39,679 nt of DNA, taken from assembly GCA_947627005.1 (NCBI GenBank), contig CANQUJ010000017.1, positions 1 through 39,679 on the forward strand. Reading direction: 5' to 3'. Shown in pieces: positions 1 to 39,679 of the stretch (position 1 is the stretch's first letter; each line of letters starts with the position of its first letter). The DNA comes from an uncultured Clostridia bacterium (lineage in GTDB: Bacteria; Bacillota; Clostridia; Oscillospirales; Ruminococcaceae). The notes below the pieces were generated by a model, which had not been told where the DNA came from, did no database searches, and worked only from the letters and a program-made list of their open reading frames with translations. Made by a program: the position numbers and the translations under genes.

Positions 1-71
1 ATGAAAGTCGCAGGCAAAGCTGCAAAAACGATAAATCTGTTTAACTGTCATCTTTTTTGTTCCTTAAACTC

Positions 72-107
72 AAAAATTTAGGTCACCTTGCGGTGGCCTA
101 AATTTTT
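72..107. terminator. Bidirectional terminator-like hairpin
   Basis: AAAAATTTAGG and CCTAAATTTTT arms enclose a CACC-TTGC-GGTG inner stem-loop. A-runs and T-runs flank both sides. It probably ends a transcript entering from left of the window. Confidence 0.6.
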
Positions 108-884
108 GGACAGTTGGATAGGTTGAGAAGCCGCGCTCAAAGCGCATACGAAGAACAAAGAACGCAGGAAGCGTGACGATTGAGAAAGCTTCAAATTTTA
201 CAAAAGCGAGAGCGCTTTGGATTGCATGGACGCGACTGCTTTCCCGTGAGCTCCGCGAGCCAAACCGCGACGGCGAGCGAGAGCGAACGGCAGAAAGCAG
301 CGCTTCCATTGCAGGTTTCGATTCCTGTCGGAAAGCGATGAGCAACGCCGGTTTCGCGCAGAAGCAAATTGATGAAAACTAATATGAGAATGTTCATCTG
401 AAAAAGCTGCAAAGCCCATTAGGCGATTGGGACAGAGATGAGATAATTCCCGCACGCGCCGCCGCTGTGAAAAGGGATTCGTTGGCGCCGAGCGGTGCAT
501 TAAGTTCCTAACAGAACAGAGTAGAAAATAGATACTTCCCGCCCGCCGTGCCACGATTAAAAGGAACTCGGCTTCGCCTCGTGCTATTTTAAAACGCCCA
601 CCCCCTGCCCCTCCCGCAGGGAGGGGTGAGCGGGAAGAAATAGAGCATCCATTGCAGGTGTGGATTCCGATGTGCGGATTTCTGCTCTGTAAGCGACGAG
701 AACAACTTTTCGGTGTTTTCGATTTGCCGACAGCAAGAGAAAAAGTATCTGCTGATTTGGTATGGGGTTTGAAGCTTGATAAAACAGTGTGACGACCCTT
801 CCCATAGGCCGCTGCCCTCTGCTTAAAGGAACTCGGCTTCGCCGAGTGCTATTTTGCTGCACTTAAATAATATAAGAGCCTATA

Positions 885-1114
885 ACTTTCCCGCCCGCCT
901 CGACCCCTTCCTAAAAGGAATTCGCTTCGCTCATACTATTTTCAGTCACCCCACCCCTCTCGCTTCGCTCGCGCCCCGCCCCTCGAGGGGCGGGGGCGGC
1001 GCCTTTCTTTCATTTCGTGCAAAACTCGGCGGGGGTGGGGTGACTTCAAATAGCATACCTCCGAACGAGCGGTTAGCGAGTTCGCGGGTATACCTTTTAG
1101 CGATGGGCAGCGCC
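885..1114. repeat. Composite palindromic element (copy A)
   Basis: The left end reads TTTCCCGCCCGCC, then AAAAGGAATTCG...CTATTTT. The centre is a nested G/C palindrome bounded by GTCACCCCACCCC and GGGGTGGGGTGAC around CCCCTCGAGGGG. The right end is the inverse of the left: AAATAGCATACC...GGTATACCTTTTAGCG. The order of modules matches copy B at 2517-2751. Confidence 0.75.
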
Positions 1115-1410
1115 AAGCGTGAAAATTTATCAGCACAGATATACTTAAGCACGGGAAATATCACCGGCGCAGCGAATACCTTTTTACAGCTGGCAGCAGC
1201 CGGCGGGAACTTTTACTATTTTATTTGTCCGAGCGTTCTTAAACCGCCCCGCCTAATTCAATCACTTTCCCCATCCCGCTCCTTCCGGCGGGTCGAAATT
1301 ATCTCTTTTCCGAAGCTTAGTCCGGGTCAACGCCACTTTGGGGAACAGATTGATAAAACCTACTCTGCAAACTCCTCCCCCAAAAAACGCCGACGCCCGC
1401 AAACATCGCA

Positions 1411-1436
1411 AAAAAGAGGGCTTTCGCCCTCTTTTT
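1411..1436 (-). terminator. Terminator downstream of the XRE gene
   Basis: AAAAAGAGGGC-TTTC-GCCCTCTTTTT is a perfect stem with a T-run in both directions. It lies 60 bp past the stop of the minus-strand regulator. Between them (1456-1486) are three degenerate copies of CTCTCGAAA. Confidence 0.8.
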
Positions 1437-1494
1437 AGAAAACACTTCTTGAAATCTCTCGAAAGCTCTCGAAAACTCTCGAAAACCTCTTGGG

Positions 1495-2268
1495 TCACTG
1501 CTCGGCCGGGGGTATCGGCTTCGGCGGGGCGGAGCGCCTAAAGAGCGGCTCGCCGAGCTTGGCCTTGTGAATCGCCAGGCTGAAAAGATAGGTCGCGGCG
1601 GCGCAAATCACGGTATAGGCGACGACAAAGATCACCGGCGCGGTGTAGACGATGAAATCGCGGGTCGCTTCGTCGACCTCGCCCCTGCCGATTATCATAA
1701 GCGCGGGCTCTTTAGTCGACGAAAGGCCCATATAGGTCAACGGGAGAAGCTGGGGAAAGGGCGAAATATAAAGCTTTAGGGCGACGTTATAGATCAGCGA
1801 CATCGCGAAAAACAGCACCACCCAGATGTTCACCCGCCAGAACGAGCAGGCGTTCGCAAGCTGTTCGCGGCGGGGCAGCTTAACCGTGCCGAGCATAAAC
1901 GTCATCATGCCGAGGGTCATGAACACAAAACACACGAGCGACGAAACTTCGTCGGCGGTTATCGCGAAGATCCCGCATGAGACCATCAGCCCGATGACGT
2001 TAAGCGCCGTCGAGACGATGTTATAGGGCGCCGAGGGCCTCTTTTTGGCCTCGGGGTACTCGCCTATCGGCTCGACCCCTCGAAGAAGATAATCGGTCGT
2101 AACGCCGAAAATCTCGCTAAGGGTCACGACGTTATACATATCGGGGATCGACTGTTCGCTCTCCCACTTGCTGACCGCCTGTCGCGACACCCCCGCAAGC
2201 TCGGCGAGCTCTTCCTGAGACATCGCGCGGGAGCGGCGGAGCTCGGAAATTCTGTCTGCAATAGTCAT
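1495..2268 (-). CDS. XRE-family regulator with C-terminal membrane domain
   Basis: This is a 257-residue protein. Residues 5-60 form a Cro/CI-type helix-turn-helix: MSQEELAELAGVSRQAVSKW is the classic helix-turn-helix core and is followed by IPDMYNVVTLSEIFGVTTDYLL. Residues 83-104, 108-127, 146-168 and 205-232 look like membrane segments, so the DNA-binding domain is probably tethered to the cytoplasmic face of the membrane. The upstream ATG at 2337 was rejected because a clear AAAGGAG lies 8 nt before the ATG at 2268, and the upstream region overlaps the promoter. The gene stands alone between repeat clusters. Its signal and target genes cannot be read from the sequence. HTH proteins with several transmembrane helices are common in Firmicutes and often act on neighbouring transporter or stress genes, but none is adjacent here. 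Confidence 0.85.
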   Translation of the reverse strand: MTIADRISELRRSRAMSQEELAELAGVSRQAVSKWESEQSIPDMYNVVTLSEIFGVTTDYLLRGVEPIGEYPEAKKRPSAPYNIVSTALNVIGLMVSCGIFAITADEVSSLVCFVFMTLGMMTFMLGTVKLPRREQLANACSFWRVNIWVVLFFAMSLIYNVALKLYISPFPQLLPLTYMGLSSTKEPALMIIGRGEVDEATRDFIVYTAPVIFVVAYTVICAAATYLFSLAIHKAKLGEPLFRRSAPPKPIPPAEQ

Positions 2269-2303
2269 ATATCGCAGCTCCTTTCTTTTTGGTCTATGTG
2301 TTG

Positions 2304-2333
2304 ATTTTATCAGAAAATGCCGGTTGCGGTCAA
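2304..2333 (-). promoter_or_regulatory. Promoter for the XRE gene
   Basis: Minus strand: TTGACC, an 18-nt spacer, TAAAAT. It lies 36 bp upstream of the chosen ATG. Confidence 0.55.
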
Positions 2334-2516
2334 CCACCCCGACCGCTTCGGCGAAAAATATTTGTTGCGACTGCGGTTGCGAAAAGCAACTGAGGGGTTG
2401 AAAGGGGGGAAACAGGGCGAAACGCGCGGACTATTTGTAGGGCGGGAAATGGGGATTTGGCTGCGGCGAGTAAAGTTTTAAGCGCTTGACAGAAAAGAGC
2501 CAAAAATGAAAAATTC

Positions 2517-2751
2517 CCTCCCGCCGGCCCGCTGTTTAAAGGAACTCGGCTGCGCCGAGTGCTATTTTCAGTCACCCCACCCCCGCTCGCTTCGCTCGCG
2601 CCCCCGCCCCTCGAGGGGCGGGGGCGGCGCGAAACTTATACTTTGAGCGAAATTTTTCGGGGGTGGGGTGACTTTAAATAGCATACCCCCGAACGAGCGG
2701 TTAGCGAGTTCGCGGGTATACCTTTTACGCGAGGGACGGCGGGCGGGGAAA
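2517..2751. repeat. Composite palindromic element (copy B)
   Basis: Same module order as copy A: TTTAAAGGAACTCG...CTATTTT, GTCACCCCACCCCC, CCGCCCCTCGAGGGGCGG, GGGGTGGGGTGAC, AAATAGCATACC...GGTATACCTTTTACG, then GGCGGGCGGGGAA. Confidence 0.75.
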
Positions 2752-3003
2752 TTATAGGCTCTGATATAATTTAAGAGCGGCAAAACAGCACTCGGCAAAG
2801 CCGAGTACCTTTTAGCAGCGGGCAGCGGCAAGCGTGGATTTCTGATTTTACACCGCTTAAAAAAGGTCGGTCGCCGGCCGGAATGTATGCTCGCAATCCG
2901 ATTGGCTGCAAAATCTGCTTTCAGCCCTCAAGGGGTCTCCCCTTACAATCCTCCCCTCGCCTCCGCCTATCTTTGCAGACAAAACAGCCCCGAGCCGCCG
3001 GTC

Positions 3004-3032
3004 TTGCAAATCCTAAAAGTTTATGCTATAAT
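3004..3032 (+). promoter_or_regulatory. Promoter for ilvA-ridA
   Basis: TTGCAA (3004-3009), 17 nt, TATAAT (3027-3032) with an extended TGC. A palindrome of ATAATAA and TATTATTAT follows at about 3029-3053 in the predicted 5' leader. Confidence 0.65.
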
Positions 3033-3088
3033 AATCCCCGCGCTATTATTATGCTTTATTCTACCAGATTTGTTTGAGGAGAGATTTT

Positions 3089-4297
3089 ATGAGCAAAAAA
3101 GTCACGCTTGACAACGTTTACAAGGCGCGGTACGCCTTGAAAGACGTCGCGATCCAAACCGACGTCCTCTATGCGCCGAAGCTTCGCCCGGGGACCGAGC
3201 TTTATCTTAAGACCGAAAATTTGCAGATAACCGGCTCGTTTAAAGTCAGAGGGGCGTACTACAAGATGTCCCGCCTTTCGGACGAGGAAAAAAGCCGCGG
3301 CGTGGTCGCTTGTTCGGCCGGAAACCACGCGCAGGGGGTCGCCCTTGCGGCACAGAAAAACGGCATAAAGTCGGTCATATGCCTGCCCGACAGCGCCCCT
3401 ATCTCTAAGGTCGAGGCGACTAAAAGCTACGGCGCCGAGATCTGTTTGGTCGAGGGCGTATACGACGACGCCTACCAAAAGGCCCTCTCTTTGCGCGACG
3501 AAAAAGGCTATACCTTTATCCACCCGTTCGACGACCCCGACGTTATCGCGGGTCAGGGCACCATCGCGCTCGAGCTCGCCGAGCAGATACCCGATATGGA
3601 CGCGGTCATAGTTCCGATCGGCGGCGGCGGACTTATCTCGGGGATCGCCTATACGATCAAAAACCTCAACCCGAATATCAAGGTCTACGGGGTACAGGCT
3701 TCGGGCGCGCCCTCGATGTTAAAGTCGATAGAGGACGAGCGCATCGAAAAGCTCGACCGCGTGTTCACGATAGCCGACGGCATAGCCGTCAAAGAGCCGG
3801 GCAGCCTTACATACGAGATCTGCAAAAAATATGTCGACGAGATCGTAACCGTCACCGACGACGAAATTTCGGCGGCCATTCTCGCGCTTATGGAGCAGCA
3901 CAAGCTTGTGGCCGAGGGCGCGGGCGCTGTCGCGGTCGCGGCGGCGATGTTCGGAAAAGTCGAATTAGAGGGCAAAAAGACGGTCTGCATACTCTCGGGC
4001 GGAAATATCGACGTGACTATTCTTTCAAGGGTCATCACGAGGGGCCTTTTGATGTCGGGGCGAAGCTGCCAGCTTAAAATCGAGCTCGTAGACAAGCCGG
4101 GGCAGCTTATGAACGTCTCAAGAATAATCGCCGAGCAGGGCGGAAACGTTACCGCGGTATTGCACGAACATTCCGGCTCGGGTTCGGACGTAAACGGCTG
4201 TTATTTAAGACTGACCCTCGAGACCCGCAACTACGGCCACATAACCCAAATCAAAAAAGCCCTTACCGAAAGCGGCTTCAGGCTTTTGGAAAACTGA
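3089..4297 (+). CDS. ilvA: Threonine ammonia-lyase (threonine dehydratase) with ACT domain
   Basis: This PLP enzyme deaminates threonine to 2-oxobutanoate and ammonia, either to feed isoleucine synthesis or to degrade threonine. The 402-residue protein has the fold-type II catalytic domain at about 1-320. The PLP lysine is K52 in GSFKVRGA, the substrate loop is AGNHAQG (77-83), and the phosphate-binding GGGGL is at 178-182. Residues about 325-402 form a single ACT-like domain (KIELVDKPGQLMNVSRIIAE), as in the shorter IlvA/TdcB type. I chose ATG 3089 because GAGGAGA lies 7 nt upstream. The ridA gene follows after 15 bp, which supports the function: RidA clears the enamine that this enzyme releases. 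No ilv biosynthesis genes are adjacent, so the biosynthetic and catabolic roles cannot be separated. Confidence 0.93.
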   Translation: MSKKVTLDNVYKARYALKDVAIQTDVLYAPKLRPGTELYLKTENLQITGSFKVRGAYYKMSRLSDEEKSRGVVACSAGNHAQGVALAAQKNGIKSVICLPDSAPISKVEATKSYGAEICLVEGVYDDAYQKALSLRDEKGYTFIHPFDDPDVIAGQGTIALELAEQIPDMDAVIVPIGGGGLISGIAYTIKNLNPNIKVYGVQASGAPSMLKSIEDERIEKLDRVFTIADGIAVKEPGSLTYEICKKYVDEIVTVTDDEISAAILALMEQHKLVAEGAGAVAVAAAMFGKVELEGKKTVCILSGGNIDVTILSRVITRGLLMSGRSCQLKIELVDKPGQLMNVSRIIAEQGGNVTAVLHEHSGSGSDVNGCYLRLTLETRNYGHITQIKKALTESGFRLLEN

Positions 4298-4312
4298 ACG
4301 GAGGAAAGAAAA

Positions 4313-4690
4313 ATGCTTGAAAAAATAACGACTTCAAACGCGCCTAAGGCGATAGGCCCGTATTCCCAGGCGGTTCGCGCCGGCGGATTTATCTTCACAT
4401 CGGGGCAGATACCCCTCGACCCCGAGAGCGGCGAGATAGTCGGAAAAGACATCTCTTCGCAGACCGAGCAGGTTATGAAAAACCTCGCGGCGGTATTAAA
4501 AGCGGCCGGAACCGGCTTTGAAAACGCCGTCAAAACGACATGTTTTCTCGCCGACATAGCCGATTTCGCGGCCTTTAACGCGGTCTACGGAAAATATATA
4601 ACCTCCGCCCCCGCAAGAAGCTGCGTCGCGGTCAAAGACCTGCCGAAGGGCGCCCTCGTAGAGGTTGAGATCATCGCCTCGGCGGAGTAA
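4313..4690 (+). CDS. ridA: RidA/YjgF family 2-iminobutanoate/2-iminopropanoate deaminase
   Basis: The 125-residue protein has the full length and pattern of the RidA family. It has the N-terminal AIGPYSQAV, FTSGQIPLDP, the core QTEQVMKNLAAVLKAAG, and the catalytic arginine R102 in SAPARSCVAV near the end. RidA trimers hydrolyse the reactive enamine/imine intermediates made by PLP dehydratases such as IlvA, protecting other PLP enzymes. GGAGGAAAG lies just before the ATG. It is the second gene of the ilvA operon and is closed by a strong terminator at 4709-4734. Confidence 0.95.
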   Translation: MLEKITTSNAPKAIGPYSQAVRAGGFIFTSGQIPLDPESGEIVGKDISSQTEQVMKNLAAVLKAAGTGFENAVKTTCFLADIADFAAFNAVYGKYITSAPARSCVAVKDLPKGALVEVEIIASAE

Positions 4691-4708
4691 AAGCAAAAAG
4701 CAGCGTGA

Positions 4709-4734
4709 AAAAGCAGCATTATGCTGCTTTTTTT
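4709..4734 (+). terminator. Terminator of the ilvA-ridA operon
   Basis: AAAAGCAGCAT and ATGCTGCTTTT form the stem, followed by TTTT. It separates this operon from the ATP synthase promoter 45 bp on. Confidence 0.85.
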
Positions 4735-4778
4735 GCGAAATTTTAAGGCTTCAACCTTTAAACTCTACTAAATAAGTG

Positions 4779-4806
4779 TTGACATTTTTTCCGCGCGTGA
4801 TATAAT
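4779..4806 (+). promoter_or_regulatory. ATP synthase operon promoter
   Basis: TTGACA (4779-4784), 16 nt, TATAAT (4801-4806) with an extended TGA. It is a near-consensus housekeeping promoter and the only clear one before atpB. Transcription would start near 4813, which makes the TTG at 4829 an unlikely translation start. Confidence 0.8.
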
Positions 4807-4903
4807 TAAAGCGAAATAAAAGCCGGCTTTGAATAAGAACCGCGGCGCAACGGGGCGACGCGGCGATGTTGGAGCCGTTTTTTGTATAATGGCGGGTGAT
4901 AAT

Positions 4904-5722
4904 TTGAGCAAAAAGAAAAAAATCATAAGCGCCGCGATATTCGCCGCCGTGATAATCCTGCTTTTGGTCGGGATAATCCTTATCCCCGGGCAGGAAAAAG
5001 AGCCGATAAAAGAGGCCATGCGAGACGGCGTTCTTCACGAAAGGGCGAAGATCTCGCTCTTCGGACTAAGCGTAAACCCGGGGCTGATCTCGGCCTACGC
5101 CGTTTCCGCGATAATAATCCTTTTCGCGATATTCGTCCGAATCTTCGCGATACCACGGTTTAAAGAAATCCCCGGGAAGTTCCAGCTTTTACTTGAGACC
5201 GCGGTGAAATATTTCTCCGGCCTTGCGAAGCAGAACAGCCCCCACCGAAACGGTTTTTTGGGCGGATACGTCTTCACCGCCGGGGTTTACGTCGCTTTCA
5301 GCACGGTGTTCGAGCTTTTCGGGCTTCAGGCGGTTACTACCGAAGGATTATCCACCACCCTCCCCGCCCCGCTGGCGGACATTAACGGCGCGATAGCGAT
5401 GGGCTTTATGTCCTACGGAGTGATTCTTATAAGCGGGATAATCTACGGCAAGGCGCACGGCGCGATCAACGCGCTTAAAGACTTTTCGCTGCCGATATCC
5501 ATGAGCTTCAGGCTTTTCGGCGCGCTTTTAAGCGGCGCCCTCGTGACCGACCTCGTATACCACTACCTCCCCCTAAGCTTCGTTCTGCCCTCGGTGGTCG
5601 CGGTTTTGTTCACCCTTTTGCACGCGATAATACAGACCTATGTTTTAACGATGCTCGTCTCGGTATTTTACGGTGAGAGCACCGAGGAACACCATAAAAA
5701 AATCAAAGCCGAAAGGAAATGA
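4904..5722 (+). CDS. atpB: ATP synthase F0 subunit a
   Basis: Subunit a forms the two half-channels that bring ions to the c-ring. It is predicted at 272 residues from TTG 4904. The essential stator arginine is R203 in SFRLFG, and Q244 lies in the last helix (HAIIQTYVLTML). Five or six membrane helices are visible: about 7-27, 61-83, 120-140, 163-183, 195-215 and 225-256. The start is a choice between ATG 4889 (weak site) and TTG 4904, which sits 7 nt behind GGCGGGTGAT, a good match to the anti-Shine-Dalgarno sequence. I prefer TTG, and the two differ by five residues. It is the first gene of the operon, with no atpI before it. The stop overlaps the region where atpE begins. Confidence 0.92.
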   Translation: MSKKKKIISAAIFAAVIILLLVGIILIPGQEKEPIKEAMRDGVLHERAKISLFGLSVNPGLISAYAVSAIIILFAIFVRIFAIPRFKEIPGKFQLLLETAVKYFSGLAKQNSPHRNGFLGGYVFTAGVYVAFSTVFELFGLQAVTTEGLSTTLPAPLADINGAIAMGFMSYGVILISGIIYGKAHGAINALKDFSLPISMSFRLFGALLSGALVTDLVYHYLPLSFVLPSVVAVLFTLLHAIIQTYVLTMLVSVFYGESTEEHHKKIKAERK

Positions 5723-5727
5723 TTAAA

Positions 5728-6084
5728 ATGAAAATTATCAAGACATTGACCGCTATCCTTCTCGTAGCTCTGCTCGCCCTTTCGATGAGCGCGGCGGTAT
5801 TCGCCGACGGGGCCGAAGCCCCCGCTGCCGCTTCATCGCAGGCGGATTCGGAGAACACCGTTCGCGACTATAAGGCCATTGCGGCCGCGCTTATAATCGG
5901 GATCGCGGCGGCGGCCGGCGCGATAGGCATGGCGATGACGATTATGAAGACGATCGACGGAATAGCAAGGCAGCCCGAGGCGGCCTCGAATATCCGCTCG
6001 GCGATGATGCTCGGCCTTGTTTTTATCGAGACCGCTATCATCTACGCCCTTATCGTGGCGATACTCGTAGTATTCGTACTTTAA
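5728..6084 (+). CDS. atpE: ATP synthase F0 subunit c with signal-peptide-like N-terminus
   Basis: This is the rotor-ring proteolipid. The 118-residue product is longer than the usual 70-90. Residues 1-27 look like a cleavable signal peptide (KIIK, a hydrophobic stretch, then AAVFADG), followed by an Ala/Ser linker and two helices at about 48-76 and 92-118. The polar loop RQPEA (81-85) and the ion carboxylate E101 in FIETAIIYAL are present. E101-T102 and Y106 resemble sodium-type c subunits, but the helix-1 position normally holding Gln is M68, so the coupling ion is undecided. AAAGGA is 10 nt before ATG 5728 but only 1 nt before ATG 5719, so 5728 is the better start. Ribosomes leaving atpB would reach it directly. 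Confidence 0.92.
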   Translation: MKIIKTLTAILLVALLALSMSAAVFADGAEAPAAASSQADSENTVRDYKAIAAALIIGIAAAAGAIGMAMTIMKTIDGIARQPEAASNIRSAMMLGLVFIETAIIYALIVAILVVFVL

Positions 6085-6102
6085 AGAAGGGAGGGCACGG
6101 CG

Positions 6103-6588
6103 GTGCCGCTCAATATAGATATTCAGCAGATACTTCTTCACGCGCTGAACTTCGTCATTCTCTTCGCGGCGCTCTGGTTTTTGCTTTATAAGCCGATAAA
6201 GAATTTTATCGACAAAAGGGAAAGCGAATATAAAAAGGCCGCCGACGAGGCCGCGCGCAAACTTAAAGAGGCCGACGACGCCCTTGCGGGGCTTGATTCC
6301 GCCCTTGCGGAAAAGGAAGAGGCCGCAAAGCGCGAACGGGGCGAGATTTTGGCGGAGGCGCAGAAGCAGTATTCCGAAAAGATAGCCGAGGCCGAAAAAG
6401 AGGCCGAAAGAATAGTCGGCGACGCCAAGGCAGAGGCCGAAGCGATCCGCGAAAAGGCGATAAAAGCCAGCAAGGACGACATATCCGAGCTTGCGGTCGA
6501 ATCGGTCGGAAAGGCCGTTATGTCGAGCGCGGGCGAAGCTTTTGAGGCTTTCTTGGCGGCAGTCGAAAAGGAAGAAAAGCATGAGTGA
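6103..6588 (+). CDS. atpF: ATP synthase F0 subunit b
   Basis: Subunit b is the peripheral stalk. This 161-residue protein has one membrane helix (about 12-33, [15 protein letters not shown]) and then a long Ala/Glu/Lys-rich coiled coil (about 38-140) with the usual [11 protein letters not shown] segment near the C-terminus. Translation starts at GTG 6103 with GGGAGGG 7 nt upstream. It overlaps atpA by 8 bp. The protein carries no delta-like domain, so it is not the b-delta fusion known from mycobacteria. In most bacteria atpH (delta) would come next, but here it does not. Confidence 0.93.
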
Positions 6589-8314
6589 TTCCGAAAGACT
6601 AAAAGCGCTGCTCTATTCCGCAGAGCCGCCCACGCCCGAACAGCGCCGGCGATTCGAGCGGTTTATAGAGCTTCACTATAAAGAGCGCTGCTATTTCGTA
6701 TGGATCCGCGATATGAACACGGTCGACGGCTTCAGACTCGAGGTCGGGTCGGACGTTTACGACTGGAGTTCCCGCGGGATATTAAAGCAGCTTACCGACA
6801 AGCTGCGCTCCGTCCGCCCCGCCGAAGGGCAGGAGGTCATCCCTCTTTTAAAACAGGCGGTGGACGAATTTGAGCCGCAGCCCTATCCGGAGGAGATAGG
6901 AACGGTTATAACCGTGGGCGACGGAGTCGCGGCGGTTCGCGGAATCAACCGCGCCTCGTACGGAGAGATTTTGATCTTCGAGGGCGGGGTCCGCGGAATG
7001 GTCCAGAACATCTCTAAAGGTGAGCTCGGCTGCGTTTTGTTCGACGGCGACGATTCCGTCTCCGCCGGAAGCCGGGTTCACCGAACCGGCAGAGCGGCCG
7101 GGGTCCCGGTCGGCGAAAGCTTTATCGGAAGGGTCACCGACGCGCTCGGGGTCCCGATAGATGGCAAGGGCGAAATTCTGCCCTCGGGGTATCTTCCGGT
7201 AGAAAGCCCCGCGCCGAGCATAGCCGCAAGGCAGCCGGTCAACAAGCCGCTTAAGACCGGCCTTTTGTGCATAGATTCGATGTTTCCGATCGGAAGGGGC
7301 CAGCGCGAGCTTATCATCGGCGACCGCCAGACCGGCAAGACCGCCATCGCGGTGGACACGATTCTGAACCAAAAAGACAGCGGAGTTATCTGCATATACG
7401 TCGCCATCGGCCAAAAGGCGAGCTCGGTAAGAAGGCTCGTCGGAACGCTTGAAGAGCACGGCGCGATGGACTATACGATAGTCATGCTCGCCTCGGCGAG
7501 CGATTCCGCGCCGATGCAGTATATCGCGCCTTACGCGGGCTGCGCCATGGCGGAATATTTTATGAACCAGGGCAAGGACGTCTTGATCATATACGACGAC
7601 CTTTCAAAACACGCCGTGGCGTATCGCTCGCTAAGCCTTGTTTTGGGAAGAAGCCCGGGGCGCGAGGCTTATCCCGGGGACGTTTTCTATCTTCATTCTC
7701 GGCTTTTGGAGCGCTCGGCGCACCTTTCTGCCGCGCACGGCGGCGGAAGCATGACCGCCCTGCCGATAGTCGAGACCCTTGCGGGAAACGTTTCGGCGTA
7801 TATCCCGACCAACATAATTTCCATCACCGACGGCCAGATATTCCTCGATTCGGCGCTGTTCCGATCCGGCCAAAGGCCGGCGGTAAACGTCGGGCTTTCG
7901 GTCTCGCGAGTCGGCGGCGACGCGATGACCCCCTGCCTTAAAGCGGCGGCGGGCTCGCTTAGATTAGAGCTTGCGCAGTATCGCGAGATGAAGGTTTTTA
8001 CCCAGTTTTCAAACTATCTCGACGACGAGATGCAGAAAAATCTTCGATTCGGCGAAACCCTTATGGGAATTTTAAAGCAGGAGCAATACCGCCCATACGA
8101 AGAGTGGAAGCAGGTGTTTATCCTTACCGCCGCGATAGAAGGGCTTCTTGAGGGGTTTGTCGGCGACCGATTCGGCGACAAGCTCGATCGGCTTTGCCGA
8201 AAATTCGGCGAAAGCAGGCCGGATATAGTCGAGCGGATAGAGAGCGGCGCTAAGCTTTCGGAGCGGGACGCGGCGGATATCGCGGAATTTGCGAGGGCGG
8301 CCGGAAATGTTTAA
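6581..8314 (+). CDS. atpA: ATP synthase F1 alpha subunit fused to a delta C-terminal domain
   Basis: The 577-residue protein is about 75 longer than a normal alpha subunit. Residues about 83-577 are a complete alpha: the N-terminal helix ([13 protein letters not shown]), beta-barrel [12 protein letters not shown]-loop GDRQTGKT (247-254), [20 protein letters not shown], and the arginine finger R443 in SVSRVGG. Residues about 15-78 match the C-terminal domain of delta/OSCP: a TPEQ helix, then D-x-N-x-V-D-GF-x-L-x-VGSDVYD and a final amphipathic helix [12 protein letters not shown]. The delta N-terminal helical domain is absent. ATG 6581 has AAAAGGAAG upstream and overlaps atpF by 8 bp. No free-standing atpH exists in the operon. 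The alpha call is certain. The delta-CTD assignment rests on motif reading, not on a search. Confidence 0.93.
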
Positions 8315-9209
8315 CGAATACGAGCTTAGAAACAGAATAAGCTCTATCGGCGAGACCCAGAAGATCACCGGGGCGATGTATCTTATCGCCTCTAACGAGC
8401 TTAGGCGCGCAAAGGCGGCATACGACGAGACCAAGCCCTATTTCGACGCCATTCGCGCCGAGATAAAGATGATCTTCCGCGGGACTAACAAAGAGATAGA
8501 CAGCAAATACTACTACCCCGCCGACGGCGGCCGCCTTTCGGAGGGGACCTACGGCATTTTGGTCGTCACCGCGGACAAGGGGCTTGCCGGGGCTTATAAC
8601 CGAAACGTCATAAAAGAGGCCGAAAAGGCCCTTGAAGAGCACGAAAACACCAAGCTTTTCGTAGTCGGAAGCTACGGCCGGAAGTATTTTTCGGCGAAAA
8701 ACATACCCTTTGAGGCGGATTTTGAATATTCCGCCCAAAGCCCGACCCTTCACCGAGCGAGAAAAATAGCCTCTACCCTGCTCTCTCGCTTTGATTCGGG
8801 CGAGCTTTCAAAGCTGTTCGTCATTTATACCGACTTTAAAAACGACGCCGTTCAGGACGTCAAAAACGAGCGTATGCTGCCCTTTCACCGAAGAGAATTT
8901 CTTTCGGAGGAAGAGCCCGACGGCGAGCCGTATAAATTCTTCCCGACCGAAAAAGAGGTCTTGGAGGCTATCGTTCCGAGCTATGTCTGCGGATATGTAT
9001 ACAGCGCCCTTACCGGCAGCTTTTTAAGCGAGCAGCGCTCGAGAATGGCGGCGATGGAGGCCGCAGACCAAAGCGCGAGGGATATGCTCGATATGTTGAG
9101 CTTTGAATACAACAGGCTCAGGCAGAGCGAAATAACCCGCGAAATAACCGAAATTTCCGCCGCTTCGCGGTTCCAGCGCGAACGCAAAAACAAACGGCAA
9201 GAGGGGTGA
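8307..9209 (+). CDS. atpG: ATP synthase F1 gamma subunit
   Basis: Gamma is the central rotor shaft. The 300-residue protein begins with the family helix [21 protein letters not shown], contains the [13 protein letters not shown] Rossmann-like core, and ends with the conserved helix [20 protein letters not shown]. The C-terminus carries a short basic tail (RERKNKR) where many gammas end in an AGA-rich stretch. It starts at ATG 8307, inside the last codons of atpA (8-bp overlap), with GAGGGCGG upstream, so it is translationally coupled to alpha. Confidence 0.95.
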
Positions 9210-11014
<1,805 letters not shown>

Positions 11015-11036
11015 TTTAAAACGAATCGGAGGAAAA

Positions 11037-11528
11037 ATGAGCTATATCGAGGTGGAATATCCGGCGGAAAAGGCCGAGTTTTACAGGCTTTTAAAAGAGC
11101 AGATATCGCTTTATACCGAGGGCGAAAGCGACGAAACGGCTGTTTTGGCGAACGCCTCGGCGGTAATCAAACAGGCTTTTAAAGAGACCAACTGGGTCGG
11201 GTTTTATCTTGTCGACGGCGAAGAGCTTAAGCTCGGGCCTTTTCAGGGCCGGCCGGCGGTCGCGAGAATAGGCTTCGGCAAAGGGGTCTGCGGGAGCGCT
11301 TGGCAGCACGGAGAGTCTTTGATAGTCGACGAGGTAGAATGTTTCGAGGGGCATATCGCCTGCGACTGCAACACACATTCCGAGGCGGTGATCCCCCTTA
11401 AAAACAAAGAGGGCGAAATTTTCGGCGTTTTGGATATGGACAGCGTTTTGCCGGCTTATTTTACCGAAGAGGACCGGCTCGGGCTTGAAGCCGCGGCGGA
11501 GGAGATATCGAAGCGGCTTTTCGGTTGA
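11037..11528 (+). CDS. msrC: Free methionine-(R)-sulfoxide reductase (GAF domain)
   Basis: The 163-residue protein is a single GAF domain of the fRMsr type, which reduces free methionine-R-sulfoxide in the cytoplasm with thioredoxin. The diagnostic features are GKGVCGSAW with C85, FEGHIACD with C109, and the final LDMDS with an acidic substrate pocket (E116). The third cysteine used by E. coli and yeast enzymes between these two is replaced (S94), so a two-cysteine cycle is likely; C102 and C111 are extra. CGGAGG precedes the ATG. It lies 22 bp behind atpC and is probably co-transcribed with the ATP synthase. The next promoter sits inside its last codons. Confidence 0.9.
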   Translation: MSYIEVEYPAEKAEFYRLLKEQISLYTEGESDETAVLANASAVIKQAFKETNWVGFYLVDGEELKLGPFQGRPAVARIGFGKGVCGSAWQHGESLIVDEVECFEGHIACDCNTHSEAVIPLKNKEGEIFGVLDMDSVLPAYFTEEDRLGLEAAAEEISKRLFG

Positions 11529-11553
11529 CAAATCGCGCGGGCTGTGGTATTAT
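11525..11553 (+). promoter_or_regulatory. Promoter for the GNAT gene and perhaps tRNA-Leu
   Basis: TTGACA (11525-11530) overlaps the msrC stop. After 17 nt comes TATTAT (11548-11553). Confidence 0.7.
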
Positions 11554-11637
11554 AGCCGCACGCGGGTATGGCGGCAAAGCTTTTCGGGCGGTTGCCCGCC
11601 CGGCTTCTCAAATTCGATTATAACGCGAAGGAAAGCA

Positions 11638-12117
11638 ATGGAAATAAATGTAAGAAAAGCCCGGCCGGGGGATTTTGGTCTTATCGGCAGGCTTCTGAAC
11701 GAAATATTAAGACAGCACCGCGACGGCAGACCGGACCTCTTCGAAGTCGGCGAAAACTTGGGGAAATACGATCGCGAGCATTTCGAGGAGCTTCTTAAAG
11801 ATCCGGGCTGCGTTGTTTTCACGGCCGAGTGCGACGGCGAGCCGGCGGGGTATCTTATATGCAAAATCATCACGGAGCGTCCGAGCACCGTCCTTAAAGC
11901 GATAAAAACGCTCTATATCGACGACCTATGCGTCGACAAAAACCGGCGCGGAATCGGGGTCGGGCGCGCGCTGATGGCCGCGGCGGAGAGTTATGCGCGG
12001 GAAAATAATTTCCACAACATTACGCTCAACGTATGGGAATTTAACGCCTCGGCAAGAGGTTTTTACGAGAGCCTCGGCTATACGACCCAGCGCCGCGAGA
12101 TGGAGAAGACGCTTTAA
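11638..12117 (+). CDS. GNAT family N-acetyltransferase
   Basis: The 159-residue protein has the GNAT fold: beta-1 INVRKARPGDFGLIGRLL, the central strands ending in LYIDDLCVD, the acetyl-CoA pyrophosphate loop NRRGIGVGRALM (about 101-112), and the C-terminal ARGFYESLGY. The family moves an acetyl group from acetyl-CoA to an amine, and the substrate cannot be predicted here. I set the start at ATG 11638 (GAAGGAAAG upstream). The longer open frame before it contains the promoter. tRNA-Leu follows 42 bp after the stop with no terminator, so read-through may supply the tRNA. Confidence 0.88.
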   Translation: MEINVRKARPGDFGLIGRLLNEILRQHRDGRPDLFEVGENLGKYDREHFEELLKDPGCVVFTAECDGEPAGYLICKIITERPSTVLKAIKTLYIDDLCVDKNRRGIGVGRALMAAAESYARENNFHNITLNVWEFNASARGFYESLGYTTQRREMEKTL

Positions 12118-12159
12118 CAAACTCGGGGTGACCCCGGGCGTTGACAAGTCAAGGCATAT

Positions 12160-12243
12160 GCGGGTATGGCGGAATTGGCAGACGCGCCAGATTTAGGTTC
12201 TGGTGCCACAAGCGTGCAGGTTCAAGTCCTGTTACCCGCACCA
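12160..12243 (+). tRNA. tRNA-Leu (anticodon TAG)
   Basis: The acceptor stem is GCGGGTA/TACCCGC with an encoded CCA. The anticodon stem CCAGA/TCTGG encloses loop TTTAGGT, giving TAG. A long class II variable arm and the T-loop GGTTCAAGTCC are present. A TTGACA 14 nt upstream is too close to be its promoter. Confidence 0.95.
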
Positions 12244-12279
12244 AAATAAAAGACCGTCGCAGACGGTCTTTTATTTTGG
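12241..12279 (+). terminator. Terminator after tRNA-Leu
   Basis: A 17-bp perfect stem has CCAAAATAAAAGACCGT paired with its inverse around CGCAG, and T-rich downstream sequence. The stem begins at the CCA of the tRNA itself. Confidence 0.8.
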
Positions 12280-12307
12280 TGAGAGCAACAGTCTGCGAAA
12301 TGCTATC

Positions 12308-12475
12308 AAAGCGCAGGAAAAGAAGGAAAAACGCAGAGCGGACGAAAATGCCAAAGTATCAAAATCCGCAAAAGTGCGGGCGCTTTGGATTGCCATTTAA
12401 GCGTTATTTCTCCGTGAGCACGAGCAGGGCGGGCATATATGCCCGTGAAGTGCGAACGGCAAGAAATAAGGCTTA
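12308..12475. repeat. Second repeat family, copy 2
   Basis: This segment aligns with about 148-320 at the left end of the window. Shared landmarks in the same order are TCAAAGCGCA, AACGCAG, GCGCTTTGGATTGC, CCGTGAGC and GCGAACGGCA. In both copies one frame reads RALWIA, but stops and frameshifts follow, so I do not call a gene. Confidence 0.55.
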
Positions 12476-12481
12476 AATTGA

Positions 12482-12551
12482 GGTCCAAGTCCTGTTACCC
12501 GCACCAACGAAAAAGGCTCCCGAAGGGGGCTTTTTCGTTGGTGCGGGTAAC
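12482..12551. repeat. Duplicated tRNA-Leu 3' end inside a long palindrome
   Basis: Bases 12482-12507 repeat the last 26 bases of tRNA-Leu (T-arm through CCA) with one change. From 12494 to 12551 the sequence is a near-perfect palindrome: GTTACCCGCACCAACGAAAAA pairs with its inverse, and one bulge surrounds a GAA loop. The inner part looks like a terminator. The outer part is tRNA sequence. Confidence 0.8.
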
Positions 12552-12676
12552 AATCTTCAATTACCTCTTGCTTATTTCCTCGTAATATGCTATAATAATC
12601 GCTGCGCGATTATTATTTTTTATTTTTAGTCCCCCTTTTGCTCCTCGGCTGCGCCGAGAACCGCAAAAGTCGGCGA

Positions 12677-12710
12677 ATTATAGCAAAAGCCTTTGGCTTT
12701 GTGCTATAAT
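12677..12710 (-). terminator. Terminator of the deacetylase operon
   Basis: ATTATAGC and GCTATAAT arms with an AAAGCC/GGCTTT inner stem lie 12 bp past the minus-strand stop. A second hairpin at 12589-12612 (AATAATCG/CGATTATT, then TTTTTT) lies beyond it on the plus strand. Confidence 0.55.
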
Positions 12711-12721
12711 ACCCTCGTTTT

Positions 12722-13543
12722 TTAATCCGTCCTCGCAATCTCCCCCGGCTTAACGCTTAAAACGCTCTTGCCGTTTTCAAGCCAGATCTCTTTCGCAGTC
12801 GGGTTATAGACGCATTTGCCGTCGGCGGAGTATTCGAGCGCCCTCGCGGCAAGGTCGTATTCGCAGATGTCGATGTTCGTCGCGAACCAGACGTCTTTTC
12901 TGCCCGAGAGTTTTTCGAGTATCCCCTCGATAAGCCCCCAGTTGTCGTCGCGGCGGAACTCCGGCGTGTGCCCCCAGATATACAACATTCTTCTGCTCTC
13001 CGGATCTTCGGAGAAAAATTTTTCCGTTATCTCCGCAAGCTTCGGGTCGTTGTGGTGGGCGGTCGGCCGAAGTTTTAGCCAGTCGGCCGGCATCTCCATC
13101 GAGGGGTCGGACCAGACTGTTCTGCAATATTTTATCCCGCAGCGTTTAAGAGTCTGCGCGGTAAGGTCGCTAAAGCTGCCGTAGGGGTATGCCGCCCCGC
13201 GAACGACCGTGTTGAAGCGCTTTTCGATCGCCGATTTGTCCGACATTATCTCGTATATAAGCTCGGGCTCGCTGAGCTTTGTGAAGTCGCGGTGGGTCTC
13301 GCCGTGGACTGCAACCTCTACCCCTTCGCGGCGATAGTTTTCAAGCTCCGAGGGGGTCATTCTCTCCCAAGAGCCGATAAATTCCTGCCCCTCGGGGCGG
13401 GTGATGCCGGAACTGATGTTAAATGTTCCTTTGATACCGTAGGACGACATCAGCCCCAAAAGCCGGACATCGTCGTAGCAGCCGTCGTCGTAGCTAAGGG
13501 TGAACGCCTTTTTAAGGCCGTTCGGGAAGAGTATTTTCAACAT
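12722..13543 (-). CDS. Polysaccharide deacetylase family protein (NodB-like)
   Basis: The 273-residue protein has the NodB catalytic pattern. SYDDG (17-21, D19/D20) is a variant of TFDDG, HGETH carries metal histidines H80 and H84, and RGAAYPYG (115-122) forms the pocket. The family removes N- or O-acetyl groups from carbohydrates. No signal peptide or membrane segment is visible, so the enzyme seems cytoplasmic, which is unlike peptidoglycan deacetylases. An uncharacterised sugar substrate is more likely. AAAGGAG lies 7 nt before the ATG. It is the second gene after the PH-like gene (12-bp gap) and shares its promoter. Confidence 0.88.
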   Translation of the reverse strand: MLKILFPNGLKKAFTLSYDDGCYDDVRLLGLMSSYGIKGTFNISSGITRPEGQEFIGSWERMTPSELENYRREGVEVAVHGETHRDFTKLSEPELIYEIMSDKSAIEKRFNTVVRGAAYPYGSFSDLTAQTLKRCGIKYCRTVWSDPSMEMPADWLKLRPTAHHNDPKLAEITEKFFSEDPESRRMLYIWGHTPEFRRDDNWGLIEGILEKLSGRKDVWFATNIDICEYDLAARALEYSADGKCVYNPTAKEIWLENGKSVLSVKPGEIARTD

Positions 13544-13555
13544 TTCTTTGCTCCT

Positions 13556-13972
13556 TTACTGCATTATGTGTTCGAGGGCTTCAAGCTCCTCGCGAAGCCG
13601 CTCGACGTTTGCCTCTTGCTCGGGGAAGCCGTTTCCGACGACCTTTCTCGCGACGGTAAAGCAAAGCCTGCCCTTTTTGCCGCCGTCCGGCTTAAAGATA
13701 AGGTCGGCCGAATAGCCCATAACCGCGGCGTGAAGCCGAATTTTCGAGAGGGAAGAGGTCTCGAACTCGAACGTCTCTTTAGAGAAAAGGCCGTATTTTA
13801 TCCCGATTATCCTCCCCTTGTCGGTTATCGCGGCATAGCCGTTGGCGTAGGTCCTCGCGGCCGCGCCGGCTATCGTAAACGCGCAGTAAACCGCCGCGAC
13901 TACGCTTTCTCCCGGCTCGGTCATCGCCGAAAGAACGGCGTTCATCTGCTCTGAATTATAAGATTTGCTCAT
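13556..13972 (-). CDS. Small protein, possibly PH-like domain
   Basis: I do not recognise a named family with certainty. The 138-residue protein has alternating beta strands (VVAAVYCAFTIAG, YAAITDKGRIIGIKYG, TFEFETSSLSKIRLH, SADLIFKPDG, GRLCFTVARK) followed by a C-terminal helix (about 118-137). This arrangement fits bacterial PH-like domains of the YokE type. There is no signal peptide and no catalytic motif. AAAGGCGG precedes the ATG. It is the first gene of a two-gene operon with the deacetylase, under a near-consensus promoter at 14088-14115. Confidence 0.7.
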   Translation of the reverse strand: MSKSYNSEQMNAVLSAMTEPGESVVAAVYCAFTIAGAAARTYANGYAAITDKGRIIGIKYGLFSKETFEFETSSLSKIRLHAAVMGYSADLIFKPDGGKKGRLCFTVARKVVGNGFPEQEANVERLREELEALEHIMQ

Positions 13973-14087
13973 TTTTTCCGCCTTTCGTGAATTTTTGAAT
14001 TATAAAGAGGACTTATTTATTCCATTCGTACTCCGACTGCCGGCCGTCGGGGATGTCGGCGACGGGCTCTCCGTTTAATATAATTTT

Positions 14088-14115
14088 ATTATACCATACA
14101 ATTTTTACAAGTCAA
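14088..14115 (-). promoter_or_regulatory. Promoter for the PH-like and deacetylase genes
   Basis: Minus strand: TTGACT (14110-14115), 16 nt, TATAAT (14088-14093). The predicted leader is about 110 nt and contains an open reading frame of about 30 codons. Confidence 0.75.
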
Positions 14116-14135
14116 CCGCGAAAAGAGGTTTCGGA

Positions 14136-14915
14136 ATGGACAGGCTTTATCATATCGTCGACACTCACTCTCACTACGACGACCCGCGCTTCGGCGGAAG
14201 GCAAAGCGCCGAGGCCCTTATCGCCGAGCTTTTCGGGGCGGGCATCTCCGCGATAATCCACGCCGCGACCGATTTCGATTCCTGCGGGTTCGGGATTGAG
14301 ACTTCAAATAAATTCGAGAGGTTTTACACCGCCGTCGGGCTTCACCCCGAATTTGCGGACAGGTTTTCTTTAGCCGATATGCCGAGGCTCGAGGCTTTGG
14401 CAAAGTCTTCAAAAAAGGTCGTCGCGATAGGCGAGATCGGCCTCGACTACCACTACGAGGGCTATGACCGCGAGCGGCAGATATCCCTTTTTCGCGCGCA
14501 GATCGAGCTTGCGAACAGCCTCGGGCTGCCGATAATCGTCCACTCGCGGGACGCGACCGGCGACTGCGTCGAGATTCTCCGCGAACTTAAGCCGCGCGGG
14601 GTCATGCACTGTTTTTCGGGGTCATGGGAGACCGCGAAGGAGATTTTGGCGCTCGGAATGTATATCGGCTTTACCGGGGCGCTGACCTTTAAAAACTCGA
14701 AGAAGGCGCGTGAAGTCGCCGAAAAAACGCCGGCCGACCGCCTTCTTTTAGAGACCGACTGCCCCTATATGGCGCCCGAACCGCACCGGGGCGAGCTTTG
14801 CCACAGCGGGCTGATACCCTATACCGCGAAAACCGCCGCCGAGCTTCGGGGAGTTTCCGAGGAAGAGCTTGCGGCTGTCGCCGAGGCAAACGCAAAGCGG
14901 CTTTTCGGGCTTTAA
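14136..14915 (+). CDS. tatD: TatD family metal-dependent hydrolase/DNase
   Basis: The 259-residue protein is a full-length TIM-barrel TatD member. The metal ligands are H11 and H13 (DTHSHYDD), E100 (AIGEIGLDYH), H136 (IVHSRDA), H158 (MHCFSGS) and D208 (LLETDCPYM). Family members are Mg-dependent nucleases or D-aminoacyl-tRNA-type deacylases. Firmicute copies are usually called YabD. AGAGG lies 8 nt before ATG 14136. The tRNA pair with its own promoter follows after 30 bp. Confidence 0.92.
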   Translation: MDRLYHIVDTHSHYDDPRFGGRQSAEALIAELFGAGISAIIHAATDFDSCGFGIETSNKFERFYTAVGLHPEFADRFSLADMPRLEALAKSSKKVVAIGEIGLDYHYEGYDRERQISLFRAQIELANSLGLPIIVHSRDATGDCVEILRELKPRGVMHCFSGSWETAKEILALGMYIGFTGALTFKNSKKAREVAEKTPADRLLLETDCPYMAPEPHRGELCHSGLIPYTAKTAAELRGVSEEELAAVAEANAKRLFGL

Positions 14916-14944
14916 GAATCGGTTAAAAAATTTAAAAAAGGGGC

Positions 14945-14973
14945 TTGACAAACCCGAATTGTTCGGGTATAAT
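14945..14973 (+). promoter_or_regulatory. Promoter of the tRNA-Met/tRNA-Glu pair
   Basis: TTGACA (14945-14950), 17 nt, TATAAT (14968-14973), a perfect consensus 19 bp before the first tRNA. Confidence 0.88.
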
Positions 14974-14991
14974 AATCAAGCTGTTCGATAC

Positions 14992-15068
14992 GGCTGTATA
15001 GCTCAGTTGGCTAGAGCATCCGGTTCATACCCGGAATGTCACCGGTTCAAATCCAGTTACAGCCACCA
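14992..15068 (+). tRNA. tRNA-Met (anticodon CAT, elongator type)
   Basis: The acceptor stem is GGCTGTA/TACAGCC with an encoded CCA. The anticodon stem TCCGG/CCGGA encloses TTCATAC. The TTCATAC loop favours elongator Met over the Ile2 CAT tRNA. The T-stem contains one C-A mismatch (ACCGG against CCAGT). Confidence 0.9.
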
Positions 15069-15070
15069 GC

Positions 15071-15145
15071 GGCCCGTTGGTCAAGCGGCTAAGACACCGC
15101 CCTTTCACGGCGGAGACATGAGTTCGATTCTCGTACGGGTCACCA
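15071..15145 (+). tRNA. tRNA-Glu (anticodon TTC)
   Basis: The acceptor stem is GGCCCGT/ACGGGTC with CCA. The anticodon stem CCGCC/GGCGG encloses CTTTCAC. It is separated from tRNA-Met by 2 bp and shares its promoter. Confidence 0.95.
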
Positions 15146-15147
15146 AC

Positions 15148-15179
15148 AAAAAGCCCATCGCTGCTACGGTGGGCTTTTG
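15148..15179 (+). terminator. Terminator of the tRNA pair
   Basis: AAAAGCCCATCG and CGGTGGGCTTTT arms surround CTGCTA. It starts immediately after the tRNA-Glu CCA. radC begins 42 bp on and has no clear promoter of its own. Confidence 0.8.
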
Positions 15180-15220
15180 CGTTTCTATTTTTAGAATTTC
15201 AAAAAAGGGGGGCGGGCACC

Positions 15221-15907
15221 TTGCCGCCGAAAAAGACCGCGAGAGAGGAATATTTAAGAGACAGATTCTTAAAAGTCGGCGCGCGGGGGTTTATGCCGAA
15301 GGACGCGGTAGAGCTTCTTTTGGGATATTGCATAAGCGGCGACAGGGTCTACTCGGTAGTCGAAGCGCTTTTCGACCGCTTTCGTTCGATAAGCGAGATA
15401 TTAAACGCCGACCCGCAGGAGCTTGCCGAGGTTCCGGGGATGAACGAAAACGCCGCGCTTCTGATCGGGCTTCTGCCATATATTTTCAGGCTTAACAGCT
15501 CGCTAAGGGCCGCCGGCTCTAAGCTCGACGGTTCGGCCTCGGCCTGCCGCTATTTTTTGAACAGCTTTCGCGGGGCGAACGTAGAGCAGTTTAAAGTCGC
15601 CTGCCTCGACGAAAACATGATCCCCTTTCGCTGCGAAACCATCGGCCGGGGGAGCACCTTTTTGGTGGATATAAATGCCGAAGAGGTGATTAAATGCGTT
15701 CTCTCCTCAAAGTGCCGGCTCTGCATAGTCGCCCACAACCACCCGGGCGGAAGCTGCGTTCCGTCGGCCTCGGACTTAGCCTCGACCGCGGCGCTTGCGG
15801 CGGAATTGGAGCGGGTCGGCGCCGAGCTCGTCGACCACATAATAATCGGCCGCGAGGGCGCGCGCTCGATGTTCGACCCGAGCGGAAGGATATATCTTCC
15901 GACATAA
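15221..15907 (+). CDS. radC: RadC family JAB-domain protein
   Basis: The 228-residue protein has the RadC layout. A helix-hairpin-helix-like segment lies at about 58-90, and the JAMM metallo-site is in residues 172-185: H172-N-H174-P-G-G and a distal D185. The name comes from an old DNA-repair assignment that is no longer accepted. The molecular role is unknown, although the JAMM fold suggests a Zn-dependent hydrolase. The start is TTG 15221 behind a very G-rich site (GGGGGGCGGG, 4 nt). An internal ATG at residue 25 lacks a better site. It converges with the DUF4349 gene on a shared terminator. Confidence 0.88.
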   Translation: MPPKKTAREEYLRDRFLKVGARGFMPKDAVELLLGYCISGDRVYSVVEALFDRFRSISEILNADPQELAEVPGMNENAALLIGLLPYIFRLNSSLRAAGSKLDGSASACRYFLNSFRGANVEQFKVACLDENMIPFRCETIGRGSTFLVDINAEEVIKCVLSSKCRLCIVAHNHPGGSCVPSASDLASTAALAAELERVGAELVDHIIIGREGARSMFDPSGRIYLPT

Positions 15908-15912
15908 AATCG

Positions 15913-15943
15913 ACCCCCGAGGGTATTCCCGGGGGCTTTTTTA
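15913..15943. terminator. Terminator between radC and the DUF4349 gene
   Basis: ACCCCCG...CGGGGG hairpin followed by TTTTTT on the plus strand, ending just before the convergent stop. Confidence 0.7.
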
Positions 15944-15948
15944 TCGCG

Positions 15949-16947
15949 TTATTGCTTGTTTTCTTCCGATTCGGGCTGCGGCTTGTTCTGCGCGGCGCTT
16001 TCGTTGCGGGCGCGCTGTTTTTTGTTGCTCGATTTGACTATCGCGACGACTATCCCCGCGACGATTCCGACGAATACCGCCAGAATTATCAGATAGGGCA
16101 GAGAGCTTACCGCCGAAACGAACAGGTTGGTAAACCCGACCCCGATGTCGTACATATTCTCGCTCAGGTTCAAGGATATCCTCTCCCAAACCGTTTTGGG
16201 CTCGGCGGGGGTGATCCTTTGAACCTCGTCGACGGTTATCCGAACGGTGGAGTAGCTTACGAGGTTTTTAAGGGTGTTTAATTGAGAGGTATAAGACTCT
16301 ATTTCGTAGTTTACGTCGGTCAGATAGCTTTGAATCTGCAAAATTTCGTCGACCGTCTGGGCGCGCTCCATAAGCGACATAAAGCTGTCTCTCTCGGCAG
16401 TAAGTGCCTTAAGCCTCGCCTCGATGTCTACATATTTCAAAGTCGCGTCCTCGGTGTCGTGGCTCGCGCGGGTTATAGTCCCAAGCTCGCCGACCGCGTT
16501 AAAGAAGGCGTCGTAGCTCTCCGACGGTATCCTTACGGTGTAGTTTGAATATCTCGTGTCGCTGCCGTAGGTCGAGGAGCTTTCTATGTATCCCCCGAAC
16601 GAGGCAACGCTCGCCTCAAGCTCGACGGTGAACCTGTCGAAGTCGAGGGTCTCTATTTCAAGCGAGCCGTTTTTGATTATCTTTCTTGCGGTGTCGGCCG
16701 GGGCGGAGGCCGCGCTTGAAGCGTTAGGCGCGGGGGCGGAGGGCTCGTAGGCGGCGTCCGATTCTATCTCTGCGTCTTCCACGTCGGCGAGGGAGAAATC
16801 GTAATCCGCCGAATCGTACCAGCCGTAGTCTGCGCCCTCGGGCGGGGCGGCTTCGGCGAAGTTTTTATCCCCCGAGGCGGCGCCGCAGGCAGAGAGCGAA
16901 AGCGCGGCGATTATCGCTGCGAGTATAAGCGCGAGTGTTTTTTTCAT
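15949..16947 (-). CDS. DUF4349 domain lipoprotein
   Basis: The 332-residue protein starts with a lipoprotein signal peptide (MKKTLALIL..., lipobox LSAC with C21). A low-complexity acidic and Ala/Ser/Pro linker (about 25-85) follows. The DUF4349 domain (about 86-275) shows IIKNGSLEIET, FGGYIESS, YTVRIPSESYDAFFNAVGELG, the helical hairpin with YVDIEARLKAL, and STVRITVDE. A membrane segment (about 284-307) and a charged tail follow. The function of the family is unknown. With both a lipid anchor and a transmembrane helix, the domain sits on the outer face of the membrane. ATG 16947 is preferred because AAAGGA is 10 nt upstream. The alternative ATG 16956 is only 1 nt from it. Confidence 0.88.
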   Translation of the reverse strand: MKKTLALILAAIIAALSLSACGAASGDKNFAEAAPPEGADYGWYDSADYDFSLADVEDAEIESDAAYEPSAPAPNASSAASAPADTARKIIKNGSLEIETLDFDRFTVELEASVASFGGYIESSSTYGSDTRYSNYTVRIPSESYDAFFNAVGELGTITRASHDTEDATLKYVDIEARLKALTAERDSFMSLMERAQTVDEILQIQSYLTDVNYEIESYTSQLNTLKNLVSYSTVRITVDEVQRITPAEPKTVWERISLNLSENMYDIGVGFTNLFVSAVSSLPYLIILAVFVGIVAGIVVAIVKSSNKKQRARNESAAQNKPQPESEENKQ

Positions 16948-16988
16948 TTTTATCATTCCTTTCGGGTGTTTTGCGGGTCGATGATATC

Positions 16989-17016
16989 ATTTTACCACCG
17001 AAAACGCGCAAATCAA
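16989..17016 (-). promoter_or_regulatory. Promoter for the DUF4349 gene
   Basis: Minus strand: TTGATT (17011-17016), 16 nt, TAAAAT (16989-16994). Confidence 0.5.
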
Positions 17017-17218
17017 GAACAAAACGGTAACAAATGATTACGCGGCGGTTACGATTTTGCCTCTCTGACTTTAATACGCTTCGGGCGGCCGAAATATTGC
17101 GGTCCGCCCGAAAATATTTTCTTCGGCGATTGATTTTGGCTATTTTGACCAAAAATAAAGCTGTAAAGGCGCGGCGCTTGACAAATCGGACGAAAATGCA
17201 GCCGCCGACAAAAACCGC

Positions 17219-17247
17219 TTGACTTCGACAGAATTTTGAGCTATACT
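17219..17247 (+). promoter_or_regulatory. Promoter for rpoBC
   Basis: TTGACT (17219-17224), 17 nt, TATACT (17242-17247), giving a leader of about 180 nt. The interval 16948-17436 holds the two divergent promoters and AT-rich sequence with no gene. A TTGACA at 17178-17183 has no matching -10. I see no rplL-type terminator or RNase III-like hairpin, which normally precede rpoB. Confidence 0.6.
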
Positions 17248-17436
17248 CAATTATGTATCACAGTCAAAATGGAGAATAAGCGCTTTGTCCCCGAAAACCT
17301 TAAAATTGCCAAAAAACGGAAATTTTTTGAGAGAAATTTTTCAAAAGATTAAGCGCGAAATTGTGCAGATTGACTAAAAAGCGGTATTTTTATCGAGTAA
17401 ACTCTGATTTTCAAATTTTATAAGGAGTGAAAGCCA

Positions 17437-20400
17437 ATGAATGTCAAGGACGTGCAGCTCGGCAAAAACGTCCGAAAGAGCTTCGCTAAGATCAACGAAG
17501 TCCTTGAGATGCCGAACCTCATCGAAGTCCAGAAAAAGTCTTACCAGTGGTTTTTAGACGAGGGACTCAGAGAAGTCTTCCGCGACGTGGCCTCTATCAA
17601 AGACTACAACGAGACCTTGGAGCTTAGCTTTATCGACTATCGGCTTGACGCAGAGCCGAAATATTCGATAGCCGAATGTAAAGAGAGGGACACCACCTAC
17701 GCCGCTCCTCTAAGGGTTACGGCAAGGCTTAACAACCTTGAAACCGGCGAAATCAAGGATTCCGAGGTTTATATGGGCGATTTCCCGCTGATGACCCCTT
17801 CGGGGACATTTGTCATCAACGGCGCGGAGAGAGTCATAGTCTCGCAGCTGGTGCGTTCTCCGGGCGTTTATTACGCCGTCGAGAGGGACAAGACCGGCAA
17901 AGAGCTCTTTAAATCTACCGTCATACCCAACCGCGGCGCCTGGCTTGAATACGAGATGGACTCGAACGACGTCGTATACGTTAGGATCGACAAGAACAGA
18001 AAGATCCCGATAACAACCTTTATCCGCGCTCTCGGAATAGGCACCAACGACGAGATCGACGCCTTCTTTAACAACGACCCCCGCCTTAAAGCGACTATCA
18101 TGCAGAAGGATTCGGCCGCGACCGCCGAAGAGGGCCTTATCGAGGTCTATAAAAAGCTCCGCCCCGGCGAGCCGCCGACCGTCGATTCCGCCATCACTCA
18201 CCTTAACAACCTTTTCTTCGACGCCGCAAGATACGACCTTTCGCGGTTCGGAAGATATAAATACAACAAAAAGCTCGGAATAGCCTCGCGCCTTTCGGGA
18301 AGGCTTTTGGCGAGGCCGATAGCCGACCCTCTTACCGGCGAAATTATCGCCGACGCGGGCGAGACCTTAAGCTTTGACCGCGCGACCGAGATCGAGGCGG
18401 CCGGAGTTACCGAGGCTTACATCACCGTCGAAAAGCGCGAAACCCTTACCAGCCCGAGCGGCGAAGTCACCCACAAGGTTGACATCGACGAAGTAAAGGT
18501 CATCGGCTCGGGAATGGTCGACATCGACCGCTTTATAAACTTCGACGCAAAGCCCCTCGGAATCAACGAAAAGGTCTCGTTTAAAGTACTGCGCGAGATC
18601 CTCGAATCTGCCAACGGCAACGACGAGATCGCCGAACAGATCAGACTTCGCAGAGACGAGCTTATCCCGAAGCACATCGTTTTAGAAGACATTATCGCGA
18701 CTATAAGCTACTTCCTCAACCTCTGCGAGGGGGTCGGAACGGTCGACGATATAGACCACCTCGGAAACAGAAGAATCCGCTGCGTGGGCGAGCTTTTGCA
18801 GAACCAGTTCAGAATCGGATTTTCGAGAATGGAGCGCGTCATCCGCGAGAGAATGAACATTCAGTCGCAGGATTTGGAAGTAGTCACCCCGACCGCGCTG
18901 ATAAACATTCGGCCCGTAACCGCCGCGCTTAAAGAGTTCTTCGGAAGCTCTCCTTTGTCGCAGTTTATGGACCAGGTCAACCCGCTTTCCGAGCTTAGGC
19001 ATAAAAGAAGAATCTCGGCCCTCGGCCCGGGCGGACTTTCGAGAGACCGCGCAGGATTCGAGGTCAGAGACGTTCACTACTCTCACTACGGCAGAATGTG
19101 CCCGGTAGAGACGCCGGAAGGCCCGAACATCGGCCTTATCTCCTATCTCGCGACTTTTGCGAGGATTAACGAATACGGCTTTATCGAGGCCCCTTACCGC
19201 AGGGTCGACAAAACCACCGGCGTCGTCACCGACGAGGTAGTTTATATGACCGCCGACGTAGAGGACAACTATATGGTCGCGCAGGCGAACGAGCCCCTTA
19301 CCGAAGACAATAAGTTCGCAAGGGCGAAGGTAAACGGCCGTTACCGCGACCAGATCATGGAGATCGACCGCGAAAACATCGACTTTATGGACGTTTCGCC
19401 GAAGATGGTGGTTTCGGTCGCCACGGCGATGATACCCTTCCTTGAAAACGACGACGCGAACCGCGCGCTGATGGGCGCTAACATGCAGTGCCAGGCGGTT
19501 CCCCTTCTCGTCACCGAAAGCCCGATAGTCGGCACCGGAATGGAATATAAGGCTTGTCTCGACTCGGGAGTCGCGATAGTATCCGAGGCCGCGGGAGTGG
19601 TCGAAAAGGTCGACGCTTCCACGATAGTGGTAAGAGAAGACTCGGGCGAGCTTAGAACCTATAACCTCACCAAATTCAAACGCTCAAACTCGGGGACCTG
19701 CACCAACCAGCGCCCGATAGTCTCTAAGGGCGAAAGAATAGAGGCTCACCAAGTCATCGGCGACGGACCGGCGACCTGCAACGGCGAGATTTCGCTCGGC
19801 CGCAACGCGCTAATCGGCTTTATGACCTGGGAAGGCTACAACTACGAGGACGCCGTACTTTTGAACGAGCGCCTTGTAAGGGACGACATATACACCTCTA
19901 TCCACATCGAGGAATACGAGATCGAGTGCCGCGACACCAAGCTCGGACCGGAGGAAATCACAAAGGATATCCCCGGCGTCGGCGACGACGCGCTTAAAGA
20001 CCTCGACGAAAACGGAATCATCAGAATCGGCGCGGAGGTTAGAAGCGGCGACATTTTGGTAGGTAAAGTTACCCCGAAGGGCGAGACCGAGCTTACCGCC
20101 GAGGAAAGGCTTTTAAGAGCGATATTCGGCGAAAAGGCGAGGGAAGTCAGGGACAATTCGCTTAGGGTCCCCCACGGCGAATCGGGCGTTATCATCGACG
20201 TTAAAATCTTTACCCCCGAAAACTGCGACGAGCTAAGCCCCGGGGTAAATATGCTGGTGCGCTGCTATATCGCCCAGAAGAGAAAGATATCGGTCGGCGA
20301 CAAGATGGCCGGCCGCCACGGAAACAAGGGCGTCGTATCGAGAATACTTTCGCAGGAGGATATGCCCTTCCTTGAAGACGGCACCCCGCTCGACATCGTA

Positions 20401-21207
20401 TTGAACCCGCTCGGCGTTCCGTCGCGTATGAATATCGGCCAGGTGCTTGAAGTTCACCTCGGCATGGCGGCCAAAAAGCTCGGCTGGAAGATCATGACCC
20501 CCGTTTTCGACGGCGCTCATGAAGAAGATATCCGCGAGTGCTTCCGCCTTGCGGGAATGGACGAAGACGGCAAGACCGTTTTGTATGACGGCAGAACCGG
20601 CGAACCCTTCGACAACAGGGTAACCGTCGGAATAATGTATTACCTTAAGCTTCACCACCTCGTCGACGATAAAATCCACGCGCGCTCGGTCGGGCCTTAC
20701 GCGCTCGTCACCCAGCAGCCGCTCGGCGGCAAGGCGCAGTTCGGCGGCCAAAGATTCGGAGAAATGGAAGTTTGGGCGCTCGAGGCTTACGGCGCGGCGT
20801 ATACCCTTCAGGAAATACTCACCGTTAAGTCGGACGACACCACCGGCCGCGTTAAGACATATGAAGCCATAGTCAAGGGCCAGAACGTTCCGCAGGCGGG
20901 TATACCCGAAGCCTTTAAGGTTATGGTAAAAGAGCTTCAGTCGCTCGCCCTCGACGTCAGAGTGTTAGACGAGCAGGGCGAAGAGATCGACCTTACCCAA
21001 AGCTTCGACGACGACGCGGATATAATCCCCGCCCCGATAAGCGACTACGGAATGTCTTACGAGACCGAGCCGGTCGACGACGACTATACCGAGCCCAACG
21101 GGGAAGACTTTGACGACGACGAAGAGCTTGATTTTGACGACGAGACCGAGGGGCTTGACGGCTATTCGGTCATCGACGGAGATTCGGACAATTCGGACAT
21201 TATGTAA
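17437..21207 (+). CDS. rpoB: DNA-directed RNA polymerase beta subunit
   Basis: The 1256-residue protein is the full beta subunit. It begins with [24 protein letters not shown], the Firmicute-type start. The rifampicin pocket is at about 504-530 ([19 protein letters not shown]). D512, H522 and S527 correspond to E. coli D516, H526 and S531 and are wild type, so no common rifampicin-resistance change is present; V514 replaces the usual Asn/Thr. [12 protein letters not shown] (about 953-964) carries active-site lysines, and [26 protein letters not shown] is the C-terminal clamp. The tail after about residue 1185 is very acidic (Asp/Glu-rich). AAGGAGTG precedes the ATG. rpoC follows after 50 bp. 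Confidence 0.98.
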
Positions 21208-21257
21208 GCAAAACGGCAGCGTAAAAACGTAAATTTAGCGTAAAGAGGGTTTGTATT

Positions 21258-24200
21258 TTGGATTTTAACGTATGTGATTCCATAAAAATCGGGCTCGCAT
21301 CGCCCGAACAGATCAGAAGCTGGTCGCACGGCGTCGTCGAAAAGCCCGAGACCATAAACTATCGCACCCAGAAGCCGGAGCGCGACGGACTTTACTGCGA
21401 GCGCATCTTCGGCCCGACCAAGGACTGGGAGTGCCACTGCGGAAAGTATAAGAAAATTCGCTTCAAGGGCAAGATATGCGAGCGCTGCGGCGTTGAAGTT
21501 ACCCGCGCGAAGGTAAGACGCGAGAGAATGGGCCATATCGAGCTTGCGGCCCCGGTTTCGCACATCTGGTATTTCAAGGGCACTCCTTCGAGGATCGGCC
21601 AGATGCTCGACATCAGCCAGAAAAGGCTTGAAGAGGTTTTATACTTCACCAAATACATCGTCATCGACCCGGGCGACACCGGGCTCGTCAAGAAACAGAT
21701 TCTGACCGAGCGCGAATATCAGGACGCGAGGGAGAGATATGAAGACGCTTTCGTCGCCGGAATGGGCGCGGAATCCATCAAAAAGCTTCTTGAAGAGATA
21801 GACGTAGAGGCCCTTGCGAACAGCCTTAAGGCCGAATTGAAAGACCTTCCGACCGGGCAGAAGAGAATAAAGCTTTTAAAGCGGCTCGAAATAGTCGAGG
21901 CATTCAGAACCTCGGGCAACCGCCCCGAATGGATGATCTTGGACGTCGTTCCGGTAATTCCGCCCGATCTTAGGCCGATGGTGCCGCTTGACGGCGGAAG
22001 ATACGCGACCTCGGACCTTAACGACCTTTACCGCAGGGTCATCAACAGAAACAACAGATTAAAGAGAATGCTCGAGCTTGACGCGCCGGACATCATCGTA
22101 AGAAACGAAAAGAGAATGCTTCAAGAGGCCGTCGACGCGCTTATCGACAACGGCCGCCACGGCAGACCGGTCACCGGGCCGAACAACCGCGCGTTCAAGT
22201 CGCTTTCGGATATGCTTAAGGGCAAGCAGGGAAGATTCAGACAGAACCTTCTCGGAAAGCGCGTCGACTATTCCGGCCGTTCGGTTATCGTCGTAGGCCC
22301 CGAGCTTAAGATGTATCAGTGCGGGCTTCCGAAAGAGATGGCGCTTGAACTCTTCAAGCCGTTCGTCATGAAGAGACTTGTAGACACCAACCCGAATATA
22401 AACATCAAATCCGCAAGAAAGATGGTAGAGCGCGGAAAGGACGAGGTCTGGGACGCGCTTGAAAACGTAATTCAGGGGCACCCGGTGCTTTTAAACCGCG
22501 CGCCGACTCTTCACCGCCTCGGTATCCAGGCTTTTGAGCCGGTTCTCGTTGAGGGCAGAGCGCTTAAGCTTCACCCGCTGGCCTGCACGGCCTATAACGC
22601 CGACTTCGACGGCGACCAGATGTCGGTCCACGTTCCCCTTTCGGTAGAGGCGCAGGCAGAGGCGAGATTCTTAATGCTCGCGGCGAACAACCTTTTAAAG
22701 CCCGCCGACGGCAAGCCGGTCACCGTTCCGACGCAGGATATGGTTTTGGGCTCGTATTACCTCACCCTTGAGCGGGACAACGAGCCCGGCGAGGGGAAGA
22801 TATTCCGCGACGTAAACGAGGCGATGATGGCCTATCAGGCGGGAGTGGTCACTCTTCAGGCTAAAATCAAGGTAAGAGTCACCAAGACCATCGGGGACAG
22901 GCAGGTCTCTAAGGTCATAGACACCACCGTCGGACGGCTTATCTTCAACGAAAACATTCCGCAGGACCTCGGATATGTCGACAGGACCGATTCTTCCAAA
23001 CAGTTCGACCTTGAAATCGGCTTCCTCGTTAAGCATAAGCAGCTTGGGGACATTATCGACCGCTGTATTCGCAAGCACGGAACCACCCGCACCTCGGAGG
23101 TTCTCGACTCGATAAAGGCCCTCGGATTTAAGTATTCGACAAAGGCCGCGATAACCGTCGCCGTCTGCGACGCGACTATCCCGCCCGAGAAGAAGAATAT
23201 TCTGGCCGACGCCGACGCGCAGGTCGACAAGATCGACAAGCAGTATAAGCGCGGTATGATCTCGAGAGCAGAGCGTTCGAGAAAGTTTATAAGCATATGG
23301 AACAAGGCCACCGACGACGTTACCGTCGCCCTCCAGAAGGGCCTGGATAAATACAACCCGATCTATATGATGTCGGATTCCGGAGCGAGAGGCTCGATCG
23401 CGCAGATTCGTCAGCTTGCGGGGATGCGCGGACTTATCGCGAACACCTCGGGCGCGACGATAGAGATGCCGATTCGCGCAAACTACCGCGAGGGGCTTAA
23501 CGTTCTCGAATACTTCATCTCTTCGCGCGGTGCGAGAAAGGGACTTACCGATACCGCCCTTAAGACCGCCGACTCGGGATATCTTACCCGCCGACTCGTC
23601 GACGTTGCGCAGGACGTTATCATCACCGAGGACGACTGCGGGACCGAAGAGGGTATCGACGTATTCGAGATCAAAAACGGCAACGAGATAATCGAGCCGT
23701 TCGCCGACAGACTTGTCGGAAGATTCTTGGTCAAAGACCTTAAAAACGCCAACGGCGAAGTAGTCGTTTCGGCTTCTAAGTTTATGACCGCGGCCGACGC
23801 GAAAAAGGTTATCGAGACCCTTGAGGCCGAGGGAAAAGACAGGATAGCGATTCGCTCGGTTTTGGGCTGCAAGGCTCACAGAGGAGTCTGCGCGAAGTGC
23901 TACGGAATGGACCTTGCGCACTCGACGGTGGTATCTACCGGCGAGGCGGTCGGAATCATCGCGGCGCAGTCGATAGGCGAGCCGGGTACGCAGCTTACGA
24001 TGCGTAACTTCCACACCGGCGGCGTCGCCTCGGCCGAAGACATTACGCAGGGTCTGCCGAGAGTCGAAGAGCTGTTTGAAAGCCGCAAGCCGAAGGGCGC
24101 AGCCATTCTTGCGAGAATAGGCGGAACGGTCAAGATTGAAGAGATCAAGAAATCGAGGGTCATCATCGTCACCAACGAGGAGACCGGAGAGATCGAGCAA

Positions 24201-24836
24201 TACCCGGTCCCGTGGGATTACAGAATCAAAGTCAAGGACGACGACAAGGTCCAGCCCGGCGACGAGCTTACCGCCGGCGCGAAGAACCCGGCCGACGTTT
24301 TGGCGATCCAGGGAATCGAGGCCGTCAGAAACTATATCATAACCGAAGTTCAGAAAGTCTACCGCCAACAGGGCGTCGACGTAAACGACAAGCACATCGA
24401 AGTCATAACCCGCCAGATGCTTCGCAGGGTTAAGATAGAAGACCCGGGTTCGAGCTATCTTTTGCCCGGAACGCTCGTCGACAAGAACGAGATCGCGGAG
24501 ATCAACGCGCAGATTCAGGAAGAGATCGACGCCGGCAACGAAGAGGAGCGCCTTATCACCACGAGCCCGGTAATCCAGGGCATCACGAAGGCTTCATCGA
24601 GTTCGGAGAGCTTCCTTTCGGCGGCTTCATTCCAAGAGACCACGAGGGCGCTTACCGACGCCGCAATCAAGGGCAAGGTCGACCACCTCGTCGGGCTTAA
24701 AGAGAACGTTATCATCGGCAAGCTTTTGCCCGCCGGAACGGGAATGGAGATTTATAACAACGTCGAGATCGTCAAGAACGAGCCCTACGCCGCCGTCGCC
24801 GCGGCATCGCACGATTCCCCGGCGGAAGGAGTGTAA
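21258..24836 (+). CDS. rpoC: DNA-directed RNA polymerase beta' subunit
   Basis: The 1192-residue protein is the full beta' subunit. The N-terminal zinc site is C59, C61, C74 and C77. The catalytic magnesium loop is NADFDGDQM (447-455). The bridge-helix/trigger-loop region contains [18 protein letters not shown] and SYLTRRLVD-like sequence, and the second zinc cluster ends in GVCAKCYG (about 880). [24 protein letters not shown] marks the C-terminal clamp. Translation starts at TTG 21258, 8 nt behind AGAGGG. The first residues [18 protein letters not shown] are the expected family start. Its Firmicute neighbours L7Ae-like, rpsL and rpsG do not follow; a repeat mosaic does. Confidence 0.98.
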
Positions 24837-25621
24837 AAATTCGGTGCAGCGCGGGAACATGCTCTGCGATTAACAACGGTTAATGCCGGCCCTACCATAG
24901 CCGCCAATGCCCCTGTAAAAAGGTATCCCCTCGCCGCAGCGAGGGGATAATATTTTTAGACGCCATGCCACCGGCGGGGTTTGCAAGAAAGGGAAACAAA
25001 GCAAAGGGCACGTCTACCGACACGCGGCTAAAAGGACTTTGCGAAGGCGAGCGAGTATATCTGTGCCGATAAGTTTTTCCCGCCCGCGCCTCCCGCCGTG
25101 AAAAGGTATTCGCTTCGCGAACGGCATTTTAAGCTGCCGGAAGGGGTTAAGCCCGGAAAATTCCCGCCCGCCGTCCCACGCGTAAAGGTATTCGCTGCGC
25201 TCATACTATTTTGAGTCACCCCACCCCCGCAAAGCTTTGAGCTAAAGTATAAAAAGTGTAGCCCCCGCCCCTCGAGGGGCGGGGGCGCGAGCAAAGCGAG
25301 AGGGGGTGGGGTGTTCAAGGCGCAAGCGCAACCTTTACACAGCGACGGACTTGGTATGTGCGCCGAATGGCGCATGGCCGCGCCGTTTCCCTCTGTTTCG
25401 GTTAGGAACAAAAGTCCTTCTACGAAGGCGCGGCTACCGTCAGCGTTTCAAGGGGAGAAAGAAGTCGGGCAAAGGCGGTAGTCTGCGTAAGCAGACCCGA
25501 GGCAAAGCCGAGGCGCCTTTGCAAACGCCGCGTGACTAAGTTACCTCGGTGCAACGTCTGACGCGGCGTTTCCCTCTTTGGTGTGTCTTTTCGCTTCACT
25601 TTTCTGCACAAGCAGAAAAGT

Positions 25622-25862
25622 GAAGGAGCCCCGCCCCTCGAGGGGCGGGGTGAGGGGGTGGGGTGGCTTTAAATAGTATGAGGCGTTAGCCGAATTCCTT
25701 TTAGCAGCGGGTCGGCGGGCGGGAACGCACTTTGGTTCTGATTTACACCATGTTTGATAGAAATGCCCCCTCCCCGCGGGAGGGGGTAGGGGGTGGGCGG
25801 TTAAAAATAGCATCCCCTCGCAAAGCGAGGGGATACCTTTTAACGGCGGGACGGCGGGCGGG
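25622..25862. repeat. Two adjacent right-end repeat modules
   Basis: The first module is CCCCTCGAGGGG, GGGGTGGGGTG, AAATAGTATGAGGCG...CCTTTTAGCAGCGGG and GGCGGGCGGGAA. The second (25740-25862) begins with ACACCATGTTTGATAG and a CCCGCGGG palindrome, then AAATAGCAT...TACCTTTTAACGGCGGG. The second module has a near-identical direct copy at 36905-37000. Confidence 0.7.
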
Positions 25863-26089
25863 ATATAATTATCGGCGTTTTGAAACCGCTTAGAGCTTCC
25901 AAATATCCCTCGGCGCGGCCGAGGATCTTTTAATTGGGCGTAATTGGGCGGCTGCGCGCCTTGTTTTTAAGCACAAGCCGGTGAGCTCCACAGAAAGCCT
26001 CGCGCAGAGCGCTTTAATCGTCGCGCCGCCTCCCCTCCCTTTCAATTTCAATTTCGATTTTTTTCAAAAGAAACCATAATTTAAAACCG

Positions 26090-26113
26090 AGCCGCCTGAA
26101 TTTTCAGACGGCT
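26090..26113 (-). terminator. Terminator-like hairpin downstream of galM
   Basis: AGCCGCCTGA and TCAGACGGCT arms with one mismatch and T-rich flanks on both strands, 28 bp past the minus-strand stop. Confidence 0.6.
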
Positions 26114-26140
26114 TTTTCAAAAAATAAATCACGCGCAATA

Positions 26141-27187
26141 TTATTTTACGCCGAATTTGTATACCGTTACATGGCGGTATTTTTCGCCCTTTTTAAGGAT
26201 CGGCTTCTCGAAATTGTCGAATTTTAACGAGTTGGGCCAAAACTGCGTTTCAAGGCAGAGCCCCTCGCGGCGCGAAATGACCCTGTTCCCTTTGCCGAAG
26301 GGCGGCTTGCCGTTAAGCGCGTTGCCGCTGTAAAACTGTATCCCCGGGAGGTCGGTGTAAACGTCCATCACTCGGCCGGAGCGCTCGGCGCAAAGGGTCG
26401 CGACCTTTCTGAAGCCCTCGCCGTCGGGGCAGAAATTGTGGTCGTAGCCGTTGCAGAATTTGATTTGCTCGTGTTTTGAATCTATTCTCTCGCCGATGAC
26501 GTGGAAATCGGTGAAGTCGAGCGGCGTGCCCTCGACCTTTGCGACATACCCTGTCGGCAGACATTCGGAATTTCCGACGGTGAAATGAGTGGCGTTAATT
26601 TTTAAAGAATGGCCCAAAATCGAGCCCGCCGACTCGCCGTCGAGGTTGAAATAGCAATGGTTCGTAAGGTTGCAGACGGTGTCTTGGTCGCAGACCGCCG
26701 AATAGTCGATCATAAGCGCGTTGTCGTCGCTGAAAGAATATCTTACGGTCACTTCGAGGTTGCCGGGGAAGCCCTCTTCTCCGTCGGGGCTTAGATATTT
26801 TAAAACAAGGGTCTCGCCGTCGACTTCGCCGCTCCAGAGCTTTTTATCAAAGCCCTTGATACCGCCGTGCAGGCTGTTTCTGCCGTCGTTTTTCGCAAGG
26901 GTATAGACCTTTCTTCCGAGGCGGAATTTCGCGTCTTCGATTCGGTTTCCGTGGCGGCCGATCAGCGCGCCGATGAATTTGTCTTGGGTCTCATATCCCT
27001 CCGGCGAGTCGTAGCCGAGGGCGACGTCGGCCAAGGCGCCGTTTTTGTCGGGCACAAAGATTGAGCGGATCGCCCCGCCGAAGTCGATTATTTCGACGAA
27101 AGCGCCGGAGGAATTTTTAAGCTCGTAGAGCGAAACCTTTTCGCCGGTAGAGAGCTTGCCGAAGGGCTTTTTGGTAATTTTGGTCAT
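26141..27187 (-). CDS. galM: Aldose 1-epimerase (galactose mutarotase)
   Basis: The 348-residue protein matches the GalM family at its usual length. It interconverts the alpha and beta anomers of hexoses such as galactose or glucose in the cytoplasm. The conserved sites are GRHGNRI (77-83), SLHGG with H107, NHCYFNL with the catalytic acid H177, and the base E313 in CLETQFWPNS. No signal peptide is present. ATG 27187 is chosen because AGGAAG lies 8 nt upstream. The open frame extends 11 codons further but without a site. It stands alone, not in a gal or lac cluster. Confidence 0.94.
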   Translation of the reverse strand: MTKITKKPFGKLSTGEKVSLYELKNSSGAFVEIIDFGGAIRSIFVPDKNGALADVALGYDSPEGYETQDKFIGALIGRHGNRIEDAKFRLGRKVYTLAKNDGRNSLHGGIKGFDKKLWSGEVDGETLVLKYLSPDGEEGFPGNLEVTVRYSFSDDNALMIDYSAVCDQDTVCNLTNHCYFNLDGESAGSILGHSLKINATHFTVGNSECLPTGYVAKVEGTPLDFTDFHVIGERIDSKHEQIKFCNGYDHNFCPDGEGFRKVATLCAERSGRVMDVYTDLPGIQFYSGNALNGKPPFGKGNRVISRREGLCLETQFWPNSLKFDNFEKPILKKGEKYRHVTVYKFGVK

Positions 27188-27276
27188 ATTAAAAGCTTCC
27201 TTTCTTGTCGTTTTAAACAAATTTTAAAAAATTTCGGGGTGCGGCGCAATATATCGGCCCCGACGACGGTATTACA

Positions 27277-27305
27277 AGTGTAGCACCTTTAAGCGGGAAT
27301 TTCAA
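27277..27305 (-). promoter_or_regulatory. Promoter for galM
   Basis: Minus strand: TTGAAA (27300-27305), 17 nt, TACACT (27277-27282). Confidence 0.6.
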
Positions 27306-27397
27306 GAACATTTCGTCATTTTAACGCGCCGTTATGCCGATATCACAAAAAGTTCCTTAAGAAATGCTTAAATTTTCTAAATTTTTTAAAAAAAGTA

Positions 27398-27426
27398 TTT
27401 ACAAATCCGATTAAGGGTGATATAAT
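27398..27426 (+). promoter_or_regulatory. Promoter for the secreted beta-sandwich protein
   Basis: TTTACA (27398-27403), 17 nt, TATAAT (27421-27426) with an extended TGA. Transcription would start near 27433, so the upstream ATG at 27425 cannot be the start codon. Confidence 0.75.
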
Positions 27427-27460
27427 GAAACCAACATTTTATAAAGGAGTGTTATCATCA

Positions 27461-29923
27461 ATGGCAAAAAGAATATTAGCAATCGTCATGGCGCTTGTTC
27501 TCGGTGTGTCGATGATGACCGTCTTCGCCTTTGCGGACGTGGTCAGTTGGGGCACACCCACATTAACAGCGGATGCCGATAAGCCTACCACTTTAAATGT
27601 GGAGTGGAACGAATATGAAGGCGCTACCGGATACAAGGTAGAACTTTGGAAGACTACCGGTTCGAGTACGCCTTTGAAGACCAGTAACGTATCAAAAGAC
27701 AAGTTAAAAACTTCGTTTACAAGTGTTCCCGCAGGAACTTATTATGTAGAAGTTACAGCTACTCTTAAGGACAACCCGCCTGTAACTATTAGGAGCAGCG
27801 AAGTTACCGTTTACGGCGCTGTAACCTCTAAGAACATTAACGTTGTCGAGCAGACCAACGGTTCTATCAAGGTTACTTGGGACGCCGCGACCAACTCCAA
27901 GGGCGAAGAGCTTGCAGAGGATTACAGAGTCGACTACACCTTTGTCGACGCCGACAAGAAGACTCGTGATGGTACCCCCGCAAAGATTACCGCCAACAAT
28001 TCAAAAGAGTATTCTACTACGATTACCGACTCAGAGGTTAAGTACGCTAACCTCAGAACTGTCACCGTCTCTTATCACGATACTAAGGGCGTTCTTAAGA
28101 CTATCGGAACCGTAAACGTTTCTAACGGCACCTCTTCGGGCGGAAGCAGCTCCCAGACCAACTACGTCGAATCCGACGGCCTCGTAAGCGCTAACGGCAC
28201 CGTTCTTACTTGGTCTTCTTACAGCTCTTCTATTCCCACGAGCGCCTATTCTATCGGATATTATTACACCTCCATGAACGGACAGTCCACTCGCGAGGCT
28301 ACCGTTGCCGCCAACAGCACCTACACCTACAACGTTTCTTCGATTCTTTCGCAGTTCCTCACCAACTACGGCTACTACGGCGGAACCGTTACCTTCAGCG
28401 TTTATGTGTCGGGTTCTCGTATCGGCGGCGCGACCTATGACCTTAGCTACTATGCGGGTTACGGCTCGGGCTACGGCTACGGCTCTGCGATCTTGGTAAC
28501 TCTTACCGGCTACGGCACGGCCACCGTTACCTGGAACGCCGCCGCCGGGGCTTACAGCTATGCGGTCGTCTGCAACAGCCAGAGCCAGCCGGTATACGGC
28601 AACACCGCTACCGTAAGCTTCACCTACGGTTCTCCCGCACAGATCACCGTTTACGCCCTTAACGCCAACGGCCAGATCAGCGGAATAGTCGGAACGGCTA
28701 TGATCAGCGCGAACGGCACCGTTTCTTACGGCAACACCACCAACCTCGGCGGCTCGGTAAACGGCACCACCGTCAACGGCAACAACTGCACCCTCGTCGT
28801 CGGCTCGAGCAGCACCTCGGTTTCTTGGAACGCCTCCTACGGCGCGGCCTACTACACCGTTGTTTACCTCCCGCAGGGCGGCAACGCAAGAGCCACCAGC
28901 GTATACGGAACCAGCACTACCATCCCCGTAGGCTCGAGCGAGAGCTTTGACGTTACCATCATTTATAACAGCAGCGTTATCGGTTCGGCTTCTTACACCG
29001 CCGTTTCCTCTAACGTAACCTCTTCGTCGACCACCAACCTTACTCTTACCGCGAAGAGCTCTAACTACACCACCGTTTCTTGGAGCCCCGTAAGCGGAGC
29101 AACCTTCTATCAGATCGACTACTACCGCACCGGCGCCAACACCAACGAGACCACCTACACCACCGCGACTAACGTAGACGTCCCCTTCGGCAAAAACGTC
29201 AACTGGACGGTAGTCGTCTACGCGGCTCTTTCGAGCGGAAGAATGCAGACCGTAGGCACCGCCACCCACAAGGCGGGCGACGACTTCCCGAGCACCTCTA
29301 CCACCACTCCCACCAACCCGGGCAGCAGCTCTACTTCTTCTCAATACGTCACCGGCCTTAAGGGAACCACCGGCAACAAGAAGATCACCCTTTCTTGGAA
29401 CGCCGCGAGCGGAGCTTCGAGCTATGAGGTTTGGTATAAGAGATCTTCCAACTCTTCTTGGAAGAAGCTCGGATCCACCTCTAAGCGCTCCGTAAACGTC
29501 ACCGACCTTCTTAACGGAACCTCTTACGACTTCAAGATCGTCGCCAACGGCAAGGATTCCGGCGTTCTCACCATAACTCCTTCCACCGGCGCGAGCACCA
29601 CCAAGACCGCTCCCGACCCGACCGGAGCCGGAACCACCACCACTACCACCACCGTTCCGGTCATCACCTCTATCGAGGGCGGAACCGCAAGCTTCACCGT
29701 TAAGTGGAAGGGAATCACCAACGGAACCGAGTATCAGGTTTGGGTAGCCAACGGCAACAGCAACGAATACAGCCGCAAGGCGACCGTCACCGCCACCTCG
29801 GCAACCATCACCGGCCTCTCTGCCGGAACCTATAAGGTAAGGATTAAGGGCACCACCAACGGCACCTACAAGACCCTTAAAGAAGGCGGCGGAAGCGACT
29901 ACGTCACCGTCACCGTCAAGTAA
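27461..29923 (+). CDS. Large secreted multi-domain protein with fibronectin III-like modules
   Basis: The 820-residue protein starts with a signal peptide (MAKRILAIVMALVLGVSMMTVFAFA, cleavage near 25). About eight beta-sandwich modules of 85-110 residues follow, each with the fibronectin III spacing W...Y.V (LNVEWNEYEGATGYKVELW; ITLSWNAASGASSYEVWY; FTVKWKGITNGTEYQVW). Middle modules are Ser/Thr/Asn/Tyr-rich, with a GYGSGYGYG stretch, and two Thr/Ser/Pro linkers precede the last two modules. No catalytic domain, LPXTG motif, SLH domain or membrane anchor is visible, so it is either released or held non-covalently. Codons are strongly biased (AAC, TAC, ACC, TCT, GGC), especially after about 28150, which suggests high expression. 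AAAGGAGTG precedes ATG 27461. It has its own promoter and terminator. The function is unknown; surface adhesion or a surface layer is inference. Confidence 0.85.
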   Translation: MAKRILAIVMALVLGVSMMTVFAFADVVSWGTPTLTADADKPTTLNVEWNEYEGATGYKVELWKTTGSSTPLKTSNVSKDKLKTSFTSVPAGTYYVEVTATLKDNPPVTIRSSEVTVYGAVTSKNINVVEQTNGSIKVTWDAATNSKGEELAEDYRVDYTFVDADKKTRDGTPAKITANNSKEYSTTITDSEVKYANLRTVTVSYHDTKGVLKTIGTVNVSNGTSSGGSSSQTNYVESDGLVSANGTVLTWSSYSSSIPTSAYSIGYYYTSMNGQSTREATVAANSTYTYNVSSILSQFLTNYGYYGGTVTFSVYVSGSRIGGATYDLSYYAGYGSGYGYGSAILVTLTGYGTATVTWNAAAGAYSYAVVCNSQSQPVYGNTATVSFTYGSPAQITVYALNANGQISGIVGTAMISANGTVSYGNTTNLGGSVNGTTVNGNNCTLVVGSSSTSVSWNASYGAAYYTVVYLPQGGNARATSVYGTSTTIPVGSSESFDVTIIYNSSVIGSASYTAVSSNVTSSSTTNLTLTAKSSNYTTVSWSPVSGATFYQIDYYRTGANTNETTYTTATNVDVPFGKNVNWTVVVYAALSSGRMQTVGTATHKAGDDFPSTSTTTPTNPGSSSTSSQYVTGLKGTTGNKKITLSWNAASGASSYEVWYKRSSNSSWKKLGSTSKRSVNVTDLLNGTSYDFKIVANGKDSGVLTITPSTGASTTKTAPDPTGAGTTTTTTTVPVITSIEGGTASFTVKWKGITNGTEYQVWVANGNSNEYSRKATVTATSATITGLSAGTYKVRIKGTTNGTYKTLKEGGGSDYVTVTVK

Positions 29924-29940
29924 TCGGCAATAAAATAATT

Positions 29941-29971
29941 CCGGCCGCTCTATTCGGGCGGCCGGTTTTTT
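29941..29971 (+). terminator. Terminator of the secreted protein gene
   Basis: CCGGCCGC and GCGGCCGG arms followed by TTTTTT. Confidence 0.9.
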
Positions 29972-29980
29972 GCGGCGATA

Positions 29981-30017
29981 AAACAGCCGCCGACTGTGCA
30001 GTCGGCGGTTTAGTTTT
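29981..30017 (-). terminator. Terminator of yitT
   Basis: CCGCCGACTG-TG-CAGTCGGCGG is a perfect stem, with a T-rich tail on the minus strand (CTGTTTTAT). Confidence 0.75.
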
Positions 30018-30034
30018 TGAAATTGTGATTTTTA

Positions 30035-30898
30035 TCAGATCGTTTCGCCGTCGTGGGGCTTATAGCCCTCGCCGAAGACTTCGTTGGCGGTAGAGACTAT
30101 CGCGAAGGATTTGTCGTCGACCGACTTGATTATCTTTAAAAGCCGGCCGAGCAGCCACTTTTTTACGACGCACATAACGACGGTTTTGTCGCTTCCGGAA
30201 TAGGCGCCGCTGCCGTTTAAAAAGGTCGCGCCGACGTCGAGCTCGGAGAGGATGCGGCTTGAGATCTCTTGGTGCTTGTCGCTTATGATTATGACGAGCT
30301 TTGCCTGGTCGCGGCCGTAGAGCATCATATCCATAACGCTTGAAGAGACGACTATCGCGATGGCGGCGTAGAGGCCGGCGTCGATGTTTTTAAAGACGAA
30401 GATCGAGCAGAGGACGATCAGACCGTCGGTTAAAAGGAAGAATTTTCCGGCGGAGATCGACTTTATTCTTTTGCGGAGCATTTTTACGATGACGTCGGTG
30501 CCGCCGGTGGTCGCGCCCTGAAGAAGAACGAACTCGAGGCCGACAGCCATAAGCGCGCCGCCTGCGAGAGAGGCGAGCATAAGATTGTCGGTCAGCGGGC
30601 CGAAGGGCATCAGCGCGTTCATCAGCAGCGACGAGACGGTTACGGAATAGATCGTAGTCCCGAGAAATTTTATCCCGAAGACGAAAATTCCGGCGAGCAA
30701 GAGCGGGATATTCAGCGCAAGGGTGACGGTACCGGTCTCGAACGGAATGTATTCGCCGAGGATCATCGCGATACCGGTAAACCCGCCCGGAACTATGCCG
30801 TTAGGGTCTAAAAAAAGGCTTACCGCCGCGGCGTAGATCGCCGAGCCCAAGGTGCACCAAAACAGCTCTTTAAAGACTTCCCACAATTTATTTTTCAT
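30035..30898 (-). CDS. YitT family membrane protein
   Basis: The 287-residue protein has the YitT layout. Five or six membrane helices lie in the first 190 residues. The DUF161 repeats are marked by DPNGIVPGGFTGIAMIL and by GATTGGTDVI. A C-terminal cytoplasmic DUF2179 domain (about 195-275) contains LVIIISDKHQEISSRIL, GATFLNGSGAYSG and VVMCVVKK. The transported substrate is unknown. These proteins are abundant in Firmicutes. GGGGG precedes the ATG at 9 nt. It is transcribed away from the CotH gene; the shared 125-bp gap carries a clear promoter for cotH but only a weak one for yitT. Confidence 0.92.
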   Translation of the reverse strand: MKNKLWEVFKELFWCTLGSAIYAAAVSLFLDPNGIVPGGFTGIAMILGEYIPFETGTVTLALNIPLLLAGIFVFGIKFLGTTIYSVTVSSLLMNALMPFGPLTDNLMLASLAGGALMAVGLEFVLLQGATTGGTDVIVKMLRKRIKSISAGKFFLLTDGLIVLCSIFVFKNIDAGLYAAIAIVVSSSVMDMMLYGRDQAKLVIIISDKHQEISSRILSELDVGATFLNGSGAYSGSDKTVVMCVVKKWLLGRLLKIIKSVDDKSFAIVSTANEVFGEGYKPHDGETI

Positions 30899-30948
30899 AA
30901 TTTTACCCCCGTTTTTATAGAATAAAGCTTAATTTTTTGCGATTTCTC

Positions 30949-30977
30949 TTGAAAATTGAAGAGCGCCGTAGTATAAT
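30949..30977 (+). promoter_or_regulatory. Promoter for the cotH operon
   Basis: TTGAAA (30949-30954), 17 nt, TATAAT (30972-30977). Confidence 0.75.
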
Positions 30978-31024
30978 ATATTGATGTATGCAAAGCGTCG
31001 TTTTTGATTTGTAGGAGAATGATT

Positions 31025-33799
31025 ATGTCCGAAGTCACCGATAAAAAAACCTCTCGCGGGCTTATCGCCGCGGCGATAATAGTTTCGGTCATAGCGGTCG
31101 CGCTGGCGGCGTTCGCGGTTTTGACTGTCGCGAAGAACCGCTCTAAAGCGAAGGCGGAGCCGGAGCGCGAAACCGAAGCTTGGCACTATACCGGCAAGAG
31201 ATTTTCAAGAAAAGAAGAAACCGAAGACGTCACCTTAGACTCTTTCCCGAGCGAGACCCTTCCGCCGGAGGAATCTTTAGAGCCCGACAGCGAAGAGACC
31301 GCCGAGCCCGCGCAGACCGAGGCGGAGGAGACGGCAGAATCGTTAGAAACCGAGCCGACGGAGACCGAGCCGCAAGAGCCCGCCACCGAAGCGACCGTGC
31401 CCGAGCCGGAGCCGGAAGTTATCGACTTCGGGGTTTTGGGCTACGACCTTACGCAGAAGGCGAGCACCGATTCTTCGCTTGCGGGCGGAAGCTTTGACAA
31501 TATTATTATAAACGAAATCTGCGCAAAAAGCAAATCTTCTTTAAAAGATTCGGACGGCGACTACCCCGACTGGATAGAGCTTTACAACCCGAGCGACAGC
31601 GCGGTATCGCTTAGCGGCTGCGGCCTTTCGGACGACCCGGAGAACCCGCTTAAATGGGTATTCCCGAGCGTGAACATTCAGCCGAAGGGGCGGCTTGTGG
31701 TGTTTTGTTCGGACAAAAACACCACGGAAAAAGAGCTTCACACCAGCTTTAAGATATCCTCCGGCAACGAGCTTATAACCCTTTGCAGCCCTAAAGGCGA
31801 GGTTATAGATTCGGTGGTAATATCAGAGAGCGACGAAGACGTTACCTTTGGGCGGTACCCGGAGGGGTCGTCGAGCTTTAAGCTTTTATCCGCAACCCCG
31901 GGAAGAAGCAACGACGAATCAAAGAGCAACAGAGAGGCCGCGCTTGCCTCGCCGGTTTTCAGCCGAGAGAGCGGGTTCTACGGCGAAAAGTTCTCTCTTT
32001 CGATATCCGCGCAGCCGGGCTGCACCATATACTACACCACCGACGGCAGCGACCCGACGACTTCTTCGACCAAATACGAGGGCGAAATAACGGTTAAAGA
32101 CCGCTCGTCGGAGAAAGCGGTATTGACCTATATCCGCGGGACGACGGTAGACCAATACAGCGAGGAGTTCCCGGAGCGGGAATTTGAAAAGGCGACCATT
32201 ATCCGCGCGGTCGCGATCGACAAAAACGGCAAGGCGAGCGGGATATCCACCGCTACATATTTTATAGGCGATTCGATCGCGAAGAAATATAAAGACGTCG
32301 CGGTGATCTCGGTAGTCACCGACCCGGACAATCTGTTCAACCAAAAGACCGGCATATACGTCGCGGGGGATTATTTTAAAGAATGGCGGAAAGAGAACCC
32401 CTATGCCGAGCTTGACGGCAGCGCGCAGGGCAACTTCAGTCTGCGCGGGCGCGAATGGGAGCGGCCGGTGCACCTTGATTTCTTTAAGGGCAACAAGCTT
32501 GAATTCAGCGAAGACTGCGGAATGAGGATTCACGGCGGATGGTCGAGGAACTCGCAGCAAAAGTCGCTTAAGTTCTATATGCGCTCGGATTACGGCAGCT
32601 CGAAGCTTAAATACGAGCTTTTTGAGGACAATACGAGATACAGCGACGGCGAACCCATCGACGAATACAAGAGGTTTATGATCAGAAACGGCGGCAACGA
32701 CAACTTCACCCTTTTGTATAAAGACGCTTGGACGCAGGATTGCGTTGAAGATATGGCGTTTTCCACCCAGGCGACCGAGCTTGCGATATGCTTCCTTGAC
32801 GGCGAATATTGGGGGATCTACACCATCACCGAGGTTATAAGCGACAAATACGTCGAAGAAAACTACGGCGTGGATTCGGACAACGTCGTTCTTATAAAGG
32901 TCGGAAGCCTTGAGGCCGGGGACGAGGGCGACGAGGCGCTTTGGTACGACCAGTTTAACTTTGTCGCGTATAACGATATGAGTGTGGCCTCGAACTATAA
33001 AAAAGCCTGCGAATACTTCGACATGCAGAGCCTGTCGGACTATCTTGCGATGGAGATTTACATCAACAACGAAGACTGGACATGGAACAACTGGGCGGCT
33101 TGGCGCGCAAAGAACACCTCCGACGCGCCGTATGAAGACGGAAAATGGCGGTTTATGGTTTACGACACCGAGTTTTCGATGGACCTTTACAACCACGGCG
33201 ACGATTTCAGAATGAACCTGTTTAACGACCTTTTAAAGGGCGACGGCCAATTCGGCCCGATTTTGAGCTCTCTTTTAAAGAACAAAGACTTTAAAAAGAT
33301 GTTCGTCCTCTCGCTCGAGGGGGTTATGAACGTAGAACTCAACCCCGATTCTGCGGGCGACCTTTTATACGACTATTTCGACGAATATTCGCCGTATATG
33401 GCGCAGCACTTCCAAAGGTTTACTTTGTGGCAGCAGCCCGAATGGGTAGAGGGGAACGTCTGGTCGTTCTCGCAATGGCTTAAAAACAGATATAACTATA
33501 TGCCCGAGATGATGAACAACGCGCTCTCTCTCGGTACAAAGAACACAAACGACCTTAAGATATCGCTAAGCGACCGCAAGGGCGGAAGCATAGAGATAAA
33601 CGGGCTTCCGATAACCTTTGGCAGCGGAAGCTGGAAGGGGCATTATTTCGCGGGGTATGAGATCACGATAGAGGCTGTGCCCGCGAGCGGATATGAGTTT
33701 ACCGGCTGGAGCGGCGACTATGAGAGCAGCTCGGCGAAGATAACCATAGACCCGACGAAGGCGCTTAGCCTTAAAGCTAATTTCAAGAAAAAAGGATAG
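31025..33799 (+). CDS. CotH kinase family surface protein with lamin-tail domain
   Basis: The 924-residue protein is anchored by one N-terminal helix (12-35). A Glu/Thr/Pro-rich spacer (about 45-132) follows. Next come a lamin-tail-like domain (157-268: INEICAKSK...DWIELYNPS), a chitobiase C-terminal-like beta domain (305-415: GCTIYYTTDGSDPTTSS), and the CotH kinase domain (about 425-800: LRGREWERPVHLDF, RIHGGWSRNSQQKSLKFY, YDTEFSMDLY). A divergent InlB-type repeat ends the protein (855-924: GYEFTGWSGDYESSS). CotH of Bacillus is an atypical kinase that phosphorylates spore coat proteins. Vegetative surface homologues in Clostridia have unknown targets. ATG 31025 has AGGAG at 8 nt. The LTA-synthase-like gene follows after 6 bp, so the two are co-translated. 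Confidence 0.9.
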   Translation: MSEVTDKKTSRGLIAAAIIVSVIAVALAAFAVLTVAKNRSKAKAEPERETEAWHYTGKRFSRKEETEDVTLDSFPSETLPPEESLEPDSEETAEPAQTEAEETAESLETEPTETEPQEPATEATVPEPEPEVIDFGVLGYDLTQKASTDSSLAGGSFDNIIINEICAKSKSSLKDSDGDYPDWIELYNPSDSAVSLSGCGLSDDPENPLKWVFPSVNIQPKGRLVVFCSDKNTTEKELHTSFKISSGNELITLCSPKGEVIDSVVISESDEDVTFGRYPEGSSSFKLLSATPGRSNDESKSNREAALASPVFSRESGFYGEKFSLSISAQPGCTIYYTTDGSDPTTSSTKYEGEITVKDRSSEKAVLTYIRGTTVDQYSEEFPEREFEKATIIRAVAIDKNGKASGISTATYFIGDSIAKKYKDVAVISVVTDPDNLFNQKTGIYVAGDYFKEWRKENPYAELDGSAQGNFSLRGREWERPVHLDFFKGNKLEFSEDCGMRIHGGWSRNSQQKSLKFYMRSDYGSSKLKYELFEDNTRYSDGEPIDEYKRFMIRNGGNDNFTLLYKDAWTQDCVEDMAFSTQATELAICFLDGEYWGIYTITEVISDKYVEENYGVDSDNVVLIKVGSLEAGDEGDEALWYDQFNFVAYNDMSVASNYKKACEYFDMQSLSDYLAMEIYINNEDWTWNNWAAWRAKNTSDAPYEDGKWRFMVYDTEFSMDLYNHGDDFRMNLFNDLLKGDGQFGPILSSLLKNKDFKKMFVLSLEGVMNVELNPDSAGDLLYDYFDEYSPYMAQHFQRFTLWQQPEWVEGNVWSFSQWLKNRYNYMPEMMNNALSLGTKNTNDLKISLSDRKGGSIEINGLPITFGSGSWKGHYFAGYEITIEAVPASGYEFTGWSGDYESSSAKITIDPTKALSLKANFKKKG

Positions 33800-33805
33800 T
33801 GTCAG

Positions 33806-35848
33806 ATGGCAAAATTCAAGTCCGGCAAAAAGTTGTGGTTCAGCATTGCCGTTATCGCTTTGACGGCCTTGCTTATCGTCTTCAATTTCTCTTCATTCTA
33901 CGGCGAAGACGGTATATTCGGAGCGGATTCTTTAATCAGATGCCTGGCGATTTTCGTCGCGATGTCGGCGATCCTCGTTACGGAGATAACGGTATCAAAA
34001 AAGGCAGAGAATATCGCCGCGCTGCTTGTGTTTATCTTTAACCCTTGGCTGACCCTTGAAACGGTTATGCTTATAATCGGGATAGAGAGATACGCGCTTA
34101 ATATCTATTGGCTTAACGTTTTGTTCTATGCCGTGCTTCAGATAGCGATATTCTTTTTGACTCAATCGACGAGGCTTTCGGTTTGTCTGACTATGGCGGT
34201 AAGCTGCGCGCTTAACATCGCCAACGAGATAGTTCTTCTTTTAAGGGGAACGCCCCTCGTCCCGACCGATTTTTACGCCATCTCAACCGCGATGAAGGTT
34301 ACAAATTCGGGGGAGTGGCGGTTTAACGCGGATATGCTTGCGGGATTCTGCGCGGCGGTTCTTTTGATCGCGCTGGCGAGCGAGTTTAAGTTCGAGTACC
34401 CCAAAAAGTGGGTAAGGCCCTGCGCCGCGGCAGCCGCGGCGGCGGTTTTGGCGGCGGGGTGCGTGGGAATCTACGACATAGACTACGAGAGCTTTTCGAC
34501 CTCGACCTTCGACACCGAGTCGACGAACAACGTGAACGGCACGGCGCTTAGCTTTTATATCAACTTCAGAAAGATGAGCTTTGACAAGCCGGAGAATTAT
34601 TCGGTGGAAGAGATTGACGAGTATCTTGCGAAATACGAAGAGCCGGACTATACCGGGGCGGTCATCCCGGCGGACGGAGAAGCGGACGGCGAAAGCGCCG
34701 GCGCCGAGGTTATAGAGCCGGACTATCCGAACATAATCGTCATCATGAACGAGAGCTTTTCGGATTTGAGCTATCTCGGAAGATTCAGGACGGACAACCA
34801 GTATATGCCCTATTTCAACAGCCTTTTGAAGGATTACCCGAACGGGAGGAACCTTGTTTCGGTCCTTGGAGGGGGGACATGCAACACCGAGTTTGAGTTT
34901 TTGACCGGCCTTTCGATGATGTATATGCCGGCGAACTGCTATGCTTATATGCAGCATGTTCATGGCGACGTGGATTCGATGGCTTCGTATCTTGGCAGCC
35001 TCGGGTATCAGACGGTCGCTATGCACCCCTTCTACGAGGTATGTTGGAAGAGAAATTCGATCTATAAGTTTATGGGGTTCGACGACTTTGTCTCGGGCGA
35101 GGATATGGCGAACGGCGAGGCGGGAATGTACGTCAGCGCCGACAGATGGGAAAAGGGCTTCGGCGACGACGTTGAATATATCAGAACGCTTATAAGCGAC
35201 AGCTTTTTCTATAAACAGGTTATAGACCAGTTTGAAAACAAGACTTCGGACAGGATATTTATCTTCGGGGTTACGGTTCAGAACCACTCTTCGTATGAAT
35301 ACGACGGCGACGACTTTGAGACCGACGTTCACATTTTAAAGCCCGAGGGGGAGTTCCCGCGGGCGGAGCAGTATCTTTCGCTTATAAAAGACTCGGACGA
35401 GGCGCTCGAAGAGCTTATAGAATACTTTGAAGGGGTCGACGAAAAGACGATGATAGTTTTCTTCGGCGACCATCAGCCGAACGTCGAAGCGGAGTTTATA
35501 GACGCGATCGCGCCGGACAGGAACAAATTTGTAAACAGCTATCTGACGAGATTTGAGACGCCGTTTGTCATATGGTCAAACTTCGACCTTAACACCGGAA
35601 GCAAGAACCTTGGGGTTACGAGCGCGAACTATCTTGGGCTTAAGACCCTTGAGCTTGCGGGGATCCCCCTTTCGCCGAGGTATAAGCTTATCGCCGAGGC
35701 GGAGGATATCGCCCCCGCGATGGCGACCTGGGGATATTACGACAAGTTCGGGATCTGGAACGACCGGCAGGATACGTATAAGGACGAGGTTTTGAACGTA
35801 TATAATTTTTATACATACTACCAGCTGAACGAGAGGAATAAGAAATAA
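33806..35848 (+). CDS. LTA-synthase-like membrane sulfatase/phosphoglycerol transferase
   Basis: The 680-residue protein has N-terminal membrane helices (about 11-30, 43-63, 68-93, 102-120, 128-147, 175-192 and 205-222) and a large extracellular sulfatase-fold domain (about 305-670). The catalytic pattern matches lipoteichoic acid synthases: E316 in MNESFSD, the nucleophile T358 in GGGTCNTEFEFLTG, H494 in QNHSSY, and D555-H556 in FFGDHQPN. Such enzymes move phosphoglycerol from phosphatidylglycerol onto a glycolipid, a polymer or a surface glycan. Which acceptor is used here is open. It has more helices than LtaS, which has five. AAAGGAT lies 8 nt before the ATG, 6 bp after the CotH gene. Confidence 0.9.
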   Translation: MAKFKSGKKLWFSIAVIALTALLIVFNFSSFYGEDGIFGADSLIRCLAIFVAMSAILVTEITVSKKAENIAALLVFIFNPWLTLETVMLIIGIERYALNIYWLNVLFYAVLQIAIFFLTQSTRLSVCLTMAVSCALNIANEIVLLLRGTPLVPTDFYAISTAMKVTNSGEWRFNADMLAGFCAAVLLIALASEFKFEYPKKWVRPCAAAAAAAVLAAGCVGIYDIDYESFSTSTFDTESTNNVNGTALSFYINFRKMSFDKPENYSVEEIDEYLAKYEEPDYTGAVIPADGEADGESAGAEVIEPDYPNIIVIMNESFSDLSYLGRFRTDNQYMPYFNSLLKDYPNGRNLVSVLGGGTCNTEFEFLTGLSMMYMPANCYAYMQHVHGDVDSMASYLGSLGYQTVAMHPFYEVCWKRNSIYKFMGFDDFVSGEDMANGEAGMYVSADRWEKGFGDDVEYIRTLISDSFFYKQVIDQFENKTSDRIFIFGVTVQNHSSYEYDGDDFETDVHILKPEGEFPRAEQYLSLIKDSDEALEELIEYFEGVDEKTMIVFFGDHQPNVEAEFIDAIAPDRNKFVNSYLTRFETPFVIWSNFDLNTGSKNLGVTSANYLGLKTLELAGIPLSPRYKLIAEAEDIAPAMATWGYYDKFGIWNDRQDTYKDEVLNVYNFYTYYQLNERNKK

Positions 35849-35865
35849 GGAATATCGCAGAAACA

Positions 35866-35893
35866 AAAAGCAGCCCGGGGGGCTGCTTTTTTT
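35866..35893 (+). terminator. Terminator of the cotH operon
   Basis: AAAAGCAGCCC and GGGCTGCTTTT arms followed by TTT. Confidence 0.9.
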
Positions 35894-36354
35894 GGAGGGG
35901 GAGAAAAAGCGCGATTCCATATGTAAAAAGGTACTCGGCTGCGCCTCGTATTATTTAAACACCATCAAAAGTTGCCATTTGTTGACAAAGTTTTGCCCGC
36001 CCGCAGCCGCCGCGATGTGAAAAGGGATTCGCGAAGCGAATGGCGGTTTAAGCAGCCTGACAGAGTTGAGATAGGAAATTTCCAGCCCGCCGCTGTCCCG
36101 ATTAAAAGGTACTCGGCTTTGCCGAGTGCTATTTCTATTACATACTCACGGTGCACACTTAGAAATATGACGAGTTCCCGCTCGCGCCTCCCGTCGCAAA
36201 AAGGTATTCGCTTCGCTCATACTATTTAAGACGCCCACCCCCTCCCCCCTCCCGCGGGGAGGGGGGGAATTCAGCCCTCCGGGTTTGTGCTTAAATTGAG
36301 ATGTACTTCCGCCCGATGTGAAAAGGAACTCGGCTTCGCCGAGTACTATTTGAA

Positions 36355-36450
36355 CCGCTCCGCCCATGTAGGGAGACCGCCGAAGCGGGCTCGCAGCGAC
36401 GCTGGCAAACAAGACCTTTATTTCAACGTTTTGGGCGTCGCTTGCACCCC
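36355..36450 (+). repeat. Left arm of a long inverted repeat
   Basis: This arm begins CCGCTCCGCCCATGTAGGGA and ends GGGCGTCGCTTGCACCCC. It is the reverse complement of 36715-36812 except for a 2-base insertion in that arm. Confidence 0.9.
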
Positions 36451-36714
36451 ACCCCCGCAAAGTTTTGCGCGAAAGTATAAAAAAGCGCCGCCCCGCCCCT
36501 CGAGGGGCGGGGGCACGAGCGAAGCGAGAGGGGTGGGGTGGTTTTGAATAGTATGAGGCGTTAGCCGAATACCTTTTTACAGCGGGCGGCTGTGGGCGGG
36601 ACAAAAATTCAGAATTTTTCAACCATTTATAGCGTCCAAAAACATCATAGCGCTCTACGCGATACCTTTTCGCATGATTGCCGCTGTGCCGGATCACTTC
36701 CCCGCGGGAGGGGT

Positions 36715-36812
36715 GGGGTGCAAGCGACGCCCAAAACGTTGAAATAAAGGTCTTGTTTGCCAGCGTCGCTGCGAGCCCGCCTTTCGGCGGTCTCCCTACA
36801 TGGGCGGAGCGG
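36715..36812 (-). repeat. Right arm of a long inverted repeat
   Basis: Reverse complement of the left arm with a CTTT/TT length difference near 36781. The two arms are separated by 264 bp holding palindromic modules. Confidence 0.9.
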
Positions 36813-37281
36813 CTAGAAATAGCATACCCCCGAACGAGCGGTTAGCGAGTTCGCGGGTATACCTTTTACGCGCGGGCCGGCGGGCGGGAATGTACATTAT
36901 TTTTGATTTAACACCATGTTTGATAGAAATGCCCCCTCCCCGCGGGAGGGGGCAGGGGGAGGGCGTCTTAAATAGTATGAGCGAAGCGAATACCTTTTAG
37001 CAAGGGCAGCGGCGGTTTGGGTGGGGAAATAAATCTCACATCTAAACACAGCAAGGTGGTTGTCCGCTAAAATTCATCGCGCCCCGCGCGATTCCTTTAA
37101 GCAGCGGGTCGGTGGGCGGGAATTTTATTATGTTGTTCGGCAATTTAGTTCGGATCTCCGCAGCCCAGCACCTTTTATCAGTTGGCGCAGTAGGTTTGGT
37201 CTGTGGGCTGCCTCATTTTAAGCGGTCAACCCGCCGCCTTCCCTTTCGTACCACTTCCCCTCTATCGCGCCATTGCGCTAA

Positions 37282-37308
37282 AAAAGCACTCGCATATCGA
37301 GTGCTTTT
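37282..37308 (-). terminator. Terminator of the PfkB kinase gene
   Basis: AAAAGCACTCG-CATAT-CGAGTGCTTTT, with A/T-runs on both sides. Confidence 0.8.
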
Positions 37309-37343
37309 AAAGATAAACCCATAGTTTTTGGAGAAAATCCCCC

Positions 37344-38270
37344 TCACTCCTCCTTTGAAGTCACGAGCTCTTCAAAGCGCTCGCGGGGGCAGAAAGCCGT
37401 GCCTTCGCGCTCGACCGCGCCGGCGGCGGCGCAGGTTCCGAATCTGATGATATCCCTAAGCCCGAGGCCCATGGATATCGCCCAACAGGCCCCCGCGACC
37501 ATCGCGTCGCCCGCGCCTTGCGCGCTTTTGGGCCGGATTTTTTTCGCGCTTGCGCGGATCTCCTCGCCGCTCGTGACGGCTATCGCGCCCCTATCGCCGA
37601 GCGAGACCAAAACCACCCCGACCTTGTATTTTAATGCGATCTCCCGCGAGAGGGCGACGACCTCTTCGTCACTCAAAATCGTGGTGCCGAAGCTGCGCTC
37701 AAGCTCCTCCAAATTCGGCTTGATCATATAAGGCGAAGCCTCGAGCCCCGAGATAAGGCTTTCGCCCTCACAGTCCAAAACTATCTTCGCCTTGGGGTTG
37801 GCTTGCTTTGCGGCCAAAATAAGCTGTTTGTAGATGTCTTTCGGAAATCCCGCCGGAACGCTGCCGCTGAAGACTATGACCGAGCTGTCCTCCGCGGCGG
37901 CGACTACAAGTTCCGCAAGCTTTTGTTGGGCTTTCGGGGCGATGGTCGGGTTCTGCTCGTTAAGCTCTATCGTTTTGCCGGTGGACGAGTCGTAGATCTT
38001 AAGGTTTGTGCGGATCCTGCCGGAGCACTTGACCTGCTCGGCCTCGACTCCGGCCTTTTCGAGGGCGGAATTTATGATCTCGCCCCCGTCGAAATTAAGA
38101 TATATTGCGCGGCTTTTTATTTCGAGCGCCGACAGCGCAAGGCAGACGTTTATCCCCTTTCCGCCGGCGTCGAGCCGAGAGCTTTCGACCCGGTTCATTC
38201 TATCCGGGTCAAACTTCGCGACGGTAGCTGTTTTGTCGATACAAGGACTTAATGTTACTGTCGTTATCAT
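37344..38270 (-). CDS. 1-phosphofructokinase-type PfkB sugar-phosphate kinase
   Basis: The 308-residue protein is a PfkB/ribokinase-fold kinase of the FruK/LacC branch. It shows TLSPCIDKT at the start (TLNPAIDKT in relatives), the substrate loop DAGGKGINV (34-42), IELNEQNP (101-108), KPNLEEL (184-190), and the anion hole with catalytic base GAGDAM (252-257, D255). Likely reactions are fructose-1-phosphate or tagatose-6-phosphate to the bisphosphate. I leave the symbol empty because no fruA, fruR or lac genes are adjacent to decide. AGGAGG precedes the ATG, and the promoter at 38306-38334 is clear. Confidence 0.9.
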   Translation of the reverse strand: MITTVTLSPCIDKTATVAKFDPDRMNRVESSRLDAGGKGINVCLALSALEIKSRAIYLNFDGGEIINSALEKAGVEAEQVKCSGRIRTNLKIYDSSTGKTIELNEQNPTIAPKAQQKLAELVVAAAEDSSVIVFSGSVPAGFPKDIYKQLILAAKQANPKAKIVLDCEGESLISGLEASPYMIKPNLEELERSFGTTILSDEEVVALSREIALKYKVGVVLVSLGDRGAIAVTSGEEIRASAKKIRPKSAQGAGDAMVAGACWAISMGLGLRDIIRFGTCAAAGAVEREGTAFCPRERFEELVTSKEE

Positions 38271-38305
38271 ATAGCGCCTCCTAAGCGTTATTCTTCGTCG
38301 CTATT

Positions 38306-38334
38306 ATTCTATCATACGGTGCGCGGTTTGTCAA
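38306..38334 (-). promoter_or_regulatory. Promoter for the PfkB kinase gene
   Basis: Minus strand: TTGACA (38329-38334), 17 nt, TAGAAT (38306-38311). Confidence 0.7.
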
Positions 38335-38653
38335 AGTCTTTGTCATTATATGCCGCGCAGCCGCTTTGAGTCAACGAAGTTAATATTTAATCTTTGACCG
38401 AACTTTTCCGCTTATTTGAAGGGCTTGCGAAATCTTATATAACCTTCGCCGCCCGAACGGCTCCGCAGACTTTTCAAGCCGCCTTCGACTGTCTCGCCGC
38501 GCGCAAAAAGCCGAAATCGCAAAGATTTTTAGCGGACTGCGAACAGTCCGCGATTTTTTAAAAACGCCGAAAGCCCACCGCCGGACTGCTGCCCGACGGC
38601 GGGCACTTTCTATGAATCTGACAAAATTGCAATACAATTTGTATAATTCAGCC

Positions 38654-38800
38654 TTGAATCGACAAATTGTAGCGCGATTTTTCTCTTCAAGCTGCCGCCC
38701 GATCGGCCACGCAGACTTTTCAAGCCGCCTTCGACTGTCTCGCCGCGAAAAAAGCCGATATCGCAAAGATTTTTAGCGGACTGCGAACAGTCCGCGATTT
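38654..38800 (+). ncRNA. Candidate small RNA 1 (antisense to the spoVT 3' end)
   Basis: The predicted promoter is CTGACA (38618-38623), 18 nt, TATAAT (38642-38647). The predicted terminator is GCGGACTG-CGAA-CAGTCCGC (38776-38795) plus GATTTT. The RNA would carry an 18-base segment complementary to the spoVT mRNA 3' end, with one mismatch. This is inference from signals only. Confidence 0.35.
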
Positions 38801-38898
38801 TCAAAAAAGCGCCGAAAGCCCACCGCCGGACTTTTGCCCGACGGCGGGCGTTTTCTATGAATCTGACAAAATCACAATACAATTTGTATAATTCAGCC

Positions 38899-39049
38899 TA
38901 AAATCGACAAATTGTAGCGCGGATTTTACTCTTCGAGCTGCCGCCCGATCGGCTCCGCAGACTTTTCAATCCGCCTTCGACTGTTTCGCAGCGCAAAAAA
39001 TCCGATATCGCAATGATTTTTAGCGGACTGCGAACAGTCCGCGCTTTTT
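38899..39049 (+). ncRNA. Candidate small RNA 2 (antisense to the spoVT 3' end)
   Basis: Promoter CTGACA (38863-38868), 18 nt, TATAAT (38887-38892). Terminator hairpin 39023-39042 followed by TTTTT. It carries a 27-base exact match to 39166-39192, so it would be fully complementary to the spoVT mRNA around its stop codon. Confidence 0.38.
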
Positions 39050-39107
39050 AAAAACGCCGAAAGCCCACCGCCGGACTTCTGCCCGACGGCGGGCGTTTTC
39101 TATGAAT

Positions 39108-39137
39108 CTGACAAAATCGCAATACTAATTGTATAAT
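39108..39137 (+). promoter_or_regulatory. Candidate antisense promoter facing into spoVT
   Basis: CTGACA (39108-39113), 18 nt, TATAAT (39132-39137). Its transcript would start near 39144 and run antisense through the spoVT 3' end. Confidence 0.4.
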
Positions 39138-39169
39138 TCAGCCTAAAATCGACAAATTGTAGCGTGATT

Positions 39170-39679
39170 TTACTCTTCGAGCTGCCGCCCGAGGAACATC
39201 GCCGCGGTCTGCGCGAGGGTTAGCTGGAGCTGCGTGCCCTTTGAGGAGCTCTCGGGCGCCATAAAGCAGACCGCCCCCGCGATGTCGCCCATTGCGATTA
39301 TCGGCGAGACCGCGACCGCGTGTTTTTGAACGCCCTCGACCGGCAGAAGCGGCTTGCCGTCGCCCTCGTAGACCCAGCCCTTGCGGGTCTCCAAGAGCTC
39401 TTCGAGCCCCGGCGAGAGCCGCCTTTCGCCGTATTCCTTTTTTTGCAGCCCAGAGACCGCAACGACGTGGTCGCGGTCGAATATGACGACCGGCGCCGAC
39501 CCGAGCTTGTGTATAACCTCGGCGGCCGAGCCCGCGTTTTCCGACATCTCGGAGATCGGCGAGTATTTTTTAAAGATGACCTCGCCCTCGCTGTTGGTGT
39601 ATATTTCAAGCGGGTCGCCCTCGCGGATTCGCATAGTGCGGCGTATCTCCTTCGGGATAACGACCCTGCCCAGATCGTC
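39170..39679 (-). CDS. spoVT: Stage V sporulation regulator SpoVT (5' end outside window)
   Basis: The 3' part of 169 codons is present. The first visible residues DDLGRVVIPKEIRRTMRIREGDPLEIY are the AbrB-type swapped-hairpin DNA-binding domain, lacking only about the first ten residues (in known SpoVT, MKATGIVRRI-like). A linker and a C-terminal GAF-like domain (about 60-169: APVVIFDRDHVVAVSG, VSPIIAMGDIAGAVCFM, LAQTAAMFLGRQLEE) follow. SpoVT adjusts forespore sigma-G genes during endospore formation, so this points to a spore-forming lineage. The stop lies inside the last tandem unit. Confidence 0.93.
   Translation of the reverse strand, partial: DDLGRVVIPKEIRRTMRIREGDPLEIYTNSEGEVIFKKYSPISEMSENAGSAAEVIHKLGSAPVVIFDRDHVVAVSGLQKKEYGERRLSPGLEELLETRKGWVYEGDGKPLLPVEGVQKHAVAVSPIIAMGDIAGAVCFMAPESSSKGTQLQLTLAQTAAMFLGRQLEE

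Follow-up and report, generated by a model that had tools for sequence, protein, structure and literature searches.

A predicted fusion of the delta C-terminal domain to ATP synthase alpha in an uncultured Clostridia bacterium and other Bacillota

Introduction

An ATP synthase operon on contig CANQUJ010000017.1 of an uncultured Clostridia bacterium raises the question of how an F-type enzyme would be held together when no separate delta gene is found between b and alpha and the alpha product begins with additional N-terminal residues. The original prediction, made from the 39,679-nucleotide stretch of DNA that we refer to as the window, was that these residues are the C-terminal domain of delta/OSCP, and it asked how three such domains per enzyme could face one peripheral stalk. 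Here we asked what the extension is, how often such fusions occur, whether a free delta is encoded elsewhere in the same genomes, and which enzyme architecture best explains the pattern.

Results

The window operon has the order a-c-b-alpha-gamma-beta-epsilon, with each subunit matched by Pfam. Its features, given in window positions, are:

4889..5722, plus strand, subunit a (start TTG 4829 or ATG 4889; the 297-aa frame starting at 4829 matched PF00119 at E 8.4e-18)
5719..6084, plus strand, subunit c (121 aa; PF00137 E 3.3e-12, the match starting at residue 54)
6103..6588, plus strand, subunit b (161 aa, one single gene; PF00430 E 1.2e-15)
6581..8314, plus strand, fusion of delta(CTD) to alpha (577 aa), where CTD is the C-terminal domain
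6593..6805, plus strand, delta/OSCP C-terminal domain (residues 5-75; PF00213 positions 101-172)
6806..6898, plus strand, linker plus the N-terminal helix of alpha itself (residues 76-106; from the alignment of relatives and PDB alpha-chain matches)
6899..8314, plus strand, alpha core (PF00006 E 1e-80, PF00306, PF02874)
8307..9209, plus strand, subunit gamma (ATG at 8307; PF00231 E 2.5e-79 on 8310-9209)
9216..10604, plus strand, subunit beta (PF00006 E 1.5e-70; TIGR01039 769.7 bits; catalytic motifs present)
10601..11014, plus strand, subunit epsilon (PF02823 E 3.5e-18)

No delta ORF was recognised among the ORFs of this operon, as had been predicted, and the direct overlap of b with alpha was also borne out: the ATG of the fused alpha at 6581 precedes the b stop (6586-6588), and the frame stays open to 8314. 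The alpha core contains both the Walker A motif RQTGKT and SVSRVGG. TIGR00962 covers residues 84-566 at 661 bits, which together with the alignment of relatives bears out the claim that the extension precedes a full alpha that retains its own N-terminal helix, and in a profile search of PDB, alpha chains matched the family profile from profile position 83 onward. The channel arginine of subunit a is conserved within MSFRLFG. The operon encodes a complete F1Fo ATPase, probably of the proton type. The N-terminus of subunit a (4829-5722) is longer than that of the a subunit in the canonical operon described below and has an additional hydrophobic segment, and subunit c (5719-6084) has an N-terminal extension of ~40 aa that looks signal-peptide-like by eye.

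Elsewhere, the window contains a family of interspersed repeats, about 50-300 bases long and present in either orientation, that are 75-98% identical (516-1197, 2510-2829, 25068-25864 and 36060-37001); the same family was found in locus L003 (2192-2789 and 13232-13684) and on contig C11 of the same genome. A 245-base unit is repeated three times in tandem at 38448-39192 (92% matches) and touches the 3' end of a minus-strand ORF at 39170-39679.

When the extension was searched against Pfam, residues 5-75 matched positions 101-172 of the OSCP model PF00213, which correspond to the C-terminal half only. The score was 23.1 bits (E 8.9e-5) for the 99-aa N-terminal piece, just above the gathering score of 22.3, 18.4 bits (E 0.0024), below the cut-off, when the whole 577-aa protein was scanned, and 21.1 bits, again below the cut-off, in a genome-wide search; TIGR01145 matched over model positions 103-172 at 22.1 bits, below its cut-off of 57.5. 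Taken alone, the OSCP match of the window protein is modest. All 60 of 60 aligned relatives, however, matched OSCP within their N-terminal 115 aa at E <= 0.01 (best 5.5e-15), so the identity of the domain is settled by the family. In genome searches, 22 of the 26 fusions lacking the delta N-terminal domain (NTD) scored above the OSCP cut-off, with those from G000, G418, G034 and G059 below it. When a profile of the 60 relatives was searched against PDB, chains called ATP synthase subunit delta were matched with E values of about 2e-6. The best match was chain 9jc1_I (E 1.5e-12), on which family profile positions 9-115 aligned collinearly with chain residues 5-115, indicating that the linker to the alpha helix is similar in length. 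The delta NTD is missing both from the fusion, whose OSCP match starts at profile position 101, and from the window operon. The observation behind the original prediction is confirmed, and these results support its interpretation that the extension is the C-terminal domain of delta/OSCP, joined directly to alpha without the NTD.

Purifying selection was shown to act on the fused domain: finite dS was obtained for 7 of 12 pairs, several of them near saturation, and dN/dS in these 7 was 0.09-0.35. Its rate of evolution nevertheless exceeds that of the alpha core, with pN/pS of 0.38-0.51 compared to 0.22-0.27 when the window was compared with eight relatives.

The best PDB match, 9JC1, was deposited by Ueno et al. 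2025 and is an engineered Bacillus PS3 delta(CTD)-alpha fusion (PMC12229609). The delta NTD was deleted because it sits on the threefold axis, and the construct carried up to three peripheral stalks and three a subunits. Subunits a and b were up 2.2 fold and 1.8 fold, respectively, biochemistry indicated about two stalks on average, and H+/ATP was 5.8 compared to 3.0 (PMC12229609). Cryo-EM particles with 0, 1, 2 and 3 stalks made up 15, 51, 26 and 8%, so that the fusion does not force three (PMC12229609). Like the window fusion, the construct places an NTD-less delta C-terminal domain before a complete alpha; it is engineered, with the epsilon C-terminal domain removed, and it is for this construct that stoichiometry and H+/ATP were measured. 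The same source notes a natural NTD-less fusion in Acidaminococcus fermentans and two UniProt entries that look similar (G4Q3K6, A0A1I2C5T3), and its authors regard a natural multi-stalk structure as highly likely, awaiting experiment (PMC12229609). These three fusions, which we compared by description only, are NTD-less delta-alpha proteins like that of the window. The window protein has the features described for a delta(deltaN)-alpha fused FoF1, namely the C-terminal domain on alpha, an absent NTD and a complete alpha with its helix, and by this predicted architecture the window enzyme belongs to the natural fusion kind noted in print in 2025; the original prediction's question of whether the arrangement had been described is answered by a brief yes (PMC12229609).

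We also compared the window operon to other F-type classes. Its alpha and beta motifs are intact, as in canonical bacterial F-type enzymes, but the operon has no separate delta. Fusion of b to delta occurs in mycobacteria, and chains named 'ATP synthase subunit b-delta' were among the PDB matches of the family profile; in both arrangements the delta C-terminal domain is on another stator subunit, with b as the partner in one and alpha, present three times per enzyme, as the partner in the window. N-ATPases resemble the window operon in having no separate delta gene, and were rejected as the class of the window enzyme: against the 'alternate F1F0' models, alpha scored 599.6 bits (cut-off 750.5), beta 579.6 (752), gamma 80.9 (282.35) and c 29.8 (130.85), with epsilon, a and b also below their cut-offs. 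The N-ATPase gene order, beta-epsilon-X-X-a-c-b-alpha-gamma, differs from the window order as well, and according to ProAD N-ATPases have no delta, or a delta fused to b (PMC11738941).

Besides the window operon, its genome (2.07 Mb, 99.3% complete) carries another on contig C11, with the order (AtpI-like)-a-c-b-delta-alpha-gamma-beta-epsilon, headed by an AtpI-like ORF that was assigned by position. This canonical F-type operon shares the order of a, c, b, alpha, gamma, beta and epsilon with the window operon and differs from it by a separate, complete delta between b and alpha (OSCP E 4.8e-42). The original prediction had named a complete atpH elsewhere in the genome, together with close relatives lacking the extension, as the finding that would speak against it. 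While the window operon has no delta, an atpH is present on C11; yet the two same-genus genomes checked, G148 and G044, both carry the fusion (four further same-genus genomes lie outside this check).

The c subunits of the two operons differ at ion-site positions, in the numbering of I. tartaricus c: the C11 protein has E32, E65, T66, T67 and Y70, and the window protein M32, F63, E65, T66, A67 and Y70. The combination of E32, T or S66, T67 and Y70, which we take to be sodium-type with E replacing Q at position 32 as a variant, was present in all eight clostridial separate-delta c subunits compared (the ninth row was E. coli). Under the ProAD rule, which assigns proton type if any sodium residue is absent, the window c is predicted to be proton-type, and E32-type letters might also count as proton under a strict application (PMC11738941). 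Proton-type letters as a trait of the fusion were rejected, since the separate-delta sisters of the fused clade also have I32/A66; proton-like letters thus track the alpha clade, not the fusion. The signal-peptide-like extension of c is common to the window clade: a c subunit with M/F/E/T letters was found in 75 of 80 loci (the best 80 of the 576 candidates described below), and these have a median of 83 residues from the first ATG to RQPE, compared to 44 in nine separate-delta operons.

To see how common the fusion is, we sampled 197 genomes of the window's family, 134 of which encode alpha at E <= 1e-60. Inspection of loci identified the fusion in 22 of the 197: 14 NTD-less, 7 full delta-alpha and 1 b-delta(CTD)-alpha; one further family fusion (G047) was seen as a contig-end match only. 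In a phylum sample, at least 15 of 398 genomes had a fusion (window-clade model, E <= 1e-14), with that of G389 cut by a contig end. Including those from a class-level search (three Pfam-checked), fusions span 12 families. A wider scan gave 576 confirmed candidate loci, but it was queried with the fusion itself and is therefore not a frequency measure. Clostridia, Oscillospiraceae, Lachnospiraceae and other Bacillota are among the sources of the best 80 of these loci, and many of the samples were of animal gut. Delta was the best match of no ORF in these 80 loci, several of which are cut by contig ends. By these predicted proteins, the delta(CTD)-alpha fusion is recurrent and widespread in bacteria. 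A link to Rnf/Nqr-type pumps, considered because such pumps fit low-energy anaerobes, was rejected: PF03116 showed no association with the fusion, being present in 28 of the 30 genomes that have one and in 76 of 80 family genomes without a recognised fusion (80 of the 85 picked family genomes with alpha).

A single origin of the fusion was rejected by phylogenetic analysis, as uniting all 31 fused rows of a 60-row alpha-core tree costs 271 log units (p-AU 2e-50). Uniting the window clade with the high-GC lineage L087-L094, a group named after the tree was seen, was also rejected (p-AU 4e-4). A 63-row alpha tree that includes additional lineages requires 10 changes of the fused/separate state, and for the separate group 7 of them follow necessarily from well-supported branches. 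Both trees consist of hand-picked rows, and the counts cannot separate gain from loss. Seven loci with <350 aa of alpha, and near-identical rows, were left out beforehand. In genus g36, a full delta-alpha fusion (L079) and an NTD-less one (L080) are sisters at 100/99, and the separate-delta locus L022 adjoins them. The pattern fits a path from separate genes to a full fusion to NTD loss, whose direction we infer. Many separate-delta genomes, from a search that favours such cases, have delta and alpha in one frame with a stop between them, and because the two are one stop apart, stop loss could start a fusion.

We then searched for OSCP and gamma in 30 fusion genomes, 26 of them NTD-less and 4 with longer fusions that keep most of the NTD (OSCP matches starting at profile 18-26). 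Among the 26 NTD-less genomes, a free full-length delta occurs together with two gammas in thirteen, one of which is the window genome; the other thirteen have no other OSCP match above the cut-off and one gamma each, a count that disregards weak OSCP matches (E 0.1-0.5) in some genomes. The stand-alone set includes a genome that is a single contig and 100% complete (G217), one with gamma split over two frames (G075) and one with gamma cut by a contig end (G159). In the fused operon of G075 (L071, G075:C22), gamma lies in two frames and beta in three, from pseudogenes or assembly errors, and these broken frames make the genome weak evidence for a stand-alone enzyme. Three of the 4 longer fusions likewise stand alone. 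Among the best 80 of 576 loci, the alpha fusion was the sole OSCP match above the cut-off in 8 of 8 chosen genomes (Neglectibacter sp. X58, Colidextribacter sp. OB.20, Oscillibacter valericigenes An907, Pseudoflavonifractor sp. 60, Lachnospiraceae bacterium NE2001 and three Oscillospiraceae records) in a scan of OSCP matches only. The OSCP match in Lachnospiraceae bacterium NE2001 runs across an in-frame stop upstream.

Stand-alone fusion genomes indicate that a borrowed free delta is no general requirement. They bear on the idea that, in dual-operon genomes, the free delta of the canonical operon sits on the fused F1 and brings it back to one stalk. The 13 genomes with a full free delta, as well as retention of the alpha N-terminal helix, are in keeping with such a hybrid, but all 13 have two gammas, and thus another F-type enzyme of which the free delta may be a part, and the 13 others have no free delta to borrow. 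We regard the hybrid as improbable.

Another way to avoid three docking domains would be an internal start or proteolysis that yields free alpha, leaving the domain on one alpha of three. An in-frame ATG does occur in the linker/helix stretch of 57 of 107 fused alpha frames (some genomes being counted twice in this set), but internal starts are not conserved: an ATG or GTG preceded by a Shine-Dalgarno match of 5 of 6 is present there in only 9 of the 107, and its position varies, while 20 have no ATG, GTG or TTG in the stretch at all. The window has one GTG there, without a 5-of-6 Shine-Dalgarno match. Mixed alphas of this kind seem very improbable.

Two variants of the fusion were found outside the window. 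In nine genomes, G135, G143, G019, G592, G054, G151, G110, G189 and G1015 (loci L079, L081, L082, L085, L180-L183 and L202), alpha is fused to a delta whose NTD is complete or nearly so; some of these genomes have no other delta, and three NTDs per enzyme would be hard to fit on one axis. The second variant is a predicted b-delta(CTD)-alpha chain, identified in 3 of 395 genomes of the window's family:

L184:3118-5346, b-delta(CTD)-alpha, G120
L193:4115-6322, minus strand, b-delta(CTD)-alpha, G641
L194:4415-5074, b-delta(CTD)-alpha, G196, cut by contig end

Their operons have the order a-c-b'-[b-delta(CTD)-alpha]-gamma-beta(-epsilon), in which b' is a separate gene. The 743-aa chain of G120 has an N-terminal membrane helix, a charged coil, an OSCP match at 158-234 (E 1.4e-8, profile 97-171) and then alpha, and the best mean hydropathy of the membrane helix in the three chains is 2.2-2.5. 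In G641, Pfam matched ATP-synt_B at 4-107 (E 4.8e-5, 23.9 bits, below the cut-off of 28) and OSCP at 152-228 (E 1.8e-9), followed by alpha; the G120 chain matched the b model at E 0.033 only. Profile comparison aligned the N-terminal 46 residues of the triple fusion with the b N-terminus at 94% probability (E 9.5e-8). G641 (88% complete) and G196 (80% complete) have no other OSCP match, and G120 additionally carries a free delta. Among 391 class genomes, 0 of 8 matches started before model position 61, and the class-level matches inspected were other fusions or separate genes, with no b-delta(CTD)-alpha. Open PMC literature gave no pointer to a b-delta-alpha fusion, nor to any survey of delta-alpha fusions, and the b-delta(CTD)-alpha chain is apparently previously undescribed. 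If the chain stays intact, three b membrane helices would be present per alpha trimer and, with b', three stalks.

Discussion

The best and simplest explanation of these findings is probably a fused enzyme with up to three peripheral stalks, for which we infer the stalk number, the gear ratio and the direction. The peripheral-stalk docking domain of delta would be covalently part of every alpha, and in the absence of an NTD the symmetry would stay unbroken, so that the same b2 site is presented at the N-terminus of all three alphas. Because that site would be identical on three alphas, one to three stalks could assemble, each bringing its own subunit a, and protons per ATP would rise proportionally. 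The ions moved in one turn would then be the product of the c and a subunit numbers, a rule put forward after measurements on the engineered enzyme of Bacillus PS3 (PMC12229609). Such a low-gear enzyme could make ATP at low proton motive force or pump many protons per ATP, and in the window genome it would accompany a canonical enzyme whose c letters are sodium-like.

This reading is supported by the OSCP C-terminal match of the window protein and of all 60 relatives, the collinear alignment with the engineered chain, the genomes in which the fusion stands alone, the lack of a conserved internal start and the purifying selection on the domain. The membrane helix predicted on each alpha in the three b-delta(CTD)-alpha genomes also argues for up to three stalks. 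On the other side, the free delta of the window genome could in principle bind the fused alpha, and the nine NTD-retaining fusions are not predicted by the steric argument. The faster evolution of the fused domain relative to the alpha core also counts against this reading, and is in line with a rival one in which three fused domains are made, only one of them binds b2 and a, and the covalent link neutrally replaces the delta clamp. An operon with one a gene and one b gene would suit a single stalk, as would the roughly half of engineered particles that had one stalk (PMC12229609). However, by the same account the engineered NTD-less enzyme has no bar to further stalks and carries about two on average (PMC12229609), and a b-like membrane helix is fused to every alpha in three genomes. 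We consider a single stalk unlikely, though well worth weighing beside the preferred up-to-three-stalk enzyme.

A broader reading can be offered tentatively: the fusions may form a natural, repeatedly evolved three-stalk class, in which the window enzyme would be a proton-driven, high-H+/ATP machine beside a sodium-type canonical enzyme. Just as tentatively, the class may have arisen by delta-alpha fusion followed by NTD loss, with one lineage adding a b helix and so gaining one membrane anchor per alpha.

The survey widens a three-entry remark in PMC12229609 into a broad recurrent pattern and points to strains in which the fusion is the sole OSCP protein found. The topology of the predicted b-delta(CTD)-alpha chain by itself argues for three membrane anchors. 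If stalks and a subunits number two or three in natural enzymes, cells would have a second way to set the proton cost of ATP, and if the multi-stalk reading is true, the textbook stoichiometry would not be universal.
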